Source: a virus | DNA length: 64,000 bases | Strand: one strand, 5' to 3' | IMG/VR virus record: IMGVR_UViG_3300018890_000002 | Coordinates: 1-64,000 of that record | Shown here: piece by piece, positions 1-64,000 of the stretch | Layout: each line of letters starts with the position of its first letter | Position numbering within the stretch: position 1 is the stretch's first letter | Position numbers and translations under genes: made by a program | Notes under the pieces: model-generated | The model's database searches: none | Told to the model about the DNA's origin: nothing | Seen by the model: the letters and a program-made list of their open reading frames with translations, nothing else

Positions 1-3000
1 AGATCATCGAATCTAGCTTTACTTTCAGCTTTAGCTATTTCTACTGGATTATTAGACCTTTGAGATTTCAAGTCTAACTCTAAGGATTCTAGTTCAGCTT
101 TAGCTTTAATTACTTGAGGAGCAGTTTCCTTATAAAGACTAACCAATCTAGTAAGTTCAATTCGTTTATTTTTAATATTTTCTTCAGTAGTATTAATATT
201 GAGTTGATTAATCTCTTTGATATAATCAGCTTCTAAGACTAAGCCATATCTCTTTTGTTGTTCAAGAGCATTAGTCTCCATAGTAAGAAGATTAATTCGT
301 TGCTCACTAGCAGCTTTTTCATATCCAATAAGAGTTTCGGTTAAATCCTTATAAGCAGCAGGAGTAACTTTACCTTTCATTTGGTCATAAACGTTCTCAA
401 ATTTCTTAGCTATTTCCTCACTTGTAGCTTCTCCACTTTCTGCTACTGCATTAAGAGATTCTACAAATGCACCAATATTAGACTCAAACTTATTAAGGTC
501 AATTGAGTCTGCTGTAAGAGCTTTTTCTGTCTCTATTCCAATCTCTTTGAGAGCTACTAATATTTCATCTTTGTTTTTACCCGTAACAGCTAACTTCAAC
601 TTTTCTAATTGTTCTGGCTCAAGTTCACTTTCTACCCTACCTAATGTTTTTAACCCTTCAGTGAGGTCTAACGTACCTTCTAAAGCGTCTTTAGTAAATT
701 CTTGAACTGCTCCTGTGACAAACTTATTCACACCCTTAAAAGACGCATCTAGAGCATTATTAAAAGTCTGTAAATCCGTTTCAGCTAACCTAAGAGATTT
801 CTTAAGTGAAGTTGAGAAAGTAGTAGCACCAATATCATCTTTTGTAGTAGATAAGAATTGTCTTTTCTTTTCTTGATATTTATCAGATAAAGTAGAGAAA
901 TCAGCTAAGTCTTTTTCTAAGTCTTTAAGGTTTATTAGTTTAAGTTCACCTTCAGAAGCTTCATAACCAGATTTCATTTTATCCGCTAGAGTTTTGAGAT
1001 CTTTAGGAATTTCTACTCCTGCGGTAGTTAAAGCATCTCTAGTCTCTTTAAGATTTAAGACTTGTTCTAGTGAGTATTTCTTACCATCAACTTCTTTACC
1101 TTTAAGAGCATCTTGAATAGACTTAAGGACTGTATCTGGTAATTGGCTAACAGCTTTACCATCTTCATTTACTTTATAAATTTCTCCACCAAGAGACTTA
1201 ATAGAAGCTTTTACACTTAAACTTCCATCTTTTAAATCGGTTAGGAATTGTTTAGACTTAACTGAAGAATCTTTAATAGAAGAGGAATAAATATCTAACC
1301 CTTCACTAATATTCTTATTTAGGCTAGTCTGAGAGCTATCTACTTGACTTTGAAGAGACTTAATTTCTTCTAAAGAGACTTGTTCATTACTAAACTTATT
1401 CTCTCTATCTAATAATAGATTACGAGCTTCATAATATTTAAGTTGGTCATCAAATTGCTTTTTACTTACTTCTATTACTTTTTCACGTCTTGTGATTTCA
1501 GCTTCAAGAATAGATATCTGAGCTTTATCTCTATCGTTTAATTTATCACCTTTACCTTTTAACTCTTCTAGTTCCTTCTTTTGAATCTCTGTCATTGTAG
1601 TGAAAGATTCAATTCTAGTGGTATTAGCAGCTTTCTCACGCTCTAAATCCTCACCAGTAAGAATCATTTTAGCTTTGATCTTTTGGTTAGAAGTTTCAGT
1701 TAATAAGTTACCTTTCTCTAATTCTTTATTTTGTCCTCTGAGACTTATCTCGTACCCTTGAATAAAATCAGATACTTGAGACATTTTCTGAGTTCTTTTG
1801 ATAAACTCTGCGTCTGAAAATCCAGTAAAAATAGCAGAAATTCTCTGTCCAATATTTTGGAAAGCTGAGTCTAATAATTTAAAACCAGGAATATTGTTTA
1901 GGAAAGATTTAGTAGCTTCATCAAGAGAAGTAAGTGATTTGAAAGCATTACCAATAGCACTTCCAATAGACTCAAAGATGCCAGGTTCTAGTTCTCCAAA
2001 TAACTTTTTGGAAGCTTCAATTCTGTCATTAAACTTATTAAGACCTTGAACTCCATTATCAAATGAGATATTGGCTCTATCAAATTTAGTAGCAGAGTCT
2101 TCTAATGTTTTATTGAATTCCTTATATATCTTGTCTACTTTATCTGACTCCCCTTTCATTTGGAAAAGTTTAGTAGTAAGACCAATAACTGCTCCTATGA
2201 GTAAACCAATCCCAGTAGAGATAAAAGCAGCTTTAATTGATTCCCCTAAGAGTTTAGCTCCTATTGCCATTTCTGCAAATTTAGTTTTGGCAACAGTAGA
2301 CATCTCAGTGAAACTTCTACTAGCATTAGTACCTAATTGTCCAATATTACTTCTAAGGTCAATTACTTTATTTCTTAAACCTTCTTGAAGTCCAGTAAGA
2401 GATTCAACTGGTTCTGTAATTCCCTTAAGAGTTTTAGCAATACCTTCATTAGTAGCAATTAAAGCTCTATTGATAGCAGTATTTTTAACAGCTACATTAC
2501 CAGACCTAGTTCTCATCTCAATTAAAGAACCTTCTGCTAAACCCTGCTCTCTAGTTAACTGTCTTAGTTTAGTCCTAGATTCAAAATCAGCTTTATTATA
2601 AGCTTGTTGTGCTGTTTGTTGAGTAGCTCTAGCTTTTTGAAGAGTAGATTGTTGAGTAGCTTCTTGAAACTGTAATTGATTTACTTTAGCTAATTGTTGT
2701 TGATATTCTTTACTATCCTTATTTCTAATTTTGTCTAAAGTAGCTTGTTCATTCCTTAGAGCATTCTGAATTGTATAAAGCTTTTCTTGTTGACCAGTAG
2801 TAGCAATATTAACTCTATCTAAAGTGTTTTTCTTAGTATTTAGATCTTGTTGAAGAACAGCTAAATCAGTAGTAGTTTTAGTAACTCTATTGAGCTTTTC
2901 TTGCTGTTCAACTTTAGCTTTATTTAGTTTCTCAGTTTCTCTATCAACTATATTGTTAGCTTGTTGTAACTTCTGTCTTTGAGTTAAAAGAACTAATTCT

Positions 3001-5447
3001 TCTTGAGTAATTCTAGAAGATAAATTGTCACGAGTATTAGTTAGCTTTCCTTTTTGATCATCAGTTAAAGGAGTTCTATCTTTGTTCTTTTCTCTATCTA
3101 TTAATTGCTTTTCTCTTGCACTTATATTTGATAAAGCTTCTCTATCTCTGTCAGATTTATTAGCTTTATTATTTAGTATTTCTCTCTGTTTTTGTAGAGA
3201 ATTTAGTTGATCAAGAGTAGTTTTGTTATATGTATCTTGAAGTCTTAGTTTCTCAGAGTTTAGATCTTTAAGCTGTTTATGTTCTTCCTTACCAATATTA
3301 CCTTGTTTAATTAAAGATTCTTGAGCAGCTATTTCTTTTAATCTACTAGACCTTTTAATATTTTCTTCATCATCTTTAAGAGAATTAGAAATATCTTGTC
3401 TAAGAGTTTTGAGATTAGCTAAAGTTTTCTGAGTAGAAGATACTTCAGTTTGTTGAGTATTTCTATTATCAGTTTTCTTAGTTAAAGACTCTTGAACTTT
3501 AGTTACTTGCTGTTGACCTTTAATAATAGATTGATCTCTAGCAACAATTGCGTCTATCTCTTTTTGGACAGCAGTAATAGAAGTTAGTCTCTCAGCAGCA
3601 GTTTTACCAATAGAGCTAGTAAGTCTTTTCTCTAATTCAGTAGAACCTTTAATAGCTTCATTAATTCTGTTTTGACTTAAGAGTTTCTGTTGGTCTAATC
3701 CTAATATCTGCTTACCAATAGATAAAAGACCTTGATTAGATTGATAAAGTTCTTTTACTACTGAACCTTCTTTTTTTAAGTCTTTGAAGCCATTAGTTAT
3801 TCCACCTAAGATTAATCCAAATGCTCTAAAGCTAAGAATAGTACCAGTAATACTAATCAACATTTTAGATAAAGCACCAATAGTACCAGTTACTTTATTG
3901 ACATTATCAAAGAAAGTAACCATAGTCTTAGCCATAGTAATTAACGGATCTTTAAATTTAACTAAAGCTTCCTTATACCATTCAATAGACTTTACCCCTT
4001 CTTCACTTCTAGCTTGGAATGCTTTACCAAACGAAATCATAATCTCATCATAAGAGTTAGTGATTTGTTCCATTTTGGCTTGAGAGGAAGACGTAGCAGA
4101 ATCAAAAGCTTCATTAAGATTCTCAGAAGTAACTTTACTAATATCTTCAATTGATTTCTTAGCTAAGTTCCCATTTTGAGCAAGAACCTTCATTACAAAA
4201 CCAAATGCGTTAGTCTCGTTATAAACTTCTTTAATTTTCTCAGTGCTATAACCAACCGATTCAGCAAAATCAACTATACCTTGAACAATTCCCTTATCCT
4301 TAAAATATTCTTGGTTAAGCGTAATTGCTTTACCTTGAGCATCTACTAAACCTTCTAATGCTTTCTGAGCTTCAGGAGTTTTACTAATAGTGTTTCTACT
4401 AAAAGCTTCCATTTGAGTAGTAATTTCTGGAACCTTAGCACCTAACTTAGTAAATGCAACTACTAAACCTTGAGTCTGGTCTACTAGATCATTAGTACCT
4501 ACGCCAGCATTTTTAAGAGCTGAGTACATACCAGTTAAATACTCGGTCATCTCTCCTACAGTAGTTAGACCTTGTTGTTCAGTAGCCAACCATTTAGCAG
4601 TAGTAGTTTCTAATTCCTTAATATTCTTAGTTTCTAGAATTCCAGCTCCTTTACCAATAGCTCCACCAATTTGGAAGAGGTCACTTCCAGGAGCAGCTTT
4701 ATTCGCTTTAATTGCTAGGTTAACTACATCTTGGTTCTCTTGAAACTCAGTAAAACCAGCAGAAGCAGCTTGATATGCAGCATTGAGTGCAGTAAGAGAA
4801 GATACACTATTCTTTAGATTCTTTTCAATACCATTTTGTAGTGCATCTCCATATTCAGTTAGTCTTTCTTTAGATAAACCAAATACAATATTTACTTCAT
4901 TTAACTTCTGCTCAAAAGTGTTGAACGCAGCAATTGATCTAGAAGCAAACATTTCAATAGCTTCTTGATTCCCAGTGAGAACTGCTCCTATCTCATTGAA
5001 AGAGTTCATCAAAGGAGTTCCATCAAAGCCACTAGCAGCCATAACGTTAATCCCCGTTTTAGTCATAGTAAGAGAATCTAATATTTCAGATACTCCTGTT
5101 CCTACTGTTTTGAGGATACCACTACCAATTGTATAAACGTTGAGAGCATTCATAGCTCCACCTAGAAGAGTAGTAGTCTTAACTAACTTACCCATTGAAG
5201 CATTCCAGTTATTAGTCGCAGCAGTAGCTTTCCCATAATCTTTCACTAGGGAGTCAACTACGTTTGACTTAGTTTGGAAGCTCTTAGTTAACTCTTTTAA
5301 ACCCTTACTACTCTCTTTCAAACCAGTATTAAATAGCCTAAGTGATTTCTCGTTAAGCTCTTTAAATGATTTCTGAGTTTTCTCTAAGAATTGAGAGAAC
5401 TTATCATCTCCCTCAACGTTAAACTTAATATTGCTACTGGTATCCAT
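1..5447 (-). CDS. Tail tape measure protein, C-terminus beyond the window
   Basis: An open frame of 1815 codons runs leftward from ATG at 5447 to the window edge without a stop in the stretches I translated. About the first 480 residues resemble the TP901-type tape measure core, with a hydrophobic stretch near residues 95-125. A long coiled-coil rich in K, E, Q and L follows (about 550-1000), then a Gly/Ile-rich membrane-like segment near 1060-1100 (AFISTGIGLLIGAVIGLTT), then more coiled coil to the edge. It lies directly downstream of the G/GT chaperone pair, the standard tape measure position. In the family, this protein sets tail length and is ejected ahead of DNA. At over 1800 residues a long tail is expected. 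Confidence 0.93.
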   Translation of the reverse strand, partial: MDTSSNIKFNVEGDDKFSQFLEKTQKSFKELNEKSLRLFNTGLKESSKGLKELTKSFQTKSNVVDSLVKDYGKATAATNNWNASMGKLVKTTTLLGGAMNALNVYTIGSGILKTVGTGVSEILDSLTMTKTGINVMAASGFDGTPLMNSFNEIGAVLTGNQEAIEMFASRSIAAFNTFEQKLNEVNIVFGLSKERLTEYGDALQNGIEKNLKNSVSSLTALNAAYQAASAGFTEFQENQDVVNLAIKANKAAPGSDLFQIGGAIGKGAGILETKNIKELETTTAKWLATEQQGLTTVGEMTEYLTGMYSALKNAGVGTNDLVDQTQGLVVAFTKLGAKVPEITTQMEAFSRNTISKTPEAQKALEGLVDAQGKAITLNQEYFKDKGIVQGIVDFAESVGYSTEKIKEVYNETNAFGFVMKVLAQNGNLAKKSIEDISKVTSENLNEAFDSATSSSQAKMEQITNSYDEIMISFGKAFQARSEEGVKSIEWYKEALVKFKDPLITMAKTMVTFFDNVNKVTGTIGALSKMLISITGTILSFRAFGLILGGITNGFKDLKKEGSVVKELYQSNQGLLSIGKQILGLDQQKLLSQNRINEAIKGSTELEKRLTSSIGKTAAERLTSITAVQKEIDAIVARDQSIIKGQQQVTKVQESLTKKTDNRNTQQTEVSSTQKTLANLKTLRQDISNSLKDDEENIKRSSRLKEIAAQESLIKQGNIGKEEHKQLKDLNSEKLRLQDTYNKTTLDQLNSLQKQREILNNKANKSDRDREALSNISAREKQLIDREKNKDRTPLTDDQKGKLTNTRDNLSSRITQEELVLLTQRQKLQQANNIVDRETEKLNKAKVEQQEKLNRVTKTTTDLAVLQQDLNTKKNTLDRVNIATTGQQEKLYTIQNALRNEQATLDKIRNKDSKEYQQQLAKVNQLQFQEATQQSTLQKARATQQTAQQAYNKADFESRTKLRQLTREQGLAEGSLIEMRTRSGNVAVKNTAINRALIATNEGIAKTLKGITEPVESLTGLQEGLRNKVIDLRSNIGQLGTNASRSFTEMSTVAKTKFAEMAIGAKLLGESIKAAFISTGIGLLIGAVIGLTTKLFQMKGESDKVDKIYKEFNKTLEDSATKFDRANISFDNGVQGLNKFNDRIEASKKLFGELEPGIFESIGSAIGNAFKSLTSLDEATKSFLNNIPGFKLLDSAFQNIGQRISAIFTGFSDAEFIKRTQKMSQVSDFIQGYEISLRGQNKELEKGNLLTETSNQKIKAKMILTGEDLEREKAANTTRIESFTTMTEIQKKELEELKGKGDKLNDRDKAQISILEAEITRREKVIEVSKKQFDDQLKYYEARNLLLDRENKFSNEQVSLEEIKSLQSQVDSSQTSLNKNISEGLDIYSSSIKDSSVKSKQFLTDLKDGSLSVKASIKSLGGEIYKVNEDGKAVSQLPDTVLKSIQDALKGKEVDGKKYSLEQVLNLKETRDALTTAGVEIPKDLKTLADKMKSGYEASEGELKLINLKDLEKDLADFSTLSDKYQEKKRQFLSTTKDDIGATTFSTSLKKSLRLAETDLQTFNNALDASFKGVNKFVTGAVQEFTKDALEGTLDLTEGLKTLGRVESELEPEQLEKLKLAVTGKNKDEILVALKEIGIETEKALTADSIDLNKFESNIGAFVESLNAVAESGEATSEEIAKKFENVYDQMKGKVTPAAYKDLTETLIGYEKAASEQRINLLTMETNALEQQKRYGLVLEADYIKEINQLNINTTEENIKNKRIELTRLVSLYKETAPQVIKAKAELESLELDLKSQRSNNPVEIAKAESKARFDD

Positions 5448-5449
5448 AA

Positions 5450-6228
5450 TTAATTACTTTCAAATCTAAAATTCATAAAATCATTAGCTGATACTTCTTT
5501 ACCATTAGGGCTTAGTACCATACTAGAATCACCTTTCTCTTTCTTAAACTTCTCACCTAACTCAATAGCAAACTCTCTATTCCTTTCTTCTTGAGGTCTA
5601 TGATGTTCTAATGTCTGACCAATCAGCAAATCAAGAGAAATATTATCTAGTTTCTCCCATAAATCAGTTATAGGATTGATAGGGTATTCCTTATATATCT
5701 CTAATAAAAATGCTAACTGGTCAATTGAACTATCTCCAGATGAAGGAAGAGGAGCGCTTAACTTTTTTCTATTTCCTTCACTAGATTTTCCTTCTTCTCC
5801 TGGTGCTTTTTTACTGACTCTCTTAGATAAAATCCAAAGTCTAATTTATGTAAATCTGCTATTAGTGAAGGTTTCCATCCATCATCTATTTGATATTCAC
5901 CTTTCTCATCCATACTTTGAGTTAGGAATATCTGACAAATCTGCTCTAAATCATCTGCAATTTCTTCTAAGTCAAATCCTTTCTCTTTTTGACCTACAAT
6001 GTTCAAATTAGCAGCTAAAGTCTTTAATATTCCCCAAGTTTCATTGTTCCTAATTAGTTCACCAATATTAGTATCAACATCAATGAATTTAAGTAATATC
6101 TCTTGTTGTAATTGAACTATAATATCTAACTCAGATCTAACTACTCGCTGAACAATATAAACTTTCTCTACCTCATAAGAGTCTTTTTCGCTATTATAAG
6201 ATTGTACTTTGATTTTGAAATTCTTCAT
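5450..6228 (-). CDS. Tail assembly chaperone, frameshifted long form (GT-like)
   Basis: Translation that slips -1 at 5806-5812 gives about 259 residues: 141 shared with the short form plus a 118-residue T domain ending at TAA 5450-5452. The -1 frame has no ATG before its middle and no other plausible start, yet encodes a coherent soluble sequence (for example ITDLWEKLDNISLDLLIGQT), which argues that it is expressed only as a fusion. In siphophages and many myophages the minor GT product recruits tube subunits to the tape measure-chaperone complex. The stop is just upstream of the tape measure ATG (5447). Confidence 0.82.
5758..6228 (-). CDS. Tail assembly chaperone, short form (G-like)
   Basis: 156 residues from ATG 6228; an in-frame TTG at 6246 also exists but has no ribosome binding site. 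It has no strong sequence relative I can name. Its position immediately before the tape measure, its alpha-helical acidic composition and the frameshift overlap with a -1 frame continuation are those of lambda G. It is expected to bind the tape measure during tail assembly and be absent from the virion. It is divergent from the gene starting at 6239, only 10 bases away, so the promoters must lie inside the coding sequences. Confidence 0.8.
   Translation of the reverse strand: MKNFKIKVQSYNSEKDSYEVEKVYIVQRVVRSELDIIVQLQQEILLKFIDVDTNIGELIRNNETWGILKTLAANLNIVGQKEKGFDLEEIADDLEQICQIFLTQSMDEKGEYQIDDGWKPSLIADLHKLDFGFYLRESVKKHQEKKENLVKEIEKS
5806..5812 (-). promoter_or_regulatory. Programmed -1 ribosomal frameshift site A AAA AAG
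   Basis: On the minus strand the zero frame reads GTA AAA AAG CAC, so the heptamer is A AAA AAG in perfect X-XXY-YYZ phase, the same heptamer used by E. coli dnaX. A -1 slip opens the frame that continues to 5450. The zero frame ends 48 nt downstream at TAA 5758-5760. Confidence 0.85.
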
Positions 6229-6238
6229 GGTGATTTTT

Positions 6239-6655
6239 ATGTACAATGATTCTTCTTACTTACCTTCTCATAATATAGCATCTTTACTTTTATATGCTAT
6301 AGCTACTAGATTTTTATTATTCGATTATAAAATTACTGGAATATTATGGAGAGATTTACTCTTATTAGTAAAAGAGAAATATGAGTTATCTACTAAGACT
6401 TCTACTAAAAAAGGAGAACTAATTATCTATTCTCCAGATGTTCCTCCTAATCTCTATTGGTTAGGATTGTATAAGGTACTTGAGAAGTTACTTAATTGTC
6501 CGTTCTGTAAAGGATGTTGGGGAGGCTATATTGTCTATCTCTTATTCGTATTTCAATATCATGGAATAGACTTAAGACAAATAGGAGATTTTGCTATTTT
6601 CTCTTGGTGTTGTGGATGGTTATCTTTTATATCAAATCAAAAATTAGGAGTATAA
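6239..6655 (+). CDS. Small membrane protein, DUF1360-like
   Basis: 138 residues from ATG 6239; an ATG at 6209 in the same frame is possible but would overlap the divergent gene more. A hydrophobic N-terminal helix (about residues 13-30), a CPFCKGCWGG motif near residue 95 and a second hydrophobic segment after it resemble the DUF1360 family of phage and bacterial membrane proteins, which carry a CPWC-x-x-x-W motif at a membrane helix. The function of that family is unknown. It starts a short plus-strand islet inside the leftward tail operon. Confidence 0.5.
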   Translation: MYNDSSYLPSHNIASLLLYAIATRFLLFDYKITGILWRDLLLLVKEKYELSTKTSTKKGELIIYSPDVPPNLYWLGLYKVLEKLLNCPFCKGCWGGYIVYLLFVFQYHGIDLRQIGDFAIFSWCCGWLSFISNQKLGV

Positions 6656-6659
6656 AATT

Positions 6660-6872
6660 ATGACTAATGAAATTCACTTATCAGAGGAAGATAGTGATGA
6701 AATAAAAACTTTCGTTCAATTAGGTCGGATAGAAGGAGGAACAGATTTGATACAAGAAATAGTACAAGAATGTATTACTCAGTCTCAAGCTCATGTGGTA
6801 GAGGCAACTATTGATTTAAGTAATAAAGAAGCTTATGTTCAGATATTAGAGGAAGAAACTAGAAATGAATAA
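6660..6872 (+). CDS. Small acidic protein, unknown
   Basis: 70 residues, strongly acidic, no membrane segment. A good ribosome binding site (AGGAG about 10 bases upstream, inside the end of the preceding gene) couples it to the DUF1360-like gene 4 bases upstream. Its 3' end overlaps the 3' end of the convergent gene 6859-7251 by 14 bases. No family recognised. Confidence 0.65.
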   Translation: MTNEIHLSEEDSDEIKTFVQLGRIEGGTDLIQEIVQECITQSQAHVVEATIDLSNKEAYVQILEEETRNE

Positions 6873-7251
6873 ATTTAGAATATTTATTGAATTTACTTAA
6901 GAACTTACCTATTTTACCTAGTTTCCTTCCTTCTAATTTAAGAGCTGCTTCAGTAGGATCACTAATAGTTTTAATTGCATTAGGAATAGCTTGAAGTCCC
7001 TTCTTAGCTCCAGCAGTAGTTTCTTTGGAGTTTTTAATCAATAAGACTCCTATTTTCTTCTTTGCTTTGGTTAGGAAAGATGATCTAGTAGATAGATTGT
7101 TACCATTAGCTTTGATTAATTTGGAAGCGTTATCAAGTTCCCTGAGATTACCTAACGTATTCTTGGGGATTTTTACTGCATTTTGAGGAGCTTGAGATAC
7201 TTGTTTCTTGACTTGTGTTCCTAAGACTTTGAGAAATGATCTTCTATCCAT
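6859..7251 (-). CDS. Basic protein with Tat-like N-terminus
   Basis: 130 residues, rich in K, A, N and S. It begins MDRRSFLKVLG, which matches the twin-arginine pattern S/T-R-R-x-F-L-K, but the hydrophobic core after it is weak, so export by Tat is doubtful. The rest resembles the small basic proteins of the structural operon (AAGAKKGLQAIPNAIK-like Ala/Gly/Lys helices). It could be a minor virion or internal protein. It is isolated on the minus strand between plus-strand genes. Confidence 0.55.
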   Translation of the reverse strand: MDRRSFLKVLGTQVKKQVSQAPQNAVKIPKNTLGNLRELDNASKLIKANGNNLSTRSSFLTKAKKKIGVLLIKNSKETTAGAKKGLQAIPNAIKTISDPTEAALKLEGRKLGKIGKFLSKFNKYSKFIHF

Positions 7252-7302
7252 ATAATTAATTATTGTTTTTTCTTTTAGTATATCAATAAAATTTAAAGAG
7301 AT

Positions 7303-7400
7303 TATAATTTATATTTAACTAGCTATCAGATTGTGCTAATATTGAGAAAATTAAGGAGATTAAAATAATGAGTAATTACAAAGAGTATAAAAGAAAGTAA
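7303..7400 (+). promoter_or_regulatory. Promoter region and 10-codon leader ORF
   Basis: A TATAAT at 7303-7308 lies in the AT-rich divergent spacer; a convincing -35 is not visible. At 7368-7400 a tiny ORF (MSNYKEYKRK) has a near-perfect Shine-Dalgarno, AAGGAG, and stops 5 bases before ATG 7406, whose own ribosome binding site is poor. This suggests translational coupling of the next gene to a leader peptide. Confidence 0.45.
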
Positions 7401-7405
7401 ATAAT

Positions 7406-7672
7406 ATGAGTCGAGAAGAACTGATTGGTAAAAAATTCTTAAAAGAGATAAATGCAAAAGAGGCAGATTTAATCTTAGAAGCTTTGAAACAATATGGAAA
7501 TGATGAGCTAATAGATAAATGGATTTCTGTAAAAATAATCGCTAGTGAAGCTAGAAAGATGAAAGATAATAACACAATCCTTCCTCCTAGCTATTTTACT
7601 GATAAACAAGACCCGGAAGCTACTCAACGATTGATGAATTTATCTAATGAATTAAGAAATAATAAGGAATAA
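7406..7672 (+). CDS. Small helical protein, unknown
   Basis: 88 residues, mixed charge, predicted mostly helical, no membrane segment. Probably translated by coupling to the 10-codon leader ORF ending at 7400. It sits 4 bases before the beta-repeat protein at 7677 and is likely co-transcribed with it. No family recognised. Confidence 0.65.
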   Translation: MSREELIGKKFLKEINAKEADLILEALKQYGNDELIDKWISVKIIASEARKMKDNNTILPPSYFTDKQDPEATQRLMNLSNELRNNKE

Positions 7673-7676
7673 AATT

Positions 7677-8408
7677 ATGATAGCTAGAAACTTTTCAAAT
7701 ATTCAAGACATTGAACTTACATCTTCTAGTAAAGTGACTATTACTAAGAGTTCTGAATTTAAAGTAAGAGTTTTAGGAGATGATGCAGATAAAGTAGAAA
7801 TCTCACAATCAGGAAGTACACTCACTATTAATGATTTATCAGAAAACCAAAATAGTATCTTAATAAATGGTAACAATATTATTATTGGTAATAACAATAT
7901 AGTTAGTGGAAACTTCTCTTATGGGGATATCTATATTAATGGTAAGAAAGTAAATACTTCTAACTTTGTAGAAGAAGATAAGAACCCAGTAGAGATAGAA
8001 ATTGAATGTCCTGATAATCTTTCTTTAATCGCTACTTTAAGAGGAAATGCAAGTTTAACTTCTACTCCTGAGCTTAATAAAGTCAAGATTCATGGTAATG
8101 GAGTTTGTAACGTTCAAGTCACTGCTCAAAGTGGTAAGTTTAAAGTCTCTGGGTCAGGAGATATTAATTATAAATCTTTAGGAGGAAATCTTAATGCTAG
8201 TATATCTGGTTCTAGTGAAATTAGAGCAATAGGTAAATTTAGTGATATTGATGCTAGTATATCTGGCTCAGGGGAACTAATTACTGAAGGAGAAGTGAAA
8301 GGAGATTATGATGTCAGTGTTTCAGGTTCAGGAACTATTAGACATCAAGGAATGATTTCTGGACAAAGAAGTAAATCTGTCTCTGGTTGTGCTTTAGTCT
8401 ATTGGTAG
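7677..8408 (+). CDS. GIN-domain (DUF2807)-like beta-repeat protein
   Basis: 243 residues. The C-terminal half has repeating strands such as KVSGSGDINYKSLGG, ASISGSSEIRAIGKFSDID and DVSVSGSGTIRHQG, the S-G-S-G-x-I/L turns typical of the GIN/DUF2807 right-handed beta-helix seen in putative surface adhesins. Unlike cellular members it has no signal peptide or membrane anchor, so it is probably a cytoplasmic or virion-associated phage protein. Ribosome binding site AAGGA 9 bases upstream. A GGGAG/CTCCC hairpin at about 8416-8432 follows the stop. Confidence 0.7.
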   Translation: MIARNFSNIQDIELTSSSKVTITKSSEFKVRVLGDDADKVEISQSGSTLTINDLSENQNSILINGNNIIIGNNNIVSGNFSYGDIYINGKKVNTSNFVEEDKNPVEIEIECPDNLSLIATLRGNASLTSTPELNKVKIHGNGVCNVQVTAQSGKFKVSGSGDINYKSLGGNLNASISGSSEIRAIGKFSDIDASISGSGELITEGEVKGDYDVSVSGSGTIRHQGMISGQRSKSVSGCALVYW

Positions 8409-8767
8409 ATGAGAAAGGGGAGAACTAACTCCCTGACTAACTAAACTATTTTGTGTTATTTTTTAGGATTCTAACCACTTTGAATTATAATTAAGAACAT
8501 TATTACTTTTTTTGCTTGATTATTAGTTTATATGCTTAAAATATTTAAAAAAGTAACAAGTTATTCCAGCAGATATCCTACTACTGTTTTTCCTTCTATG
8601 GATTTTCTAGTAGGTTCAGTACAATATTGACTGGTGGGAATGGTACTGTAAGGAGCATAAGTTAGATGTAACGACAGGTAAGAGTTTGAGAGGTAGTAGT
8701 AATAATCCTGTTCCTTCAAATTTCACATTATTCTAGTTATAATAGGTCAAGAAGCTAAGGAGTAAGT
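8409..8767 (+). pseudogene. Gene-poor stretch with coding remnants
   Basis: No intact gene. Around 8600-8740 two frames carry protein-like text that looks like one gene split by a frameshift: ATG 8597 begins MDFLVGSVQY in one frame, and a second frame continues NIDWWEWYCKEHKLD to a TAG near 8735. The first frame meets TGA at the split point. No promoter was identified; AAGGAG for the next gene lies at its right end. Confidence 0.4.
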
Positions 8768-9259
8768 ATGAAGAAAGCAATTAGTTATCTATATTGAGAA
8801 ATTCTACTCAAAGTAAATGAAGAACTCAATAGATTATATAACTCTAAGTATAACGACGATCAAGAGTATAAGGAACCTATTGAGGAGTTTCGATTAAAGT
8901 ATAACGCTCTTAAATTAGATGATGTTGAAAATTTTGATGAGAGTAAATGTGAAGAATTTTATGAAGAAATTAAATATGGAGAATGGGAAGATATTGTAAG
9001 AGATATGATTTCCGAGTTTAGAGATAGTGGAGAACCTATTAATGAAAAAATTGAAGAAGATAGATATTATTGTTATAGAGAAGTAGCTAAACGTATTACT
9101 GGGTTATGTAAAGTGTTTCTAGCCTGGACTTACTATTTTGGAGGAGGTAAATATGGTGAACCTTGGGGAGTGGAATGGATGGATGATTGCTATTTAGTAA
9201 GAGTAAAGGAAGTAGAAGAAGTTAGAGTAGTTAAAATATACGAGAAAGTAGGAGAATAA
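8768..9259 (+). CDS. Acidic protein with in-frame TGA at codon 10
   Basis: The downstream ATG at 9005 opens an 84-residue frame, but the real start is probably ATG 8768: it has a strong AAGGAG ribosome binding site 7 bases upstream and is in frame with 9005. Only one codon, TGA at 8795-8797, interrupts (MKKAISYLY-TGA-EILLKVNEEL). If it is read as Trp, the protein is 163 residues, highly acidic (EFYEEIKYGEWEDIVRDMI). Other Trp residues in the gene use TGG. Alternatives are a nonsense mutation or expression only from 9005. No family recognised. Confidence 0.55.
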
Positions 9260-9261
9260 TA

Positions 9262-9771
9262 ATGACATTAAATATTGAGAGTTACCGTAAAAAATTAAAT
9301 TCTATAGTAGATGAGATATATCACAATCACGAGACAGGACAAAATTATAATAAGTTAGAAAATTTAGCTTTAGGTGATTTTTATGATTTAACTTTTGAGT
9401 TATTGACTCTTTTAGAAAAAAGAAATAGTACCAATACTGATTCTACTAAAAGTAATGTTTCTCGTAGAGCTTATAAAGAATTAGTTAGTAATGGGAAGAA
9501 GATACGAGTAGGTTATGTACTACCTTTTTCTCAAATATTAGAATTTAATAATCCTAGAGATATAGCTAATTATAGTTCTTTTACTAAAAATCTCAATGTC
9601 TATTATCCTGAATTTTATGTAGAAGATTTTAGTGATAATGGATGTGTCTTTAATTTATTTAAGCCAAGTAATGACATTATAGAAATAGTAGATAAGACTA
9701 AACATAGCTATTGTGTTACTGGTTTTTTAATTGAGGATGGTAGAGCTATCTATTACGATCAGTATTTATAA
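9262..9771 (+). CDS. Y-Y-D-Q-Y module protein
   Basis: 169 residues; starts 3 bases after the previous stop. The C-terminus (VTGFLIEDGRAIYYDQYL) is the same module that ends several proteins of the tandem family at 39.5-41.2 kb, so this is a distant copy. The N-terminal half is helical and unrelated to those. A bidirectional terminator follows at 9843. Function unknown. Confidence 0.7.
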   Translation: MTLNIESYRKKLNSIVDEIYHNHETGQNYNKLENLALGDFYDLTFELLTLLEKRNSTNTDSTKSNVSRRAYKELVSNGKKIRVGYVLPFSQILEFNNPRDIANYSSFTKNLNVYYPEFYVEDFSDNGCVFNLFKPSNDIIEIVDKTKHSYCVTGFLIEDGRAIYYDQYL

Positions 9772-9842
9772 TTTATAGAGAATAAAAAAGTCCAAGTAGT
9801 AAGGAGACTACCTGAACGATTATAGGGAACAAATTTTATATA

Positions 9843-9878
9843 AGAGAGGTAGATTTAATTATTTACTTCTCTTTTTTT
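9843..9878. terminator. Bidirectional intrinsic terminator
   Basis: AGAGAGGTA (9843-9851) pairs with TACTTCTCT (9864-9872), 9 bp with one G-U, followed by a T run 9873-9878. It lies between the convergent genes 9262-9771 and 9889-10650. A smaller GTAGT/ACTAC hairpin lies upstream near 9797. Confidence 0.7.
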
Positions 9879-9888
9879 ATATTAAGAC

Positions 9889-10650
9889 TTAGCAGCTAAC
9901 TTTATCCGAACTTTTAATCAAAGTAAACGGTTGACATCCACCAGAGTTATAAAGCTTCAACTGTAAATCAAAAGACTCAGCAGAGAAATCAATAGAGCCA
10001 CCAGCAGCACTAGGTTTAGCATTAGGAGCATGGAAGAACCAAACGTAACCTTCACTATCAATAATTGTTGCTACTACTTCATGTCTACCAATTAGTTCAC
10101 TTCCAATTCCAAGTCCAGTGACAGTATAAGGAATGAGCATTGATACGGTTTCTTTAGCAGCTACTAGAGCAGAACTAAAAGTAACTTGTCCACCAGCACC
10201 AATAGTAAAATCAGTACCTTCAGTTAGAGCTTGAGATAATCCATCAGCTCTTTTTATTGACGCAATTGCATCTGATCCATTAATCACTGCATGACCGAGA
10301 GAAGGAGCTTGAACAGCGGGGAAAGTACCACCATTAGCCAAGTCAAAGAAAGTAGGGAGATAAAGTTCTTTAGTAGTAGTTTCAAAATAATTACCCAATC
10401 TAAATTGTAGTAACTCAGGTTGAACAACACCGTAAGAGATATTAAGTACCGGATTTTCTGCATCAATGAAAGAAGCTACTTCTACTCGTCTACCTAATTT
10501 ATTGCGACCCATAAGAACACGTTCATTCTTACCAGGTTCTACTACCATATTCATCGGAGTAGGCAAATGATAAACCAAATTATCGCTCACTCTCCTCATT
10601 TTTAATTCACCAACACCAATAAAGGTTGATTGATATTTTTCAATTGTCAT
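9889..10650 (-). CDS. Major tail tube protein candidate
   Basis: 253 residues, beta-rich, low charge, with internal Ig-like or decoration-like strands (TDFTIGAGGQVTFSSALVAA). The assignment is positional: it lies between the tail completion genes and, after the plus-strand islet, the G/GT chaperones and tape measure, where the tube gene sits in most long-tailed phages. The sequence itself is not diagnostic. The segment ASIKRADGLSQALTEGTDFTI resembles domains found at the C-terminus of tube proteins. Confidence 0.55.
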   Translation of the reverse strand: MTIEKYQSTFIGVGELKMRRVSDNLVYHLPTPMNMVVEPGKNERVLMGRNKLGRRVEVASFIDAENPVLNISYGVVQPELLQFRLGNYFETTTKELYLPTFFDLANGGTFPAVQAPSLGHAVINGSDAIASIKRADGLSQALTEGTDFTIGAGGQVTFSSALVAAKETVSMLIPYTVTGLGIGSELIGRHEVVATIIDSEGYVWFFHAPNAKPSAAGGSIDFSAESFDLQLKLYNSGGCQPFTLIKSSDKVSC

Positions 10651-10691
10651 AGTATTAATTTATTTTTTTTATTTTATAGAAGGATTATGTC

Positions 10692-11057
10692 TTATGCGTT
10701 CTTTCTTACATCACCAATAGCAGTGAGGAAAGAATCTAGGTCAATTTGTTGAGTGCTTACTCTAGTTACGGTACTTACATTAGTTGCATCTGAGTCAGCG
10801 GGAGAATCAGGAGCAGTAGGAGGGAAAGTAAGTTCAGTAAAATCTAATCGCATTGAAGTTCCTGCTAATACAGGATTAATCTTAATACGTTTAAGGACTT
10901 TAGTAACTGTTGAAGCATCATCTTTAGTAATAGTATATTTTACATCTACCACATAAAGATTATTTGTAGTATCTTCTACTAGAGTTGCGGTTACAGGAAC
11001 AGCTTCAGTTAAAGTCGTTTGTAACTTTGGTCTATTAAAATTAATTGTTATTGCCAT
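10692..11057 (-). CDS. Small virion or tail protein, unknown
   Basis: 121 residues from ATG 11057 (MAITINFNRPKLQTTL); a longer frame begins upstream but overlaps the preceding gene. Beta-rich with a Pro/Ser/Asp-rich linker (PPTAPDSPADSDA). It sits between the tail terminator candidate and the tail tube candidate. No family recognised; a small tail protein is likely. Confidence 0.6.
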   Translation of the reverse strand: MAITINFNRPKLQTTLTEAVPVTATLVEDTTNNLYVVDVKYTITKDDASTVTKVLKRIKINPVLAGTSMRLDFTELTFPPTAPDSPADSDATNVSTVTRVSTQQIDLDSFLTAIGDVRKNA

Positions 11058-11073
11058 AATTTTATTATTGTTT

Positions 11074-11613
11074 TTAGTCAGTAATATTAATATCTGCTCG
11101 TAGAAAACTGTAAATAGCTTGACCAACTTCATTTATCATTGTTCGATATTGAACTCTAACTCCTGGATCAATTTTTACTTGACAATTAGGACTTAGTAAA
11201 TGTTTGTTAATCTCATAGCTAATCCAGTTTAATAAAGGCATTAATTTATCTTGTTGAGGTAACACTAAAGAGTAAGAGATAGATATCGAGGAATTCCTTA
11301 GTAGTTTTCCCATTTTCCAGCTATCCGATACTCGATAGACTTTGAGTAAAGGGAACTCTTGGTTAGTAATTCCATAAGCATCATAAGTTCTATAGGTTCG
11401 GATAGCTATATCTCCTAATGATTGTCTAATAGCAGGATGAGTCTCTATATAAGAGAAATAATCTTTATTGATATACTCGTATAAATATTTAGCTATATAG
11501 TCAACTGCTTCATCTACTTCTGGAGTAATCTCGATATTTGCAGAAAACTTTTGAGTAGAGCCTAAGTTTTCCTTTACTTGTAATTTTTCTATTACATGAG
11601 GGTTAACTATCAT
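11074..11613 (-). CDS. Tail terminator candidate
   Basis: 179 residues, alpha/beta, starting in an ATGA overlap with the upstream gpG-like gene. A tail completion or terminator protein is expected at this place, between the gpG-like protein and the tube, and the size fits. No motif proves it. Confidence 0.5.
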   Translation of the reverse strand: MIVNPHVIEKLQVKENLGSTQKFSANIEITPEVDEAVDYIAKYLYEYINKDYFSYIETHPAIRQSLGDIAIRTYRTYDAYGITNQEFPLLKVYRVSDSWKMGKLLRNSSISISYSLVLPQQDKLMPLLNWISYEINKHLLSPNCQVKIDPGVRVQYRTMINEVGQAIYSFLRADINITD

Positions 11614-12194
11614 TCTTTTAACTCCTTAATAGGATCTTTAGTTCTAATACGAGTATCACCAGTTAATATGAATTCAGAGATAACGTCTGTAATTTCATTA
11701 TTAAGAGCTTCATGAATAAATAAGAAAGGTCTAGGAGCTAATTTTCCATCTCTCCTAAACATTTCAGATACTCGCTCATCTTGCAGTAGATTTAATGGAA
11801 TAGTAGTTCCTATTGAATCAGGTTGATGGTCTTTTGCATAAGATATTTTAGTACCAAACTCAAATCCTTCTCTAGTAATATTAAAGATTGAATTGTCATT
11901 ACCGGATATTAGTGAGTTAAATAACTTACCAGTATCCTTCAATAAAGGTTTCCCCATTCTATCTGGATGGGTAGCTAACCAGTTAGGTGTCATTGCACTC
12001 CAGAACACATTGCCATGAGCTATCCCTCCTTTATTAGTCAGAGGAGCTGTGAGGAAACGTAACTTAACATCTTCTACTAAGACTTCTTTTAGTCCTAGTT
12101 CTAAAGGAGTTAAATCTTTTTTACGCTTAAGAGCATTTTCAAACTTTTTGCTAAGTCCATCTAATCCACTAAAATCTGCTGAAAGATTTACCAT
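11610..12194 (-). CDS. Phage virion morphogenesis protein, Mu gpG-like
   Basis: 194 residues. The middle carries the pattern of the phage virion morphogenesis / tail completion family (Mu gpG, HK97 gp10-like): LLKDTGKLFNSLI, then FEFGTKISYAKDHQ, then PRPFLFI near residue 160. In that family the protein joins head completion to tail attachment. The stop is TGA in an ATGATAG overlap with the next gene. 3 bases separate it from the upstream repeat protein. Confidence 0.7.
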   Translation of the reverse strand: MVNLSADFSGLDGLSKKFENALKRKKDLTPLELGLKEVLVEDVKLRFLTAPLTNKGGIAHGNVFWSAMTPNWLATHPDRMGKPLLKDTGKLFNSLISGNDNSIFNITREGFEFGTKISYAKDHQPDSIGTTIPLNLLQDERVSEMFRRDGKLAPRPFLFIHEALNNEITDVISEFILTGDTRIRTKDPIKELKE

Positions 12195-12196
12195 TA

Positions 12197-13102
12197 TTAG
12201 AACCTATTTTCGATTAATGTAGTAGTTAAGTTAAAATAACCTGCTTCTACTGGAGGATATCTACCATCAAGAGAATCAATCACTCTAACTTCGTAATAGA
12301 GCTTAATAGGTCGTTGTTGACTAATTAAATAGAAGTCAGATTCTTTAAGTTGAATTTGTGCTTTATATTCTTTCAGTCTAGTTTCTGGAATATCTTTCAC
12401 TTGGATAAACTTAATACCTTGACCGTTGATAGTAGTGTTATATATTACTGCACCATCATCAGGATCGGACATATTACGTTTAACAATGAATTCAATATTA
12501 GTTCCTTCTCTAGTTAGTCGATCTCCATAAATTAAAATATTGATAGCATGAACTGAATTTCTAGCTAATGAGTATCCATTAAGAGAAACGTCAACTCCTT
12601 TAATAATTACGTAAGTCTGACCAGTAGGAGCTTCAGTTAAAATATCTCGTTCTAACTTACTAATATTAAATGTAGAACTATCTACTTCCAGAGTAGATTG
12701 TAATGCTCTATCTACTTTAAGAAACATTTGAATCTTACTAAGACCAGAAGTTATAGTAGCTTGAGCATATCTAAAAGCTGATAAAAAAATATTAGTCTTA
12801 GGCTCTGGAATATTAATGCTAGATCCTACAGCATTATCTTTTTGAAGACCTACTGTAATTGAACTCTTATCAGTATAGATAGTAGTTATATAGGCAACAA
12901 GTTTAGTAAGTATTGCTTCAATTTTGCTATTATCAGTAAAGATATTAGCTGTTATAGCTCTATCATACTTAACATCACTGATATTCATTAGACTGCTATC
13001 TGTTTCCATAGTGGCTACAGATGCTCTGTCATAATTCATATCTGATATTTCTATATTAGAGTTATCAGTATAAATAGTTGCTTGTAATGCGTAGTCAGTC
13101 AT
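12197..13102 (-). CDS. Virion protein with tandem N-terminal beta repeats
   Basis: 301 residues. About the first 140 consist of imperfect repeats of about 20-25 residues with the pattern A-T-I/M-x-T-D-x-S-x-I/M-x-I, followed in several copies by Y-D-R-A (IYTDNSNIEIS, METDSSLMNIS, IFTDNSKIEA, IYTDKSSITV, LEVDSSTFNIS). The C-terminal about 130 residues look like a separate beta-sandwich domain. No signal peptide or membrane segment. The setting between fibre-like and tail completion genes suggests a fibre, spike or decoration role. Confidence 0.6.
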   Translation of the reverse strand: MTDYALQATIYTDNSNIEISDMNYDRASVATMETDSSLMNISDVKYDRAITANIFTDNSKIEAILTKLVAYITTIYTDKSSITVGLQKDNAVGSSINIPEPKTNIFLSAFRYAQATITSGLSKIQMFLKVDRALQSTLEVDSSTFNISKLERDILTEAPTGQTYVIIKGVDVSLNGYSLARNSVHAINILIYGDRLTREGTNIEFIVKRNMSDPDDGAVIYNTTINGQGIKFIQVKDIPETRLKEYKAQIQLKESDFYLISQQRPIKLYYEVRVIDSLDGRYPPVEAGYFNLTTTLIENRF

Positions 13103-13113
13103 TTTATTACCTC

Positions 13114-13944
13114 TTATTCAGTAATAGTGATTGCACCAACCGGAATTCTAGCAATATCTAGTGAGTTAATAATCTTAGTGTTATTCGGGCCAAAACTTCC
13201 ACAATAAAGCATATTACCAGCTCCAGTAGCAGTCTTGTGTAATGCAAAAGATTTAATAGATTCCCAAGCAGCATTATCCGCCGCAGGAAACACAATTTCC
13301 ATTAAGTTACGAGCTTGTCTACCAGTAATTTGCCAGTTAGCTGCATTACAAGGAATAGGAACTCGAATATAACCAGGAGAATTAGAAGCTACTAATTCAC
13401 CGATATCCCCAGTTTTAGTAGGAGCCATTGTACCTAGAGCTAAAAATACTTCAGCAGGAGTCTCAAAAGTCTCGTTTCTGAGTAACTTCAATTGAGAATG
13501 GGCAAGGAAGTCGGACTTAGTATAAGTAGATTGAGTTTCTTTAAGAATCACTTTACCAGGAGGGAAATACAAAGCATCCCCAATCTCAATACTCATCCCT
13601 TGATCAATATGACCAAAGTAGATAGGTACAGTATCGCTAGTTTCATCAAATAACCCAATAGCTACAATAGTTGGATATTGAGTTAGAGCATTATTAAATC
13701 GAATAGGTTGTTGATTGAAGCAAGTACGATTAACTGGTTCAGAGAAGAATGATACTCCAGTAGGATAAGGCACTTTAGCATAACCAGTCGAACCCGCAGG
13801 CTCAGTAAAATTACCACCTTCCGCAGTAGGGAGAGTAGTAGATAAACCAATATAAAGGTTGTTATTTAAAGGAGATATAACTAATTCCCCAGTAAGAAAC
13901 TTGAGGAGATTAGCTGCTTGTAATGGACTTTTATTATCTGCCAT
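13114..13944 (-). CDS. Tail fibre-like protein with duplicated domain
   Basis: 276 residues made of two related halves (about 25-135 and 160-276). Each has L-Y/F-I/L-x-L-G/S-T, then G-Y-A/I-x-V-P, then an aromatic or hydrophobic strand (TIVAIGLFDETSDTVPIYFG and SIKSFALHKTATGAGNMLYC), and ends with a G-D/V-x-I-x-x strand. This pattern is common in phage tail-fibre and minor virion proteins of the gp80-like type. The duplication is internal and diverged. Probably surface exposed on the virion. Confidence 0.6.
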   Translation of the reverse strand: MADNKSPLQAANLLKFLTGELVISPLNNNLYIGLSTTLPTAEGGNFTEPAGSTGYAKVPYPTGVSFFSEPVNRTCFNQQPIRFNNALTQYPTIVAIGLFDETSDTVPIYFGHIDQGMSIEIGDALYFPPGKVILKETQSTYTKSDFLAHSQLKLLRNETFETPAEVFLALGTMAPTKTGDIGELVASNSPGYIRVPIPCNAANWQITGRQARNLMEIVFPAADNAAWESIKSFALHKTATGAGNMLYCGSFGPNNTKIINSLDIARIPVGAITITE

Positions 13945-14030
13945 ATTAATTATTGATATTATTTTTTTTTCAATTTCGACTTTATCTTTATACTAAATTA
14001 TCTGAAAGTAAGTCATTAGTATTATTCGGT

Positions 14031-14198
14031 TCATGAATTATTAGTATCTTCTAACTCTTCTAAAAATTCTTGTACTTCTTCATTAGTTTTTTCAATGTCT
14101 TCTTCACTAGAATCACTATTTACATTTGATCCTACTGAATCAAACCAAGCATCAAACTCATCAAGAATCCCACTATCTCTATCTCCACTAAATGTCAT
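14031..14198 (-). CDS. Small acidic protein
   Basis: 55 residues from ATG 14198, which overlaps the stop of the upstream gene (TAATG). Very acidic (SSEEDIEKTNEEVQEFLEEL). It ends with TGA at 14031-14033; another in-frame stop follows 2 codons later. The acidic composition next to strongly basic, Gly-rich neighbours suggests a chaperone or charge-neutralising partner, which is inference. Confidence 0.55.
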   Translation of the reverse strand: MTFSGDRDSGILDEFDAWFDSVGSNVNSDSSEEDIEKTNEEVQEFLEELEDTNNS

Positions 14199-15388
14199 TA
14201 TTTTTCACCTTTTAATTTTCTAATAAAAGATTTGACATTAGACCATTTACCTGATTTATTTTTCCTCATAAATCCTTTAACTTTACCATCATCGGAAGTT
14301 AGGTTATTATAAGCAACTTTACTTAATTTACCTGTTACTAATCCTCCGGCTCCTAGTATTGCAGCTCCAGCTAACATTCTTTTCGGATTAGCTTTAATTA
14401 GTTTTGTTATTCCTTTTAATTTACTTCCTCCTCCTTCTCGTTTTAATGCTTCCAGAGTAGTTTTAGCTCTATTGCCACTAACTTTAATCTTATTACTAGC
14501 TTTCATAGCGTAAACATCATCTGGATCTGGGACAAAATTTTTATTAAAATAATCGTCACTACCACCGATATAAAGTGACCTTCCAGAACCAGTTAATCCT
14601 TTACTAATAGCTTCAGGCTTTCTTTGTTCTATTATTTTATCTGTGATATTTCTTTTTTCATCAATGCCACTATTGATACTTCTAATACTTTCCTGACTAT
14701 CTTTAATTTGCTTTTTAAGATCTTTTACTGTATAACGCTTTTCTGGATTTAATGTGTTTCTAGCAGGAATTACTATTTCTTTAGCTCCTGTTTTACTAAG
14801 CTCTTTTAGTCGATTGGATGCTAATTCTACGTCTTGTTTAGAAAGTAATAGTCTTTTTTGTGTTTCAGGAGATTTTCTCCATTCTTTAACTGCATTTTCT
14901 ATAGCTTTTTTATCCATTGGCATTTCAGATTGACCACGATAAAATGCTCTTTGTAATTTTCTATAAACGTTTTCTCCTACAATATTTTGATAAGCTTTCT
15001 TTAATTTTCCTGCGTTATTATTACTAGGGTCATAGTTAATATGTTTACCAGTAATAAATACATTATTCTTAGCTCTATTTAAAAACTGTTTATTCTTTTC
15101 AAAAAAGTCATATTCTTTCATAATGCTATTTTTTGAATTAAGATCGTTACTTACTAAGTCTTTAGTAATTCCTCCTCCCCCTCTATTTGGATCAAGAAAT
15201 CCTCCCCCTTTAATAATTTCTTGAGCAGCTTTTTTAGATGTACTATGAGATTCTAAACGAACACCTAACAGTCTAGGAATACCGGATCTAGCAGTTTGTT
15301 GACCTACAATTCCAGCTCCTCCAAGAAATACTACTCCTTTAACTTTACTTTTTTCTTTTGATTTTTTAAACTCTGCTATAAATCTCAC
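14198..15388 (-). CDS. Putative virion ADP-ribosyltransferase-like protein, copy 1
   Basis: 396 residues; GTG start overlaps the previous stop (GTGA). Residues about 35-75 read RSGIPRLLGVRLESHSTS then A-x-E-I-x-x-G-G-F-L-D-P. The H-S/G-T-S block followed by A-x-x-I-x-x-G-G recalls the start of ART-fold enzymes of the Tpt1/diphtheria-toxin type. Further matches shared with its paralogue are ITGKH near 115 and SLYIGGSDDYFNKNF near 275. A hydrophobic Gly-rich segment (AGAAILGAGGLVTGK) and a basic tail end the protein. The catalytic set cannot be confirmed by eye. Likely a virion component and possibly ejected into the host. Confidence 0.5.
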   Translation of the reverse strand: MRFIAEFKKSKEKSKVKGVVFLGGAGIVGQQTARSGIPRLLGVRLESHSTSKKAAQEIIKGGGFLDPNRGGGGITKDLVSNDLNSKNSIMKEYDFFEKNKQFLNRAKNNVFITGKHINYDPSNNNAGKLKKAYQNIVGENVYRKLQRAFYRGQSEMPMDKKAIENAVKEWRKSPETQKRLLLSKQDVELASNRLKELSKTGAKEIVIPARNTLNPEKRYTVKDLKKQIKDSQESIRSINSGIDEKRNITDKIIEQRKPEAISKGLTGSGRSLYIGGSDDYFNKNFVPDPDDVYAMKASNKIKVSGNRAKTTLEALKREGGGSKLKGITKLIKANPKRMLAGAAILGAGGLVTGKLSKVAYNNLTSDDGKVKGFMRKNKSGKWSNVKSFIRKLKGEK

Positions 15389-15903
15389 TTATTTCTCCAT
15401 CTTTGATATAAAATATTCCAACCAGCAGAACTCACTTGTCTTAGCTCTATTGGATTTCCAGTTAAAAGATAATCTAATTCGTTTTGCCATATAGGATAAT
15501 AAGTAAAACTTTGATTTCCTATATAGTTATTATCAATATCTACTAGAGATATGAAATACTCAAAGTTAAATAGACCTTCTTGATGTTGCTCATATTTATT
15601 AATCCATATAGTATTAGGAACTAATAAAAGATTTTCTAATATAACTTTAGAGGCTAGAGGATAAATCTCAGTAGTAATAGAACCTGCTATATGATCATTA
15701 AAGTCACTACAGATAACTAACTCATATTCTTTAGGATTAAGATACCTTCGTTTTTCTTTTATGCGTTGAGTAGTTACATCAAAATCGTATAAAGGAGAAT
15801 AAATTTGTAAGTGGCAAGTATTATTTCTGATAGAACCTAAGTAATCAGTTTGCCAATTAAATATTTTATCTACTTTTTTTGCGTTATTTTTATATTGTTC
15901 CAT
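15385..15903 (-). CDS. Unknown protein between the ART-like paralogues
   Basis: 172 residues, soluble, aromatic-rich (13 or so Tyr, 7 Trp), beta/alpha. It overlaps copy 2 at 15903 and copy 1 at 15385-15388, so it is tightly coupled to both. Stop TGA lies in a GTGA overlap. No family recognised. The sandwich between two paralogous effector-like genes suggests a partner or chaperone, which is inference only. Confidence 0.6.
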   Translation of the reverse strand: MEQYKNNAKKVDKIFNWQTDYLGSIRNNTCHLQIYSPLYDFDVTTQRIKEKRRYLNPKEYELVICSDFNDHIAGSITTEIYPLASKVILENLLLVPNTIWINKYEQHQEGLFNFEYFISLVDIDNNYIGNQSFTYYPIWQNELDYLLTGNPIELRQVSSAGWNILYQRWRNK

Positions 15904-17003
15904 TAATCTCTCTTTAATTTATCTCTTATGAATGATTTGACATTAGACCATTTACCTGATTTATTTTTTCTACTATATCCTTTGACTTTTACATTAGGAT
16001 TAAAGCTGTCAAAAGAGGTCTTAGCATTCATTGCAGTAATAGTTCCGCCTACTCCAAGAATAGCTGCTCCGGCTAATGCTCTTTTAGGATTAGCTTTTAT
16101 TAATTTAACTGCTCCTTTTAATCTACTTCCTCCTCCTTCTGTTTTTAAAGCGTCTAATGTAGCAGAAGCGCGATTTCCATGTACTTTAATTTTATTTTCA
16201 GAGTACATTGCCCGGACATCATCAAAATCAGGTTTAAAGTTTTTATTAAAATACTCATCAGAACCTCCTAGATAAAGTGACCTTCCTTGAGCAGGATTTA
16301 ACGCTTTATTTATGACTTTACCTCTTTCTTCTCCTAAACGTTTAGCAGTTTTTTGTTGTAAAGTTTGCATATCCAACTGAGCTTGTTGACCCTCTAAACT
16401 TAAATCACTTTCAAAGGGACTTCTAAGTTTAAACTTAAATTTATCACTTATACCTTCTCTTACGTTAGCTTTATTAATTCGATCAGTATCTATCTTTCCT
16501 TGAAGTTCTTTAATTTTTCCTATATCTTCATTTACATAATTCCAATCAATTAGAGATTGCGCTCGATAACCAAGTCTTTGTTCTTTTCTAGCTAAAACTT
16601 GTTGTAAAGCACTTTCTTTTTTAGGGTCAACAACTACATTTAACATTGGATTTAGAGGATTAGGCATTTTTCTACTACCTGCATTCTCATGAATTCCAGT
16701 AATATAAGCTTTACCTTTAGCTTGATTAATATCTGTTACTCCACTAATTCCTTGTATAGATTCTAAAGATCTAATAGCTCCAGTACCACTTTTATTAGGA
16801 TCAATCCATCCACCATTTTTTAGTATCTCTTTAGCAGTTTTATTACTTGTACTATGAGATTCTAATCTAACTCCTAGGAGTCTAGGTATCCCTGAACGAA
16901 TAGTTTGTTGACCTGCATAACCAGTAGCTCCTAAATAAGCGATACCTTTACCTATACTTCTTTTTTTCTCTTCAGCTTTTTTAAATTCTGCTATGAAGTG
17001 CAT
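15903..17003 (-). CDS. Putative virion ADP-ribosyltransferase-like protein, copy 2
   Basis: 366 residues, clear paralogue of 14198-15388 over its whole length. Shared blocks are RSGIPRLLGVRLESHSTS, G-G-W/F-x-D-P-N, the Y-I-T-G-x-H motif, SLYLGGSDEYFNKNF, the hydrophobic AGAAILGVGGTITA and KNKSGKWSNVKSFIR at the C-terminus. The middle (about 130-230) differs most. The N-terminus MHFIAEFKKAEEKKR resembles the short hydrophobic-plus-basic start of several neighbouring glycine-zipper proteins. Confidence 0.5.
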   Translation of the reverse strand: MHFIAEFKKAEEKKRSIGKGIAYLGATGYAGQQTIRSGIPRLLGVRLESHSTSNKTAKEILKNGGWIDPNKSGTGAIRSLESIQGISGVTDINQAKGKAYITGIHENAGSRKMPNPLNPMLNVVVDPKKESALQQVLARKEQRLGYRAQSLIDWNYVNEDIGKIKELQGKIDTDRINKANVREGISDKFKFKLRSPFESDLSLEGQQAQLDMQTLQQKTAKRLGEERGKVINKALNPAQGRSLYLGGSDEYFNKNFKPDFDDVRAMYSENKIKVHGNRASATLDALKTEGGGSRLKGAVKLIKANPKRALAGAAILGVGGTITAMNAKTSFDSFNPNVKVKGYSRKNKSGKWSNVKSFIRDKLKRD

Positions 17004-17311
17004 ATTTTATTCCATTTATCTAATAAGTCATTTTCTAAACATTCAGTATAAATATTATCTCTTTGTTTTAAGTTACAAGTTTTACATGAGTATAATAAAT
17101 TGCTTTCACTTATGACTAAATCAGTATTGTTCTTTTCACTTAAGAGTTTTATAGGGATTATATGAAATAAATGTCCTTCTCCTAGAGATAAAGAAGATTT
17201 ACAAATAGGACATAAGTATAAAGCTTTTCTAATAAGACTTCTAGTAACTTCAAATGCTTCTCTACTTCTTTTCCAAGTATTGAATTTAGAACGATATTTT
17301 TTAAGAATCAT
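16991..17311 (-). CDS. HNH endonuclease-like protein
   Basis: 106 residues. CPIC near residue 34, then H-x-x-H-I-I-P (GEGHLFHIIPIKLL), an N-L-L (ESNLLYSC) and a second C-x-x-C-N (SCKTCNLKQRDN) give the full HNH pattern with two zinc-binding CxxC pairs. Family members are nicking or homing nucleases, or help terminase. Within a structural operon it is most likely a mobile HNH insertion. It overlaps the next gene by 13 bases. Confidence 0.75.
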   Translation of the reverse strand: MILKKYRSKFNTWKRSREAFEVTRSLIRKALYLCPICKSSLSLGEGHLFHIIPIKLLSEKNNTDLVISESNLLYSCKTCNLKQRDNIYTECLENDLLDKWNKICTS

Positions 17312-17601
17312 TATTTCTTTTTCTTTTGAGTTAAAAGTGAATTACCTAATGCTGCTCCCATTAATGTAGTAGCACCTGTTCCTATACCTCCAACAATGAG
17401 TTTTTCACGTAAAGATAATTTACTTCCTAGCGATCCTAATGCTGCACCTCCTATACCTCCTACTAATCCTGAACCAGCACCTATAGCTGCATTAATAAGC
17501 TTCTGTTTTCTTTTTCCCTTATCTTTTCCTCTACCTTTACCGAATCTGTAAGAAACCTTATAGGAAGAATCAATTTGTCCAATGAATGTTATATTTCTCA
17601 T
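17311..17601 (-). CDS. Small glycine-zipper protein
   Basis: 96 residues. N-terminus MRNITFIGQIDSSY, then a basic stretch (GKGRGKDKGKRKQK), then a glycine zipper (AAIGAGSGLVGGIGGAALGS) and a second hydrophobic zipper near the end (GGIGTGATTLMGAALGNSLL), finishing with KKKK. Same layout as the two upstream genes. Glycine zippers pack as membrane or fibril helices. A virion protein inserted in the host envelope during ejection is a reasonable guess. Confidence 0.65.
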   Translation of the reverse strand: MRNITFIGQIDSSYKVSYRFGKGRGKDKGKRKQKLINAAIGAGSGLVGGIGGAALGSLGSKLSLREKLIVGGIGTGATTLMGAALGNSLLTQKKKK

Positions 17602-17602
17602 A

Positions 17603-18094
17603 TTAAGAAATTGGTAATAAATAATTTTTCTTTCTCTTAAGACCTCGAAGTCCTCCTATCCCCCCACCTACCGCAGCTCCTTTATACCCGGCTTTCCAGG
17701 CACTTTTAGCTCCTTGATTGATAGCTCCACCAACTACACTTTTCCACCCACCTTTAAGACCTTTTAAACCACCTCTAATAGCACCAGATACTCCACCTAC
17801 TCCAGCAGATAGAGTTCCTACAGTTTTAGCATCATTAGATACTTTTCCTGCAAATGAAGTAGGAGCGTATCGCTTAGCTCTAGTGAGTAGAGAGTTATAT
17901 CCATTTTTACGAACAAAACTATCAGTAGCACCTCGAAGTCCCCCCATTACTCCACCAGTGATTCCACCAGCATTGTAACCCGCAGCAGCTCCTACTCCAG
18001 CTCCAATAGCAGCACTTTTTAATCGAGAAGGTTTCTTAGGTCTATTGAAGAAGTAAGAGGAATTAGTAGAACCAATAAAAGTTATTTTTTTCAT
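17603..18094 (-). CDS. Glycine-zipper protein
   Basis: 163 residues. N-terminus MKKITFIGSTNSSYFF matches the preceding gene product (M-x-x-I-T-F-I-G-x-x-x-S-S-Y). Basic linker, then repeated zipper segments (AAIGAGVGAAAGYNAGG; AGVGGVSGAIRGGLKGL). The segment AGKVSNDAKTVGTLSAG recurs, diverged, twice in the 414-residue neighbour. ATG 18094 overlaps that neighbour's stop region. Confidence 0.65.
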   Translation of the reverse strand: MKKITFIGSTNSSYFFNRPKKPSRLKSAAIGAGVGAAAGYNAGGITGGVMGGLRGATDSFVRKNGYNSLLTRAKRYAPTSFAGKVSNDAKTVGTLSAGVGGVSGAIRGGLKGLKGGWKSVVGGAINQGAKSAWKAGYKGAAVGGGIGGLRGLKRKKNYLLPIS

Positions 18095-19338
18095 TATTTT
18101 TTCTTTTTATTAGGTTGCCTAAATCCTCTAACTAATCCTACTCCACTACCTAGTAAGCCTCCAGAAGCAGTACCCGCCACACCGCTAGTTAAACCAGATG
18201 TAACAGCTCCAGCTATTTTTTGTTTGAGAGAACCAGGAGTAAGTCTTGCACCTGAAACAGCTCCTTGTAAAGCAGACATACCACCAATAGTTTTAGCTCC
18301 TATTTTAGCGTCGTTACCAATTTTACCCGCTCTCGATCTAGCTCCAGTTTTTCGGAATCTATCTTTTTCTTTATCTATTTGTCTATCAATTAAAGCTCCC
18401 GAGACACCACTACCAACAGCACCAGTAACTCCTCCACCAATTAATCCTGTGACTAAACCTGTTTTTAAGCCTACTCTACTTTTTTTCTTTGGTTGACTAC
18501 TAGGTAAATTAAAAGCAAATTCAGTTATATTATCGTAATCGGAATAGCTATAGGTTTTTTTACCTACTTTAATAGTTTTTCTTTTAAGTAGTTTATTAAT
18601 TCCTGTAGCTCCCGAAGCTAATAAGGAACCTCCTACTGCACCTAAAGCTCCTTTTATTGCTGCACTTTTAATACTTTTTGAACCTTTTAAGCTAGAAGCT
18701 ACTCCAGTTAATGCTCCTACTCCAGCACCTAATTGAGCGTTACGTTTCAATGTTTTGTTACGATCTATTTGAGGTAATCCAAAAGCAAAATTAGAGACGT
18801 TATCAGTAGATTCACTAAACTTACCTTTCTTTTTCTTTCCCATTCTATTCTCTTGGACAAATCCTCTACCAGCACCTACTAAAGCACCAGTTCCAGCTCC
18901 ATTAATAGCTCCAGAGACTCCTCCACTGAGAACTCCTAAACCCGCTCCCAGAAGAGTGTTTTTAAGTTTATCTCTAGCTTCTGCTTTTTTATCTCTGCCT
19001 AATCCAAGAAATCCTTTTTTACGATGAGTGGGAAGACTAGAACCTAATGCAGCTCCAGCTAATCCAGCAGTAATAGCACTACCAATACCTACTGATTTAG
19101 CTCCTAATTTAGCATCATGACCTACTTTACCCAAATGACTTCTTGCACCTTCCTTATCAAATCTATCTCGTTCTTTATTAACTCCTTTAGCAATTAAAGC
19201 TCCCGCGATTGTTCCTACTGGGCCTCCTGCTACAGTGCCAAGACCTGCTCCTACCAAAGGATTAACTCTACTTTTACGTTTAGTCTTATCCTTCCCTCTA
19301 CCAAATTGAGATTGAACGTTACCAATAAAATGAATCAT
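18094..19338 (-). CDS. Large triplicated glycine-zipper protein
   Basis: 414 residues containing three units of hydrophobic tag, basic linker and glycine zipper. The tags are MIHFIGNVQSQF at the N-terminus, NVSNFAFGLPQID near residue 180 and NITEFAFNLPSSQP near 280. A second repeat occurs at about 55-90 (KERDRFDKEGARSHLGKVG, HDAKLGAKS) and again at about 312-350 (KEKDRFRKTGARSRAGKIG, NDAKIGAKT). It looks like a fusion of small neighbours such as 17603-18094. Probably a virion or ejection protein; the assignment rests on setting and composition. Confidence 0.65.
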   Translation of the reverse strand: MIHFIGNVQSQFGRGKDKTKRKSRVNPLVGAGLGTVAGGPVGTIAGALIAKGVNKERDRFDKEGARSHLGKVGHDAKLGAKSVGIGSAITAGLAGAALGSSLPTHRKKGFLGLGRDKKAEARDKLKNTLLGAGLGVLSGGVSGAINGAGTGALVGAGRGFVQENRMGKKKKGKFSESTDNVSNFAFGLPQIDRNKTLKRNAQLGAGVGALTGVASSLKGSKSIKSAAIKGALGAVGGSLLASGATGINKLLKRKTIKVGKKTYSYSDYDNITEFAFNLPSSQPKKKSRVGLKTGLVTGLIGGGVTGAVGSGVSGALIDRQIDKEKDRFRKTGARSRAGKIGNDAKIGAKTIGGMSALQGAVSGARLTPGSLKQKIAGAVTSGLTSGVAGTASGGLLGSGVGLVRGFRQPNKKKK

Positions 19339-19370
19339 ATATTTATCTCTTAATTATTATCTTTTTTCAA

Positions 19371-19961
19371 CTACCAAAGTCGTTCTTCTACACCAAAAAC
19401 TCTAGATCTGTCTTGTCTAAAGTCAAATTCCATATTACTTCTATTATGTTGATACTTACCAATTACAGTATAGTTTCGAGTAATATTATCTCTTCTCTCA
19501 GTTAGTTGAGGAGTAAAAGGAAGAAGTAAAGGATAAGCTTCTCTTATTGCATTATCTTCAGGGGCAAAGATACCGGGGATATAAATACCTGAGCCGATAA
19601 AATATCCTTTAAGTAATTCCTTAGCTTTCTGATAAATAGTAGAACCAAACCCACCATCTCCTCCAAGTGAAGCAATCATTCCTTGATCGTAAAGAGACAT
19701 CATTAGATCGTTAATAACGAATCCTTCTAATATTGGTTCTATTAGTGGAATATCTCTTGGGTCAATAGGTAAGACATAAAGCATTCCAAAATAAGTATCA
19801 ATAAGAGTTTCATTTCTAATGATTAAATCGTGTATTAGTTCAGTATCTAAATTACTAGATAAAACTGATACATTATCACTAGGAATAAGAGAGTTAGTAA
19901 AGACATTAGCTCTTCTACCTAATCGTCTTTGAATCTTTTCAACAGTTATATACTTATACAT
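19371..19961 (-). CDS. Head-tail connector, DUF1320/gp36-like
   Basis: 196 residues from ATG 19961, in a TAATG overlap with the upstream stop; the frame extends 8 codons further but that part lies in the upstream gene. The N-terminal half reads YITVEKIQRRLGRR, then L-D-x-E-L-I-x-D-L-I-I-R-N-E-x-L-I-D-x-Y-F-G and Y-V-L-P, the pattern of Mu gp36/DUF1320 connector proteins. These proteins close the head below the portal. Confidence 0.6.
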   Translation of the reverse strand: MYKYITVEKIQRRLGRRANVFTNSLIPSDNVSVLSSNLDTELIHDLIIRNETLIDTYFGMLYVLPIDPRDIPLIEPILEGFVINDLMMSLYDQGMIASLGGDGGFGSTIYQKAKELLKGYFIGSGIYIPGIFAPEDNAIREAYPLLLPFTPQLTERRDNITRNYTVIGKYQHNRSNMEFDFRQDRSRVFGVEERLW

Positions 19962-20383
19962 TAGATTCCATTCTTCTTTTTCCAATCATCAAATCGGGTA
20001 GCAGCTCTTAAGTTTCTAGCTACATCTAAACCATGCTTCTTATTCCATCTTTGAGCTTTAACTTTATTCATAAGTCCCCCTGCAATATCTTTTTTAATGT
20101 TGAGTCCAGTATTTACTACTCCTCTAGCTTGTTGTACACCTGGTAGTATAGTATTTTTAAAGTAGTTTTTCTTACTCTTATCATTCATAAATATCCCAGC
20201 AGTTTTCATAGCTGCATAAGTCTGTCCACCTGTAACTAATCCTCTTTTAATCTTTTGATGGGTAGTAGCTTTTGAATCTCCAGTAGCAGCTAATGCCCCA
20301 ACCGCTAAGGGAACTAAATATGGGCTATTCTTTTCTATAAATCTCTTACGTTTTTTAGCTGGACTATCAAATGGTCGCCACAT
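19961..20383 (-). CDS. Basic protein, unknown virion component
   Basis: 140 residues, strongly basic, with one Ala/Val-rich hydrophobic stretch (YLVPLAVGALAATG) near residue 25. No Gly zipper as clear as in neighbours. TAATG and single-base overlaps with both adjacent genes show tight translational coupling. No family recognised. Confidence 0.55.
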   Translation of the reverse strand: MWRPFDSPAKKRKRFIEKNSPYLVPLAVGALAATGDSKATTHQKIKRGLVTGGQTYAAMKTAGIFMNDKSKKNYFKNTILPGVQQARGVVNTGLNIKKDIAGGLMNKVKAQRWNKKHGLDVARNLRAATRFDDWKKKNGI

Positions 20384-21936
20384 TAATCTTTCCCCTCTAT
20401 TTGTCTCATCTCTTTATTTATATCATTAATGACAGGTCGAATAAGTCTAGGATATATACTAGGTAAAAGTTGTCCAAAAATAACATAACATACAGCTAGA
20501 AAAGCTAATACCCCTTTTAGGTTTAACTCCTTAAAAAAACTAAGGACATTGACGTTTAATAAATCATCTAATTGGTCTTTTAACTTCTTATTACTTTCTT
20601 CTATTCTAGTTAACTTTTCTCTCATAACATTGTCTTCATTTTTCAGAAAAGCAACGTCATTGAGTAAATTATTATCATTATTATAAAAAATAGTATTATT
20701 AAGTCTACTGATTTCTTCTTCCAATTTACGAATAATTATTTCTGCTTTTATAAGTCCTTCTGGGTTAGAAGTAAGAGGATTATGAATTAACTTAGAAAAA
20801 ACATCATTAGACATTTTAGTATTTTCTAAAGTCTTCAATAGTAAATCGGTTCTTCCTTCCATCTCATCTATACGAGTAGTTAAAAGAGCTTCTTGACTTT
20901 GATCGATTACAGTAGATAAAATTCTCGCTTGCCCATCTCTATTAATTAATCTATTAGACCACTTAGTATCAATGAGAGAACCGTCTTTTTTAGCTAACTT
21001 AAAATTACTAATTACACTTTCTACTTCATGAGCAATTAGTCTATAAATCTGACCTTGCATTTTAATCGAATCTTCATCATTAAAAAGATTAAGTTCAGAA
21101 ATATGTTTCCCTAAAGCTACTTCATTACTCCAACCTAACGTTTCACAAGCTTGTTTATTCCATCTACTAACTTTACAATCTTTATCCCACTCTATTTTTA
21201 TAATTACACTACTGTTAAAACTATCTTCATCTAGGTTTTTAAGCTCTGTTATTTTTGAAGTCATCTCAACTTCTAAAGTAATATCTCTTAAATAACCAAC
21301 AATTTTGGATTCACCATCTTTAGGTATTACACAAGAATGGTCTAATATACTAATAGCTTTTCCTGAACTATGTAGTAGTCTATACTTCTGATAAAAAGAA
21401 GATATTTTATTTTTTATATTTTTTGCTAACTCTTTAGAGAAGAATTCTTTATCTTCAGGATGTATAAGATCCAAATAAGGTCTAGATAATAATTCTTTTT
21501 TTGTATATCCCAATAAAGAAACTACATTATCAGAAATCTCATCTATCTTCTCTTCTTTATTATTAAGCCAACGAATAAGAAATATATAATCTTCTTTAAA
21601 TAGTGTCTCTGCTAATAAAGTATCGGTTTTTTCAGTTCCTACCACTACTATGTAATTCTGATATCTATAACCAGTAAAAATAATTTCTATCTCCCTTTTG
21701 TTTTGGACATCGTTGATAGTAGTAGTTATAGTATTTTCACCTTCATTAAATACTTTATCTAGAAAAGACCTGGTACTATCTGAGTAAGTGTATCCTTTAA
21801 CAGTTTCAAAATTACTTACTGCTTGATTAAGTCTATCTGTCTTATACGAAGGAATATAGTAAGTAATATTATCACTTATATATCTGTAATAATAATTCTC
21901 CCCACATTTTTCAATTAATATACTAAAAACAACCAT
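20383..21936 (-). CDS. Tandem PAS-domain protein with C-terminal membrane anchor
   Basis: 517 residues. A first PAS domain spans about 115-225 (VVSLLGYTKKELLSRPYLDL, IHPEDKEFF, then a PAC strand IVGYLRDITLE). A second spans about 245-355 (RWNKQACETLGWSNEVALGK, KKDGSLIDTKWSNR). The N-terminal 110 residues may form another divergent PAS-like fold. A coiled coil (about 355-460) and one transmembrane helix (GVLAFLAVCYVIFGQLLPSI) end it. There is no kinase, GGDEF or methyl-accepting domain. PAS domains bind small ligands or sense redox or light. Between lysis and connector genes, its role is unclear. Confidence 0.75.
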   Translation of the reverse strand: MVVFSILIEKCGENYYYRYISDNITYYIPSYKTDRLNQAVSNFETVKGYTYSDSTRSFLDKVFNEGENTITTTINDVQNKREIEIIFTGYRYQNYIVVVGTEKTDTLLAETLFKEDYIFLIRWLNNKEEKIDEISDNVVSLLGYTKKELLSRPYLDLIHPEDKEFFSKELAKNIKNKISSFYQKYRLLHSSGKAISILDHSCVIPKDGESKIVGYLRDITLEVEMTSKITELKNLDEDSFNSSVIIKIEWDKDCKVSRWNKQACETLGWSNEVALGKHISELNLFNDEDSIKMQGQIYRLIAHEVESVISNFKLAKKDGSLIDTKWSNRLINRDGQARILSTVIDQSQEALLTTRIDEMEGRTDLLLKTLENTKMSNDVFSKLIHNPLTSNPEGLIKAEIIIRKLEEEISRLNNTIFYNNDNNLLNDVAFLKNEDNVMREKLTRIEESNKKLKDQLDDLLNVNVLSFFKELNLKGVLAFLAVCYVIFGQLLPSIYPRLIRPVINDINKEMRQIEGKD

Positions 21937-21941
21937 TTCAT

Positions 21942-22220
21942 TTATTCTTTCGTTTTGGTAGGGGCAAGCTTAGTAGTTAACAAGCCCACTGGAATACCTG
22001 ACTCTGCACTTTCTCTGATATCATTATTCACTCTCATACGACCTTGACTTACTCCTAAGAAACTAAATGTTCCAATGAGCAATTGAGTAAAATCTTCTTT
22101 AGTCATTTCTTTCTCATATAGGTAATTTACTATTGGTGAGTAGACTACTGAAAGATAAAGTAAGAAAGAAAAGAAAAAAGTCTTAGTGAAGTAAAGAGAA
22201 CGTTTCATTTTACTTTTCAT
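21942..22220 (-). CDS. Holin-like small membrane protein
   Basis: About 92 residues from ATG 22220; an earlier ATG lies inside the upstream gene. Two hydrophobic segments (TFFFSFLLYLSVVYSPIVNY and LLIGTFSFLGVSQG) with a charged turn between and a basic-acidic tail fit a small two-helix holin. It lies directly after the C39-like peptidase, a lysis pair arrangement. The assignment is from topology and context only. Confidence 0.5.
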   Translation of the reverse strand: MKSKMKRSLYFTKTFFFSFLLYLSVVYSPIVNYLYEKEMTKEDFTQLLIGTFSFLGVSQGRMRVNNDIRESAESGIPVGLLTTKLAPTKTKE

Positions 22221-22225
22221 ATTTT

Positions 22226-23002
22226 TTAATTTGCTATATGCACCCAATAATTTCCATCACCTTCAGGAGCGCCTACTTGTTTAATTAATGGGAAAGAATA
22301 TAACGTTTCTTTACCCGCAGTAGGACTATGAATATATCCATTATGAGTAAACTCTCCATAAGGATCGTTAACTATAAATGCACCAACTCCATCATAAGCG
22401 TCATAATCAGAACCAACTAAGAGAATAATATGAGTACCTTCAGTCAAGAATGTTCCTAAAATAACAGGAGCTTTTTTAACAGCATCTTTTATCTCTTGGA
22501 ATGTCCCAGTAGTAATAGGAGTATATTTAACTCCATAACTATTCATAATAGCGGATATGTCTTGGTGAGAAAATCTATCATATCCTAAATCTAAGCATTT
22601 ATTATATAAAGCATCAGGAGTTACCTTAATCTTATAAAAAGACAAGAGCATTGCTACACAACTTAAGAAACAAGAAGTATAAGGTTGATAGTTATTATAT
22701 AGTTGATAATAGTAATCAGTTTTAAGTGAAGTTTTACTATTAGAGCTAGTAACAGGATTTTTAGATTCTTCCGTTATATCAACGTGTTCTTTATAGATGT
22801 ACCAAACTCTAACACCTACAGGTAAATCTTTTAAATTAGATGTAAGTAGTTTAACCTCTAAGTGATTATCTTTTTCTCTTAAAATATCTACTACTATTTC
22901 AGTGTTAATCTCCAACCAATAAAAGTATTTAGAGTCAAGTTCAATGAATGGAATTGGTCTACTCTTAAGAGGAGTTTTATTTATGATTTTTAATTTAGAC
23001 AT
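22226..23002 (-). CDS. C39-like cysteine peptidase, endolysin candidate
   Basis: 258 residues. The N-terminal about 75 residues look like an SH3b-type wall-binding domain (VGVRVWYIYKEHVD). The catalytic region has Q-L-Y-N-N then SCFLSCVAMLLSFY (nucleophile Cys), GTHIILLVGSD (His) and IVNDPYGE (Asp/Asn), the Peptidase_C39_2 order. Phage relatives cleave peptide cross-bridges in the cell wall. No signal peptide, so release would depend on the adjacent holin-like protein. Confidence 0.75.
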   Translation of the reverse strand: MSKLKIINKTPLKSRPIPFIELDSKYFYWLEINTEIVVDILREKDNHLEVKLLTSNLKDLPVGVRVWYIYKEHVDITEESKNPVTSSNSKTSLKTDYYYQLYNNYQPYTSCFLSCVAMLLSFYKIKVTPDALYNKCLDLGYDRFSHQDISAIMNSYGVKYTPITTGTFQEIKDAVKKAPVILGTFLTEGTHIILLVGSDYDAYDGVGAFIVNDPYGEFTHNGYIHSPTAGKETLYSFPLIKQVGAPEGDGNYWVHIAN

Positions 23003-23007
23003 ATTAT

Positions 23008-23409
23008 TTAAATAAGGGTAACTTTAGAAGTGAAATAGCCTTCGTCAATAGTAATTTCTGCGGTATCCGGGAACACGGCTTTAGTAACAAAATAAACTGA
23101 AGAATCTAATTTTGGGTCTAATCGAGTCTGAAGTACTTCCTTTTCTACTAGACCTTTAAAAATAATCTTAGAAGGTTCAGTAACAATAGGAGATAATCCA
23201 CTAAGAGTCCCGTAGTTTCCTACAGCAAAACCAGTAGTAGAAGTATTAGTGAACACAGTAAAATTAACTGATACTCCAACACCTAATAGTGAGGGGTTAT
23301 CTAAGGACTCTAAACTAACACCTAGTGGCAAATCATCCCCTCTAGGAATAACTGAACCAGATAGCTTATTATCTTTCCACTCACGATACGTAACAGTTTT
23401 AATAGACAT
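23008..23409 (-). CDS. Virion protein, unknown
   Basis: 133 residues, beta-rich, few Lys/Glu clusters, no membrane segment. Starts inside the end of the upstream gene (11-base overlap) and ends 5 bases before the peptidase start. Could be a head-proximal connector or decoration protein by position; no family recognised. Confidence 0.6.
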   Translation of the reverse strand: MSIKTVTYREWKDNKLSGSVIPRGDDLPLGVSLESLDNPSLLGVGVSVNFTVFTNTSTTGFAVGNYGTLSGLSPIVTEPSKIIFKGLVEKEVLQTRLDPKLDSSVYFVTKAVFPDTAEITIDEGYFTSKVTLI

Positions 23410-23824
23410 AGAATTCTCCGTTATCAGTAAATTTAGAAATATTTTGAGTAGTCTTAGCTGAAATCATCATTTCGTAATTAAGCTTATGAATTCGGTTAGG
23501 AAATTCTAAAGACTTACTCTCATAGAAAGTAGGAATATCACTTCCGTTTACGTATAAGATAGCCTGAATCTTTTCCACTTGTACTAAGGGAAATACAAAA
23601 CTATCAGTATCGTATTGTTTAAGTAAGATTCCAGTTAGTTGGTGATATATCTTAAATGTCAATCCAATATTATTGATAGTAATTGGTAAAGAAGAAGTAA
23701 TATCTACTATTACTGGGATAGTGTCTGTAATAGAATGACTAGAGTGTTTAAGATATACTTGAGGTCTCTCTTTATAGTTATCTCTAACTACTTGGAGAGT
23801 TGTAACTTTATGTTGTATGAGCAT
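23399..23824 (-). CDS. Virion protein, unknown
   Basis: 141 residues, beta-rich (TIPVIVDITSSLPITINNIG). It is the first gene after a minus-strand terminator at 23829-23860, so the genes below it may need readthrough or their own promoter. No family recognised. Confidence 0.6.
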   Translation of the reverse strand: MLIQHKVTTLQVVRDNYKERPQVYLKHSSHSITDTIPVIVDITSSLPITINNIGLTFKIYHQLTGILLKQYDTDSFVFPLVQVEKIQAILYVNGSDIPTFYESKSLEFPNRIHKLNYEMMISAKTTQNISKFTDNGEFYVY

Positions 23825-23828
23825 CGTT

Positions 23829-23860
23829 AAAAAAATAAGTATAGCTATTAAACCATACTT
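23829..23860 (-). terminator. Intrinsic terminator after the capsid block
   Basis: On the minus strand AAGTAT (23860-23855) pairs with ATACTT (23842-23837) and a T run follows (23835-23829). It lies after the HhH protein gene, so capsid transcripts could be partly terminated before lysis and tail genes. Confidence 0.55.
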
Positions 23861-23884
23861 ACATCATATCTGTTTATTAGCTTT

Positions 23885-24319
23885 TTATTGAAAAGAAAAG
23901 TTAAATTCTTCCCAGCTTTTACCCATAGGAGGTTTTACTTTAGTAGTCAAATCAGTTAAATCTGTGTAAGGCTTATTAGTTACTAATTGAGTAGCAATCT
24001 TTTCACCAATACCTTTAAGTTCTTTAATTTGCTCTAGAGTCATTCTATTAACATCTAGCTTAGATACAATTTCTACCTTACTAGGGTCGTAAAACTTAGG
24101 AGTTAGAGTAGTTACTTGAGGTTCAGTTAAGTGATAAGTTTCATCTGTAATAGAAGTCTCTTTATAAACAGCTACTTGAGTATCATCCTCTATAGTCACA
24201 ACATTCATAGGGGTTAGGTATTCTTTAGGAATTTCTCCTTCCATATAAGCAGTCTTCCTAGCGAACAGCATATTACCCTCTTTAGTAAGAATGTTTTTTA
24301 GCAGAATATATTTTTTCAT
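23885..24319 (-). CDS. Helix-hairpin-helix protein after the capsid gene
   Basis: 144 residues. A helix-hairpin-helix motif lies at about 90-125 (TLEQIKELKGIGEKIATQLV), with the G-I-G hairpin. The N-terminal part is beta-rich. Small HhH or HeH proteins directly after major capsid genes occur in many siphophages and may bind DNA at the head-tail junction. 6 bases separate it from the capsid gene. Confidence 0.6.
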   Translation of the reverse strand: MKKYILLKNILTKEGNMLFARKTAYMEGEIPKEYLTPMNVVTIEDDTQVAVYKETSITDETYHLTEPQVTTLTPKFYDPSKVEIVSKLDVNRMTLEQIKELKGIGEKIATQLVTNKPYTDLTDLTTKVKPPMGKSWEEFNFSFQ

Positions 24320-24325
24320 TGTTTA

Positions 24326-25492
24326 TTATTTTACTTGTTGAGAGTATAGCTGCTTAGGATTCATTGCAATAGGTAGAAAAGTAGCAGTTGCCATTGATAC
24401 GTCTTGCTTAGGATGTTTATTTTGTTCATAAGTAGTTACATAGATACCTGATTTAGGCTCAATAGGAACATCTCCACTACCAACAATTGCAGGAACAGAT
24501 TCAAGAGTAGGGCCAATAGCACTAATTCCCATATCTTCTTTAAGAAATACGAATCGATTGTTATTCAAAAAGTTAACATCGACAATTGAACCGTCAGGAA
24601 GTTGTTCTTGATACTTTTCTTCAAATACTTCTACTTCTGGTAAATCTCTCATTGATAAGAGTTTTCTACCCATATCAGGAGATACTAGACCTAATTCAGT
24701 AGTAGTCAGCTGGCGAGCAGCATCTCTGGTACTCTTTTGCTGTAAAAAATCCTTCCATAACTTACGACTCATTACAATTTTATCTGGCATATAACCATTA
24801 GTATCGTAGTAAGTATCACACGCATCAGATAGATTTTGCAGAGCTTGAGCATTTGCATAATCATTCCACTTATTCAAAGTAGGAGTTACTGTATTTCCGG
24901 TATCAGTAAGAGGAGCAGGAAAATGATTGTAATTAACTCCAGCTTTTTTAAAATCTAGTGATAGAGGAATGCCTGTTCGTGGGTCAGTCATATCAACTGC
25001 ACCAGTTTGAACTACTTGCCATTTCAAGTGATCCATCCGGTCAGTAATACCTCTCAATAAGTCATTCATTTGACCAAAGAGAATAGTAGCTAAGTCAGGA
25101 CTTGAACCAGGAGTTACAGTACCATTAGGATTATAAACCTTTTGAACTTTAATACCTTTAGTAATAGCTAGATTCTGAGCTTCCATCATTTTCCACTGAG
25201 TTTCTTCATCATAAAGACGTGAAGTACCTAGTTTGAATAATGTAGCAGCCATCCTTTCAACTCCACCAAAGCTTACCAATGGAATTTCAGCTCCATAAGC
25301 AACTATTGATGCAGCAGGTGCTACTCGTTTAGTAAGTAAACCAACAAAATCTCTCCCATCAAACATTTGAGTAGGGAAGTATTTATCAATTAGCTTTCCT
25401 CTTTTGAGTAGCATATTTTCAGTTTCATCTACCATAGCCATTACTTGCTTGGCGACAAACCTTTCAGAAAAAAAACTTGCAACGTATGCCAT
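24326..25492 (-). CDS. Major capsid protein, gpE-like
   Basis: 388 residues, the right size for the HK97-fold gpE (phage capsid E) family. It begins with a long N-terminal arm, has a well-spread alpha/beta sequence without low complexity, and ends with KSGIYVTTYEQNKHPKQDVS then A-T-A-T-F-L-P-I-A-M-N-P, matching the conserved C-terminal P-domain pattern of gpE (pre-pro, positive residues, then pro-met-asn-pro). It follows protease, scaffold and decoration candidates as expected. Confidence 0.85.
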   Translation of the reverse strand: MAYVASFFSERFVAKQVMAMVDETENMLLKRGKLIDKYFPTQMFDGRDFVGLLTKRVAPAASIVAYGAEIPLVSFGGVERMAATLFKLGTSRLYDEETQWKMMEAQNLAITKGIKVQKVYNPNGTVTPGSSPDLATILFGQMNDLLRGITDRMDHLKWQVVQTGAVDMTDPRTGIPLSLDFKKAGVNYNHFPAPLTDTGNTVTPTLNKWNDYANAQALQNLSDACDTYYDTNGYMPDKIVMSRKLWKDFLQQKSTRDAARQLTTTELGLVSPDMGRKLLSMRDLPEVEVFEEKYQEQLPDGSIVDVNFLNNNRFVFLKEDMGISAIGPTLESVPAIVGSGDVPIEPKSGIYVTTYEQNKHPKQDVSMATATFLPIAMNPKQLYSQQVK

Positions 25493-25533
25493 ATATTTTT
25501 TATTTATTTATCTTTTTATTGATTAATTTATTA

Positions 25534-26370
25534 CTAAGACCATACTTCTCTAATGTGAAGTCTAGGACACTCATAAGTAATAGAGTTATCCCAGTGAGGT
25601 AAAGCTAATTTATAGATCTTAGCTTCATCAATTACTCCAATAGTATTTCCAGTAATTCCACCAGAAGTATAATCAACTGAGTGAGGAAAAATACCTAAGA
25701 CTTCATCTTGAGGAACTCCAACAACTGAACCAACAGGAAGAGTTCCAGAAGCAGCCCCACCTAGAATAATTTCTTCGGTTTCGTTATCTATTGCTTGAAT
25801 AGTACCAATCGGAGCAGTTGTGAGAACAGTAGTAGTAGGAGTAGTACCAAGAGTTCCACTAGGAGTAAACGTCACAGGAGGAATAGCTGAGGGAGAGTAG
25901 AAGTAGATATTAGCTCCCATAGGTATTAATTCTAATACACTACTAATATCAGGTAGCATATTGAAATACTTAGCAATCATACTAGCTGCTTCTGTAGCAT
26001 TAGCTGCACCAACAGGAGTATATTTAAATGTCTTAGTTTCATTAATAGTAAGACCTGCTTCAGCTACTCCACTCACTGCTAAAACTGCCATTGGTTGACT
26101 AATTTGAAGCATATCTCCTTGAACGAACACATAAGGATTTTTTACTTTTAGTCTACTTCCACTAGGAGAAACAGTTACTTTTGAACGTGGAAGAAATCGG
26201 TGAACTCCATCTTTCTTAGAAACAAAGTGACCTTCTTCTAGTGCTTTTCTACCTTCTTTATTAGGTGAAATATGTTTACCAGTCATTGCAACGTGGTAAG
26301 GAACTCTAATATTTCTGGGATAAGCAATAATCGCTTTTTCAGCGGTAGTCGATCCGTATCTTGCAAACAT
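25534..26370 (-). CDS. Head decoration protein candidate
   Basis: 278 residues, Gly/Thr/Pro/Val-rich beta protein; the middle carries a Thr-rich linker (TPSGTLGTTPTTTVLTTAP). It lies between scaffold and major capsid, where decoration (gpD-like) proteins occur. The C-terminal part contains a turn-rich barrel-like stretch (GVPQDEVLGIFPHSVDY). Assigned mainly by position. Confidence 0.5.
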   Translation of the reverse strand: MFARYGSTTAEKAIIAYPRNIRVPYHVAMTGKHISPNKEGRKALEEGHFVSKKDGVHRFLPRSKVTVSPSGSRLKVKNPYVFVQGDMLQISQPMAVLAVSGVAEAGLTINETKTFKYTPVGAANATEAASMIAKYFNMLPDISSVLELIPMGANIYFYSPSAIPPVTFTPSGTLGTTPTTTVLTTAPIGTIQAIDNETEEIILGGAASGTLPVGSVVGVPQDEVLGIFPHSVDYTSGGITGNTIGVIDEAKIYKLALPHWDNSITYECPRLHIREVWS

Positions 26371-26382
26371 ATAATTTATCTA

Positions 26383-27420
26383 TTAATATTTTTTGAACAG
26401 TAAACGATTTTCAATCATCTTTTCTACTTGAAGTTTAGCTAACTCTTCCTCTTCACTATTGACAGAGAAATTAGCTTCTTTCACATACGATGAAAAGTTA
26501 ATTCTTGGATCTCCACATTTTTCATCAGCTTCTAATGCAAATTGAACAGCATAAAGATGAGTAGCTAAATCAACGTTATTTGCTTCTGCATTTTGAGAGA
26601 AAGCTGCTACTTGGTCATCTTCACGATCAAAAGAACCTAAAAGAAGGTCGTATTTAGCTTTAGATAACCAACGCTCTTGAATTCCTTGTAGAGCATAATC
26701 TGAAATATCAGAGAGACGAGTTTTAAGCTCACTACTTAACTCAAAATCCGCCATTTTAGCTTCTAATTCTTGGACACGTGGATCAATATAAGAATATACT
26801 GCTTCTGCATCTGTAGCTTCCTCAGTATCATCTTCTTCTACTTCCTCTTCTTCGTCTTCCCCATCTTCTTCGTCTTCAGATTCGTAATCATAATCATCTT
26901 CTTCATCTTCCAAGACTTCATTAACGTCTTCTGGGTCTAAATCCCCACGATCAAGAGCAGCCAAGACTTGAAAAGCTAAAGCATCTTCATTACTGGAAGA
27001 AGTAGCGCTATAAAGGTCGTTTAGTATATCAACAAATTCAGGTGTAGGAACTAATTCTCCACTAAATAGTCCTTCAAGTTGTTCTTCATCAATACCTGTA
27101 ACTTGCATAATATCAATCATGCCGTCTTCTAGGGTTTCATAATCATTCTCGATCTGTTCTAGTAATGCAGGAACAAAATAAGTTCTCATATTAAAGTTTG
27201 CGTAATTATTTGTCATTGAATTATTACTATATTCTATTAATTCAGTATCTTTTAATTGAGTTAAATCGGCTAATGATTCTTCTAATTCAGCTAAACTTTT
27301 AATCTTATATTGACTAAACTCAGCTTCATTAATTTCTCGATTGTTATAAGCAGTTTCTAATCCTTCTACAATTTGATTATAGATTTGAAAAGCTTCTTGT
27401 CTTTGTTTTGCTGTTTTCAT
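26383..27420 (-). CDS. Acidic scaffold-like protein
   Basis: 345 residues, largely helical, with a block of almost pure D and E at about 168-205. A segment near 100-130 (DIMQVTGIDEEQLEGLFSGE) looks like a small helix-turn-helix or an XRE-like helical pair. Its position two genes before the capsid and its composition fit a scaffolding or head assembly protein. The protease upstream also carries a scaffold-like tail, so there may be two. Acidic blocks often bind basic virion proteins, which are abundant here. Confidence 0.55.
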   Translation of the reverse strand: MKTAKQRQEAFQIYNQIVEGLETAYNNREINEAEFSQYKIKSLAELEESLADLTQLKDTELIEYSNNSMTNNYANFNMRTYFVPALLEQIENDYETLEDGMIDIMQVTGIDEEQLEGLFSGELVPTPEFVDILNDLYSATSSSNEDALAFQVLAALDRGDLDPEDVNEVLEDEEDDYDYESEDEEDGEDEEEEVEEDDTEEATDAEAVYSYIDPRVQELEAKMADFELSSELKTRLSDISDYALQGIQERWLSKAKYDLLLGSFDREDDQVAAFSQNAEANNVDLATHLYAVQFALEADEKCGDPRINFSSYVKEANFSVNSEEEELAKLQVEKMIENRLLFKKY

Positions 27421-27423
27421 AAG

Positions 27424-27855
27424 TTATTTACGTTTTCGTCCTTTATCAGACCTCATTTTACGAAGTTTGCTACCTAGTTTTTTAACTAATAGATTTGCAT
27501 TTATTCTATCTTGAACAGTTTTAGGTTTACGATTTCGTAATGCTCTAGTTGCAGCATAACCTAATCCACCAGCAACAGCTAGACCTAAACCAGTCTTTAT
27601 AGGATTAAAACGAGCAGTTCTCGCAACACCTTGTATTGCTTTACTTACTTTAAGTCCTAGTTTATTTTTACCTTTACCAGGAGTTGCTGCATTAGCTCTA
27701 GTAGGAGTTCTAGAATTAGCATTAGAAGTTTTAGGTAGAGATTCAGACTCAGAAGATTTAGGATTAACTACTTTACTCTGATCTTCCTTATTAGGGAAGT
27801 AGGATAATTTACCTTTATTTGGGTCTATTCTTCGTTCAAAGTTAATAAAATTCAT
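27424..27855 (-). CDS. Basic head-region protein with Gly/Ala helix
   Basis: 143 residues, very basic. N-terminus MNFINFERRIDPNKGK resembles the hydrophobic tag plus basic linker of the 17-19 kb proteins. One Gly/Ala hydrophobic segment (GLGLAVAGGLGYAATRAL) then a basic tail (RKMRSDKGRKRK). The C-terminal layout matches the next gene upstream (R-x-K-P-K-T/S-V/L-Q-D-R), so the two are paralogues. Probably packaged in the head with DNA. Confidence 0.6.
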   Translation of the reverse strand: MNFINFERRIDPNKGKLSYFPNKEDQSKVVNPKSSESESLPKTSNANSRTPTRANAATPGKGKNKLGLKVSKAIQGVARTARFNPIKTGLGLAVAGGLGYAATRALRNRKPKTVQDRINANLLVKKLGSKLRKMRSDKGRKRK

Positions 27856-27860
27856 ATTTA

Positions 27861-28208
27861 TTACCTAAACATTTTAGAAGCTTGACTCAACATAGAATTT
27901 TTCTTTGCTGCACCTTTAAGTCGATCTTGAAGAGATTTAGGCTTCTTCATTGCTTTCATTCCGGCCATTCCTAATCCACCAGCAGCAGCTAATGCACCAA
28001 GAGCTAAACCCGCTTTTCCTTTATTTGCACCAATTGCGCCAACTGCTCTACCTACTCTCGCCCCCGCTTGACGTGCAGCATTTTGGACTTTGTAGTTTTT
28101 AGTAACAGCATCTCCAGAAAGTTTAATTGCTCCACCTGGAACAGCAGCTCCTTTCTTTTGAGCTACCGCGGATACTGAATATTTACCTGTGTTTGTTCGT
28201 CTTGCCAT
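27861..28208 (-). CDS. Basic head-region protein, paralogue of 27424-27855
   Basis: 115 residues from ATG 28208 (MARRTNTGKYSVSAVAQKK); the longer open frame starts inside the protease gene. Basic N-terminus, Gly/Ala segment (LALGALAAAGGLGMAGMKAM), then the shared K-K-P-K-S-L-Q-D-R-L-K-G box. No Cys or Trp. A small internal head protein that binds DNA or lines the membrane on ejection is plausible. Confidence 0.6.
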   Translation of the reverse strand: MARRTNTGKYSVSAVAQKKGAAVPGGAIKLSGDAVTKNYKVQNAARQAGARVGRAVGAIGANKGKAGLALGALAAAGGLGMAGMKAMKKPKSLQDRLKGAAKKNSMLSQASKMFR

Positions 28209-28215
28209 AATTTTT

Positions 28216-29205
28216 TTATTTTTTATATTGTGTAAATTGAATTCGCTTAGAAGCGTTGCTAAACGCAATTAATTCTGAAGAAAACCCATAAGTTCTAGTT
28301 TTAGGTATTCCTGGTCTTTGTTGAGCAACTGGAGCTTGAGGAGCCACAGGTTGTTCAGGAGGAGCAAGAAACATTTCTGCTAATCTTGCACTTAAATCAT
28401 CAATAGCGCTTTGAATCACTTCCGAAGCATCTTGGATTCCCATTGAAGCCATTTCTTCTTCATCTATTTCATTAGCACTTTCTACTACTTCTAGAAAAGC
28501 AGTAAAGACTTTCATTGCTTCTTCTCTTTGTTCTTCTATACTTTGAGAGCTGTTAAGAGCTTCTTCTAGTGATAGAGCATAATTACTTTCATTTAATCCT
28601 TTAGCAACTAAGAGATTTTTATTTTTTACTTTTTTCATGTTAGGGATAGATTCGTAAGAACTCCTCTTAGGAGATTTACTTCCATAATAACTAAAAAGTG
28701 TAGCATTTGGAATCGCAGGTAAAGCAACTAAAGATAATTCCTTAATAGAGAAAGAGTCTAAATCTATTCCAGCCGAAACTGTTTTAGCTAATCCTCTCTT
28801 CATCCTATCAATAATTTCAGGAGTTTTAATAACTACATCTTTTACGAATACTCCTACTCTTCCTAATAAGTGTTTTAGTTTAGGATTACCTTTAGTATAA
28901 ACCTCATCTATTACTCTAGCTTCAACAGGAGATTCAATAAATCCTACCACATTATTAACATCTTTTTTATGTTCAGTTAATACAGGAATACCAACTTCTG
29001 ACATATTGAAGTGTTTATTAGTATTTTCTACTAATCTATAAATCTTATCAGGTGAGAAATCATGAGATACTTTTCTACTATCTACATGAGGAGAATTCTC
29101 TAATGTTGAGTAAAATATTAAACCTTCTTTAGTTAACGAATTTGGATCATTATTCTCTACTTCTTTTAATGGAGTAGGAATAGTATTAAAATGGATAATT
29201 GTCAT
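28216..29205 (-). CDS. Prohead protease with scaffold-like C-terminus
   Basis: 329 residues. The first about 180 show the S78-type prohead protease order: PVLTEHKKDVNNVVGFIE (His), KTVSAGIDLDSF (Ser), and IKELSLVALPAIPNA (acidic residue plus the conserved P-A-x-P-N-A). The remaining residues are acidic, helical, then Pro/Gln-rich (PPEQPVAPQAPVAQQ), like a fused scaffold. Starts in an ATGA overlap with the Gly-zipper gene upstream. Confidence 0.7.
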   Translation of the reverse strand: MTIIHFNTIPTPLKEVENNDPNSLTKEGLIFYSTLENSPHVDSRKVSHDFSPDKIYRLVENTNKHFNMSEVGIPVLTEHKKDVNNVVGFIESPVEARVIDEVYTKGNPKLKHLLGRVGVFVKDVVIKTPEIIDRMKRGLAKTVSAGIDLDSFSIKELSLVALPAIPNATLFSYYGSKSPKRSSYESIPNMKKVKNKNLLVAKGLNESNYALSLEEALNSSQSIEEQREEAMKVFTAFLEVVESANEIDEEEMASMGIQDASEVIQSAIDDLSARLAEMFLAPPEQPVAPQAPVAQQRPGIPKTRTYGFSSELIAFSNASKRIQFTQYKK

Positions 29206-29438
29206 TTCTTTTTCTTAAGTAATCCCATTCCTGCACCTACAAGCAAACCACCAATAGCAGCAGAACGTTGAATAGTAGGAGCTTTCTTTTCTCCTTTCCT
29301 AATCTTACCTTTTACTAACACTGGTATTTTAGTATCATTTCCACCTAAAGCATATCCAGTACCCCAACCTACTCCTGCGCCTGTGCCTGCTAATTTAGCT
29401 CCATTCTTAATTCTGTTATATATTTTCCTAGCTAACAT
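29202..29438 (-). CDS. Small glycine-zipper protein
   Basis: 78 residues: basic N-terminus, zipper 1 (LAGTGAGVGWGTGYALGG), basic linker, zipper 2 (AAIGGLLVGAGMGLL), and a final KKKK exactly as in 17311-17601 and 18094-19338. Stop TGA overlaps the protease ATG. Same proposed virion role as the other zipper proteins. Confidence 0.6.
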   Translation of the reverse strand: MLARKIYNRIKNGAKLAGTGAGVGWGTGYALGGNDTKIPVLVKGKIRKGEKKAPTIQRSAAIGGLLVGAGMGLLKKKK

Positions 29439-29526
29439 TTTATAGTTATTTATCTTATATATTTTTGTTATAGCATTCTTCTTTATGTTACTATTTTTAT
29501 TATTATAGTAATTCTTTTAGAGAATA

Positions 29527-29790
29527 ATGTCTCAGGTCAATACCAAATTTGGTAAACAGTTAAAAAGTTACAGGGAAGATAGAAAGTTGAATCAAATAGA
29601 GTTTGGTAAAATCTTATCTTACTCTCAAGCTGAGTTAAGTAAAATAGAAAATGGAAAGATAGATATAACAATGAATCAGTATCTTCAAATTATCAAAACT
29701 TTAGAAAGATATACTTATTTAAACTATCTATCACTTATAACTAAATTGAAAATAGAATCCCTCTTAGTCTTTAAACATAATATTATGTAA
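29527..29790 (+). CDS. XRE-family helix-turn-helix regulator
   Basis: 87 residues. FGKQLKSYREDRKLNQIEFG, then ILSYSQAELSKIENGK, is the standard five-helix XRE/Cro pattern with A-E-L-S-K-I-E-N-G in the recognition helix region. It is written against the structural operon and its 3' end overlaps the MuF-like gene by 27 bases. Probably a transcriptional repressor or switch acting on nearby promoters. Spacer upstream is very AT-rich with TATAGT near 29507. Confidence 0.8.
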   Translation: MSQVNTKFGKQLKSYREDRKLNQIEFGKILSYSQAELSKIENGKIDITMNQYLQIIKTLERYTYLNYLSLITKLKIESLLVFKHNIM

Positions 29791-32688
29791 ACTCTTTATT
29801 TTTGGAATGTTGCGAATCTTATCTAGTAATATAGTATTTTTATTTTGCTCATATGAGCTACTAAATTGAATATCACTACTAACAGTTCTTTCAAAATTAT
29901 TAAGTTTTTCTAACATATCATCTAATTCAGAGAGATAAGACTCGTAAGACTTTTTAATTGTTAAAACATTACTAATCTCTTTATAAGTAGAATCTAATTT
30001 TTCTATATCGCTTTCACTCCAAACTCCTTTACTATATTGATAACCCGTTTTAGCTTTATTACTTATTTCTGACCTATATAAGTTACTAAAATTCTCTAAG
30101 TTATCTACATTATCAAACTTTTGTAATTGTCCTAAGACTTTTTCTTTTTCAGCTAAGACCTGTCTCATATAGGTTTTCTGAGTATCTATAAGAGCTGCTC
30201 TATCCGCTAAACTTGAAGAATCTAACCTTTGCTTGCTAATATTTCGTATATTATCAATATTTAATCGATTATCATTTAATTCTCTTTTAATTTTATTAAC
30301 ACTGCTAACTACAGAATCTAATGTTTTAGTAGCTTTACTTATAGGTTGAATAGTAGTAGGAGTATTTTTTAATTGCTCAGCTCTAGCTCTAGTATCTCTC
30401 CCTTTTAAGTTTTTATCTACTAACCTACTTTCTTTAGATTGTCGATTATTTATATTTTGTACTTCTTTACTGAGATTTCGTTCTATATTTTTTAACTGCT
30501 TATTACTACTGTTTAATACTTGTGTACTTTTAAGATTGTTTAATGCGTCTTCTAAAGTAATATCTTGAGGTAAATCTTTTCTATTACTAAGAATTGCTTG
30601 TTTTGCACTTATATTTAAATTTGCATTAATATCAGTCACATTTGATTTTTTAGTCTTAGTAGTATCTAAAAACTGTCTAAGCTCTAATTCATATTTTTGT
30701 TTTGCTTCTAAATAAGAGTTATAAAGATTATCTAAATCTAATCCATCCAACTGTCCTTGTATTATTCTATCTCTTATGGTTTGGTAATCTCTCTTAGACT
30801 TTAGCACTGTACCTAATTTACCAATATATTCAGAATTATCTAATATTACATCTTTAATAGTAAAATCTAAAATCTTACCTACAGGAAATTTCTTATTAGC
30901 TAACTGGGTATCTATTTTTTTTATTACTGGGTTTTTAATGTTAGAAGTGTTGATACTACTAGGTAATTCATCTGCAAAGTCCAATATTTCTTGCATAGTA
31001 TTTTCATCTAAGTTATCTACAAAACCTTTTAATAAAGATCTTTGGTTTTCTTCTACTAAATCTGGTAAAGGTGTAAGACCTCTATTCGGGTTATAAGGAT
31101 TAAGATTAGGATTGTCAGATGTCTGTGTTCCTATATCGTTGGGAATTTTAATCTTAGGAGTAGTTTTAGGAATAGTAGGTTGAGCAGTAGGAGTTTGAGG
31201 AACTTTAACTCTATTTCTAGCTAATTTAGAATATGCAACATAAGCAATACCTACACCTAATAATCCTACTCCTCCTATAATTAATTTCTTAATAAAGGGG
31301 TCATCATAAAATGTGTCATCTTTAACAGGATTAGCTAAACTATTTGCAACTACTTGGTTTTTTAATAGCTCAGAAACTTCACTTAGTAAACTTGGTTCTG
31401 TATCTTCTTCCTCTTGCTCTACTCCTACGAAATAACACCAACACGATACATGAAAAGGTGGAGCAGCAGAATACAACTTACCATCAGATTCAACTTCTCC
31501 ATATCTAGTAGCGGTATCCGGTTTATATAGATCAGATATTAGAAATTCTTCACCATTCTTCTCTTTACAGTAAGTACAAAGAATCGGCATATAAGCTTTT
31601 TTATCTTTTGACTGATAAGCTTTCGGGATACTACCAAAAGTGTTGATAGCTATAGTTCTATTGTTCCTATTTTCAGCTTCATTTACTACTCTTACTTTTG
31701 TATAACCTAACTCTTCTAATTTCTTTAATCTTCCTAAATTGTAAGCAAGGGATATTTCAGTCTCAGCTATTCTTTTCACTCTACCTATATTAATTAATTT
31801 ATTTTTTGGGGTGGTGTCTGTTGGGTCTAATGTATCTCTAGTTAAATCTTTGAATAAAATTGATTCTCTAGTATTAGGTCTATTACCTGCAAGATTATTA
31901 AAGTATTTTTTTATACTATTCACAATAGATTCTTTATGATCTTGAGAATATCTAGCTCCTAAGACTAAAGTTCTTTTTTCCTGGTAAATAGTACCAAACT
32001 CACTAGAATTTAATATATCAATATCTCCAGGTCTTGATACAGTTGATATATTTCTACTAGCGATCTTAAGTTCCATATTTCTAACAGATTCTTGTAAATC
32101 TCTAGCTCTAACTTCTACAGACTTAAACTTTTGAGTTCTTTTATCTTTACTTTTATTATCAATTGAACCTAAAAACTGGTTAAGCTGTTCACTAAGAAAA
32201 TCTAGAGCTTTATCAATATTATCTATCTCTTTTGAGTTTTGTTTAGTAGTAGGTTTACTAAGTTGTTTAGCCAACTCTTTTTCTTGTCTAGCTACCTCAA
32301 TATTAATTCTTTTTAACTGCGCTCTTTGTGTCTTAGCGTCTGTAATAGCTCTTAAGACATTAGCTTCTTCATTAAAAGTAACTAAATCACGACTAGAATT
32401 GAATTTTATTTTCTTTCCTTCATTTTGAATGACATCTTTCTGACCTAACATCCAGTGATAATTCCATAACTCATCTAAAGCAGATTTAATAATAACTGTT
32501 GGAGCTTTTAAATCTTTTTCAATATCTTTTATGACTGAAGAATCTAAATTATCTAACTTTTTTTTATGAGGTGTTAAAAAACTAATATTGAATTGTTGTA
32601 ACTTTTTCTCAACAGTATTAACAAAGCTTACTAAATATTTACTATCTAGTGAGCTTTTATTCTTCTCTTTCTTCAACTTGCTTGTCAT
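29764..32688 (-). CDS. MuF/SPP1 gp7-like head morphogenesis protein with long extension
   Basis: 974 residues. About residues 310-430 carry the MuF-type minor head signature: GRVKRIAETEISLAYNLGR (R-x-x-x-I-A-x-T-E), ENRNNRTIAINTFG, PILCTYCKEKNGEEF and PPFHVSCWCYFVGVE (P-P-x-H-x-x-C-x-C). The N-terminal 300 residues are helical, as usual. After about residue 440 there is a single membrane-like segment (LIIGGVGLLGVGIAYVAYSK, about 470-490), a Pro/Thr-rich linker and about 450 residues of coiled coil with no enzyme motif. Ordinary family members are 250-500 residues. Confidence 0.78.
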   Translation of the reverse strand: MTSKLKKEKNKSSLDSKYLVSFVNTVEKKLQQFNISFLTPHKKKLDNLDSSVIKDIEKDLKAPTVIIKSALDELWNYHWMLGQKDVIQNEGKKIKFNSSRDLVTFNEEANVLRAITDAKTQRAQLKRINIEVARQEKELAKQLSKPTTKQNSKEIDNIDKALDFLSEQLNQFLGSIDNKSKDKRTQKFKSVEVRARDLQESVRNMELKIASRNISTVSRPGDIDILNSSEFGTIYQEKRTLVLGARYSQDHKESIVNSIKKYFNNLAGNRPNTRESILFKDLTRDTLDPTDTTPKNKLINIGRVKRIAETEISLAYNLGRLKKLEELGYTKVRVVNEAENRNNRTIAINTFGSIPKAYQSKDKKAYMPILCTYCKEKNGEEFLISDLYKPDTATRYGEVESDGKLYSAAPPFHVSCWCYFVGVEQEEEDTEPSLLSEVSELLKNQVVANSLANPVKDDTFYDDPFIKKLIIGGVGLLGVGIAYVAYSKLARNRVKVPQTPTAQPTIPKTTPKIKIPNDIGTQTSDNPNLNPYNPNRGLTPLPDLVEENQRSLLKGFVDNLDENTMQEILDFADELPSSINTSNIKNPVIKKIDTQLANKKFPVGKILDFTIKDVILDNSEYIGKLGTVLKSKRDYQTIRDRIIQGQLDGLDLDNLYNSYLEAKQKYELELRQFLDTTKTKKSNVTDINANLNISAKQAILSNRKDLPQDITLEDALNNLKSTQVLNSSNKQLKNIERNLSKEVQNINNRQSKESRLVDKNLKGRDTRARAEQLKNTPTTIQPISKATKTLDSVVSSVNKIKRELNDNRLNIDNIRNISKQRLDSSSLADRAALIDTQKTYMRQVLAEKEKVLGQLQKFDNVDNLENFSNLYRSEISNKAKTGYQYSKGVWSESDIEKLDSTYKEISNVLTIKKSYESYLSELDDMLEKLNNFERTVSSDIQFSSSYEQNKNTILLDKIRNIPKIKSLHNIMFKD

Positions 32689-32710
32689 TTATAAATTCCT
32701 GCAATATAAT
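32682..32710 (+). promoter_or_regulatory. Sigma70-type promoter for the HU-like gene
   Basis: TTGTCA at 32682-32687, 17-base spacer, TATAAT at 32705-32710; the transcript would start about 25-30 bases before ATG 32745. It overlaps the start of the leftward MuF-like gene, so rightward transcription may affect that gene. Confidence 0.65.
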
Positions 32711-32744
32711 ATATCAATACCATAACAAATGTAAAAAAAACTAT

Positions 32745-33116
32745 ATGACCACTCAATTTTCTAAGATCGAAAAAAAAGGTCTAATTGTTCGAGTTCAAGA
32801 TAAAGTAAAAACAGCAGGTAAATCACTTATCTCTCAAGCTTTACTCTCAATAATTTTTGATGCAGTATTTGATGTAATTTCAGAAGTATTAGCAGAAGGT
32901 AATGAAGTAACTACTAAGCTAGGAGTATTTAAACTCAAAACTGTAAAAGATGCTAATAGACGAGATATTGGTAATAATACTACTTTACCAGTTAAAGGAT
33001 ATTACCGCCCCCGCCTAGCCCTTAATAATAGGATTCGTAAAGAGTTTATGTCTAGAGGTTTTTCTTTCTTACCATCAACTATTAAGACTGAGATTGAAGA
33101 AACTAATAACGGTTAG
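32745..33116 (+). CDS. HU/IHF-family DNA-binding protein
   Basis: 123 residues from ATG 32745. SQALLSIIFDAVFDVISEVL, then G-N-E-V-T-T-K-L-G-V-F-K-L-K-T, then N-R-R-D-I-G, a beta arm and YYRPRLALNNRIRKEF reproduce the HU/IHF order (helices, strand, R-x-x-x-x arm, final helix with a modified K-P-x-F/Y). It probably bends phage DNA during packaging, replication or transcription. Own promoter, between the terminase and MuF-like genes, on the opposite strand. Confidence 0.75.
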   Translation: MTTQFSKIEKKGLIVRVQDKVKTAGKSLISQALLSIIFDAVFDVISEVLAEGNEVTTKLGVFKLKTVKDANRRDIGNNTTLPVKGYYRPRLALNNRIRKEFMSRGFSFLPSTIKTEIEETNNG

Positions 33117-34699
33117 AACTTAAATCTACTATTAGTAACTAAACCGAATATTTGAGGAGGAGGACTATCGTTAAAGATATTTCTCCTTTGTTTTATGTAA
33201 TCAGGAATAGTTACTTGACTTTCTTCTGTACTAACTCCTCTTCCATTTCGTTCTAACCACAAGATACCATAACAGAAAGCATCCATGATATCGTCATATC
33301 TAGTAAGAGGAAATGTTACTATCTGGTCTTTTAGGTTCTCTATTTTTTCGCAAGCTTCTTTAGTAGGAAAATATATCTTACCCGCCATAAAGGAGGGAAG
33401 TGTAGCTTTCAATCTATTTTCTTTCTCGTTACCATAGTCTTTAGGTTCTAACGCAATAATTCCAGGAATCTCTTTAGAAAGTACGTGAATCAAAGCAGCA
33501 CCCATACTCTTCTTCTCAATCAACTTATAAGAGATTGGATATTTAGCTAATAGCTTTTTAACTTCTAATATTTGATCGTCAAACCCTAATCTTTTTTCTA
33601 CCACGTCCACTACATAATATTTTCCCTCATATGTACCAAACACTACTAACCCAGTAAAGCAAGCAGTATCTTCTACAGACTCAGCTAAGTCTGCTGCTAG
33701 TATATATTGGTCATACGGTGGAGTATTCTGATACTCTTTAAAATACTTACTAGAGATAACATTACCAGAAACACCTCTAACGTTTTGTTGACATTGACGT
33801 TCAAATTCAATAGAAGTCATTTCGATTTCCATTCTACGAACTTCATCTATAGTTAGGAGTTCTGGAATCAATATCTCACCAGTTGTCTTTCTCCAATCTT
33901 TAAAACCCAGCTTAGTATTACTATTCGACATTCCCGTATATAACAAAGGTAATTCTAATACGTCAAAACCACCCATCTCTTTTAAATAATTAGAGGTATC
34001 ATCTTCTCTTAGTCGTTGTTGAATTAAGATAAAGACTTTCTCTTCACTTGTCTTATCTAAACGGGAAATAAGAGTCTCTCCAATAAATTGATTAGTTCTT
34101 GTATTAACTTTTTTACTTTTTGCCTCAGAAGCTTTAAGAGGGTCATCTAGGATAATTACATCTGCTCCTTTACCAGTAATAGAACCACCAATACCTACAG
34201 TAGATCTATCTCCTCTATAGCTATTAAGAAGATACTTCTCATTATCCGAAATAATTTTTAATGGGAAATCTATATATTCCTCCATACTGTTTTGTACTAG
34301 GTTGTAGTAATCATGTTTAACCAGATTTCTAAATTTTTCAGAGCAAACTTTAGCAATGTCAAAGGTGTAACTACAATAGATAAATCTAAGATAAGGTTTC
34401 TTCAACCACCAATACGCAGGAAAATAGACTCCAGTTAATAGAGTTTTCATTGTACGAGGACTAATATTAATGATTAATCTCTTAATCTGTCCAGCCATAA
34501 CAGCTTCTAAATGCTCACACAAAGCTCCTGCTAATCGACTATCTCTGAAATCATGCGTCTCTACATGATCGAATCCAACCTTAAGAAAATCGTATAAGGA
34601 GTTAGAAGCACCAATATACTTTTGTTGATTCTGAAAAAACTTAATCTCTTCTTCTAGAAATTTAATTTTATCTATTTCTGATCTTTTTCTATTCGCCAT
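33113..34699 (-). CDS. terL: Terminase large subunit
   Basis: 528 residues. Walker A is INISPRTMKTLLTG, Walker B VIILDDPLKAS, coupling motif about V-F-I-L-I-Q-Q-R-L. The nuclease domain has ILAADLAESVEDTA, LIEKKSMG and DDIMDAFCYGI with the acidic metal ligands. It packages DNA into the prohead from one end. Its stop overlaps the HU-like gene stop. The small-subunit candidate is not adjacent but 10.5 kb away at 45.2-45.9 kb. Confidence 0.92.
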   Translation of the reverse strand: MANRKRSEIDKIKFLEEEIKFFQNQQKYIGASNSLYDFLKVGFDHVETHDFRDSRLAGALCEHLEAVMAGQIKRLIINISPRTMKTLLTGVYFPAYWWLKKPYLRFIYCSYTFDIAKVCSEKFRNLVKHDYYNLVQNSMEEYIDFPLKIISDNEKYLLNSYRGDRSTVGIGGSITGKGADVIILDDPLKASEAKSKKVNTRTNQFIGETLISRLDKTSEEKVFILIQQRLREDDTSNYLKEMGGFDVLELPLLYTGMSNSNTKLGFKDWRKTTGEILIPELLTIDEVRRMEIEMTSIEFERQCQQNVRGVSGNVISSKYFKEYQNTPPYDQYILAADLAESVEDTACFTGLVVFGTYEGKYYVVDVVEKRLGFDDQILEVKKLLAKYPISYKLIEKKSMGAALIHVLSKEIPGIIALEPKDYGNEKENRLKATLPSFMAGKIYFPTKEACEKIENLKDQIVTFPLTRYDDIMDAFCYGILWLERNGRGVSTEESQVTIPDYIKQRRNIFNDSPPPQIFGLVTNSRFKF

Positions 34700-34705
34700 T
34701 GCAAT

Positions 34706-34714
34706 GATATAATA
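34706..34714 (+). promoter_or_regulatory. Extended -10 promoter
   Basis: TGATATAAT (TGN plus TATAAT) at 34706-34714, 33 bases before ATG 34748, with no good -35. It would drive the small plus-strand genes and diverges from terL. Confidence 0.5.
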
Positions 34715-34747
34715 AATAATACTCTAACTAAATGATAACTGAAAAAC

Positions 34748-34942
34748 ATGATCACAACTAAAACTATAAATGGAAGAAAGCTAATTACATCTTGTACTTT
34801 AGCTAATTGTTGCTTAACTTTTGAGGAACTAGAAAATGGGGATGTAAAACTCACTAATGAAAAGAATCAAGAATTAATTTGCTCTAGAGATGAACTAATT
34901 GAATTAGCTAATTACATCAAGAAAGAAGTTCCTGTTCTCTAA
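34748..34942 (+). CDS. Small protein, unknown
   Basis: 64 residues with four Cys (SCTLANCC, ICSRD) and a beta-then-helix layout (VKLTNEKNQELICSRDEL). No family recognised. An intrinsic terminator follows at 34967. Confidence 0.55.
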   Translation: MITTKTINGRKLITSCTLANCCLTFEELENGDVKLTNEKNQELICSRDELIELANYIKKEVPVL

Positions 34943-34966
34943 TTTCACTTGCTACAATGTTGGAAG

Positions 34967-34997
34967 AATCTCTGCTTAGGCGGGGATTTTTATTTTT
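34967..34997 (+). terminator. Intrinsic terminator
   Basis: AATCTCTGC (34967-34975), loop TTAG, GCGGGGATT (34980-34988), 9 pairs including G-U, then a T-rich run to 34997. It isolates the 64-residue gene from the pair downstream. Confidence 0.7.
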
Positions 34998-35001
34998 AGT
35001 A

Positions 35002-35412
35002 ATGGAAGAAAATACAATGTTTGATTTATCTCCTAACGTCGATTTATTACCAGCTACAAACCATCATAAAGAAAGAGAACAAAGATTATTTGATTATTTA
35101 GTAACAGAACTTGACTCAAATATATTGATTAATATAGCTAGTCATTACTGGATTTCACTAAAAATGAAAGTTTGGGATAATTCTAAACAAATATTAGAAG
35201 TCCCTGATTGCTGTCCTAGTAATGATGATTCTAGAGTTATGTTTACTTGGGATAAAGATGAACACTATTTAGAATGCGAAATAATTATTGATGGTACTAA
35301 AGAGTTCTTCTATAGAAATCGAATCACTAAAGAAGCTATGGGGGAAGATTACTTTCCTAGTGCTAATATTTCTGAGGATATTTTAAAGAAGTTACAACTA
35401 TTTGTAGAGTAA
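35002..35412 (+). CDS. Paralogue pair member 1, unknown
   Basis: 136 residues from ATG 35002 (35017 is also possible); upstream in-frame codons lie in the terminator. The C-terminal half (MFTWDKDEHYLECEIIIDG, then ILKKLQLFVE) aligns with the next gene product (LVWDKESYYLRIEVVEN, then LINKLSLFIY). So the two are diverged duplicates sharing a W-D-K-x-x-Y-Y/H-L-x-x-E strand pair. No family recognised. Confidence 0.6.
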   Translation: MEENTMFDLSPNVDLLPATNHHKEREQRLFDYLVTELDSNILINIASHYWISLKMKVWDNSKQILEVPDCCPSNDDSRVMFTWDKDEHYLECEIIIDGTKEFFYRNRITKEAMGEDYFPSANISEDILKKLQLFVE

Positions 35413-35415
35413 TAT

Positions 35416-35784
35416 ATGTTAGATGAAGTAGTTAATTATTTGGAATCTAATAGAGAGTTAGTAATTAAAATAGATTCTAGTGACTTAGTAGATACAGCTA
35501 TCAAAGCTTGGAATTTCATTAAAGAAGATTTTAGAGAGCAATATAATAAAAAGCTAGTTAGTCCAGAAATTCAGTTTGATACTACTAACTTGGAGTATTT
35601 ACAAGCAAATCTAGTCTGGGATAAAGAGTCTTATTACTTAAGAATAGAAGTTGTTGAGAATATGTCTTATTGCTACATTTATTTTGAAGACAACGTTGAG
35701 AGAGTAACCTTAGATAAGTGGTATACTTTAAATACTCCACTACCCGATTGGCTAATTAATAAACTTTCACTATTTATTTACTAA
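35416..35784 (+). CDS. Paralogue pair member 2, unknown
   Basis: 122 residues, acidic, starting 4 bases after the previous stop. Shares the W-D-K strand region and K-L-x-L-F-I/V C-terminus with member 1; the N-terminal helix differs. No membrane segment. Function unknown. Confidence 0.6.
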   Translation: MLDEVVNYLESNRELVIKIDSSDLVDTAIKAWNFIKEDFREQYNKKLVSPEIQFDTTNLEYLQANLVWDKESYYLRIEVVENMSYCYIYFEDNVERVTLDKWYTLNTPLPDWLINKLSLFIY

Positions 35785-35819
35785 ACCCAAAAGCATCTAC
35801 TCACGTATTTCTAATTATC

Positions 35820-36047
35820 ATGAAAAACTATTCTATTGAAGTTACAGAATCTATTCCAAAACCTAAGATAAGAGAACAAACTCCTAAGACTAATTCTTTC
35901 TCTTGGGGTATTTTATTCTTAGCTATACTCGCTACATTTATCCTCTTTCCTGAATCAGTAGACACAGTTAACGACTATTATAAACAACAGAAAGAACAAT
36001 ATCACTTAAGAGAAAATAAAAATGATTACTATCTCAGAACCAAATGA
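35820..36047 (+). CDS. Small single-pass membrane protein
   Basis: 75 residues with one hydrophobic helix (WGILFLAILATFILFP) at about 29-44 and polar charged flanks. Ends in TGA that overlaps the coding region of the next gene. No family recognised. Confidence 0.6.
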   Translation: MKNYSIEVTESIPKPKIREQTPKTNSFSWGILFLAILATFILFPESVDTVNDYYKQQKEQYHLRENKNDYYLRTK

Positions 36048-36252
36048 TAAACGTACAGCTAATTTACTCAAAGGACTAAGAACACTTTTTAACGCGAACG
36101 ATAATAATGTTGTTGACCCTTTATCTTATCCTGGTACCGTAGAAGTAAAAATAGTGTATAGATTAAATATTCAGGAAGTGATATATCTAGAGTATTTAGG
36201 ATGGGAACAATTAGAGGATAATGTGATTTGGAGATTTAAGTTAAATAGTTGA
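36022..36252 (+). CDS. Small protein, unknown
   Basis: 76 residues, overlapping the previous gene by 26 bases. Helical start, then strands (TVEVKIVYRLNIQEVIYLEY). Ends in TGA; the next in-frame stop is 8 codons later. No family recognised. Confidence 0.5.
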   Translation: MITISEPNDKRTANLLKGLRTLFNANDNNVVDPLSYPGTVEVKIVYRLNIQEVIYLEYLGWEQLEDNVIWRFKLNS

Positions 36253-36386
36253 CAATTTAAAATGAGAAAACTATAATTAAAAGTGTTGTTAGAACTTTGT
36301 ATTTATTATGAATTTCTTAACATACATTTGGTTCGATAGTTCATAGTACCAACAAAAGGGAGGATGAAATGTCTTCCCTTACTTTC

Positions 36387-36458
36387 AAGTCCATAGTTTA
36401 GTAGATAGAATACGGAACTTCTAATTCCATGACCTCAGTGCGATTCTGAGTGGACTTA
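36387..36458 (+). tRNA. tRNA-Arg (anticodon UCU)
   Basis: A full cloverleaf. Acceptor AAGTCCA/TGGACTT (7 bp), D stem GTTT/GAAT, anticodon stem GGAA/TTCC with 7-base loop CTTCTAA (anticodon TCT at 36420-36422), T stem CTCAG/CTGAG with loop TGCGATT, discriminator A. CCA is not encoded. The T loop has G instead of the usual T at its second position. AGA is the favoured Arg codon of this AT-rich genome, so the tRNA probably supports late gene translation. Hairpins TTGGT/ACCAA and AAGGGA/TCCCTT precede it at 36329-36385. Confidence 0.85.
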
Positions 36459-36484
36459 TTGATTGTGCAATTTGTTTTTGTAGG

Positions 36485-36511
36485 AGAAGTGAAATATCTT
36501 CTATCTTTTTT
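36485..36511 (+). terminator. Weak terminator after the tRNA
   Basis: AGAAG (36485-36489) pairs with CTTCT (36498-36502), followed by a T run 36506-36511. Only 5 bp. Confidence 0.4.
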
Positions 36512-36549
36512 ATTAATAGATATAATTAAAGATAAAACATAATAAATAT

Positions 36550-36882
36550 ATGCCACATTTAATTTATACTACTCTCTATCCAATACCAATTACTACTAAT
36601 AATCAAGCTACTCAAAGAATAGCAGAAGACTCTACTTGTTATCTCTTAGAGGTTATTAAATTTCAAGATAAGACTATAAGAGGAGTGACTAAAGATAGGA
36701 CACTCTGGTTCTTAGCTGAAGACATACTAAAAACATTATCTAGTCCTTATGAGAAACAAAGACTCTTAGATAATATAAAAGATGAGTATAAGAAATTTAT
36801 TTATATAGTAGATGATGTAGGAACTAGAAGACATCTTTTAATGATTAGTATGAAAGGTATAATAGATCGATTAGTTAATTAA
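36550..36882 (+). CDS. Bro-N domain protein, antirepressor-like
   Basis: 110 residues. IKFQDKTIRGVTKDRTLWFL, then A-E-D-I-L-K-T-L, and a final DDVGTRRHLLMISMKGIID follow the Bro-N pattern (V-R-x-V-x-x-D-G-x-x-W-F-V-A-x-D-V and G-G-x-x-x-x-x-x-I-x-E-x-G). It has no C-terminal KilA-C or ANT domain. Bro-N proteins bind DNA and often act as phage antirepressors. Confidence 0.7.
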   Translation: MPHLIYTTLYPIPITTNNQATQRIAEDSTCYLLEVIKFQDKTIRGVTKDRTLWFLAEDILKTLSSPYEKQRLLDNIKDEYKKFIYIVDDVGTRRHLLMISMKGIIDRLVN

Positions 36883-36891
36883 TAAAGAAAA

Positions 36892-37107
36892 ATGGTCACT
36901 AACTGGACAACACTTTACGTTAAATTAAATGGAGAAATGAAGAGAATAGGTAATGTAAATCCTAAGACAGGAGCAGTCTCTTTGTATTCTGAAGGATATA
37001 AATACTATGACTCACCAGATCTCTATTATGTGAATACACAAGGACTATATAGGAATATTAATTCCTATCTCTTTTTTATTATATCACAGAGGGAAGAAAA
37101 AGTGTAG
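36892..37107 (+). CDS. Small Y-module protein
   Basis: 71 residues. RIGNVNPKTGAVSLYSEGYK resembles the I-G-x-x-x-x-x-G-x-x-x-x-Y module of the 39.5-41.2 kb family. It starts 10 bases after the Bro-N gene. A TAGAG/CTCTA hairpin (about 37126-37150) lies before the convergent helicase-like gene. Confidence 0.5.
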   Translation: MVTNWTTLYVKLNGEMKRIGNVNPKTGAVSLYSEGYKYYDSPDLYYVNTQGLYRNINSYLFFIISQREEKV

Positions 37108-37165
37108 TATTAGAGCTATATAAGAATAGAGATACTAAAAAATATTCTCTACTCTCAATACTCTA

Positions 37166-38950
37166 CTAAAAACAATATCCTAAAACTTTCTTGCCTTCTA
37201 TTTTTCTAGAAGTCTCAGAACCAGGAATATATTTGAGAACATCTAACCCTTTAGCTTTTTTATCTAACCTTAAGCTGATATAAATTTCGGCTAAGATATT
37301 TTTGCAATCGTTCATACTATAAAAAGTATTTTTCTCAAAAGTCTTTTCTAATTTATCTTTAATAACGTTTTGAACTTCTTGGCATTGAGCATATATCTCA
37401 TTATTAATTTTTTTCTTAACGTATTTTAAAGACCTAATACGAGAGATACCTAGAATTTCTACTGCTTTCTTGATTGAGTTATCAAGACTATTAATCTCAG
37501 CTAAAGTTTCTAAGTCCAATTCACTCAATTCTTCTTTAGACATAATTTCAACATACTGCTTGAGCATTGCTTGGTAACTAATGCTAGTAGTATTATATAA
37601 GAAATCATCTTCGATCTTTTCATATTCCTGATTACCCTCAAGAGTAAAACCCGCATCAATATATCCTTGTCTAATACTTAATCCACTACTATAAATGCCG
37701 TGAATAACCTCATAGTTAAATTCTTCGTTTAGCTTTTTAAGTTCGTTGAATTCAATAGTATTGGTTTCTGAATTGTACTGAATATAAAAATCATCTAAAT
37801 CTAATTGATATAGTTTTTTATAAGCTTCTTTCTCTAAATCCTCCATTTTATTATTAAACATATTAATGTGAACAAGAGTATCTTTAACTTTATTCTCTAC
37901 TGTATTTTGGAATTCTTTTTCATCTAGTTCATATACTCCAGTGTTGTAGATATGGAAGATAGTATCTTTAAATGGATTATTAATGTTTCGTATCCTACCT
38001 GCAATTTGAGTAATATCTGTGGAGATGTCTAGTAGAGTATGTTTTTTACTAACTCCACTTACTACATAGATCACTCCACTATCTGAATAGAAATCAACTC
38101 CAAGGAAAGACTTAGATGTTACGAACGTGAATGGTTTATTTGGATCATGTACCTTGCTAATACCAAAATCTTCTAAGAGATACTTATTTCTATCACTTTC
38201 ACCACAGATGATTTTTACTTCATCAGGAGTTAGATTAGCATTATCTAAGATATCTTTAATAATACGAACAGAGTTAACAAAAAAATAAGCTTCATGACTA
38301 ATGTGGTTTCCTATTTTTAGTTGATAGCCATTAGCTTTATATTTAGCGATAATTTTTACTACATTAGCAAAGGGAGTATTAGTCTTCTTTCTATGTAGTT
38401 TAATTTGTCTAGTTACCCATTTAACTTCTGTGTAATCTAAGTCAGCTAATATCTTAGGAGTAAACTTTGGCTTAATAGGTGTGGCGGATAGATACGTTAC
38501 ATAGTTGAACTTACTAGATTCTTCTAATAAAGTATCAATAGCTTTATCTCGGTATGAGTAGTCACTAAGTATTTTATGATACTCATCAACTAAGAGTTTG
38601 TATTCAGTATAAGCGTCTATCTCTAATGCCTTTAACCAATTAACTGTTTTGTGCAATGAGTTATAAGTGGTAAATATTTTAATATTCGATTGATTTGCTT
38701 TAATTTGTTTAGCAAAAGTTTTATAATCCATATCTCCGTATACCCCAATAATTTGAGTGTTCTGACTCATTTTGTTACTGATAATCTCAATAGTGGGAAC
38801 AGCTACAATATATGGATCAAGAGATACGGTAGCTAGAAAAGTACCTCCTACTCCAGTAGCTCCTTTGTTGAATATACCTTGAGGTAACTCCGACATGAAC
38901 TCACTGAGATAGATGGCGGGGGCTGGCGCTTCGATTGTGTGAATAGTCAT
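37166..38950 (-). CDS. SF2 helicase-like protein with lysine-less Walker A, copy 1
   Basis: 594 residues from ATG 38950. An earlier ATG at 38992 overlaps the likely -10 box, and the paralogue aligns from 38950. Motif I is FNKGATGVGGTFLA (GxTGVGGT, no catalytic Lys), motif II LLVDEYHKIL, motif III TYLSATPIKPK, motif V SKSFLGVDFYS, motif VI QIAGRIRN. A C-terminal domain (about 470-594, with IKKAVEILGISRIRSLKY and LDKKAKGLDVLKYI) is shared with 57500-59284 and with the GIY-YIG protein at 53467. ATP use is uncertain because the P-loop Lys is missing. Possibly a replication initiation or origin-melting protein. Confidence 0.7.
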   Translation of the reverse strand: MTIHTIEAPAPAIYLSEFMSELPQGIFNKGATGVGGTFLATVSLDPYIVAVPTIEIISNKMSQNTQIIGVYGDMDYKTFAKQIKANQSNIKIFTTYNSLHKTVNWLKALEIDAYTEYKLLVDEYHKILSDYSYRDKAIDTLLEESSKFNYVTYLSATPIKPKFTPKILADLDYTEVKWVTRQIKLHRKKTNTPFANVVKIIAKYKANGYQLKIGNHISHEAYFFVNSVRIIKDILDNANLTPDEVKIICGESDRNKYLLEDFGISKVHDPNKPFTFVTSKSFLGVDFYSDSGVIYVVSGVSKKHTLLDISTDITQIAGRIRNINNPFKDTIFHIYNTGVYELDEKEFQNTVENKVKDTLVHINMFNNKMEDLEKEAYKKLYQLDLDDFYIQYNSETNTIEFNELKKLNEEFNYEVIHGIYSSGLSIRQGYIDAGFTLEGNQEYEKIEDDFLYNTTSISYQAMLKQYVEIMSKEELSELDLETLAEINSLDNSIKKAVEILGISRIRSLKYVKKKINNEIYAQCQEVQNVIKDKLEKTFEKNTFYSMNDCKNILAEIYISLRLDKKAKGLDVLKYIPGSETSRKIEGKKVLGYCF

Positions 38951-39312
38951 AAATTTTGAGAGGGAATATATTTTAGTTGTGTCTACTATCATTATAGCTC
39001 GAATACTACAAAAAATCTTCTCTCTGATAAATTAGAGAATAAAAAATTCAGTTTAGGAATATAAAAAGCTACTATGTAAACTAAAAATTATTCACTTCGA
39101 TTATGAAAAATAAGTTGTGGATTTTTTAAATTATGTATTATTGTTAATGCTCATTTTTGAAAATTAGTCCACAGTTTGAAAATATTTATTTAGTAGAATA
39201 ATAGGTTAATGTCCAGTAGGATAATCTGAGAAATTGCAACTATTAATTACGGTAGCATTGTTACTTCTTATCTAGTTGTGATATAATGAGCTAAATAACT
39301 TAGGAGATTAGT
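38951..39312. promoter_or_regulatory. Divergent promoter region
   Basis: AT-rich spacer of about 360 bases between divergent genes, with no ORF I can support. Leftward: TATAAT at 38996-38991. Rightward: TTGTTA 39258-39263, 18-base spacer, TATAAT 39282-39287 with a TTGTGA stretch just before it, about 25 bases ahead of GTG 39313. Confidence 0.55.
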
Positions 39313-39411
39313 GTGACTGAAGAAAAAGAAGTTAAACTTAAATTAGTAAGAATAGAACAAGACAAAAGTGCTAAGATTTTTGTTTATCGTGAAATTAAAG
39401 AGAAAAAATAG
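39313..39411 (+). CDS. Small peptide gene, 32 residues
   Basis: GTG start with TTAGGAG 7 bases upstream, directly after the rightward promoter. Highly charged (TEEKEVKLKLVRIEQDKSAK, ending in KEKK). No family recognised; possibly a small regulator or just a leader ORF. Confidence 0.45.
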   Translation: MTEEKEVKLKLVRIEQDKSAKIFVYREIKEKK

Positions 39412-39489
39412 TATCACTAGAATCATTCCTAAAAAAGAGTTAAGAGACTTAGTTATGAAGAACGACAAAACATAGAAAATAAAAAGCTT

Positions 39490-39864
39490 ATGACTATTGA
39501 AGAGGAGGAATTAACTATATCTTCTAATGTAGGTATAAAAGGAATGCCTGGTTCTACTCGTTGGGTCTACAAGGAAAGCTATGAAACAGGTAGAAAAGTT
39601 AAGATAGGGATTCTAGCTGAAGATAATGTGATTGAGTTATATCCACCTAAAGATACTACTATTTATCAGCCTACCCTATATTCCCTTTCTTGGTATGTTG
39701 AGTCTATAGGATATGAAGGAACTGACCAATATATAAGTATTGAGCCTATGAACTTTATTAATGAGATAGTAGTTAAGAGAAAAGAGTTAGGTCTGGTAGA
39801 TAAGGTAACTGGTTATATAACTGATGAAGGTAAAGCAATCTATTACGATCAATATAGGACTTAA
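39490..39864 (+). CDS. Tandem Y-Y-D-Q-Y family protein 1
   Basis: 124 residues. Ends with VTGYITDEGKAIYYDQYRT, nearly identical in pattern to the end of 9262-9771 (VTGFLIEDGRAIYYDQYL) and of 40281-40742 (VIGFLRNGKIVYYDQCLL). It looks like a module of two short strands around a D/N-G turn. Cytoplasmic, no signal peptide. Function unknown. Confidence 0.6.
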   Translation: MTIEEEELTISSNVGIKGMPGSTRWVYKESYETGRKVKIGILAEDNVIELYPPKDTTIYQPTLYSLSWYVESIGYEGTDQYISIEPMNFINEIVVKRKELGLVDKVTGYITDEGKAIYYDQYRT

Positions 39865-39865
39865 T

Positions 39866-40085
39866 ATGACTTATATACTAGACTTTGTGAATAACTATAA
39901 TTCTCCTAAGAGAGATGGAATTACTGTTTATAAAACTCATAGTAGAATAGAAGTTGGTTTAGTGGTAAATGGTAAGATAGTTTTCAATATAATAGAGAAG
40001 TATTTGTAAGAGAAGAGTTACATACTTGGTCTATTGGTTATTGGGAGAATGATACTTTAGTTCTTTGGAGTCAATATGAATATTC
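39866..40085 (+). pseudogene. Tandem family protein 2, probably frameshifted
   Basis: ATG 39866 gives 47 residues with the module start VGLVVNGKIVFN and stops at TAA 40009. In the -1 frame the text continues as a second module (REELHTWSIGYWENDTLVLW, then SQYEYS) to TGA 40083-40085. So one two-module gene seems split by a single-base change near 39985. ATG 40076 of the next gene overlaps its end. Confidence 0.45.
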
Positions 40086-40297
40086 CTGATGATCCTTGGA
40101 GTAATCAAGAAGTAGCTATTAGTTTTGAAGATAATAATAATTGTCTTGAGGGTTACGTAGATGATAAAGGTAATGTAGCCCTTAAGTGGTCATCTAGTGT
40201 AGACCCATTAGATAATTCTAATATGTGTCTTATTGGGTCTTTGGTAGACGGAAAGTTAAATCTTAAATGGGTGAGAGAATATGAAATTTCTATCTAG
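40076..40297 (+). CDS. Tandem family protein 3
   Basis: 73 residues with two modules, CLEGYVDDKGNVALKWSS and CLIGSLVDGKLNLKWVREYE. Short acidic N-terminus. Overlaps the following gene by 17 bases. Function unknown. Confidence 0.55.
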   Translation: MNIPDDPWSNQEVAISFEDNNNCLEGYVDDKGNVALKWSSSVDPLDNSNMCLIGSLVDGKLNLKWVREYEISI

Positions 40298-40742
40298 TTT
40301 ATTCAGTCGGATGACCCGTCTTCGGAAGTGGTGGCAAAAAGAAGAGAATAATCGACTACAAGGAGATAAAAAGCAAGATGTAGTTTCTCCTATTACTTTT
40401 GTTTCTCAGCATGATTATCCACTGTGCTATAAGTATTGTGTTGATACACATAAATATAATGTCATAGGTACTATTGTTGATGAAGAGATTGTGTTTGATA
40501 AGATTTATCCATTACGAGATAATCACATTCCTAGAGCTTATCAGTATGTTTTCTTTCGCAAAGCGGTGCCAGACGCTATTAAGGAAGATAGGAAAGGTGA
40601 GCGAAGTGAGACAAACTTTAAGACATTTATTCCAAAGAATGTTCCACAACAAGTTAGGATTAATGAAGATACTAGCTATGTTATAGGGTTTTTGAGAAAT
40701 GGTAAGATTGTGTACTACGATCAATGTTTATTAGGAGAGTAA
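40281..40742 (+). CDS. Tandem family protein 4
   Basis: 153 residues, the longest intact member here. Modules at about 50-70 (NVIGTIVDEEIVFDKIYPLR) and at the C-terminus (SYVIGFLRNGKIVYYDQCLL), joined by a basic linker. Basic N-terminal 35 residues (SRMTRLRKWWQKEENNR). Function unknown. Confidence 0.6.
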   Translation: MKFLSSLFSRMTRLRKWWQKEENNRLQGDKKQDVVSPITFVSQHDYPLCYKYCVDTHKYNVIGTIVDEEIVFDKIYPLRDNHIPRAYQYVFFRKAVPDAIKEDRKGERSETNFKTFIPKNVPQQVRINEDTSYVIGFLRNGKIVYYDQCLLGE

Positions 40743-40743
40743 T

Positions 40744-40977
40744 ATGAATTTGATTACCATAGTAGAGAAGTTAGATACTATTATTAAGCTATTAACTCCT
40801 CCATCCGTTACGAGTAGCAACGAGCATTCTCTTCAAAGTAGAGATATTACAGAAGCTAAGAAAAGAGAGTCGCAACTCCTTCGCTTAGTAGTTGAACGTA
40901 ACGCTAAAGGTAAGAGAGTAAGAGATGGCTATTTAAATGAAGATGGTAGTGTTGAGTGGATTAGGAGTTACAAATGA
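40744..40977 (+). CDS. Tandem family protein 5
   Basis: 77 residues: helical N-terminus, charged middle, module end RDGYLNEDGSVEWIRSYK, then TGA 40975-40977. The same frame continues past the TGA with module-like text (see 40978-41205). Confidence 0.5.
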   Translation: MNLITIVEKLDTIIKLLTPPSVTSSNEHSLQSRDITEAKKRESQLLRLVVERNAKGKRVRDGYLNEDGSVEWIRSYK

Positions 40978-41205
40978 ACAAAATACATAAGAGACCTACT
41001 ATTAGTAGGAACCGTAAGTGATAAGAGTAATATTATCTTTAATGAACCTAATAAAGTTATCCATTAAGTAGATTATGAATATCCAACTTTATATAATTAC
41101 AGAGAACTTTTAGTAGATATTTATGAAGGGGATTTTTGCTCTATTGGTTACTCTGATAATGGTAAAGTGATTTATTGGGGTCAATACGTTAAAGAGTATA
41201 TCTGA
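40978..41205 (+). pseudogene. Module remnants after an in-frame TGA
   Basis: Continuing in the frame of 40744-40977, the text reads TKYIRDLLLVGTVSDKSN and so on to TAA near 41067, then VDYEYPTLYNYRELLVDIYE and FCSIGYSDNGKVIYWGQYVK to TGA 41203-41205. Two further family modules thus survive with two internal stops. Probably decayed; readthrough of the TGA is the alternative for the first part. Confidence 0.45.
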
Positions 41206-41231
41206 TTTTTTTTAAATAGAGAAAATACAAG

Positions 41232-41263
41232 ACTCCTTATTAATTAGTATTAGGGAGTTTTTT
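41232..41263 (+). terminator. Intrinsic terminator
   Basis: ACTCCTTA (41232-41239) pairs with TAGGGAGT (41251-41258), then a T run to 41263. It closes the tandem family block and resembles the terminator at 45195. Confidence 0.7.
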
Positions 41264-41331
41264 GTTTTGGGGAATTGTTGTCTGCTTGCAATTATCTAAG
41301 TTACAATGTAGATTCATAATGAGGAATTAGT

Positions 41332-41661
41332 ATGAGAATTCAGCAACGCTATAAAGAACCAATCGAAGGACTTCATATTGAGACTGGTGGAAGTAGCTCG
41401 CTAGAGCCTCACTTTGGGATATTAGTATCTCCTCTAGCTAACTCAATTCCTGATACTCATCAACCATCTAATTTTAAGATTCTATTCGTCTTTAGTATTG
41501 CTACTTTCATTGGTTTATTTATTGGATGGTTCTTGACTAACTCAATAAATAATGAGAAGTTGAAGTCTGCGGAGTTGAATACTAATCTTGCTAAACTCAA
41601 TCTTGCTAAGAATCAAGAGCAGATAGATAATTTCTGTAGAGCAAACTCATCCTTAAGATAG
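41332..41661 (+). CDS. Single-pass membrane protein with coiled coil
   Basis: 109 residues: polar N-terminus about 47 residues, transmembrane helix (ILFVFSIATFIGLFIGWFLT), then a coiled coil (KLKSAELNTNLAKLNLAKNQ). First gene of a five-gene membrane/ATPase operon. The 88 bases after it contain a repeated GCAAACTCATCC element and protein-like text in another frame, perhaps a lost C-terminus. Confidence 0.6.
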   Translation: MRIQQRYKEPIEGLHIETGGSSSLEPHFGILVSPLANSIPDTHQPSNFKILFVFSIATFIGLFIGWFLTNSINNEKLKSAELNTNLAKLNLAKNQEQIDNFCRANSSLR

Positions 41662-41749
41662 CCAAGCTCAGCAGTATGAAACGATAAATAAGCAAACTCA
41701 TCCATTAGGTTCAGGGAGCATCTAAGTAGACAAAAAATAGGGTAAAGCA

Positions 41750-42358
41750 ATGGTTAAAAAAGCTAAGGACGTAAATCTTGGGTTAAGTAATGTTCCTAAA
41801 TGGTTGTCAGGAGTTAAGATTCCTTCGATTCTGGTAAAAACGTTCGGCATTAATCCAGGACAAATGGGAGGACTAACTTTAGATTCATTATCTCAAGCTA
41901 AGGCATTATCTGAAGGGGCATTACTCCAAGTAGAGATGGCTCATAAGTTCTTTGATTATTTGAAGAATATATGTGAATCTCATGAGGAAATAGAGAGACT
42001 CAGAGCTGATGCAGTTAAGCTAATGTACTCAACTAAGGAAAGAGAAGATAGTTCTATTATGTCTGCTCTTTTAGCTGAGACTAAATATCAGGAGCATTAT
42101 GAGACTTGGCAGCATAAATTAGCTGGTAGTCAAGAACTTATTAAGCAGAAAGGAAAGTTAGATAGAGATTATTTAACTGAGAATTTTAAGAATAAACTCT
42201 TAATAGCTATTGAGTTTGGTAAAAGGAAGAAAGAAAAATCAGATAACTCCGTTAAAGCGTTAAAAGCTAATAATGGAAAAGCAATTAAAGAAGATTTAGA
42301 AAGAGAAAAGCAATTGAAAGAAGCTAGAGCTAAATTTGACCAACTTATTAAGAGGTAA
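41750..42358 (+). CDS. Helical soluble protein of the membrane-ATPase operon
   Basis: 202 residues, mostly helical and basic at the C-terminus (LEREKQLKEARAKFDQLIKR). About 40-60 contain GINPGQMGGLTLDSLSQAKA. No catalytic motif seen. Genes on both sides encode membrane proteins, so it may be a scaffold on the cytoplasmic face. No family recognised. Confidence 0.6.
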   Translation: MVKKAKDVNLGLSNVPKWLSGVKIPSILVKTFGINPGQMGGLTLDSLSQAKALSEGALLQVEMAHKFFDYLKNICESHEEIERLRADAVKLMYSTKEREDSSIMSALLAETKYQEHYETWQHKLAGSQELIKQKGKLDRDYLTENFKNKLLIAIEFGKRKKEKSDNSVKALKANNGKAIKEDLEREKQLKEARAKFDQLIKR

Positions 42359-42363
42359 GAGTT

Positions 42364-42876
42364 ATGTATTTATATCCTATGGGGGATGATAATGGAAGTG
42401 CTATTGATCCTAAAAATATCTATAAGTCTGCTGAGATAATAGATGTTGAATCAGAACAGTATGAGGAAGAAGAACTTTTATCTCAGAATAATCAATATAA
42501 AAGAATTACTAAGCAATGGTTAATCTTACAAGAAGTTTCAAGAGCTATTTTATTCACTTCTGGAACATCTTGGATATTTTTAGTCTTTAGGTCTATTAAT
42601 TGGTTCCCGTTAGTCATAGGACTTAATATACTTTTTTTCTTAGCTATAGGAGTTATATTTTCTATGTCTTGGAGTAAGTTGAAGGTAATAGATAGAGTTA
42701 GGTTATTTGTGAGTGGAATAGCTACAGGCTTTGCTTCTGCTATTAGTGGTTCTGATATTCTTTATTTTTGGTTTATGAATAACCAAATATTAGCTTTATC
42801 TATAGTAGTTACTGTATTAGTGGTTCTTAGTCTTATAGGAATATTAGGCTATAGGACTAAAGTGTTGAGGTATTAA
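42364..42876 (+). CDS. Multi-pass membrane protein
   Basis: 170 residues with an acidic N-terminal 50 residues and four hydrophobic segments (ILFTSGTSWIFLVFRS; FPLVIGLNILFFLAIGVIFS; FVSGIATGFASAISGSDILY; ALSIVVTVLVVLSLIGILGY). 2 bases separate it from the next membrane protein gene. Likely part of an inner-membrane complex with the ATPase downstream. Confidence 0.65.
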   Translation: MYLYPMGDDNGSAIDPKNIYKSAEIIDVESEQYEEEELLSQNNQYKRITKQWLILQEVSRAILFTSGTSWIFLVFRSINWFPLVIGLNILFFLAIGVIFSMSWSKLKVIDRVRLFVSGIATGFASAISGSDILYFWFMNNQILALSIVVTVLVVLSLIGILGYRTKVLRY

Positions 42877-42877
42877 T

Positions 42878-43384
42878 ATGAAAAAGAACTTAAGAGCTAT
42901 TGGTATTTTCGTAGGATGTATAAGTGCTTCTTGTGCATTGATGGTACTATCTGCTCTTACTCCTAAACAAAATTTATATCTTATCAATAATCAAATTAAT
43001 ACTTTAACGACTAAGACTAACGATAAAAAAATACAATCTAACTATACTTTTTTAGCTTTTATATTACTCTCAGGAGCTATTCCATTTGCTGCTATGTCTT
43101 TATTAGTTGTGTCTAATAGATTACCAGAGATAGAGTTAGAAGCTGAGGAGTATAATAAGCAGAAAGAAATAAGAAGAATAAGAAAAAACTCCGAATTAGA
43201 AACTGAGAAGGAGTTATGTAATGCTAATAAAACTGTAACTGTCACTGCTCATGAGAAGAATTTAGAGAGTGCATTTGTTGAGTTAGCTGAAGCTAGTGAT
43301 TGGCATTATGTATCAGATAATGATGAGGAAGAAGTAAAAGATAGTAACTCATTAGTAATAGAAGATCAAAAAAAAAATTCTTGA
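42878..43384 (+). CDS. Two-helix membrane protein, possible frameshift partner of the ATPase
   Basis: 168 residues: two hydrophobic helices (AIGIFVGCISASCALMVLSA and LAFILLSGAIPFAAMSLLVV) flank an extracytoplasmic loop of about 35 residues, then a charged cytoplasmic tail. It ends in a run of ten A and a TGA that overlaps the TTG start of the ATPase. A -1 slip on the A run would fuse the tail directly to the ATPase. Confidence 0.65.
   Translation: MKKNLRAIGIFVGCISASCALMVLSALTPKQNLYLINNQINTLTTKTNDKKIQSNYTFLAFILLSGAIPFAAMSLLVVSNRLPEIELEAEEYNKQKEIRRIRKNSELETEKELCNANKTVTVTAHEKNLESAFVELAEASDWHYVSDNDEEEVKDSNSLVIEDQKKNS
43369..43375 (+). promoter_or_regulatory. Candidate -1 slippage site A AAA AAA
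   Basis: Zero frame reads GAT CAA AAA AAA AAT TCT TGA, giving A AAA AAA in X-XXY-YYZ phase within a run of ten A (43368-43377). The -1 frame is exactly the frame of the downstream ATPase, which itself has only a TTG start at 43381. Ribosomal or polymerase slippage would make a membrane protein-ATPase fusion of about 560 residues. Confidence 0.55.
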
Positions 43385-44562
43385 ACTCTGAGAGATATCA
43401 CGAAAATAGACTACTAAATGATTTAGCTTACTCCGATAAGTCCATTATTATTAGTGGTTCTAACGGTTCAGGTAAGAGTCATACATTAAGTCTATATTTG
43501 AGATTGCTATATGAACAAGCTAGAAATAAGGATCAAGTTGCATCTACCTGGATATTAGCTAGAAAGAATGATAGTTTCTGTGGATTGAGAGAAGCAGATA
43601 AATTAGTTATCTTCAATACTTTAGACCCTAGTGAAGCTTTTAAGTTAATAGAGAAGACTTATAAAAACTTTCAAGCTCGACTTAAAGTAGTTGAAGAAGT
43701 AGATAGAGTTAATCTTCCACCTTTGAGATTAATATTAGAAGATTGGTCATCTACTGTAATGATACTTAAGAAAGCTCATAAAACTCTTTGGACTAAGATT
43801 GAGTTAATGCTTCTTGATATTATTACTGTTGGTAGAGAATATAATGTTTGCTTAGTAATCTTAACTCATACGATTGGTTTAGAAGCTTTAGGATTAGTGG
43901 TAGATTCAAATTTAAGAGCCAATCTTACTATTGTTGTTCAAGGTCTTATTAGAAATGAGTTAGGAAAGATTAAAGGAGACTATTTATTGATTGAGCTAGC
44001 TATTAAGAATCAGTTTATTGTTCCCGATAATTCATTGAGATCTGTTTATTTAACTCAAGTGAATGATTTGATACCTGAATCGAGAAAAGAACAAGTTCCT
44101 ATTTATTTCACTACTTTGGGAAATGGTGGAGTTGGTCTTCTTCCTTATATTCAAAAGTCTAATATTGATTTTACTGAGAGGGAGATAGATGAGGATTTAG
44201 TCTTTAGAAATAATAATGAGTTTAGGTTATCTGAGAAGTTAGAGGATGATGGGGATGTTAGAGATTCATTAGAGAGGTTATATGAGTTAGAGGAAGTGAA
44301 AGAAGAAATAGATGATATGATAGAGATGAAATCACAAGAAGATAGCGAGTTAGAAGAAAGTGAAATCATTTATTATACTGCTTTAAGACTTAATAAGAAA
44401 AATGCAATTGAGCTAATTTATAAGTTAAAGGTAGAAATGAAACATACACAGACTCAAATTATATGGATGTTATGGAATGCTAAACCAGGAGTAACTAAAG
44501 CTTATAAGAATGCTGTTAGCGAGTATAAAGAATTAATGAGGGATGAAATAAATGAAGAGTAA
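43381..44562 (+). CDS. HerA/FtsK-like P-loop ATPase
   Basis: 393 residues from TTG. Walker A SIIISGSNGSGKSHTLSLYL; Walker B-like LPPLRLILEDWSS with E-D; sensor-like NVCLVILTHTIGLEALGL, the T-H-T/Q position of DNA-translocating and VirD4/HerA ATPases; arginine-rich NLRANLTIVVQGLIRNE. The C-terminal 100 residues are acidic with a final helix-turn-helix-like segment (HTQTQIIWMLWNAKPGVTKA). Operon context suggests a membrane-linked DNA translocase or segregation motor. The family level is unsure. Confidence 0.7.
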   Translation: MNSERYHENRLLNDLAYSDKSIIISGSNGSGKSHTLSLYLRLLYEQARNKDQVASTWILARKNDSFCGLREADKLVIFNTLDPSEAFKLIEKTYKNFQARLKVVEEVDRVNLPPLRLILEDWSSTVMILKKAHKTLWTKIELMLLDIITVGREYNVCLVILTHTIGLEALGLVVDSNLRANLTIVVQGLIRNELGKIKGDYLLIELAIKNQFIVPDNSLRSVYLTQVNDLIPESRKEQVPIYFTTLGNGGVGLLPYIQKSNIDFTEREIDEDLVFRNNNEFRLSEKLEDDGDVRDSLERLYELEEVKEEIDDMIEMKSQEDSELEESEIIYYTALRLNKKNAIELIYKLKVEMKHTQTQIIWMLWNAKPGVTKAYKNAVSEYKELMRDEINEE

Positions 44563-45172
44563 AGTTTCAGGTTACGTTTATATTGTTGGTGCAGTGGGAA
44601 CTCGATATTTTAAGATTGGCATTAGTCAAGAGTCAGTAATGAGAAGGTTGTGTAATCTTCAAACAGGTTCTCCTCTTAAATTAAGGTATGTTTATCATGG
44701 TTACGTAGCTAATATGTTTCAAACAGAAAAAGACTTACATAAGATATTTAGTTCTTTTCGTACTATTGGTGAATGGTTTTCTTTAACTACTGAGGGTGTA
44801 CAAGAATGTATTACTCTAATAAGGTTAATGCAGGTAGAGGAACAAAAAGAAGAAGTGAGTAAACCTATACTAATGGAGGAGGAAGATTTAGAAGAAGAAC
44901 CATTTTGTGATATTGCTTGGAATGTTAAATTAGTTAAAGAATATTACCCAAATACTTCTCTTGAAGATTTGTTCTTATCAATACGTAACTCAGCTTTATC
45001 TGGAAAAACTGCTAGATATATTATAAGAACTGTTTTAAAGTTTACTGATGGAAAAAACCATCCTACTAAGAGTTACACGAATCATGGAAAAACATTGTTG
45101 AAATGGTTGATAATAAATTATGACTTTAATGATGAAGTTTATAATTTACCTGAGATACAAAAGTTATTTTGA
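44552..45172 (+). CDS. T5orf172 (GIY-YIG clan) domain protein
   Basis: 206 residues. GYVYIVGAVGTRYFKIGISQ, then R-R-L-x-x-L-Q-T-G-S-P, then E-K-D-L-H-K-I-F and GEWFSLTTEGVQ is the T5orf172/MUG113 pattern, a GIY-YIG-related nuclease-like domain frequent in phages. The C-terminal half is helical and unassigned. Overlaps the ATPase gene by 11 bases. Ends in TGA before a bidirectional terminator. Confidence 0.78.
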   Translation: MKSKVSGYVYIVGAVGTRYFKIGISQESVMRRLCNLQTGSPLKLRYVYHGYVANMFQTEKDLHKIFSSFRTIGEWFSLTTEGVQECITLIRLMQVEEQKEEVSKPILMEEEDLEEEPFCDIAWNVKLVKEYYPNTSLEDLFLSIRNSALSGKTARYIIRTVLKFTDGKNHPTKSYTNHGKTLLKWLIINYDFNDEVYNLPEIQKLF

Positions 45173-45194
45173 TATTAACTAATACTCAATAAAA

Positions 45195-45230
45195 AAACTC
45201 CTTAACTTAATTGCTAGGGAGTTTCTTTTT
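45195..45230. terminator. Bidirectional intrinsic terminator
   Basis: AAACTCCTTA (45195-45204) pairs with TAGGGAGTTT (45215-45224), 10 pairs. T run to 45230 on the plus strand and A run 45191-45197 for minus-strand reading. It separates the convergent T5orf172 and terminase small-subunit genes. Confidence 0.8.
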
Positions 45231-45233
45231 ATC

Positions 45234-45917
45234 TTAGTAAGACTCTATCTCTGTTATTGCTTTAGCGTTTATTACATTTATATCTTCTACTGCTCGTTTC
45301 TCTTGTTTCATATTTTGTTCTATTCGCTGTCTTTCCTCTAAGAGTTTTTTGATTTTTTCATCCATTGCTTGAGGGTTTTGTTTTAGTTTAGTTAGTTGTT
45401 TAGTTCTTTCTTTTGTTTGTATTTCTTCTAAGTGTTCTTGTAAGGATTCAGTTCCCATTATTGCTTTAGTTAATGTATGAACTTTTCCTATTACTTCAAC
45501 TATATCTTTTAAGTCTCTTGGATTGATTTGAGGCATTTCTTCTAGGTCATATCCTTCTTCGTTTGCACTCTTAAATGCTTGAGGATATTGATTGAAGTAT
45601 GCGTTAATTAGTTGTGCAGTCTTTCCTAGTTGAGCAAGAGCTAAAGTATCTGACATATTAGATTCACCTAATATTGATGTTACTTTACCTTCTGTCATCC
45701 TCCTTCTTAACTTAGAGTCTAAGAGGTTTCTTTGATGTGTCCATTTATCTCTATGAGCTTTGTCGGTTAGAGTATTAACTGATATTTCATGTTTTTCAGC
45801 TAATCGTTTCATTGTGTATGGTCTATGACATTCTATCCCTTCTTTATTGAGATAGATTTCTCCTACCATATAATCTAATCTGATTGAATCCCAATCCCAT
45901 TTTTTGGGGAACGGCAT
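45234..45917 (-). CDS. Terminase small subunit candidate
   Basis: 227 residues. HRPYTMKRLAEKHEISVNTL, then T-D-K-A-H-R-D-K-W-T-H-Q-R near residues 32-65, is the helix-turn-helix pattern of phage small terminase-like proteins (A-x-x-x-x-V/I-S-x-x-T-L-x-x-x-A-x-x-x-x-W). The rest is helical, ending in a coiled coil. It would bind packaging start sites. It is 10.5 kb from terL and next to the large noncoding region, where a pac or cos site could lie. Confidence 0.65.
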   Translation of the reverse strand: MPFPKKWDWDSIRLDYMVGEIYLNKEGIECHRPYTMKRLAEKHEISVNTLTDKAHRDKWTHQRNLLDSKLRRRMTEGKVTSILGESNMSDTLALAQLGKTAQLINAYFNQYPQAFKSANEEGYDLEEMPQINPRDLKDIVEVIGKVHTLTKAIMGTESLQEHLEEIQTKERTKQLTKLKQNPQAMDEKIKKLLEERQRIEQNMKQEKRAVEDINVINAKAITEIESY

Positions 45918-46647
45918 ATATTATTCCTTGAATATCGTATAAATTTTTAGTCTTTCTATTTTATTTTACTTGCTTTTGAATAATTATATTTTGTGTATTG
46001 TTTTGGGTTGTTTATGTTGATTAGTTGTTAAAGGGTTTGGTGTTTAGTAACTCACACTTTCGTTGCATACGCACCTTCCCACATCCCAGCCACCTATTAC
46101 CTCTCAGCACTCACAGTCCTATAGCGTATCACTTGACAGCCTGTCCATCATCTGCTATCCTCTATTACTCTTCATAAGCTCTACTTATAACTATAACCCT
46201 TACTCATTAGCTATTCTCATTTGACGTATTCCCTATCATCTGTTACCCTATGATCCTTATATAAGTAGCTATCCCCGCTGTAAGCCGTTATCTGGTACGG
46301 CTTAGCACTACTATCCACACAGAGGCCTCTAACGTCGCATCCTAGCCACCTTATCTCTATATCCTATGTGTTCTATCTTTAGCTATATGACTAAGCTTAG
46401 ATAACCTACTAACTCTTATGACTTATAGTATGGTTGTAATATATAAGTAGTATACTAGGAGTTAGTCTTAAGACTATTAGGAACTCTAATGGCTTACCCC
46501 CTTTACAATACCTCTATTATCGTGCGAGTATAGATACATCGAATAAGAGAGACGGGCGAGCCAAGCTTAACCTTTACTCATAACTCGATTCAGAATCTTA
46601 ACCTCTAGGACATAAGCAAAACTCATAAGACAAAAGCTTAAAAAGAG
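45918..46647. other. Noncoding region, left part: pyrimidine-rich repeats
   Basis: No ORF. From about 46040 to 46440 the plus strand is rich in C and T. Visible structure: an 8-bp hairpin TAAGCCGT/ACGGCTTA at 46281-46304; a 14-base perfect palindrome TAGTCTTAAGACTA near 46463; an imperfect 31-base direct repeat beginning TTGAC at 46133 and again at 46221, with a shared CATCATCTG/TATCATCTG core; and a repeated C-x-AGCCACCT box near 46087 and 46335. Iterons of an origin or terminase recognition sites are possible. Confidence 0.4.
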
Positions 46648-46676
46648 TTGACATCTTAAGAGCAACCCGCTAGAGT
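46648..46676 (+). promoter_or_regulatory. Candidate promoter for the structured RNA
   Basis: TTGACA at 46648-46653, 17-base spacer, TAGAGT at 46671-46676, with TATAGA overlapping just after. A perfect -35 is rare in this genome. Confidence 0.5.
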
Positions 46677-46682
46677 ATAGAG

Positions 46683-47345
46683 AGTTAAGAAACCACAAGC
46701 CCGCTGAGTGCTGGCATTACATTATCGGAAAGACTCGGATCTGAGTGATCCCTAAGTCAATCCATCCCCTCGGATCTAGGCTGCTTTTAAAGTTGTCTAG
46801 CCCGAAAGGGAAAAACTACAGTTACATCTTGCGGTCAAACTTTCTCTTATGAGTTAGCTCGATCGTAATAGGTTGGCCTCACAGGCTGAATAACTTCGAG
46901 GCTGTTTTCGAGTCAATCCTTCGGGATAGTCACTCCAATAGCTAGACATAATTTAATAAATAAGAGTTAACGCTTGAAAGTCTGGCGGTTTGCTCATCTT
47001 AGAAATTGGTAACTGAGATGAACAAAGCTACTTAAAGATTAGAGAGTATTACTCCAACAGAACCTAGACAACCAAATAGTTTTACCTGCAATGGTAGCTT
47101 GACAAGCAATCTCGCTTTATACCATTATCTGCGGTAAGTAAGTTTTAACTCTAATTTCTATGGGTTACTAACTACTGAGACAAAGATAATCAAATGATAC
47201 AAGTACAGTATAAAGCACTAAAACATCTATCCCTATTTTCAACTAGCAATTGATTAGGGAGTGCGATAGATGGAGATTAAGCGAAGTAATAGGCGATCGA
47301 AAGTACAAAAGTATAGACGATCTATGGTTCGATTCCCCTAGCAGG
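46683..47345 (+). ncRNA. Large structured RNA candidate
   Basis: About 660 bases without coding text but dense in stable hairpins. Examples are GGATC/GATCC (46737-46751), CCC-GAAA-GGG (46801-46810), GCCT/AGGC (46876-46886), ATCC-TTCG-GGAT (46916-46927), CATCTTAG/CTGAGATG (46995-47020), AATGGTA/TACCATT enclosing GCTT/AAGC (47090-47126) and CTAT-CCCTA/TAGGG-ATAG (47227-47269). It ends in a T-arm-like GGTTCGATTCC (47326-47336). GAAA and TTCG tetraloops are meaningful only on the plus strand, supporting rightward transcription. Size, phage setting and nearby tRNA-like elements recall GOLLD or ROOL class RNAs; I cannot confirm either. Confidence 0.5.
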
Positions 47346-47383
47346 TATTACCGGTAAACTATCCCCGGTGACAAGTGAGAAAA

Positions 47384-47779
47384 ATGACTACTCAAAAAGA
47401 ACAAATCGATCTATCTCGTTTTTTTCCCTCTCAATGGTTGCAAGATGATTACACACTTAAAGCAAGCGAGACAGACCCGGAGGAAGAAGTTAAAATTCAG
47501 AAAGTCGAGATAGTGGAAACACTCCCCACAGTACGCAACACTGTCAAAGGGCGACTACCTGAGTATTTAAAGCTCCTTTTCATCCTTTCCTCTATGAGCT
47601 ATAAGACAGAGGATAACAAAGCTAGTTATCGAATCCTTATCTGTAACAAATCACCCAACACCTCAACCGCTTATGATTCTTTTTACTTAGTTCTAGACAC
47701 TAAGAACAACTACCGAGGTTTTGCAGACAGTGAGTTAAAAGCTTGTGAGTTAGCTGAACTGATTATCAAGAAACCTTAA
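47384..47779 (+). CDS. Unknown protein, first gene of the 47-53 kb block
   Basis: 131 residues from ATG 47384; an upstream in-frame GTG is possible. Acidic N-terminus, then alpha/beta (KLLFILSSMSYKTEDNKASY). Codon use is richer in C and G than in the virion genes. Preceded by the structured RNA region with an ACCGGTAAAC loop element. No family recognised. Confidence 0.6.
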   Translation: MTTQKEQIDLSRFFPSQWLQDDYTLKASETDPEEEVKIQKVEIVETLPTVRNTVKGRLPEYLKLLFILSSMSYKTEDNKASYRILICNKSPNTSTAYDSFYLVLDTKNNYRGFADSELKACELAELIIKKP

Positions 47780-47791
47780 CTCTAATCTAAT

Positions 47792-47866
47792 CACTGCTGT
47801 ATAGTTCGTTGCTATGCAGTGGTATTTCTCCCCTATACCGTTAAAACTGGGGAGATGTTAACCAAA
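47792..47866 (+). promoter_or_regulatory. Two-hairpin leader
   Basis: CACTGC/GCAGTG (47792-47797 with 47816-47821) encloses ATAG/CTAT with a 7-base T-loop-like TTCGTTG. Next, CTCCCC/GGGGAG encloses a TACCGTTAAAACT loop that recurs, with changes, in the leader at 48370-48405. It ends before ATG 47882. Confidence 0.5.
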
Positions 47867-47881
47867 CACAAAGGATCTAAA

Positions 47882-48328
47882 ATGTCTAACACTATCCCAG
47901 TAATTGATTCTACATCTAATCTCTGCCAGCATCAATTCGAGAATCGCTACTCTATCTACTGTCATGATCCCTTTGAAAACCAACCTATCAGCAATGAATT
48001 AATCGAGCAATTAGCTACTCAGTTAAGTGCAATTAGCCCTGTAATAGTTACTACCAAAATGGCTAGCGGTAGAATTGGTAAGTTTTTAACGGCGGATAGT
48101 TTCGATGTCTTACAGAACCAAGTCAATCAGAAGGAGGAGAATAAAGACTTTTTAGCAGAAGGGTTTAGGGGTTACTTACTAGACATCACTCACTCAGCGT
48201 TTTATAAAGGTTATCCCAAACTATTCTGGATTAATTTTGATATTGACAGAGTAGACTTAGAACTTTTTGAATATGGCGAAATAGGTTATTATCAACTGAT
48301 TAACAGGTTTGCAGTTCCTAGAATTTAA
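47882..48328 (+). CDS. Unknown protein
   Basis: 148 residues from ATG 47882, after AAAGGATC; the open frame runs back through the leader hairpins, which are unlikely to be coding. Alpha/beta, acidic, no membrane segment; the first 40 residues contain three Cys/His (LCQHQFENRYSIYCHD) that might bind metal. No family recognised. Confidence 0.6.
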   Translation: MSNTIPVIDSTSNLCQHQFENRYSIYCHDPFENQPISNELIEQLATQLSAISPVIVTTKMASGRIGKFLTADSFDVLQNQVNQKEENKDFLAEGFRGYLLDITHSAFYKGYPKLFWINFDIDRVDLELFEYGEIGYYQLINRFAVPRI

Positions 48329-48336
48329 CCCTTCAC

Positions 48337-48405
48337 TACTCCTATAGTCTGTCGTTAGCTATAGGGGCATTGATACCTAACACCGATAAAACTAGGTATT
48401 TTATC
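48337..48405 (+). promoter_or_regulatory. Two-hairpin leader
   Basis: CTCCTATAG pairs with CTATAGGGG (9 bp) around the loop TCTGTCGTTAG. Then ATACCTA pairs with TAGGTAT around ACACCGATAAAAC. Both stems differ in sequence from the leader at 47792 but keep the same order and the ACCG-T/A-TAAAAC loop, which is covariation-like evidence for structure. ATG 48430 follows. Confidence 0.55.
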
Positions 48406-48429
48406 CACCAATACTTAGGAAGAAAGACA

Positions 48430-48789
48430 ATGACTGATATAGAAAAGTTAGAAGCAATTCTTGAGATGAGAGGGAGAACGCTGCCGACAATTCAAAGAGT
48501 AGGGGAAGTAGTTAAAAGTGAAAGATGTAAAATGTGGCATCATCTAGCAATTGTTAACATTACATCATACGGTATAGGTTATATTCTAACAGTTGACAAA
48601 ACCCATCCGACTCTTAAGTATCACTACATCGCTGTTACTGCGGATTATGAACCAATAGGGATCTACAAATATATAGAAGATGCTCAACATTTTCTAGTAG
48701 GGGATCTAAAATACGCAGCAGTTCTCGGAGGTAAAAGTCAGGAAGCCAAACCTAGACCTTATGATGCTGTGTTAGGTGGCAAGAGATAG
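48430..48789 (+). CDS. Unknown protein
   Basis: 119 residues from ATG 48430, preceded by AGGAAG. Alpha/beta (GYILTVDKTHPTLKYHYIAV). The C-terminus repeats AVLGGK twice (YAAVLGGKSQEAKPRPYDAV). No family recognised. Confidence 0.6.
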   Translation: MTDIEKLEAILEMRGRTLPTIQRVGEVVKSERCKMWHHLAIVNITSYGIGYILTVDKTHPTLKYHYIAVTADYEPIGIYKYIEDAQHFLVGDLKYAAVLGGKSQEAKPRPYDAVLGGKR

Positions 48790-48796
48790 TTAATTT

Positions 48797-48876
48797 TCTC
48801 AGACTCAATGGTGAGAGATAGTGCAATCATTATCTACTAGGTTCGATCCCTAGCTGAGATCTTCCCTATATGGGAG
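48797..48876 (+). promoter_or_regulatory. tRNA-like leader A plus hairpin
   Basis: TCTCAG/CTGAGA forms an acceptor-like helix closing three arms: CTCA-ATGG-TGAG, AGATAGTG-CAAT-CATTATCT, and a T arm CTAGG-TTCGATC-CCTAG (48797-48859). The middle arm has a tetraloop, so there is no 7-base anticodon loop and it is not a functional tRNA. A second hairpin CTTCC/GGGAG follows (48861-48876), then AAGGAG and ATG 48902. Confidence 0.6.
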
Positions 48877-48901
48877 TTCACTTAAGACAAAGGAGAATAT
48901 C

Positions 48902-49198
48902 ATGTCTACTGCAATCAACAAACAAGTCAAGCAAATAATGTCTAATTTCCCTTACTACTTGGGAGAATATTTGATAGTAAAGGAGACTAAGATTACTACA
49001 CATTTAGGTAGTGAATTTGCAATCTATCGAATAGAAATAATAGTGGGGGATGTTGTAAGATATTTAGATTTAATCACTACTGTCTTTCAATGTTTTAAAG
49101 GGGTTGGCGGTTTCTATGGAGATATCCGCTCAAGTCATCGGATAGCAGAGATAATGTGTGACTCATTAGCCGTTCTAGATTACCTTGAAGAGAGATAA
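48902..49198 (+). CDS. Unknown protein
   Basis: 98 residues, ribosome binding site AAAGGAG. Alpha/beta with a Gly-rich turn (FKGVGGFYGDIRSSHRIAEI). Flanked on both sides by tRNA-like leaders. No family recognised. Confidence 0.6.
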   Translation: MSTAINKQVKQIMSNFPYYLGEYLIVKETKITTHLGSEFAIYRIEIIVGDVVRYLDLITTVFQCFKGVGGFYGDIRSSHRIAEIMCDSLAVLDYLEER

Positions 49199-49207
49199 AC
49201 ATTCATC

Positions 49208-49284
49208 AATCTACAGCCAATAGGTGGCTACTAAGTAATTAGGTTCGATCCCTAAGTAGATTATTCCCAATATGAGTTATTGGG
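49208..49284 (+). promoter_or_regulatory. tRNA-like leader B plus hairpin
   Basis: AATCTAC/GTAGATT (7 bp) closes a D-arm-like AGCC-AATAGGT-GGCT and a T arm TTAGG-TTCGATC-CCTAA (49208-49262); the anticodon arm is absent. A CCCAATA/TATTGGG hairpin follows (49266-49284), then TAGGAGG and ATG 49303. Same T loop as leader A. Confidence 0.6.
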
Positions 49285-49302
49285 GTTTATTAGGAGGATC
49301 AA

Positions 49303-52300
49303 ATGTTTAAAAAGTCTGAGCTAAAAACTATTGCTAACTGTCAGCAAGCTCTCAGAAGTTTAATTGATGTCGAGTTCTTTTGCTACGATGTCAAGACTAT
49401 TTCTTTCTATTTCGGTACAACAAAGATCATCCTTAACAATGCTGACTCTAAAGCAATTGTGGATAAGGGGCCGAAGTTAGCCGATCTACAATTAGCCTGC
49501 ATGAACTTCTCAGCAACTTATAATTATAATGTTGTCTGCAAAGTGAACAATGAAGGATTGCTAGAAAGCACTACTGCTATTTATCAGTGGGATTCTACTA
49601 CTGAGAGGATGGTATTACTCCCTCTTGATGAAAATTTCCAAGCATTTGAATGTCCTCCACTTCCTGATGATGAGACAGTAGCAAATCTTGTCGATCGTCC
49701 GATTGTTCCGTTTGATTCAGAGACTAACACAGAAGTTAAGACCGAAAAAATTGAAGTAAAACCACAATCTGAGAAAGTCAAAATCGAGAAAACTCAAGCG
49801 AGCGAACCTATTACGCCAGAACTTGTAGAGGATATTACACCGATCAAGCTTCCCTCAGAAATTGGTGTTTATATCGTTCTTTCTGATAAAGAGAATCAAT
49901 CAGTCAAGAAGCGTCTCCCCATCTCATTAGAATCAATCAGACCGCATTTAATGGCTTGGTTGTCTGGTACGGATCAACATTATCAAGGGCAGTTAGCAAA
50001 GTTTAAAGAAGCAATCAAGAGTAGCAAACATAATGCACTAACTCTCTACCTCTACCGTCCTTATACGTGGCAGGTGATGGACGTAGCAGGAGATAAACAA
50101 CTGAGAAAAGTTGAGGTAACATCTGCTAAAACTCCTGAGATTAGAACCCAAAAGAAAGGAAGTATTACGCAAAACTCAAGGGATGCGATCCCGGAGTTGG
50201 GGTCAATGTACACTATCTCACCCGTTAAAATTTTGGAGTCTGGTAACATCTACTTAGCTCAGACTTACATAGAGTTAAGTGTGGATAATGATTACCTGCT
50301 ACGATCCCGTAAGATAGCGATCTTTGAAAATGGCACTCTGAAATATCATTCAGAATTGATTGAAACTGAAAGGGATAAGCATGATATTCACCCGTTAGTT
50401 GAGGCGGATGGTAAAAGGATATTTCCGCAGATGTCTATTGCTCATATTGAGTTACAAACGTTAGAACCTAACCCTAATAACCCGGAGTATTATCTCAACG
50501 TCAAAAAACCCCACTACGAACCTGTAATAGGTGGCAAGCTAGTATTAAAATCTAGTATCACTCCCGATACAGATATGAGTCAATTTGTGAAGGTAGGGAA
50601 TGATTATTTAGAATATAATACCTATCTCAACACTCCAATAAAATTTGAGGGATTCAAACACCCTAATATCTCACCTAAAGCACCAAAAAAACATGAGATA
50701 ACTCAGAGGCAGAACGTAAAACCCGTCAAGATTCACAATGAGAAAGTAGTCAGCGGACAGATAGAATTTACTGATGTAGTCTCTACCGTGCCAATGTTAC
50801 TCAGACTTACTCCTTCTCAAACAGGGTATGCTCTAGTTGGTTTACCTCTCAAATTACCTGATGACTTTACCTACGATCTAGCGCGATATATTGCATCTAA
50901 TTTAGGACAAAACTCGATTGGTTATCTTAACTCCGAGATACAACGGGTTAAAAGCTCCCCTAGCTTGATGATCGGTAGGTTTGACAAATATCAGCTATTA
51001 TCAGCATTGGAAAAATTAGCAAAAGGAGTGTTAGCAGAGGAAAAACTAGACCCCAAAGGAGTGTTAGAGAGTAAAAATAAGCTCAAAGCATATATGGGCA
51101 AGCAGGATTTCTACTCATCATCAGTTGACCCTTACTTCTCTTTCTACCCTTTAGCTAGTGTCAAGATAGTGCAAGAGACAGAAAGCCTAAAGTATAGCTA
51201 CCGTCTGACTAATTTCGGAGACAGTCGAGGGTTAATCAAGAATAATCTCTCATCAGTACAGACCTGGATTCAACGGATCAGTTACAATCTCAAGAATTAC
51301 TTTGGAGTCAAAAAACCTGACTTTAACGAGGTAAAAAACTACCTGAAGGATAACTTTAAATTCAAAAACTGTAATCTAAAGGTCTACTATTCTACTGGGA
51401 TCTTTTTTGAAGTCTGGCATCTAGATCAAATGGTAGCTAAGCAATTAATTAGCATAATTGATCCGGCTAATACAGAGAAAGTCTGGAACATCTCAGTTGT
51501 TAATATCGCCAGAAATATCCAGTTTGGTGATAATCGGATCTTTGAAAAAGTCTTAAAGTGTAACAACTTAATAGACTCTGATCTAATACAGTTCGCCAAG
51601 TCTCAACTCTCAAAAGTAGTAGACAAATTTATCACTGCTAACGAGAAAAAATTAGTAGGTGAGGGAAAAATAAAGCAGACTACAGCAGTTAAGGAAGTAG
51701 TAGGATTTGATAAGACTAGCCACGGGTTTAGTAACATTAAGTCTACCTTCTTAAGGTTTATTACTCCTTTCTCTATTGAATCAGAAGTAGATAAAGGTAA
51801 GCTATTCAACCTTAGAACGGGTAAGATATTAGACCGTCATTCTGCTAATGACCTATTCGAGACAATGGTTAAGAATTGGAAACAATGGGGTAGAGATAAA
51901 GATTCTACAATTCATTTAGGAGGATATGAGTTTAAAAAACCTAATCCTGGTAAGTTGATGCTTGAGATACATCACAAGGTATCGGATAATCCTGAGTTAG
52001 ACAAAATTATCTGGCCCGAAGTGATCGAGATATGGTGGCAACTGACAAACGAGCCAATAGGCTTTAGAACATCATCGGGAGTAGTCTTAACACCTTGGTC
52101 TATTCACTCTAATAGAGTTGATATCTGGGAGTATAGGATCAAAATGCAAAAGATCGACATTTTACGGGATCAGAAAACTAATGAAAGTAAACCCGATAGA
52201 ATCAAGTCACATTTACAGTTGTCTATAGAGAGATTGACTGAGATACTGGATAAAACTTATCCCATCTGGTATCAACAAATATCAGAGGATGTAAGGAAAC

Positions 52301-52356
52301 ATTTAGACGCTTTAGAGGAAGCTTTAGAACTAGCTAAAGAGTCAGATAACGTCTAA
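49303..52356 (+). CDS. Very large protein of unknown function
   Basis: 1017 residues with a strong TAGGAGG ribosome binding site. About 1-130 alpha/beta; 140-180 a Lys/Glu/Thr-rich linker; 180-480 beta-rich; then a large mixed region (LKLPDDFTYDLARYIASNLG near 530; GIFFEVWHLDQMVAKQLISI near 700; VIEIWWQLTNEPIGFRTSSG near 905) and a helical C-terminus. No signal peptide, membrane segment, Walker motif or recognisable nuclease or polymerase motif. Codon use is more GC-rich than the virion genes. It dominates the 47-53 kb operon, so it is probably the effector of that block, but I cannot name it. Confidence 0.8.
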   Translation: MFKKSELKTIANCQQALRSLIDVEFFCYDVKTISFYFGTTKIILNNADSKAIVDKGPKLADLQLACMNFSATYNYNVVCKVNNEGLLESTTAIYQWDSTTERMVLLPLDENFQAFECPPLPDDETVANLVDRPIVPFDSETNTEVKTEKIEVKPQSEKVKIEKTQASEPITPELVEDITPIKLPSEIGVYIVLSDKENQSVKKRLPISLESIRPHLMAWLSGTDQHYQGQLAKFKEAIKSSKHNALTLYLYRPYTWQVMDVAGDKQLRKVEVTSAKTPEIRTQKKGSITQNSRDAIPELGSMYTISPVKILESGNIYLAQTYIELSVDNDYLLRSRKIAIFENGTLKYHSELIETERDKHDIHPLVEADGKRIFPQMSIAHIELQTLEPNPNNPEYYLNVKKPHYEPVIGGKLVLKSSITPDTDMSQFVKVGNDYLEYNTYLNTPIKFEGFKHPNISPKAPKKHEITQRQNVKPVKIHNEKVVSGQIEFTDVVSTVPMLLRLTPSQTGYALVGLPLKLPDDFTYDLARYIASNLGQNSIGYLNSEIQRVKSSPSLMIGRFDKYQLLSALEKLAKGVLAEEKLDPKGVLESKNKLKAYMGKQDFYSSSVDPYFSFYPLASVKIVQETESLKYSYRLTNFGDSRGLIKNNLSSVQTWIQRISYNLKNYFGVKKPDFNEVKNYLKDNFKFKNCNLKVYYSTGIFFEVWHLDQMVAKQLISIIDPANTEKVWNISVVNIARNIQFGDNRIFEKVLKCNNLIDSDLIQFAKSQLSKVVDKFITANEKKLVGEGKIKQTTAVKEVVGFDKTSHGFSNIKSTFLRFITPFSIESEVDKGKLFNLRTGKILDRHSANDLFETMVKNWKQWGRDKDSTIHLGGYEFKKPNPGKLMLEIHHKVSDNPELDKIIWPEVIEIWWQLTNEPIGFRTSSGVVLTPWSIHSNRVDIWEYRIKMQKIDILRDQKTNESKPDRIKSHLQLSIERLTEILDKTYPIWYQQISEDVRKHLDALEEALELAKESDNV

Positions 52357-52369
52357 CCAAGCTAGCTAG

Positions 52370-52400
52370 GGTATATCTGGTAAATTATCCTAGCTTTAGC
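52370..52400 (+). promoter_or_regulatory. Leader hairpin
   Basis: AGCTAGG pairs with CCTAGCT around GTATATCTGGTAAATTAT; the loop keeps the GGTAAA of the leader before 47384. A 90-base spacer follows before ATG 52488. Confidence 0.4.
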
Positions 52401-52487
52401 TACTAACTTAGATAACGTGCATAATCTGCATACCCAACTATCTATTATTAGTAGTGAACTGTAAACACTCAACATAGGACAGAAACA

Positions 52488-53381
52488 ATGCTTAACATTA
52501 ACGACGCGATCGCTTCTTTTGGTAACATGACTCTAGCAACCGTGGCAGAAGAGTCAATGATTCTCGAATACAAGCAAGCAGTTGAACGGAAAAATAAGTT
52601 AGGACAAGTTACATCTTACGCGGTTAAAGGTGATGCAACACTTGAGTCAATCTCGATTAATTGGTGTCAAGATAACGACGGTTCACAGTGTCTTCATCTT
52701 AAGAAAAAAACTGAATTGCTCGCTTCTTTCAATCTCCGATCTAATGGCACGATTGAATGGCTTCCTAATACTACATTCAACGTTCGATCGACATTAATTG
52801 CAAAACCAATTGATCCAGAACAAGACACAATAGTTTCTTTTTCGCTTTATAACTTCTTTGATCAGTGGATTAAGTCTAAGCCTTTCTCTGTTGGTCTTAA
52901 TCAACTAGCACAGGAGATGATCTACCCTCCTGCTGTTGTTAAGCTTCTATTGCTGTTTATTTCTTACATGACAGAGCGCACCCGCCAAGCTGAATTAACA
53001 GGTAAACTCTCTCAAGAAGCTAACCTGACAATTGACATGGATCGAGTATCTGTGATGTATCACGATCTGTTACGTCGCCTAGTTGGTGATAAAAAGCGGA
53101 TGCAAAGGTTATATGCAGGTGCAAGTGACTTCATCGCTCTGCCAGCTAACAGGGATGAGATTTTAGCTTTAGTAGCAGAAGAAGTCGATCAACCCGAACC
53201 AATAGCAGAAGAAAAAACCATCGATCCTGACAACACAGAAGACGATCAGGATATTATGTCTCTACCTTCAGAACCCCCCGACGATAAGAAATTTGAAGCA
53301 GATTTTAAGGAATTAGTAGAAAGTTCTGAACCGATCGAGGTAACAGTTAACCCTGATACTGAGGAAACACAACCAGAATAG
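52488..53381 (+). CDS. Unknown protein with acidic tail
   Basis: 297 residues. A GCGATCGC octamer (cyanobacterial HIP1 sequence) lies in codons 6-9. The N-terminal 110 residues are beta-rich, 120-225 helical (QMIYPPAVVKLLLLFISYM-like), and the last 70 are very acidic (TIDPDNTEDDQDIMSLPSEP). No membrane segment is certain. A terminator follows. No family recognised. Confidence 0.7.
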   Translation: MLNINDAIASFGNMTLATVAEESMILEYKQAVERKNKLGQVTSYAVKGDATLESISINWCQDNDGSQCLHLKKKTELLASFNLRSNGTIEWLPNTTFNVRSTLIAKPIDPEQDTIVSFSLYNFFDQWIKSKPFSVGLNQLAQEMIYPPAVVKLLLLFISYMTERTRQAELTGKLSQEANLTIDMDRVSVMYHDLLRRLVGDKKRMQRLYAGASDFIALPANRDEILALVAEEVDQPEPIAEEKTIDPDNTEDDQDIMSLPSEPPDDKKFEADFKELVESSEPIEVTVNPDTEETQPE

Positions 53382-53405
53382 TCTAACCCTCAAATAGTCA
53401 ATCTA

Positions 53406-53439
53406 GCCTCTATCCTTTAATTAGGGTAGGGGCTTTTTT
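53406..53439 (+). terminator. Intrinsic terminator
   Basis: GCCTCTATCCT (53406-53416) pairs with AGGGTAGGGGC (53423-53433) with two G-U pairs, then TTTTTT. It ends the 47-53 kb operon. Confidence 0.8.
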
Positions 53440-53466
53440 GTGTCTTTCAATAGTTGATTTTCTTTT

Positions 53467-54219
53467 TTAGATATTACAAGAGATAACTTTTAGCTTTGTT
53501 ATAGTGCGTCCATCAATTTTTTTATTGTGATCTTTTATCGTGTACCAATAAGCTAGATCACTTGCTTTTGCAACTTTTTTAATATTTAATATCCTGTAAA
53601 TTTCTTGTAATTTTTTCTTAATTACTGACTTATCAAGTAATTGTTCTGGCTCTAAATTAAGCATATTCATAATTTCGCTACCTAAGTTAATTAAACCTTC
53701 ATCTATTCCTATTTGATTTTTAATAAGTTTTTCAGAAAACTGCAAAGCTCTCATTTTATCAAAACCTAATTTTTCATGAGCTTCCTTAATTAAAGGATGT
53801 ATTTTAGAGATAGAAATTCTATTTTCTGGATTATTTACATACTCTGCACAACATTTTTTAAAACTACTATTAATTTTGACATCGTTGACTTTATTTTTAT
53901 TATTTGTAATGGTTACATCTGCCTTTAATACTTTTTCTTTTTTAGGTAAATCTATTTGGATTGTAGGTTTAATATCTCTAAAAACACGGTCTTTATTATA
54001 AATAGGTTTATGAAGATTTATACAGTAAAGTTCAATAATATCTCTATCTACTTCATTTTTAATAATCATATATTCAACATAGTAAATGTACTCTTTCCAT
54101 TCTTGTGCTTCCGATAAATGCTGATAGAGACGATTTTTTAGGTTGTAGGTTTTTCCTATATTAGGTTTTTCTATCTTTTTTAAATTTTTACCTACTAGAA
54201 TTTTGGGGAGGATACTAAC
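53467..54219 (-). pseudogene. GIY-YIG nuclease fused to the helicase C-terminal domain, N-terminus damaged
   Basis: ATG 54069 gives 200 residues, but the frame is open to 54219 and the upstream part is protein-like: KKIEKPNIGKTYNLKNRLYQ, then WKEYIYYVEY, IIELYCINLHKPIYNKD. These are GIY-YIG elements (I-G-K-T-x-N-L-x-x-R-L, E-L-x-x-I-N-x-x-K-P-x-Y-N), but the first G-Y-I-Y strand is missing, a TAG lies at 54222-54220 and no ATG precedes. The C-terminal 130 residues (PLIKEAHEKLGFDKMRALQF, KKVAKASDLAYWYTI) match the C-terminal domain of the helicase-like proteins. Either an unusual start or a truncated homing nuclease. Confidence 0.6.
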
Positions 54220-54254
54220 CTATGTCAGAAAACACAAACTAATAGGGGAGAGTT

Positions 54255-54542
54255 ATGGAAACTATAACTGCTGAAATAGTTAATTTTCGTAGAGGTAATG
54301 AAAAACAAGGAGTTAGACTTTGTGTAAGATTAGATATCAGGGGAGAAAAAGTCTACCACTACACTAATCTTTTAACTCGTAATGAAGAAAACTTCTGGAT
54401 TGATTGGACAGAAAATAACTTTCATAATCAACCAAAACTTAAGGTTAAACCCGGTGATAAGGTTTCTTTTGTTGGTGAGATTGAGGATAATCGTTCAAGC
54501 TGGGGAGGATACAAAATATTAAAAGGAGAAGTTATTAAGTAG
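54255..54542 (+). CDS. Small OB-fold-like protein
   Basis: 95 residues with GGGGAGAG before ATG. Beta-rich; LKVKPGDKVSFVGEIEDN then a Gly turn and K-I-L-K-G-E-V-I looks like the last strands of an OB fold, as in small single-strand DNA-binding or replication proteins. Its start is only 35 bases from the damaged start of the divergent GIY-YIG gene. Function is inferred only. Confidence 0.5.
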   Translation: METITAEIVNFRRGNEKQGVRLCVRLDIRGEKVYHYTNLLTRNEENFWIDWTENNFHNQPKLKVKPGDKVSFVGEIEDNRSSWGGYKILKGEVIK

Positions 54543-54588
54543 ATTGTATTCTTCGTCAACCTTATAATTTTCTCGTCAATATTGTAAC

Positions 54589-54628
54589 TTCTCTCGATTT
54601 TTTTGTAAATTTTGAGAGAGGATTTTTT
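54589..54628 (+). terminator. Intrinsic terminator
   Basis: TTCTCTC (54589-54595) pairs with GAGAGAG (54614-54620) around an 18-base loop, followed by GATTTTTT. It separates the OB-fold-like gene from the next. Confidence 0.6.
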
Positions 54629-54686
54629 GCTGCTAATCGCATCTTTTTGTGATTTTGCCCACCTTAGATTTTTTTGGAGAATTCCC

Positions 54687-54872
54687 TTGCCTAGAATATT
54701 TTTCGATAATGCTGAAGATGCAGAGAAAGTATCCGAAAATATTGAGGAACCAGTAGAAGACAACCTTTCTATCAATGTAGATGCTGAAGAGTTAAATTTA
54801 GCATTGAAGCAAGTAAAAATTTCCCCAACAGCTTATTCAATTGCTGAAGTTACAGAACCATTACCACAATAA
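54687..54872 (+). CDS. Small acidic protein, TTG start
   Basis: 61 residues from TTG 54687, which has TTGGAGA 7 bases upstream; the longer frame from 54612 starts inside the terminator and is hydrophobic without sense. Acidic (AEDAEKVSENIEEPVEDN). No family recognised. Confidence 0.5.
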   Translation: MPRIFFDNAEDAEKVSENIEEPVEDNLSINVDAEELNLALKQVKISPTAYSIAEVTEPLPQ

Positions 54873-54893
54873 CCCTAGAACCAGGAAAAAATT

Positions 54894-55100
54894 ATGACTA
54901 CTTGGCAAAATGTATCTGATGAAGTTTTTCTTCAAGCTCATATCAATCATGTAATCCGAGTTTGGGGTCATTGTCCTGATATTCCAGAAGATAAAGTTTC
55001 CTTAGTAATAGAAAGAGCTAAGAGACATTATGAGATGTTCCCAGACCAAGTAGAAGCTTTAGAAAAGGAGATTGCTAAGTTAATAATGGAAACTAAGTAA
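54894..55100 (+). CDS. Small helical protein
   Basis: 68 residues, mostly helical, with a Pro/Asp turn (VWGHCPDIPEDKVSLVIERA). No family recognised. The next reading frame begins over its stop. Confidence 0.6.
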   Translation: MTTWQNVSDEVFLQAHINHVIRVWGHCPDIPEDKVSLVIERAKRHYEMFPDQVEALEKEIAKLIMETK

Positions 55101-55393
55101 TTTTCTATCGCTCAAATTGGAGCTTTGAAGATACAGCGAAAAAAGCACCTTACTGCATCTACCAACAATTATGGTACGGAGAATTTCCCTACGGAACTTG
55201 GTCTTGAGCGATTCGTAAATGTTTAGTAACTCAAGAAGTCAAAATATCAATGATTTGTACTGACATTAATCCATGAGGTTTAAGTGATTCTGATTATTGG
55301 GTAGAAAAGTGTAAGAGTTACGTTCCTGAGAGTATATCTGCTGATTTAGTAGCTACTAATATTTTCCACACTCTAAAACTAGCTAACTCTTAG
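55097..55393 (+). pseudogene. Frame with two in-frame TGA codons and no ATG
   Basis: From 55097 a frame encodes FYRSNWSFEDTAKKAPYCIY, then GEFPYGTWS-TGA-AIRKCLVTQEVKI, then CTDINP-TGA-GLSDSDYW, and ends at TAG 55391-55393. TGA at 55205-55207 and 55274-55276 both sit where Trp would fit (T-W-S-W and N-P-W-G). TAA closes the frame at 55094-55096 and only ATT or GTA is available as a start. If expressed, this would be about 98 residues. No family recognised. Confidence 0.5.
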
Positions 55394-55419
55394 AGGAAAT
55401 ATTTAACTTCTGAGAGTTA

Positions 55420-55436
55420 CTAGGTGCAATCCCTAG
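55420..55436 (+). promoter_or_regulatory. T-loop-like hairpin leader
   Basis: CTAGG-TGCAATC-CCTAG, a 5-bp stem with a 7-base loop whose TGC start matches the T loop of the phage tRNA-Arg (TGCGATT). An AACT/AGTT hairpin lies just upstream (55405-55418). Leader of 55510. Confidence 0.45.
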
Positions 55437-55509
55437 AGAGTGTTTAGTCTAGGATACTTCCTTTACTTACAAGTAAGGTTTTCAACTACCCCTATGACTT
55501 CTTACGAAC

Positions 55510-56013
55510 GTGAAAGCTCAAACTAGCTCCTTAATTACTCCCATTCACTTCCTTCTATCTAGTGCTATTTATGATTTAGTAGCACATTCCGACTCAAAGT
55601 TCTATTATCTAAGAGCTTTATTCATATCCCCTCAGTGCTGTAGTGTGGAGAAATTTGAGCAGGTGATAGAAGATTATTCCTTAGATATTGAGGAAGAAAT
55701 TGAATCTGCTACTGAGAAAGTTATTGATTTAGTAGTAGGACTCAATAACCTATGGAAAACTCTGCCTATTACTTTTGAGGATTTACTAGAGACTTCTGAG
55801 GTAGATGCTGCTTTTGAACTTTTAGGAGCTACTGGAGATAGTACAAGGTTCTGGGATAATTATGAGTTACAAGATTTTGGATTAACTCAATTACCTCCTT
55901 TAGTTACAATTGAGTCTTTATATGAGGAAGCATATCTCATATTAGAGAAAGTCCGAGTAGCTAAGAGGAAAGTAATGCTTGCAAAGTTTTCAGATATGAG
56001 GAAAGCTGCTTAG
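55510..56013 (+). CDS. Acidic helical protein, unknown
   Basis: 167 residues from GTG 55510. Mostly helical, acidic, Leu-rich (ESATEKVIDLVVGLNNLWKT). The C-terminus turns basic (VRVAKRKVMLAKFSDMRKAA). No family recognised. Confidence 0.55.
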   Translation: MKAQTSSLITPIHFLLSSAIYDLVAHSDSKFYYLRALFISPQCCSVEKFEQVIEDYSLDIEEEIESATEKVIDLVVGLNNLWKTLPITFEDLLETSEVDAAFELLGATGDSTRFWDNYELQDFGLTQLPPLVTIESLYEEAYLILEKVRVAKRKVMLAKFSDMRKAA

Positions 56014-56026
56014 TACATTCAATGCT

Positions 56027-56043
56027 AGGGAAGTGACTAACCT
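56027..56043 (+). promoter_or_regulatory. Leader cassette Y, copy 1
   Basis: AGGGAAGTGACTAACCT, identical over 17 bases to 60771-60787; both lie 25-29 bases before a start codon. Here CTAGG/CCTAG closes it into a hairpin (56025-56045). Confidence 0.5.
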
Positions 56044-56067
56044 AGTTATCATCATAAGGAGAAATAA

Positions 56068-56247
56068 ATGACAAATCAATCTATCGAAACAGCACAGAAA
56101 TTAGTCGAGTTCTATCAATCTCAATTAGAGTTAACTCCTCAGTTCAAACTCTTAGAAACTGCTAAAAAAAATCTAGCAGAACTAAAAGATAAGGAGAGAG
56201 AAGACTATTGGAAAGGTAAAACTATCAGCATTGTGACGGGAGATTAA
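56068..56247 (+). CDS. Small helical protein
   Basis: 59 residues, AAGGAG ribosome binding site 8 bases upstream. Entirely helical and charged (TAQKLVEFYQSQLELTPQFK). Between leader cassettes Y and X. The first helical half is similar in style to the proteins at 62052 and 62748. No family recognised. Confidence 0.6.
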   Translation: MTNQSIETAQKLVEFYQSQLELTPQFKLLETAKKNLAELKDKEREDYWKGKTISIVTGD

Positions 56248-56253
56248 TCGTCT

Positions 56254-56347
56254 TTCAAGGCACTCTATCCCTAAGAATGAACTCCACATCATTTATCTAA
56301 GTAAAGTGTCCTCAATGAGCAATGAGAGCCATCTGAGAGGATATTAA
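56254..56347 (+). promoter_or_regulatory. Leader cassette X, copy 1
   Basis: 94 bases that align without gaps to 61930-62023. The last 20 are nearly identical (AGCCATCTGAGAGGATATTA). The 5' part keeps a helix with changed bases: CACT with AGTG here, CATCTTAT with ATAAGGTG in copy 2. This compensatory change supports an RNA structure. The next gene starts at 56394. Confidence 0.6.
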
Positions 56348-56393
56348 GCTTAGGAAGATACTAACTAAGTTCTCAATAATTACAGGAGAAGCC

Positions 56394-57113
56394 ATGAATT
56401 CTAGTACCTTATTTTTCTACTTCAATAAAACTCAAGAATGTTTTGCAGTAGAAAGTAGAAGCTCAGGTTACTCAAAAGATAAAAGTAAAAAGTTCTATCA
56501 TTTAAAACCTAATGATGAAGCAGCTAGAAAATTGATGGAGTACGTAAAATTTAAAAACTGGACTGAGTATATCTCTGAAAAGAATACTCCTAAAATTATA
56601 CTAATAGGAGATCCTAACTCTAGCCATTTTTTTAGATTAGAGTACGAAGGCTATCAAGTAGATTTTACACCTGACAAATTTGCTGAAGAACCAAATAAGG
56701 AGAACACAATGAATTACACTGCTGAACATAAAGGTTTTACTCTCAACATCAATGAAGTATTAGACGCTCAACAAAATCCTATTTACTTTGAAGGAGAATG
56801 TAAAGAAATCAATTTTAGTGTTAAAGGATTTCATAAGGAATACCAACACTCAATGCAAGGTTTCTTCAAGTTAGTTTATAAGTTTAAAGATGAGGTAGAT
56901 AAACTGACAGAAGAAAAACAAGAAGATAAAGTTCTCAACCAACTCCATAAACAACTAGACAGATTAAGAGAAAGAGATAAAGAGATTAATTATCCGCCCT
57001 TTGAATTAAGAGGAGAGTTAATCAGTATTCATCATCTTTTTAGCGGTATTACAGAGCTAACTTTGGAAGATGTAAAGAGAATTTATTTTGAACGTGCAGA
57101 GAGTAACCAGTAA
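56394..57113 (+). CDS. Unknown protein
   Basis: 239 residues, ribosome binding site CAGGAGA. The N-terminal 100 residues are alpha/beta (FFYFNKTQECFAVESRSSGY); the C-terminal half is helical with KLTEEKQEDKVLNQLHKQLD as a coiled coil. A second ATG at 56709 follows an AAGGAGAA and could give a shorter product. No family recognised. Confidence 0.65.
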   Translation: MNSSTLFFYFNKTQECFAVESRSSGYSKDKSKKFYHLKPNDEAARKLMEYVKFKNWTEYISEKNTPKIILIGDPNSSHFFRLEYEGYQVDFTPDKFAEEPNKENTMNYTAEHKGFTLNINEVLDAQQNPIYFEGECKEINFSVKGFHKEYQHSMQGFFKLVYKFKDEVDKLTEEKQEDKVLNQLHKQLDRLRERDKEINYPPFELRGELISIHHLFSGITELTLEDVKRIYFERAESNQ

Positions 57114-57134
57114 TTGATTAAAGGGAGAAAAATC

Positions 57135-57371
57135 ATGAGTGTAAATAGTTCTGAATTCTACAAACTTCAAACGAGATTAGAAGATATAAAAAATAATCTC
57201 AAACGTTATAAATCTACTGATCTATCTTTTGCCTACAATGTTCAAGAGTTAGAAGAAACAGCAGATGAAATTTTAAAGTCTTTAGCTACTGAATGGTTAA
57301 CTTGTAAAGAGTATAGAGAAGAATATGGAGAAGACGTGGATTATAACAATGATGATGAATTATTAGATTGA
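57135..57371 (+). CDS. Small helical acidic protein
   Basis: 78 residues from ATG 57135 with AAAGGGAG upstream. Helical (FYKLQTRLEDIKNNLKRYKS), acidic C-terminus (EYGEDVDYNNDDELLD). Ends in TGA. No family recognised. Confidence 0.6.
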   Translation: MSVNSSEFYKLQTRLEDIKNNLKRYKSTDLSFAYNVQELEETADEILKSLATEWLTCKEYREEYGEDVDYNNDDELLD

Positions 57372-57447
57372 CCTAAAAGTTGAAATCTAAGAGTAAAATG
57401 AATATACAGAGCTAATAAAATATGTCAAAAATCTTGTGTCAGTGACC

Positions 57448-57472
57448 TATTTTCTAAAATAAGTGCTATAAT
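57448..57472 (+). promoter_or_regulatory. Extended -10 promoter with palindromic operator
   Basis: TGCTATAAT ends at 57472, 27 bases before ATG 57500. An inverted repeat TATTTT-CT-AAAATA (57448-57461) sits where a regulator would block sigma binding. No clear -35. Confidence 0.5.
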
Positions 57473-57499
57473 ACATTTATAGTTTAAAATGTGTCAACC

Positions 57500-59284
57500 A
57501 TGAAATATCAGATTCAAGCTCCAAGTAATGCTCTTTATGTTAGTGATTTCCTAAGTGAAATTCCTAAAGGGATAATTGACAAAGCAGCGACGGGGGTAGG
57601 TATGAGTTCTATTGCTTTAGAAGATAAATATCCTACTATTATTGCTGTTCCTACTATTGAAGTGATTAGAAACAAAACTGCACAATATCCTAATGACAGA
57701 CGTTCTGAATCTGTTTTCGGGTACTATGCAGGAGTAAAAGATAAAAGCGTAATTGAGTATCTTAATTCTACTGCAATTCCTAAGATTTTAGTAACTTATG
57801 ATAGTTTTTATAAGGTGGCTAAACTAATAGACAAGACTATTTATCGAGTAGTTGTAGATGAATTCAGTGATTTACTAGATGCTTACAGCTACAGAGATAA
57901 AGCTATTGAACATTTACTATCAGCAGTCCAAGATTTTGAGTATGTATCTTACATCTCTGCTACTCCATTAAAAGAAGAGTATTATCCTGAAGCTCTTAAA
58001 GGTTTAGATGAGTATGAAATAGTTTGGCAAGGTTCAGTAAAGATTAAAGTTGAGAGAAAAAAGACAAATAAGCCTTATAAATTAGCTTGTAACATCATTG
58101 AAGCCTATAAAGCAGGAGGAAAAGAGGGGTTATTAATGCCTAATGGTCACTATTCTAAGTCTGCTTACTTTTTTGTTAACTCGGTTAACTCAATTGCAAG
58201 TATTTTAGAAGCTTCAGAATTAGAACCTAGTGAAGTGAGAGTAATTTGTGCTAATAACGAGGTAAACCAGAAAAAATTAGAAAATTATCCCATTGAAACT
58301 GCTTTAGCTCCTGAGAAAAAGTTTAATTTTATTACCAGTACAGCTTTTAAAGGTTGTGATTTCTACTCTGAAAGTGGGGTTACTTACATTATTAGTAACA
58401 CTTCTAACAGCAATACCTTAATTAGTATTGATACTGATGTTAAACAAATTGCAGGAAGGATTCGTAACTCTAATAACCCTTTCAATAACCACATTTACCA
58501 CATCTATAATACTGATAATTCACTTTTATCGGCTGAAGAGTTTGAGAAATTAGTTAAAAAGAAAACAAAAGCTACAGAATCCACTATTTCTCTATTTTAT
58601 AAAGGTAATGAAGAAGAAAGAGAAACTTATTTAGCTAATTACTATTTAAGAGCTAAGTGTAAATTTAGAGATGACGACTATACTTACCTCACTGATGAGA
58701 ATAATATTATCTTTAACCACTATGCGGTATTAAATGATAAGCGTAGATGGGAAGTTAGTAGTAATGTATATAGAGATGGAGTTTCTATTCGAGAAGCTTA
58801 TCTTAAAGCAGGATGTTTTGATATTTCTACTTATCAAGATTTTGAGAAAATAGAGGATAATGGCTTTTTAAATAAGCTTACTAATGGCAGCTTTAAGGAG
58901 TATTGTCTAAAATATATCAACAACACTGAAGAAAGAAGCTATATAGGTGATAGATTTCCAGTAATTAAAGAAGCATTTAGTCGACTAGGTGCTGATAGAA
59001 TGAAAGCTTTAAGTTATAATCCTTCAAGATTTCTATCTGAGATGCAGGTTAATTCAGATTCTACTCAAAACTACATAATTAGAGATTTAGAAAACACACT
59101 TGTAGTAGGACAAGAATACCTTTCAGCAGAAATAAAGGCTATGTTCAATAATATTTATTATGCAGTGGGGATAAAAAAGAAAGCTAAAGCTACTGATATT
59201 GAGGCTTATTGTGACATTGAGAAAAAACAAAGAAGATTTAAAGGTGTTCTTAAAAATGTAATTGAGATTAAAGCTTGGAAATAA
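57500..59284 (+). CDS. SF2 helicase-like protein with lysine-less Walker A, copy 2
   Basis: 594 residues from ATG 57500; GTG 57491 is also possible. Motif I IDKAATGVGMSSIALEDKY (no Lys), motif II VVVDEFSDLL, motif III SYISATPLKEEY, motif V TSTAFKGCDFYS, motif VI QIAGRIRN. It aligns with copy 1 throughout (IPKGIIDKAATGVG and LPQGIFNKGATGVG; IIAVPTIEVIRNK and IVAVPTIEIISNK). Its C-terminal domain (about 465-594) holds FPVIKEAFSRLGADRMKALS and KKKAKATDIEAYCDI. Own promoter and terminator. Probably a DNA-remodelling or replication protein. Confidence 0.7.
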   Translation: MKYQIQAPSNALYVSDFLSEIPKGIIDKAATGVGMSSIALEDKYPTIIAVPTIEVIRNKTAQYPNDRRSESVFGYYAGVKDKSVIEYLNSTAIPKILVTYDSFYKVAKLIDKTIYRVVVDEFSDLLDAYSYRDKAIEHLLSAVQDFEYVSYISATPLKEEYYPEALKGLDEYEIVWQGSVKIKVERKKTNKPYKLACNIIEAYKAGGKEGLLMPNGHYSKSAYFFVNSVNSIASILEASELEPSEVRVICANNEVNQKKLENYPIETALAPEKKFNFITSTAFKGCDFYSESGVTYIISNTSNSNTLISIDTDVKQIAGRIRNSNNPFNNHIYHIYNTDNSLLSAEEFEKLVKKKTKATESTISLFYKGNEEERETYLANYYLRAKCKFRDDDYTYLTDENNIIFNHYAVLNDKRRWEVSSNVYRDGVSIREAYLKAGCFDISTYQDFEKIEDNGFLNKLTNGSFKEYCLKYINNTEERSYIGDRFPVIKEAFSRLGADRMKALSYNPSRFLSEMQVNSDSTQNYIIRDLENTLVVGQEYLSAEIKAMFNNIYYAVGIKKKAKATDIEAYCDIEKKQRRFKGVLKNVIEIKAWK

Positions 59285-59421
59285 AAATAGTATTGACATA
59301 TTTTATCTAGTCTCTGTAGCTATATTAGACTTAGATTTTATAATTTATGTCAATTTCCTTACATTTTAATGACTTGAAACTTATCTTAAGGTCATACTAT
59401 TAAATAATGTAAGAACTTTTT

Positions 59422-59450
59422 ATCCTACTATTAATTTAGTGGGATTTTTT
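59422..59450 (+). terminator. Intrinsic terminator
   Basis: ATCCTACT (59422-59429) pairs with AGTGGGAT (59438-59445), then TTTTTT. A TTGACA at 59294 and a TATAAT-like box near 59340 lie in the 137 bases before it, but spacing is wrong for one promoter. Confidence 0.7.
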
Positions 59451-59497
59451 GTGTACTAGAAGACAATAAACTATCACTTAACTTTAAGGAGTCCATT

Positions 59498-59719
59498 ATG
59501 CAGACTAAAAGATTAAATTGGCAAACCCAACAGATAAAAGATTGGCTTGATTACAGTGACATTTCCACTTCTTGTAAAACTTCTGCTCAATTAGAATGGG
59601 AAGTAGTAGATAGATTTTTAGTTAGAGATTGTCCGACTCCATTAGATAGAGTAAAAAATGCTGCTATGCAAGAATTATTTGCAGAAGTTGAATGGAGTGA
59701 ATTAGTGTTTAAATTCTAG
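59498..59719 (+). CDS. Small protein, unknown
   Basis: 73 residues, AAGGAG upstream. Helical, Trp-rich (WQTQQIKDWLDYSDIS). Its TAG stop overlaps leader cassette Z. No family recognised. Confidence 0.6.
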   Translation: MQTKRLNWQTQQIKDWLDYSDISTSCKTSAQLEWEVVDRFLVRDCPTPLDRVKNAAMQELFAEVEWSELVFKF

Positions 59720-59739
59720 TCCGCAATGACATTAAACTA
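59719..59739 (+). promoter_or_regulatory. Leader cassette Z, copy 1
   Basis: GTCCGCAATGACATTAAACT, matching 62527-62547 at all but one base; each copy is 22-23 bases before a start codon with an AGGAG site between. Confidence 0.5.
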
Positions 59740-59761
59740 ATACTTAGCTAAGGAGAATCAA

Positions 59762-60094
59762 ATGGCTGCTAAATACAACGAAACAATTACTCTTTGTCAT
59801 CCTGAATATGGTACTTGTTGTCTAACTCGTAAAGAATTTCAGGAACAATACGGGTTAACCAAGCAAGATATCTCAAATTTAGCTAATCATAGGGGTAAAA
59901 TTCGACAAGGATGGAGTCTCCCAAAGCAAGATAGTTGGAAGAGTTTTTATCTTAGTGTCTCACAAGAGGTTTGGAATATTGCAGAAAAGATAGCCTATGA
60001 AAAAGGAGTGACGGTAGAAGCTGTTATATGTGATGCTGCTGAGAAACAGTTGAAGTATCAGGTAAATGAGATGTTGTCAGAAAATATTGAATGA
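59762..60094 (+). CDS. Small DNA-binding-like protein
   Basis: 110 residues. The first 55 resemble phage or host HNH-associated or NUMOD-type DNA-contact repeats (TCCLTRKEFQEQYGLTKQDI, then SNLANHRGKIRQGWSL), the W-x-L end typical of NUMOD-like motifs. A helical C-terminus (VWNIAEKIAYEKGVTVEAVI) looks like a ribbon-helix-helix half. No nuclease domain remains, so it may be a regulator or a homing nuclease relic. Ends in TGA. Confidence 0.5.
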   Translation: MAAKYNETITLCHPEYGTCCLTRKEFQEQYGLTKQDISNLANHRGKIRQGWSLPKQDSWKSFYLSVSQEVWNIAEKIAYEKGVTVEAVICDAAEKQLKYQVNEMLSENIE

Positions 60095-60149
60095 TTCAAA
60101 ACGTTAGAGGTAAGTAAGGGCTTCCAATCAAGTAACTAAAGGAGTTGTC

Positions 60150-60758
60150 ATGTCTATATTCAAATCAACACAAATCGAAAAGAAAAAGACTGCTCAAATA
60201 TCCCAATGAACAGAAAATGGTTACGACTACAAAGGAGTAGTTGAATATGGAATGGTTTACTTGAAAGGTAATTCTCAGCCATATTTCTCTATTACTGCTT
60301 TTACTTGGTGTAAGAGTAGTAAAGGAGGTAGATGGAGAGAAGATAGTGGCGGTTGTCTTCATGAGTTAATAGTCAAGAAAAAGAAGTCATTAGCCCCATT
60401 AATTCAATTTCATTTAGCCGGACAAGATGGACTGCCAATTCTCTATCTAGAGAACGGATATTATTGGTACAAGGAGAACTTAGAAATCTTTAAAAGCTAT
60501 GTTCAATTATCTGAGGATGAAGAAATTCCAGAAGTTTCAAAGATTGAGCTACCTGTGGTCTTAAGTGAGACTGGAAAAGAACTTGATTTACCAGAGAAAG
60601 AACAAGAGAAAATCAGAGAAAAATTCCGTAAACAATTTATTTGTCAATGGCTCAAAACCCGAGAAGATAGATTGAGAGAGGAGTTTAATGAAGTAATGAA
60701 GATTTTTGGTGTTGAATATATCACTGAAGAGGAAATCAATCAACTCAAGACTAAGTAA
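60150..60758 (+). CDS. Unknown protein with in-frame TGA at codon 20
   Basis: ATG 60150 has a strong AAAGGAG site 7 bases upstream and is in frame with the long frame starting at 60252. Only TGA 60207-60209 interrupts (KKTAQISQ-TGA-TENGYDYKGVV). With Trp there, the protein has 202 residues: a beta-rich Trp/Gly segment (SKGGRWREDSGGCLHELIVK), then alpha-helical, ending LREEFNEVMKIFGVEYITEE. The ATG at 60252 has no ribosome binding site. No family recognised. Confidence 0.6.
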
Positions 60759-60770
60759 TTTAATAAGTAG

Positions 60771-60787
60771 AGGGAAGTGACTAACCT
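60771..60787 (+). promoter_or_regulatory. Leader cassette Y, copy 2
   Basis: AGGGAAGTGACTAACCT, identical to 56027-56043, 28 bases before ATG 60816. Confidence 0.5.
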
Positions 60788-60815
60788 TTACTATCAATTC
60801 ACTAAGGAGTTTAAG

Positions 60816-61067
60816 ATGGTAGCTAGAATATCAGTAAGGACTTTCACTGTTCCAGAGTATTTCCTGTCGTTTCTAATTAACGATCAATGTAGTGGTTTGA
60901 CTCAAGACGATTTTAACCAATTTAAAGACTTCATTGAAAGAGAAGAAATTGATGAGAGTTTGGGTCATTGGTCTTATGATGACGTTGAACCTTATTATTC
61001 TGAGAGTAATAATATAACAAGTCAAAGTGGAACTGTGGTAGATGTTGAATGGGTAGAAATTAATTAA
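60816..61067 (+). CDS. Small acidic protein
   Basis: 83 residues from ATG 60816 with AAGGAG; the upstream part of the frame is leader sequence. LINDQCSGLTQDDFNQFKDF and a C-terminal V-D-V-E-W-V-E-I suggest a compact alpha/beta fold. Similar short plasmid and phage proteins with a DxxxVEWVEI end exist, but I cannot name a family. Confidence 0.55.
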   Translation: MVARISVRTFTVPEYFLSFLINDQCSGLTQDDFNQFKDFIEREEIDESLGHWSYDDVEPYYSESNNITSQSGTVVDVEWVEIN

Positions 61068-61097
61068 GTCTTAAGAGTTACTAAGGAAACTAAGACA
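61068..61097 (+). promoter_or_regulatory. Leader hairpin
   Basis: GTCTTA pairs with TAAGAC around AGAGTTACTAAGGAAAC; the AGAGTTACTAAGG part resembles GAGAGTTACTAGG in the 55.4 kb leader. Confidence 0.35.
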
Positions 61098-61111
61098 ATG
61101 TGGAAGAGGAA

Positions 61112-61496
61112 ATGTTTGCAATAGTAATTAGAGAGGACAAAGGAGCTAAAGTAGTATCCTATAAGAGTAAGGAGATTGATAGCTCAGAAAATATGTCAAT
61201 CTGTGGAGTTGAGAATTACGAGCAAGGGAAAAGATTATCCTAATTGGGTTAGAGGGTTCAAAGTTATAGGAGATGATTTTTTACACTTAAGTGATAAAGA
61301 TAAAGATAGCTTTTGTCTTATGCTTAAGAATATCGAGTATGTGAAAAGAAATAATATTAGTAGGTCTATTACTCTAGAAGATTTACCTATTAAGGAACCT
61401 ACTAAAGATGAGATACGTGATATCTACTATGAAGAAATAAAAGTTTACCCTCAGTTAAATGAGATAGTTAAACGATACATAGAAAATAATCACTAG
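61112..61496 (+). pseudogene. Gene split by a +1 frameshift
   Basis: ATG 61112 encodes MFAIVIREDKGAKVVSYKSK, continuing to Y-E-Q-G-K and a stop at 61243. The +1 frame continues G-K-D-Y-P-N-W-V-R-G-F-K-V-I-G-D-D-F and helical text to TAG 61496. Removing one A from AAAA near 61229-61232 joins them into about 127 residues. Either a recent indel, a sequencing error in a short homopolymer, or +1 recoding. A TTG at 61176 could start the second half alone. Confidence 0.5.
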
Positions 61497-61505
61497 GAGA
61501 AAATC

Positions 61506-61613
61506 ATGAATTACAGAGTACCAGCTTACTATCCAGAAGTTCCTGAAGAAGTTAAGAACTATTTACGGATTGTTGATGAAGTCATAGTTCCTCAGTGTAT
61601 TAAGGGTAATTAA
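61506..61613 (+). CDS. Peptide gene, 35 residues
   Basis: ATG with AGGAG upstream. Pro/Tyr/Val-rich (RVPAYYPEVPEEVKNYLRIV). Stop overlaps the GTG of the next gene (TAAGTG). No family recognised. Confidence 0.5.
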   Translation: MNYRVPAYYPEVPEEVKNYLRIVDEVIVPQCIKGN

Positions 61614-61829
61614 GTGTCAGTTGTAACCCCAAAAATAGGAGGTTCTGCTTTACTACCTTCTTATGCAATGATTGGAGATATACTATTCACTTTCTATTCC
61701 TCTATTCAAGATATGTGGGAAGATGCTTATTACGACGCTTGGTATGGTTCAGAAGATAAGAATGATGTAACTCTTCTGACTGACCTAGCTATCAACTGCG
61801 TTAAGTCATTAGAATGGTGGAGTCGTTAA
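61614..61829 (+). CDS. Small aromatic acidic protein
   Basis: 71 residues from GTG immediately after the previous stop, so coupled. Rich in Tyr, Trp and Asp (DMWEDAYYDAWYGSEDKNDV). No clear membrane segment. No family recognised. Confidence 0.5.
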   Translation: MSVVTPKIGGSALLPSYAMIGDILFTFYSSIQDMWEDAYYDAWYGSEDKNDVTLLTDLAINCVKSLEWWSR

Positions 61830-61837
61830 CATGGATA

Positions 61838-61915
61838 ATGAAGAAATGATTAGTATTGAGAATTGCGAAAGAAGGTTATGGTATTTCTGAAGATGAAATT
61901 GAGTTCATTGAGTAA
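61838..61915 (+). pseudogene. Short frame with in-frame TGA
   Basis: ATG AAG AAA TGA then TTA GTA TTG and so on gives MKK-TGA-LVLRIAKEGYGISEDE, ending I-E-F-I-E at TAA 61915. With Trp it is 25 residues. An overlapping ATG at 61831 gives 19 other residues. Weaker case than the other TGA frames. Confidence 0.3.
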
Positions 61916-61929
61916 TCTTTAACTCATCG

Positions 61930-62023
61930 TTTAAGGCATCTTATATCTAGTAATGTACTATTTATCGTTTTTAGGTATAAGGTGTGTCTATGAAGCAAAT
62001 AAAGCCATCTGAGAGGATACTAA
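61930..62023 (+). promoter_or_regulatory. Leader cassette X, copy 2
   Basis: Gap-free 94-base counterpart of 56254-56347, with the 3' AGCCATCTGAGAGGATACTA box and the CATCTTAT/ATAAGGTG helix. The next gene starts at 62052 after AAGGAG. Confidence 0.6.
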
Positions 62024-62051
62024 CTCTTAGACTAAAACATAAGGAGAAATC

Positions 62052-62498
62052 ATGACTACTTTATCCCCAATTGAAAAAGCTGAGTTAGAAGCACAAGAAG
62101 CTAGAAGTCAATTTAACTATCTTCAAAATATAATGATGAAGACTCCTGAGTTTTTAGCAGTTCAAAAGCAAAGAGAAGTAATGAATAAAGCAGATGAAAA
62201 AGTAAACTTATTAAAAAGAGAGGCAGCTAAACCCAAGGTAGACGCGACAATTTCTAGTTTAAAAGAGAAAGGTTATGAATGTAGAGCTGTTTACTCACAT
62301 GGTTATATTTCTGAGTATGTAATCTGTGATAAAGAAATATCTGAGATAGGAAGTTTATTTTCTACGGATAGAGGGATTGAAGCTATTTCAAGCGATCACA
62401 GTGATCATTTTTATGAAGGAAGTGATTTGTTAGGTTGTGGGGATAGTGAAGAAGAAGCTTGGAGAGATGCTGTAAGAAATCAGAATTGTAAAATCTAA
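62052..62498 (+). CDS. Paralogue pair: helical start, conserved C-terminal domain, member 1
   Basis: 148 residues: coiled coil about 1-70 (EKAELEAQEARSQFNYLQNI), then ISSLKEKGYECRAVYSHGYI and an end with LLGCGDSEEEAWRDAV. The same order in 62748-63233 (IERLKKEGYELRTGHL, LGSGKTEDLAWKSAV) shows duplication. The domain K-x-G-Y-E-x-R and G-x-x-E-x-A-W-x-x-A-V is typical of small phage proteins of unknown function. Confidence 0.6.
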   Translation: MTTLSPIEKAELEAQEARSQFNYLQNIMMKTPEFLAVQKQREVMNKADEKVNLLKREAAKPKVDATISSLKEKGYECRAVYSHGYISEYVICDKEISEIGSLFSTDRGIEAISSDHSDHFYEGSDLLGCGDSEEEAWRDAVRNQNCKI

Positions 62499-62526
62499 TC
62501 TCAATTATTCTCAGATTTTCGTTTGT

Positions 62527-62547
62527 GTCCGCAACGACATTAAACTA
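62527..62547 (+). promoter_or_regulatory. Leader cassette Z, copy 2
   Basis: GTCCGCAACGACATTAAACT; one base differs from 59719-59739. An AGGAGG site and ATG 62570 follow. Confidence 0.5.
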
Positions 62548-62569
62548 TTAATTAATTTAGGAGGGTATT

Positions 62570-62710
62570 ATGACGACATCTGATGGTATTGCCTTTGTTA
62601 TTATAGGCTATTTGATTCCTCAGCTACTATACGTTTGTTACATGGTTGGAATGTCTAAAGGCTATGACATAGCAGTAGAAGATTACAAAAGAATTAATAG
62701 ATGTCCATAA
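62570..62710 (+). CDS. Small single-pass membrane protein
   Basis: 46 residues, AGGAGG ribosome binding site. One hydrophobic helix (IAFVIIGYLIPQLLYVCYMV) at about 7-26, then a short polar tail. No family recognised; could be a small host-interaction peptide. Confidence 0.5.
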   Translation: MTTSDGIAFVIIGYLIPQLLYVCYMVGMSKGYDIAVEDYKRINRCP

Positions 62711-62747
62711 AGTTTAATGCTAAAGCTCAGTAACTAGGAGAAAAGTA

Positions 62748-63233
62748 ATGTCCATTACTAATATCAATGCAAAAGTTTCAGCAGCAGAAGAGTTGGTAGA
62801 TTTCCATAGACTAGAATTAGAAAATTCGATTGACTACGAGAGACTGGAAAAAAGCAAAAAGCTACTTTCTGATTTAAAGAAATTGCAAGAAGAAGAGTAC
62901 CAGAAAAAGCAAATTCAACTACACATAGAAAGGTTAAAGAAGGAAGGGTACGAGTTGCGAACTGGTCACTTGACTAGCTCTACTAGAACAGATGAGTGGC
63001 AATCAGAAGACGGAGAGTCATATACTTTCCTAGTTGTTCATAAGGACACTCCAAAAATCAGAGAGATGCTAGAGTGCAGCTTTGAAGCAATCCCGTTAAT
63101 AGGTGATCCTGGTAGCGGAAAAGTATTAGAACCAGAAACAATTCTTGGATCTGGAAAGACAGAAGACTTAGCTTGGAAATCTGCGGTAACAGGGGACTAT
63201 ATTAACAACTTACCTACAGAAGAGTGTAGATAG
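62748..63233 (+). CDS. Paralogue pair, member 2
   Basis: 161 residues, AGGAGA upstream. Coiled coil to about residue 75, then the C-terminal domain shared with 62052-62498, with an insertion (SSTRTDEWQSEDGESYTFLV). Function unknown. Confidence 0.6.
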   Translation: MSITNINAKVSAAEELVDFHRLELENSIDYERLEKSKKLLSDLKKLQEEEYQKKQIQLHIERLKKEGYELRTGHLTSSTRTDEWQSEDGESYTFLVVHKDTPKIREMLECSFEAIPLIGDPGSGKVLEPETILGSGKTEDLAWKSAVTGDYINNLPTEECR

Positions 63234-63285
63234 TTAGTCTCTTCCCCAGTAATTGACTAACTCAGTAATATAGTAAGGACAAAGC

Positions 63286-63327
63286 ATGAACGTTGAAGAA
63301 ATTGTAGAACAAGTCAAAAGTTTATGA
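63286..63327 (+). CDS. Very short ORF ending in TGA
   Basis: 13 residues (MNVEEIVEQVKSL) after AAGGACAAAGC; TGA, then TAT TAG. Well-placed ribosome binding site but too short to judge. Confidence 0.25.
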   Translation: MNVEEIVEQVKSL

Positions 63328-63363
63328 TATTAGAATGTTCTTAACTAAAAGGAGAGTCACATA

Positions 63364-63654
63364 ATGTTTAACCCTCTGAGTGAAATTTTAACTCTAGATC
63401 TAGATTGGTTGAAATCTAATGGATGGACGTTAAGAGGAATCTTAGCATACCGTCATATTCTGTACGAATACAATCATTCGGGAACTCCTTCTCAAAGCAG
63501 AATTACTGAGATTATTAAACAGTATGACGCAGAAGGACAGGCTCACAAGATAATTGAAGCTTTACAGGATTTGCTTTTGCTCAAGCAGTTATTTTCAAAT
63601 CCTGTAGAAATATCAGATACAGCTTGGGAAAAAATTATCTCAGCTTATCGTTAA
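63364..63654 (+). CDS. Small helical protein
   Basis: 96 residues, AAGGAG upstream. Helical (SGTPSQSRITEIIKQYDAEG) with a long Leu-rich helix (KIIEALQDLLLLKQLF). No family recognised. Confidence 0.55.
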   Translation: MFNPLSEILTLDLDWLKSNGWTLRGILAYRHILYEYNHSGTPSQSRITEIIKQYDAEGQAHKIIEALQDLLLLKQLFSNPVEISDTAWEKIISAYR

Positions 63655-63666
63655 CTCCTAGCTAGA

Positions 63667-63687
63667 TGTAGGGTGCAATTCCCTACA
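63667..63687 (+). promoter_or_regulatory. T-loop-like hairpin leader
   Basis: TGTAGGG-TGCAATT-CCCTACA, 7-bp stem with a 7-base loop like the 55.4 kb leader and the tRNA-Arg T loop. A longer AGCTC/GAGCT stem follows to about 63740, then AAGGAGAATATT and a 5-codon ORF at 63757 (MQLFS). Confidence 0.45.
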
Positions 63688-63815
63688 AAACATCAGCTCT
63701 AACTTCCTCCAAAGAAGATGTCTTATTGACTCTGGAGCTTTTAGAAGGAGAATATTATGCAGTTGTTCTCATAAGAGAGAATTAAAAGTCGAAACATTTT
63801 AGCTCCTTAGCTAAG

Positions 63816-63878
63816 ATGTCGGTAGATTATGTCTGCCCTGATGAGGACTTCTCATTGGAACAACAATTATTGGAGTAA
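63816..63878 (+). CDS. Very short ORF
   Basis: 20 residues (MSVDYVCPDEDFSLEQQLLE) without a good ribosome binding site. It could be coupled to the 5-codon ORF upstream or be a remnant. Confidence 0.2.
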   Translation: MSVDYVCPDEDFSLEQQLLE

Positions 63879-63885
63879 AGGTCAA

Positions 63886-64000
63886 ATGACTAATATTATA
63901 TTTTCTCCCCTTCAACAGAGAGATGTGGAAATCCGGTTTATTTGTCATGAGGGATTCACCATAACTACGACCAATGAAAAGTACCAGTTTGTGAGAAATA
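63886..64000 (+). CDS. Unknown protein, 3' end beyond window
   Basis: ATG 63886 with AAAGGTC upstream; 38 residues visible and still open (NIIFSPLQQRDVEIRFICHE). Too little to assign. Confidence 0.4.
   Translation, partial: MTNIIFSPLQQRDVEIRFICHEGFTITTTNEKYQFVRN

Follow-up and report, generated by a model that had tools for sequence, protein, structure and literature searches.

The slip sequence of the G/GT frameshift in phage lambda is G GGA AAG, and in Escherichia coli dnaX the shift leads to an early stop and is stimulated by a Shine-Dalgarno sequence and a stem-loop. According to the sections of a review drawn on here (PMC5009743), lambda gpG and gpGT stand at a ratio of about 30:1, the partner of G is the tape measure protein and that of T is the major tail protein, and G/GT frameshifting is widely conserved in long-tailed phages though their sequence similarity is low. 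The tails of two phages that will concern us below, the Pseudanabaena phages PA-SR01 and Pam2, are long (~300 nm) and non-contractile (PMC10286775, PMC9382816). The words "frameshift" and "chaperone" do not occur in the main text of either the PA-SR01 paper (PMC10286775) or the Pam1–Pam5 paper (PMC9382816). The region of interest is deposited for PA-SR01 as QIW88471.1 and the 73-codon QIW88472.1, and for Pam2 as Pam2_27 and Pam2_28, in each case both as "hypothetical protein"; Pam2_28 is a separate 73-codon CDS in the −1 frame.

Here we describe a related locus on the minus strand of the window, the 64,000-nucleotide stretch of viral DNA that was analyzed (IMG/VR record IMGVR_UViG_3300018890_000002, positions 1 to 64,000). 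Its features are as follows.

5758..6228, minus strand: zero-frame gene, putative G-like tail assembly chaperone (ATG at 6228, 156 aa, TAA at 5760–5758), with homologues

5806..5812, minus strand: slippery heptamer A AAA AAG, in phase (codons GTA AAA AAG), identical in four of four clade A sequences

5450..5806, minus strand: −1 frame, putative T-like domain (118 codons after the slip, TAA at 5452–5450), recognized by substitution pattern and alignment

5758..5845, minus strand: stretch of 28 codons with both frames open, from just after the last −1 stop to the zero-frame stop

3..5447, minus strand: tail tape measure protein (phrog_1272, E 1.6e-4), the next gene downstream, which runs off the window

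With the phase set by the ATG at 6228, GTA AAA AAG forms codons 139–141 of the zero-frame gene (5814–5806, minus strand). Between the heptamer and the zero-frame TAA lie 45 nt, and the TAA ends 48 nt past the heptamer. The coding part of the −1 frame spans 5806–5453 (minus strand), and the ATG of the tape measure gene starts at 5447, 2 nt beyond the −1 TAA. The −1 frame has 13 further open codons ahead of the slip, and these contain no ATG, GTG, TTG, or CTG and two ATT codons only; the first internal ATG, GTG, or TTG of the frame is a TTG at codon 60, and ATGs follow at codons 96 and 111. An earlier note on this DNA had read the same arrangement, and we found it right base for base, in coordinates and in counts: an in-phase GT A AAA AAG on the minus strand, a zero frame closed 48 nt later, and a 118-codon −1 frame without its own start that ends beside the tape measure ATG. 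The note described a −1 frameshift joining two tail chaperones; the frameshift is supported, whereas the "two chaperones" are better described as one gene with G and GT products.

Some heptamer in a 28-codon overlap is not rare in a genome with a GC content of 0.33: any X XXY YYZ motif fell within the overlap in 28% of 5,000 within-gene codon shuffles. A AAA AAG specifically did so in 3% of 5,000 codon shuffles, and the four in-phase copies (this site included) in the 67 proxy genes of the window (17,442 codons) give an expectation of ~0.006 per 28 codons. For the 102 open −1 codons past the zero-frame stop, base composition gives a probability of ~1.3e-4, and a dinucleotide simulation produced such a stretch in 0 of 20,000 trials. 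Taken alone, the heptamer is weak to moderate evidence for a frameshift; together with the open −1 frame and its conservation it is strong evidence. The decisive evidence is the comparison with relatives.

Three IMG/VR contigs form clade A with the window: 3300027850_000003 (L002, G001), 3300000095_000002 (L006, G004), and 3300018916_000001 (L004, G002). Relative to the window, their zero-frame proteins are 65–77% and their −1 frames 67–83% identical, and all three contigs carry A AAA AAG in phase, 30–45 nt ahead of the zero-frame stop. The −1 frames of the clade are 115–119 aa long and have no ATG, GTG, TTG, or CTG upstream of the slip (4/4). All four members, the window included, keep the open −1 frame and the heptamer, in line with the earlier note, which had proposed looking for homologues that keep both frames. 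The two lysine codons of the heptamer are invariant, but the same holds for 27 of the 77 remaining degenerate columns with an invariant amino acid, and three runs of identical codons elsewhere in the gene exceed the heptamer run in length. No chaperone match was obtained in L005, a short contig, or in L007.

A second A AAA AAG (5768–5762, minus strand) lies in phase with the −1 frame (AGA AAA AAG TTA). It is present in three of the four clade A sequences, G001 having AGA GTA AAA TTA, and a slip there would lead into the third frame. This copy is probably due to chance in lysine-rich sequence.

Among 50,697 phage records, zero-frame matches at E ≤ 1 were limited to PA-SR01 (MT234670.1) and Pam2 (ON014754.1), whose protein shares 30% identity with that of the window (tblastn E 2e-7). 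The IMG/VR contigs L013–L018 and L029–L032 also belong to this group, clade B. Scans of genome contigs yielded no relative, whether the query was the zero-frame protein or a 6-row alignment, and a viral match in L023 (44% over 38 residues) was dropped as spurious, the ORFs looking unrelated. The zero-frame proteins of clades A and B are homologous with an hhalign probability of 97%; their −1 domains, aligned around a YP-N---LW--LD stretch with a probability of 1.6% (E 0.03), are barely comparable.

A AAA AAG was not found in the overlap of any of the 10 clade B records that reach the slip site. Instead, all 10 (L011–L016, L029–L032) have T TTT TTG in phase, within His-Phe-Leu-Pro, at a position ~12 aligned codons upstream of the clade A site. 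It lies 108–135 nt ahead of the zero-frame stop in the nine records that contain this stop, and 117 nt ahead of it in PA-SR01 and Pam2. L017 and L018 stop short of the slip site and fall outside this count; L027 and L028 share contigs with L015 and L013, respectively, and were counted once. Eight of the 10 records have a −1 frame that stays open throughout, and L014 and L016, which end inside this frame, were counted for the heptamer only. A heptamer is present in all 14 records found that reach the site (four with A AAA AAG, 10 with T TTT TTG). A closed −1 frame, or a heptamer lost without compensation, had been named in the earlier note as evidence against frameshifting; clade B showed neither, having the in-phase T TTT TTG in 10/10 records.

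In seven distinct sequences among the 10 clade B records (pairwise zero-frame identity 0.51–0.99), CAT TTT TTG never varies and forms the gene's longest stretch of identical codons; of the 66 other degenerate columns with an invariant amino acid, nine keep their codon. The conserved block of the clade B −1 frame (LTEPHFPQFQDPVEFEGSD...) begins near the zero-frame stop. The tape measure gene begins ~45 nt past the −1 stop in PA-SR01, Pam2, and L015; in L013 and L029–L032 what was seen downstream is just a similar ATGGCAGC start. The late A AAA AAG of clade A, set against a T TTT TTG ~12 aligned codons upstream in clade B, makes a complete turnover of the frameshift signal within one homologous gene likely.

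Substitutions past the overlap bear the mark of a translated −1 frame. Changes at codon positions 1, 2, and 3 of this frame amount to 0.202, 0.131, and 0.390 in clade A (four sequences) and to 0.089, 0.051, and 0.327 in clade B (three sequences: L011, L013, and L015), an excess at third positions that indicates purifying selection on the −1 extension. Within the overlap, the −1 codons just past the slip are poorly conserved (amino acid identity 0.51 in clade A and 0.49 in clade B). The zero frame of clade A is somewhat better kept there, at 0.62 versus 0.51 for the −1 frame, and in clade B (three sequences) the constraint falls on the zero frame and not on the −1 frame. Because the −1 codons right after the slip are poorly conserved, the constraint on the −1 frame does not fix the point of entry; the heptamer does. 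The open −1 frame, the kept heptamers, and the codon-position constraint past the overlap support the lambda G/GT-type arrangement that the earlier note had named.

The strongest rival explanation is that the −1 frame is a separate gene with an internal start, or is reached by re-initiation after the zero-frame stop. Some members do offer starts: a TTG at −1 codon 60 in the window, an ATG at codon 34 (G002) or 37 (G004) that would give an 83-aa product, and a GTG upstream of the conserved block in L029–L032 (codon 17 of the stop-to-stop frame in L029, codon 26 in L030–L032); the depositors of PA-SR01 and Pam2 also annotated the 73 codons as a separate CDS. However, these candidates lie at differing places between members, and no ATG, GTG, or TTG precedes the conserved block, KLSAPLPSSG... 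in clade A and LTEPHFPQFQDPVEFEGSD... in clade B, in the window, G001, L013 (as L028), or L015 (as L027). The heptamer, moreover, is retained in every record reaching it, and we regard an internal start or re-initiation as very unlikely.

Transcriptional slippage is another possibility: at the six consecutive A of clade A, or the six consecutive T of clade B, some transcripts could gain or lose a base in place of a slip by the ribosome. Runs that support this process are usually about 8–9 long, so that a run of six is below the usual size, and in both clades the run forms an exact in-phase ribosomal heptamer; transcriptional slippage appears very unlikely. One might also suspect an ordinary single gene with an indel from sequencing or assembly, the window being taken from a virus contig of 81,218 bases and homopolymers being error-prone. 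The two-frame arrangement recurs, however, in all four clade A contigs as well as in clade B, whose members include two separately published phage genomes. Sequencing error is excluded because the relatives share this arrangement, and the probability of such an indel is negligible.

The arrangement, its conservation, and the −1 constraint past the overlap are observed, and we consider it highly probable that they reflect a programmed −1 ribosomal frameshift of the lambda G/GT kind with a minority GT-like product and putative chaperone roles. Most ribosomes would stay in the zero frame and produce a G-like tail assembly chaperone of 156 residues. In a minority, the two lysyl-tRNAs that occupy the P and A sites at A AAA AAG would slip back in tandem by one base onto AAA AAA, and these ribosomes would translate 118 further codons, yielding a 259-residue GT-like protein; we infer both the ribosomal nature of the shift and its efficiency. 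G and GT may then coat the tape measure protein, with T recruiting the tail tube protein. The homologous gene of clade B would most likely shift ~12 aligned codons further upstream at T TTT TTG, where tRNA-Phe could re-pair perfectly and tRNA-Leu would move from UUG to UUU with a third-position mismatch or wobble.

The sections of the review drawn on here rank A_AAA_AAG above U-run heptamers in E. coli and make no mention of UUUUUUG (PMC5009743). Because U runs look like weaker sites in these sections, the shift at T TTT TTG is the less certain half of the proposal. We found no convincing RNA stem after the heptamer (z between +1 and about −2, apart from a single z of −3.5 that belongs to a fold of just −0.8 kcal/mol) and, by eye, no well-placed Shine-Dalgarno stimulator upstream. 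The tRNA genes of the window comprise one tRNA-Arg (anticodon tct, 36387–36458) and no tRNA-Lys. Other shift sites are possible because the classic slip motif is missing from most frameshift overlaps in the data of a tool paper, as given in the part of it drawn on here (PMC10885494); in the gene described here a heptamer is present, and it is conserved.

Searches against Pfam and PHROGs gave no match to a chaperone family, the weak hits being unrelated, and a PDB sequence search returned a single irrelevant match (E 0.8). Foldseek with the predicted zero-frame model (mean pLDDT 67.5) gave nothing at E ≤ 0.001 in PDB or BFVD; with this model, two BFVD entries named tail assembly chaperone appeared at E 0.43 and 1.1 amid unrelated rows. 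The best VIA-align score (Z 5.3) was to an unrelated protein, and no known tail chaperone was recognized among the matches listed. For the −1 frame, structure prediction gave a poor model (mean pLDDT 54.1). Clade B hits below the Pfam cut-off (TorS sensor, E 0.0048; Phosducin, E 0.025) and a Microbacterium match to the −1 frame (E 3) were set aside. Because no profile, PDB-sequence, or fold match was found, position and architecture alone identify the putative chaperone, and a chaperone function is suggested by these together with the G/GT rule.

The tape measure gene follows directly in the window, L002, L004, PA-SR01, Pam2, and L015, and after one intervening gene in L006. In L006 an extra gene for a 179-aa lysine-rich protein (10261–10800) lies between the −1 stop and the tape measure; by eye the protein looks like small basic proteins encoded at 27424–28268 of the window. 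A plus-strand ORF (6239–6655, 138 aa from the ATG at 6239, containing CPFCKGCWGGYIVYLLF) and the chaperone gene are arranged head to head, with 10 nt between the ORF and the chaperone start codon. Each of the three clade A relatives has a counterpart of this ORF, similarly placed and oriented; the leader of the chaperone gene therefore lies inside a gene on the opposite strand. Between a candidate tail tube gene (10650–9889) and the chaperone, several plus-strand ORFs (7406–9771) break the minus-strand tail module. The candidate tail tube protein had no match in the phage collection at E ≤ 0.01, and the large terminase matched many phages, all under 60% identity. The tail module of L002 also encodes a helicase-like protein of 595–597 aa (3890–5677) with a look-alike far off in the window (57491–59284); ORFs at 37166–38992 and 53467–54069 look related by eye, which suggests a mobile or duplicated gene.

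The frameshift mechanism itself is already known; the gene family is new, and so is the turnover that both the slip sequence and its position appear to have undergone. The G/GT rule gains a family unrecognized by the Pfam and PHROGs models used, and a corrected reading of the gene beside the tape measure is suggested for PA-SR01, Pam2, and their metagenomic kin. If the turnover is real, the need for a −1 fusion would have survived changes in where the slip occurs and in the slip sequence, and even the loss of clear similarity between the −1 domains; T TTT TTG, made up of Phe and Leu codons, would then function as a shift site in a cyanobacterium. The homologous genes, which differ in their slip sites, offer a natural pair for gauging what cyanobacterial ribosomes accept.

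The libraries searched revealed no sequence similarity between the gene in the window and the known families, and a further difference from lambda G/GT is the slip sequence of the gene, A AAA AAG. This heptamer is identical to that of E. coli dnaX as given in the review sections drawn on (PMC5009743); unlike in dnaX, the shift here extends the protein, and no clear stimulator was found. PA-SR01 and Pam2 resemble the window in their homologous zero-frame protein (30%) and in a −1 frame open towards the tape measure, but differ in having the T TTT TTG heptamer and in being deposited as separate hypothetical proteins.

Follow-up and report, generated by a model that had tools for sequence, protein, structure and literature searches.

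The stretch of DNA analyzed (64,000 nt, positions 1 to 64,000 of record IMGVR_UViG_3300018890_000002; hereafter the window) comes from an 81-kb IMG/VR virus record carrying large-terminase and capsid genes. It contains a 1.47-kb gene-free gap, flanked by a leftward gene (45234–45917) on one side and by a rightward operon from 47384 on the other. The region 46648–47345, proposed in a first-pass annotation to encode a large ornate noncoding RNA, is inside this gap, and no credible ORF was found across the stretch up to 47374, so that the noncoding character assigned to the bases behind its promoter was confirmed. Feature coordinates are listed in Table 1. Elsewhere in the window, two paralogous helicase-like proteins (~600 aa) are encoded at 37166–38992 (−) and 57491–59284 (+), with a homologue also near the gap in relative G003; adjacent paralogous genes at 14198–15388 and 15903–17003 (−) both contain the motif LLGVRLESHSTS. 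Small proteins with a C-terminal repeated AVLGG(K/Q) motif (YAAVLGGK...PYDAVLGGK) are encoded at window 48370–48789 and on viral contigs L061 (2003–2461) and L062 (2053–2703).

Table 1. Coordinates of features in and around the gene-free gap (window numbering).
Feature	Position	Strand	Basis
Gene-free gap, 1.47 kb	45918..47383	+	No credible ORF; same gap in six relatives
Promoter-like site TTGACA-17-TATCCT, TG before −10	46133..46161	+	Consensus scan, within chance expectation
Promoter-like P1, TTTACA-18-GAGTAT, then AGATACAT	~46502..46531	+	Comparable sites in relatives; weak in window itself
P2 (promoter of first-pass annotation), TTGACA-17-TAGAGT	46648..46676	+	Direct reading; consensus scan; conserved in one relative, G003
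5′ structured domain	46540..47059	+	Window/G003 alignment folding, z −7.3
Best supported 5′ helices	46765-46768/46808-46811, 46770-46773/46802-46805, 46776-46781/46795-46800, 46830-46836/46861-46867, and the UUCG hairpin 46915-46928	+	Window/G003 alignment
boxA-like element GAACCTAGACAA plus CCAAATAG	47060..47079 (GAACCTAGACAA 47060-47071)	+	Sole window copy; kept in six genomes; cyanobacterial match
tRNA-like 3′ domain	47084..47346	+	All six acceptor pairs kept across six genomes, three with compensation
Acceptor helix	47084-47089 with 47341-47346	+	Covariation in six genomes
Helix H2	47109-47113 with 47273-47277	+	Almost invariant, little covariation evidence
Helix H3	47124-47130 with 47184-47190	+	5/7 pairs exchanged on both sides
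Helix H5, bulge GUGCG and loop CUAGCAA conserved	47224-47235 with 47255-47259 and 47266-47272	+	Three pairs exchanged on both sides
T-arm end GG-UUCGAUU-CC	47326..47336	+	Stem interrupted by hairpin inserted at ~47294-47322

Using the leftward gene and the large terminase, six related IMG/VR phages with the same gap and the same neighboring gene were found (G001, 57 kb; G002, 151 kb; G003, 130 kb; G005, 150 kb; G007, 81 kb; G008, 147 kb), and the gap was present in all virus contigs that turned out to carry a close leftward-gene homologue. The large terminase of G003 was 84% identical to that of the window, and those of G001 and G002 ~71%. Seven homologous regions were thus compared (window plus six relatives), some of them closely related; length differences between them were largely whole hairpins at varied points, with hairpin character judged by eye. 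Among named phages, the nearest major capsid proteins were those of Pseudanabaena phages PA-SR01 and Pam2 (30% identity), which also have a distant homologue of the leftward gene near the large terminase, and the same gap was not found beside that homologue. A search of named phages and plasmids returned no nucleotide relatives, and 84,980 species genomes yielded neither the neighboring gene nor the large terminase; the window's tRNA-Arg gave no match when searched as a host clue. Because of the capsid and neighbor-gene homology to Pseudanabaena phages, and the cyanobacterial form of the boxA-like element described below, the hosts of the window phage and its relatives are likely cyanobacteria.

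The promoter of the first-pass annotation was exact as read (TTGACA 46648–46653, 17-nt spacer, TAGAGT 46671–46676), and was kept at 10 of 12 positions in G003, the only relative to conserve it. An upstream promoter-like site, P1, had been missed; P1-like sites were found upstream of the RNA in G003, G005, G007 and G008, and TATAAT-AGATACATG in G001. The RNA probably extends further 5′ than originally drawn, from P1. At positions comparable to the most upstream site in Table 1, G005 and G008 have TTGACT-type sites. Promoter-like matches in the window stretch were not above shuffles (3 found, 4.3 expected). Segments 46620–46634 and 46841–46855 are complementary at 14/15 bases, loosely kept in G003, and would pair across P2 if the transcript starts at P1.

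Folding of 46680–47374 was more stable than that of shuffles (z = −3.3, 0/20). Structures in the 5′ domain were picked by a folding program, and shuffled controls provide the evidence for them. Between the window and G003 (64% identity over 46557–46866), 8 compensated pairs were counted in the core alignment and 11 over a longer alignment; G005, G007 and G008 have in common another version of the 5′ domain (alignment z = −6.7). Alignment z values for the three RNA alignments were −8.2, −7.3 and −6.7 (3′ domain ~ −8), compared with −0.9 for a control stretch upstream of P1 in G005, G007 and G008. The plus strand folded better than the minus in the RNA alignments, and single-sequence folding z averaged ~ −2 on the plus strand against ~ −0.7 on the minus. 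The stable hairpins reported earlier do exist, among them a UUCG hairpin (AUCC-UUCG-GGAU, 46916–46927; 46915–46928 in the helix list), but the conserved structure probably does not include the reported GAAA tetraloop: CCC-GAAA-GGG can form at 46801–46810, whereas comparison with G003 favors pairing these bases differently, as UCCC/GGGA and UCGG/CCGA, with the second of these replaced by GCGG/CCGC.

A T-arm-like hairpin closes the region in 7/7 phages, with UUCGAUU or UGCAAUU as the loop and with the stem broken by an inserted hairpin in the window and G005. The tRNA T-arm-like end noted in the first-pass annotation is real, and it is more than a look-alike hairpin, being closed by a compensated acceptor helix with its partner strand ~250 nt upstream. 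This helix reads ACCUGC/GCAGGU in three genomes, ACCGAU/AUCGGU in G001 and G007, and ACCAGC/GCU(a)GGU in G002, where a bulged A is required. An acceptor helix continuing into a T-arm with a T-loop was found in 6/7 phages; the D and anticodon arms of the tRNA plan are replaced by a variable structured insert, and CCA is not encoded. Helix H3 is AUUAUCU/AGAUAAU in the window, GAUAUCU/AGAUAUC in G002, AUUACUC/GAGUAAU in G005 and GGUACUC/GAGUAUC in G008. The full-length 3′ domain alignment comprised four genomes (window, G002, G005 and G008) with the structure fixed by hand; 94.5% of cells were paired, 9/32 pairs had changed on both sides, and the covariation score was 0.375, compared with 0.178 for shuffled alignments (0/500 reaching the observed value) and ≤ 0.115 for slid controls. 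The unconstrained minimum-energy fold of the window's 3′ domain contained these helices. Counting G-U against A-C cells did not discriminate between the strands for this domain (2 against 3). A covariance model of the 3′ end found one strong copy in each of its four source genomes and nothing credible elsewhere, and did not detect the 3′ ends of G001 and G007, which have diverged. Scanning for the domain as a DNA motif returned the known members plus matches without a T-arm. G003 has the promoters, the 5′ domain and a T-arm-like hairpin (GAAGG-UUCGAUU-CCUUC) followed by a hairpin and TTTT, and has neither boxA nor acceptor helix nor insert. Either most of its 3′ domain has been lost, or the 5′ domain is able to stand alone.

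The boxA-like element, which the first-pass annotation had also missed, was present as a single copy in the window against 0.12 expected. In 6/7 genomes (all but G003), GAACCTWGANAA followed by ATAG occurred at a single site, 23–24 nt before the acceptor strand; in G005 an inserted hairpin widens this distance to 44 nt. The phage element matches GAACCTTGAAAA, the boxA found in the 16S-23S spacer (ITS) of cyanobacteria (PMC8461337); judged by sequence, a boxA thus appears ahead of a putative stable RNA. In a motif scan of viral contigs, the boxA-like motif also turned up immediately ahead of tRNA arrays in other phages, favoring its interpretation as a signal for stable RNAs. In L015, L018, L020, L024, L026 and L034, GAACCTTGACAATTAAATAG directly precedes a tRNA-Lys located at the head of, or within, a large array (up to 26 tRNAs), and these six contigs share identical sequence at the site. 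Paired boxA-like motifs ~150–170 nt apart were seen in L033 (12781/12952), L035 (825/993) and L037 (minus strand, 7755/7906) with no tRNA called beside them, and possibly mark other unannotated phage stable RNAs.

A search of Rfam, including GOLLD, ROOL and all other families, gave no match. The GOLLD (RF02032) covariance model had no match in the window or the six relatives, with control genomes scoring only below the cut-off; nor did ROOL (RF03087), in a search run without a positive control. ARAGORN and Rfam found no tRNA (cloverleaf with anticodon arm) here, and no tmRNA was found by model or by ARAGORN; with no Rfam match, a group I intron and an RNase P RNA were likewise discarded as candidates.

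A structured RNA in the gap is well supported by these comparisons, and selection at the RNA level is indicated because the 5′ and 3′ domains have compensated pairs and strongly negative z values against −0.9 in the upstream control. Covariation among homologues, which the first-pass annotation had proposed as one check, was strong, and the hidden conserved protein that it had named as counter-evidence was not found. Its suggestion that the RNA is GOLLD, ROOL or a new class survives in the part concerning a new large RNA (seven regions, covariation, no Rfam match), and its GOLLD/ROOL part does not. The product appears to be an intricately folded non-coding RNA not described before, some 430 to 820 bases long, in phages probably infecting cyanobacteria.

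We assign a probability of about 0.5 to the reading that this is a phage stable-RNA unit using host Nus/boxA antitermination, with a tRNA-like end cut by RNase P. The tandem promoters would start a long plus-strand transcript, boxA would recruit host NusB and S10 (NusE) as on rRNA, and polymerase would pass the untranslated stretch and continue into the rightward operon. The stacked acceptor and T-arm would form a minimal RNase P substrate, and the 3′ domain, cut out like a tRNA, would accumulate as a separate RNA of ~160–290 nt. Set against this are the missing boxA and acceptor helix of G003, the bulged A in the G002 acceptor, window promoter sites not above chance, the small and partly close-knit set of seven genomes, and a domain without encoded CCA that no tRNA or tmRNA program recognizes. 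As a guess, the mature RNA might act on host translation machinery or serve as a scaffold. A rather unlikely extension is a new class in which the tRNA D and anticodon arms are replaced, an rRNA-type boxA unit is used, and the RNA acts in trans on host ribosome or tRNA machinery during infection.

The main rival, possible but tentative, is that the RNA forms the structured 5′ leader to the rightward operon, cis-acting in antitermination or regulation and never released separately; the tRNA-like end would then serve to cut the mRNA or to control its first gene. In each phage a rightward operon begins at the gap, with a gene closely after the 3′ domain, the window has no clear terminator, and boxA suits read-through, all as a leader would have it. 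However, the RNA is retained between relatives although the first downstream gene differs, G003 has a hairpin with TTTT after its T-arm, and a leader would not usually combine an acceptor with a T-arm. An RNA of tmRNA type, highly diverged and acting on stalled ribosomes, is improbable: the gross plan is the same (acceptor, long-range H2, structured insert, T-arm), but there was no tmRNA model or ARAGORN match, by-eye inspection found no short tag frame consistent between relatives, the acceptor lacks the alanine G3-U70 pair, and the full insert in G007 is just 162 nt. Still less probable is that the region encodes no RNA and instead serves as a DNA element (an origin, a packaging site or an attachment site) or hides a protein gene. 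Both options are opposed by the covariation of long-range helices, the insertion of entire hairpins, the plus-strand motifs (boxA, T-loop) and the better plus-strand folding, even though the gap adjoins a gene whose Pseudanabaena-phage homologue neighbors the large terminase; in G008 a chance open frame runs across the 3′ domain, but that frame hits stops in the window and G005. Membership in GOLLD or ROOL, suggested by size, phage setting and the variable 5′, conserved 3′ layout described for GOLLD (PMC12286853), is scarcely credible given the covariance-model results.

Known giant phage RNAs are few and their functions unexplained, and the present RNA would enlarge the set. On the stable-RNA reading, boxA and the tRNA-like end are two handles for predicting its synthesis and processing, which opens its biogenesis to direct testing, and the arrangement suggests that phages borrow a host signal for rRNA antitermination to make stable RNAs of their own. 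Like GOLLD, it is a large structured phage RNA with a conserved 3′, variable 5′ layout and a tRNA association; here, in contrast, the RNA itself incorporates a tRNA-like domain, with boxA ahead. Assembly into a homo-oligomeric cage is a further mark of GOLLD. ROOL is likewise a large structured phage RNA, often near tRNAs, but its covariance model has no match here. tmRNA has the same combination of acceptor, T-arm and sizeable structured insert, whereas the present RNA has no model match, tag frame seen or alanine identity pair. In rRNA leader and ITS antitermination, the same cyanobacterial boxA sequence stands ahead of a structured stable RNA; here it is phage-borne, a tRNA-like domain follows instead of rRNA, and Nus dependence is predicted.

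Follow-up and report, generated by a model that had tools for sequence, protein, structure and literature searches.

What kind of signal lies between consecutive genes of a phage operon when the leaders there fold as tRNAs would, yet without an anticodon loop? The question is raised by two leaders in a window of 64,000 nucleotides (positions 1 to 64,000 of IMG/VR record IMGVR_UViG_3300018890_000002), and a sequence-only reading of them had offered either cleavage by RNase P or RNase Z to separate mRNAs, or control of translation, as the answer. The whole record is of 81,218 bp and comes from a tailed phage that encodes the large terminase subunit (TerL) and a major head protein, the host being likely cyanobacterial as judged from homologs of one phage protein, which are found mostly on cyanobacterial plasmids. 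Relatives were gathered from IMG/VR via TerL and an alignment of TerL relatives, and gave phages with 70-84% TerL identity to the window's phage. The same operon is present in six large relatives (G001, G002, G005, G006, G007 and G008), whose DNA coverage is nearly complete. TerL scans of cellular genome contigs gave no relative, three distant TerL relatives are without such elements, and matches in pattern scans of viral contigs were confined to phages already in this comparison. The 1017-aa protein encoded behind the second leader retrieved no viral contig and no annotated phage as sole query.

Anatomy of the elements and their leaders

As judged from sequence and computed folding, the two leaders carry members (E1 and E2, Table 1) of a family of tRNA-like elements that lack an anticodon and occupy the gaps between successive genes of one operon. 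The folds bear out what had been described for both, that is an acceptor helix, a D-arm and a T-arm with the loop TTCGATC, together with a middle arm ending in a tetraloop in E1 and none in E2, and the order of small hairpin, ribosome binding site and new gene after each element also stands. Folded alone, either element has the tRNA-like structure as its computed MFE, and over the full leader of E1 this structure is the MFE or lies no more than 1 kcal/mol from it. In E1 the middle arm is without a 7-nt anticodon loop, and U faces U at the first position of the acceptor.

The features of a tRNA that can be looked for outside the anticodon arm are found, namely a tRNA-type (7-bp) acceptor, a 5-bp T stem with a 7-nt T-loop and the D-loop GG. 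A tRNA gene was nevertheless rejected as the identity of E1 and E2, which neither ARAGORN nor Rfam calls (the latter even at E up to 5) and which have no 7-nt anticodon loop; the sole call of these programs in the window is a tRNA-Arg at 36387-36458. Also rejected were tmRNA, of which a model match and a tag reading frame would be expected and for which ARAGORN and Rfam gave no match at the elements, and any Rfam family, T-box and cobalamin riboswitches included, with none at gathering or relaxed thresholds. The small hairpins were considered as terminators and dropped, terminator-like patterns being at background across 45900-57500 (6 found, the E2 hairpin among them, against 6.5 expected).

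The set extends beyond the two leaders first seen, to E3, to record position 68493 and tentatively to E0. E3 has counterparts in G001 and G007. E0 belongs to some 1.1 kb of non-coding and strongly folded sequence (46225-47384) upstream of the operon, with a folding z of −3.9 for 46500-47385 (from 20 shuffles only) and no Rfam match in the structured region. One module of this region (about 46557-46866) is common to the window's phage and G001, and another (about 47076-47350) to it and G002, G005 and G008. The last 270 nt of the region, conserved in these three relatives, look like a further element, which encloses some 200 nt in place of an anticodon arm and has an imperfect T stem in the window's phage. 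A promoter-like TTGACA-17-TAGAGT at 46648-46676, with a similar TTGACA-17-TAGATT at the matching place in G001, is a possible start of the operon transcript.

Not all leaders of the operon are tRNA-like. Two genes of the window have long-hairpin leaders, and for one of them (the gene at 47882) the G007 and G008 orthologs carry T-arm leaders in their place. Across the phages a gene other than the ortholog of about 1000 aa is led by a long hairpin in three and by a T-arm element in two.

Table 1. Elements, hairpins and genes of the operon; positions are those of the window.
Feature	Position	Strand	Parts	Basis
E0 (tentative)	47083..47347	+	ends TACCTGC 47083-47089 / GCAGGTA 47341-47347; T-loop TTCGATT 47328-47334	sequence, conservation with G002, G005, G008; weak model match only
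Long-hairpin leader of gene at 47882, instead of tRNA-like element	47792..47823	+		
Long-hairpin leader of gene at 48430, instead of tRNA-like element	48340..48368	+		
E1, anticodon-less tRNA-like element with middle arm	48797..48859	+	acceptor UCUCAG 48797-48802 / CUGAGA 48854-48859; D-arm 48804-48815; middle arm 48816-48835, tetraloop CAAU; T-arm 48837-48853, loop UUCGAUC	MFE fold; model built without the window
Small hairpin 3' of E1, 2-nt gap	48862..48876	+		folding
98-aa gene, function unassigned, downstream of E1	48902..49198	+	SD about 48890-48895; ATG at 48902	orthologs in G007, G008
E2, anticodon-less tRNA-like element without middle arm	49208..49262	+	acceptor AAUCUAC 49208-49214 / GUAGAUU 49256-49262; D-arm 49215-49229; T-arm 49239-49255, loop UUCGAUC	MFE fold of element; model built without the window
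Small hairpin 3' of E2, 2-nt gap	49265..49285	+		folding
1017-aa gene, function unassigned, downstream of E2	49303..52356	+	SD about 49292-49297; ATG at 49303	orthologs in six of six relatives
E3, variant with T-loop TGCAATC	55386..55448	+		descriptor scan; weak model match (E 1.5)

Conservation in the related phages

The single-sequence folding energies of E1 and E2 are modest (z about −2), and being only mildly unusual they leave the case to rest on comparison with the relatives. In seven records, known tRNAs removed, T-arms with a TTCGAYY loop and a full 5-bp T stem occur 20 times on the operon strand and never on the other. Fifteen of them carry an acceptor, 6 bp or longer, that stands flush with the T stem, against a mean of 1.3 and a maximum of 5 when the upstream 60 nt were shuffled in 500 trials. 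A covariance model made from 14 elements of the relatives, with E1 and E2 excluded from training, finds E1 (E 2.1e-10), E2 (E 3.3e-8) and position 68493 (E 6e-5) as its only strong matches in the record. With 16 elements the model gives 19 matches over both strands of 906 kb, all 19 on the operon strand. Sixteen are those on which it was trained and three are additions, of which two score weakly. Across the six related phages the elements are mostly 27-63 nt upstream of start codons, again on the operon strand. Lack of structural recurrence in related phages had been set as part of what would overturn the first reading, and the outcome was the opposite, the same layout being conserved, with covariation, in the six.

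Five elements that resemble each other closely, from as many phages, have 97.5% of cells paired, as opposed to 28-43% with slid partners, and both sides have changed in 8 of 17 pairs, which none of 500 shuffles reached. For the whole element set, in an alignment that was itself fitted to the model, 92.6% are paired against 28-46%. The acceptor and T stem are partly selected features, most elements having come from a scan that required their pairing, whereas the D-arm and elbow were under no selection in that scan. Here 16 of the 17 TTC-loop elements have GG after the acceptor (9.4 as the shuffled mean), and 15 form a D-stem of 4 bp or more (9.8 as the shuffled mean). One G007 element combines the D-loop AATGC with the T-loop TTGGATT, against AATGG and TTCGATT in its closest relatives, so that the predicted tertiary pair 19-56 appears to have been swapped from G19-C56 to C19-G56. 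A second combination, TTTGC with TTGAAGT in the near-identical elements G002 135364 and G006 36628 (operon-strand coordinates), counts for little because the tRNA-like fold is not energetically favoured there. A possible G-to-A/C-to-T change of partners between G006 and G007 leaders was dropped, since G001 and G008 do not fit.

What is kept across the elements is an acceptor, mostly of 6-7 bp, flush on a 5-bp T stem to give a stack of 11-12 bp, a 7-nt UNNRA loop in the T-arm, and a GG in the D-loop set to pair with the T-loop, with no anticodon loop and no encoded CCA. A hairpin usually stands 3' of the element, and the following sequence folds at z < −1 relative to shuffles in 17 of 26 leaders. 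Much else varies. The middle arm is there in G002 and G006 but missing from G008 in otherwise matching elements, the D-stem is missing in one G008 leader, the first acceptor pairs are often A-U or a mismatch and not the G-C (G1-C72) of most tRNAs, 6-bp acceptors lack the seventh pair, and junction sequence and arm content differ widely. Before the ortholog of about 1000 aa the T-loop is TTCGATC in E2, TGCAAYK in G001, G002 and G006, TGTAATG in G007, TTTAACT in G005 and TTCGACT in G008. Since T-loop types interchange between orthologous leaders in this manner, it is the predicted shape that is conserved, and not the sequence or a tRNA identity.

Proposed processing of the message and the alternatives

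What might such a shape be for? We hold the chances about even that the elements are processing punctuation, read by host RNase P and/or RNase Z, and a shade under even that the phage family at large has host tRNA-maturation enzymes cut its message, with elbows throughout the operon and interchangeable T-loops marking the gene borders. In a long transcript each element would fold into the tRNA elbow with its 11-12 bp stack, and would be taken for a pre-tRNA by RNase P, cutting 5' of the acceptor, and/or by RNase Z, cutting 3' of it. The message would be divided into units with compact, protected ends and the downstream gene left with a short leader, such that the message of the next gene would begin with the small hairpin or the acceptor. 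Neither RNase III nor a lactamase-type RNase Z was found in nine phage records, and so any such enzymes used would be those of the host.

RNase P takes hold of its substrates along the T-arm/acceptor stack, with the elbow as the point from which it measures, and needs a T-loop while the D-loop seems dispensable (PMC4919913). The elbow and a continuous acceptor/T-arm stack of about 12 bp, as would be expected of a t-element-type substrate, are both found here. For the cyanobacterial enzyme a 3' CCA is detrimental and substrates without it are preferred (PMC4264200), a preference which the lack of an encoded CCA suits. The original proposal of RNase P or RNase Z cleavage or translation control may be taken as partly supported, in that the predicted anatomy fits recognition by these enzymes and the layout is conserved. 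The conserved stack, the T-loop, the D-loop GG, the one-strand intercistronic placement, the covariation and the interchange of T-loop types between orthologous leaders count for processing. Against it count the first pairs, often not G-C, the long-hairpin leaders at some orthologous genes, a cyanobacterial host that is deduced from homologs of one protein, and the energetics of the full leaders, the tRNA-like fold being more than 1 kcal/mol above the MFE in nine of 26, E2 included.

This last point bears upon the main rival, translation control, by which a regulatory leader shaped as a tRNA elbow would switch the downstream gene through an elbow-binding host or phage factor, or through an alternative fold pairing the SD region with the 3' strand of the T stem. 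Placement 27-63 nt before start codons would suit this. Over the whole E2 leader a fold in which the T-arm 3' strand pairs with the SD region is better than the tRNA-like fold by 4.7 kcal/mol (−27.7 versus −23.0, energies which exclude the elbow contact and the order of co-transcriptional folding), and there is similar competition in G002 135364 and G006 36628. However no such competition is seen in E1 and most leaders, the tRNA-like fold in 17 of 26 being the lowest in energy or no more than 1 kcal/mol above the lowest, and translation control seems a possible but unlikely account of the elements. It and processing are not mutually exclusive.

Substitution of tRNA-like and long-hairpin leaders for each other at orthologous genes would be expected if both served only stability, the element and hairpin shielding mRNA ends or slowing exonucleases while uncut and long hairpins being equivalent, and the well-folding sequence 3' of 17 of the 26 elements (z < −1 against shuffles) is in keeping with that. 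Retention of the T-loop, the D-loop GG and the flush 11-12 bp stack is then left unexplained, and so we regard a role in stability only as rather improbable. Binding of a small ligand by the T-loop junction, in the manner of a riboswitch, is less probable by some way: the elements include three-way junctions with T-loops, of which the UGCAA and UGAAA loops are ones that we take to resemble T-loops of known riboswitches, but there is no Rfam match, and junction sequence and arm content vary widely. Decayed tRNA genes without function are scarcely credible in spite of the clear tRNA resemblance and the genuine tRNA genes elsewhere in several phages of this group, given that 97.5% pairing is kept through two-sided changes and that the elements are restricted to leaders on one strand.

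Known systems and further leaders

The closest known idea to processing at these elements is that of the plant mitochondrial t-elements, tRNA-like structures in untranslated mRNA regions (for example the cox1 5' UTR) that are tied to the formation of mRNA ends and have been put forward as substrates of RNase P, although lowering plant RNase P had no effect on one such mRNA (PMC4368725). The phage elements differ in repeating through one operon, in having no anticodon arms and in being known from sequence. Non-tRNA substrates of bacterial RNase P include 4.5S RNA, tmRNA and polycistronic operon mRNAs (PMC4919913, PMC12016569), its mRNA targets being scattered cases (PMC12016569). These share with the phage elements an acceptor/T-arm-type stack inside a longer transcript, but each stands alone, and some have no shape recognisable as that of a tRNA, whereas the phage elements, predicted substrates, form a conserved operon-wide set with D-arm and elbow. 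In phage T7, RNase III sites lie between the early genes of a long early transcript. Structured intercistronic sites are common to both systems, and some leaders here are long hairpins, although most are tRNA-like. By analogy, processing would work as at plant mitochondrial t-elements or T7 RNase III sites.

Other likenesses are more distant. In tmRNA too an acceptor and T-arm are present with the anticodon arm missing or replaced, as by the 200 nt or so in E0, but the phage elements have no tmRNA model match and no encoded CCA. The tRNA-like structures of plant RNA viruses occupy the 3' end of the genome, and aminoacylation is common among them (PMC4810235); these are also viral RNAs imitating tRNA shape, whereas the phage elements are intercistronic and have no anticodon. 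Overall the elements are candidate members of the tRNA-like processing signals. No earlier report of a phage or bacterial system of this sort was found in the open-licence full-text literature, and if the processing interpretation is true the literature found would hold no earlier operon-scale system of t-element type from bacteria or phages. If the elements are cut, the phage would be commandeering RNase P or RNase Z to split up its message, and the elements would offer compact substrates for learning what these enzymes require. The set in any case provides many natural anticodon-free tRNA mimics, diverse in sequence and apparently selected for shape, with one apparent swap of an elbow pair, and it illustrates that tRNA gene finders can miss a whole class of tRNA-shaped elements.

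Some further structures were noted in these phages. At record positions of about 56026, 60767 and 68131 there is another repeated leader type, a hairpin around a GGGAAGTGACTAACC-like sequence before genes. G001 (L025) has its own repeated three-way-junction leader, for example at MTTQTQ genes, with the order GCTCTA, AGGTTCTTATATCYT, a T-arm with the loop TGAAARU, and TAGAGC. A tRNA-like gene that ARAGORN does not call lies on the minus strands of G002 (near 105093) and G009 (near 56696); its variable arm is long and its anticodon loop has about 18 nt.
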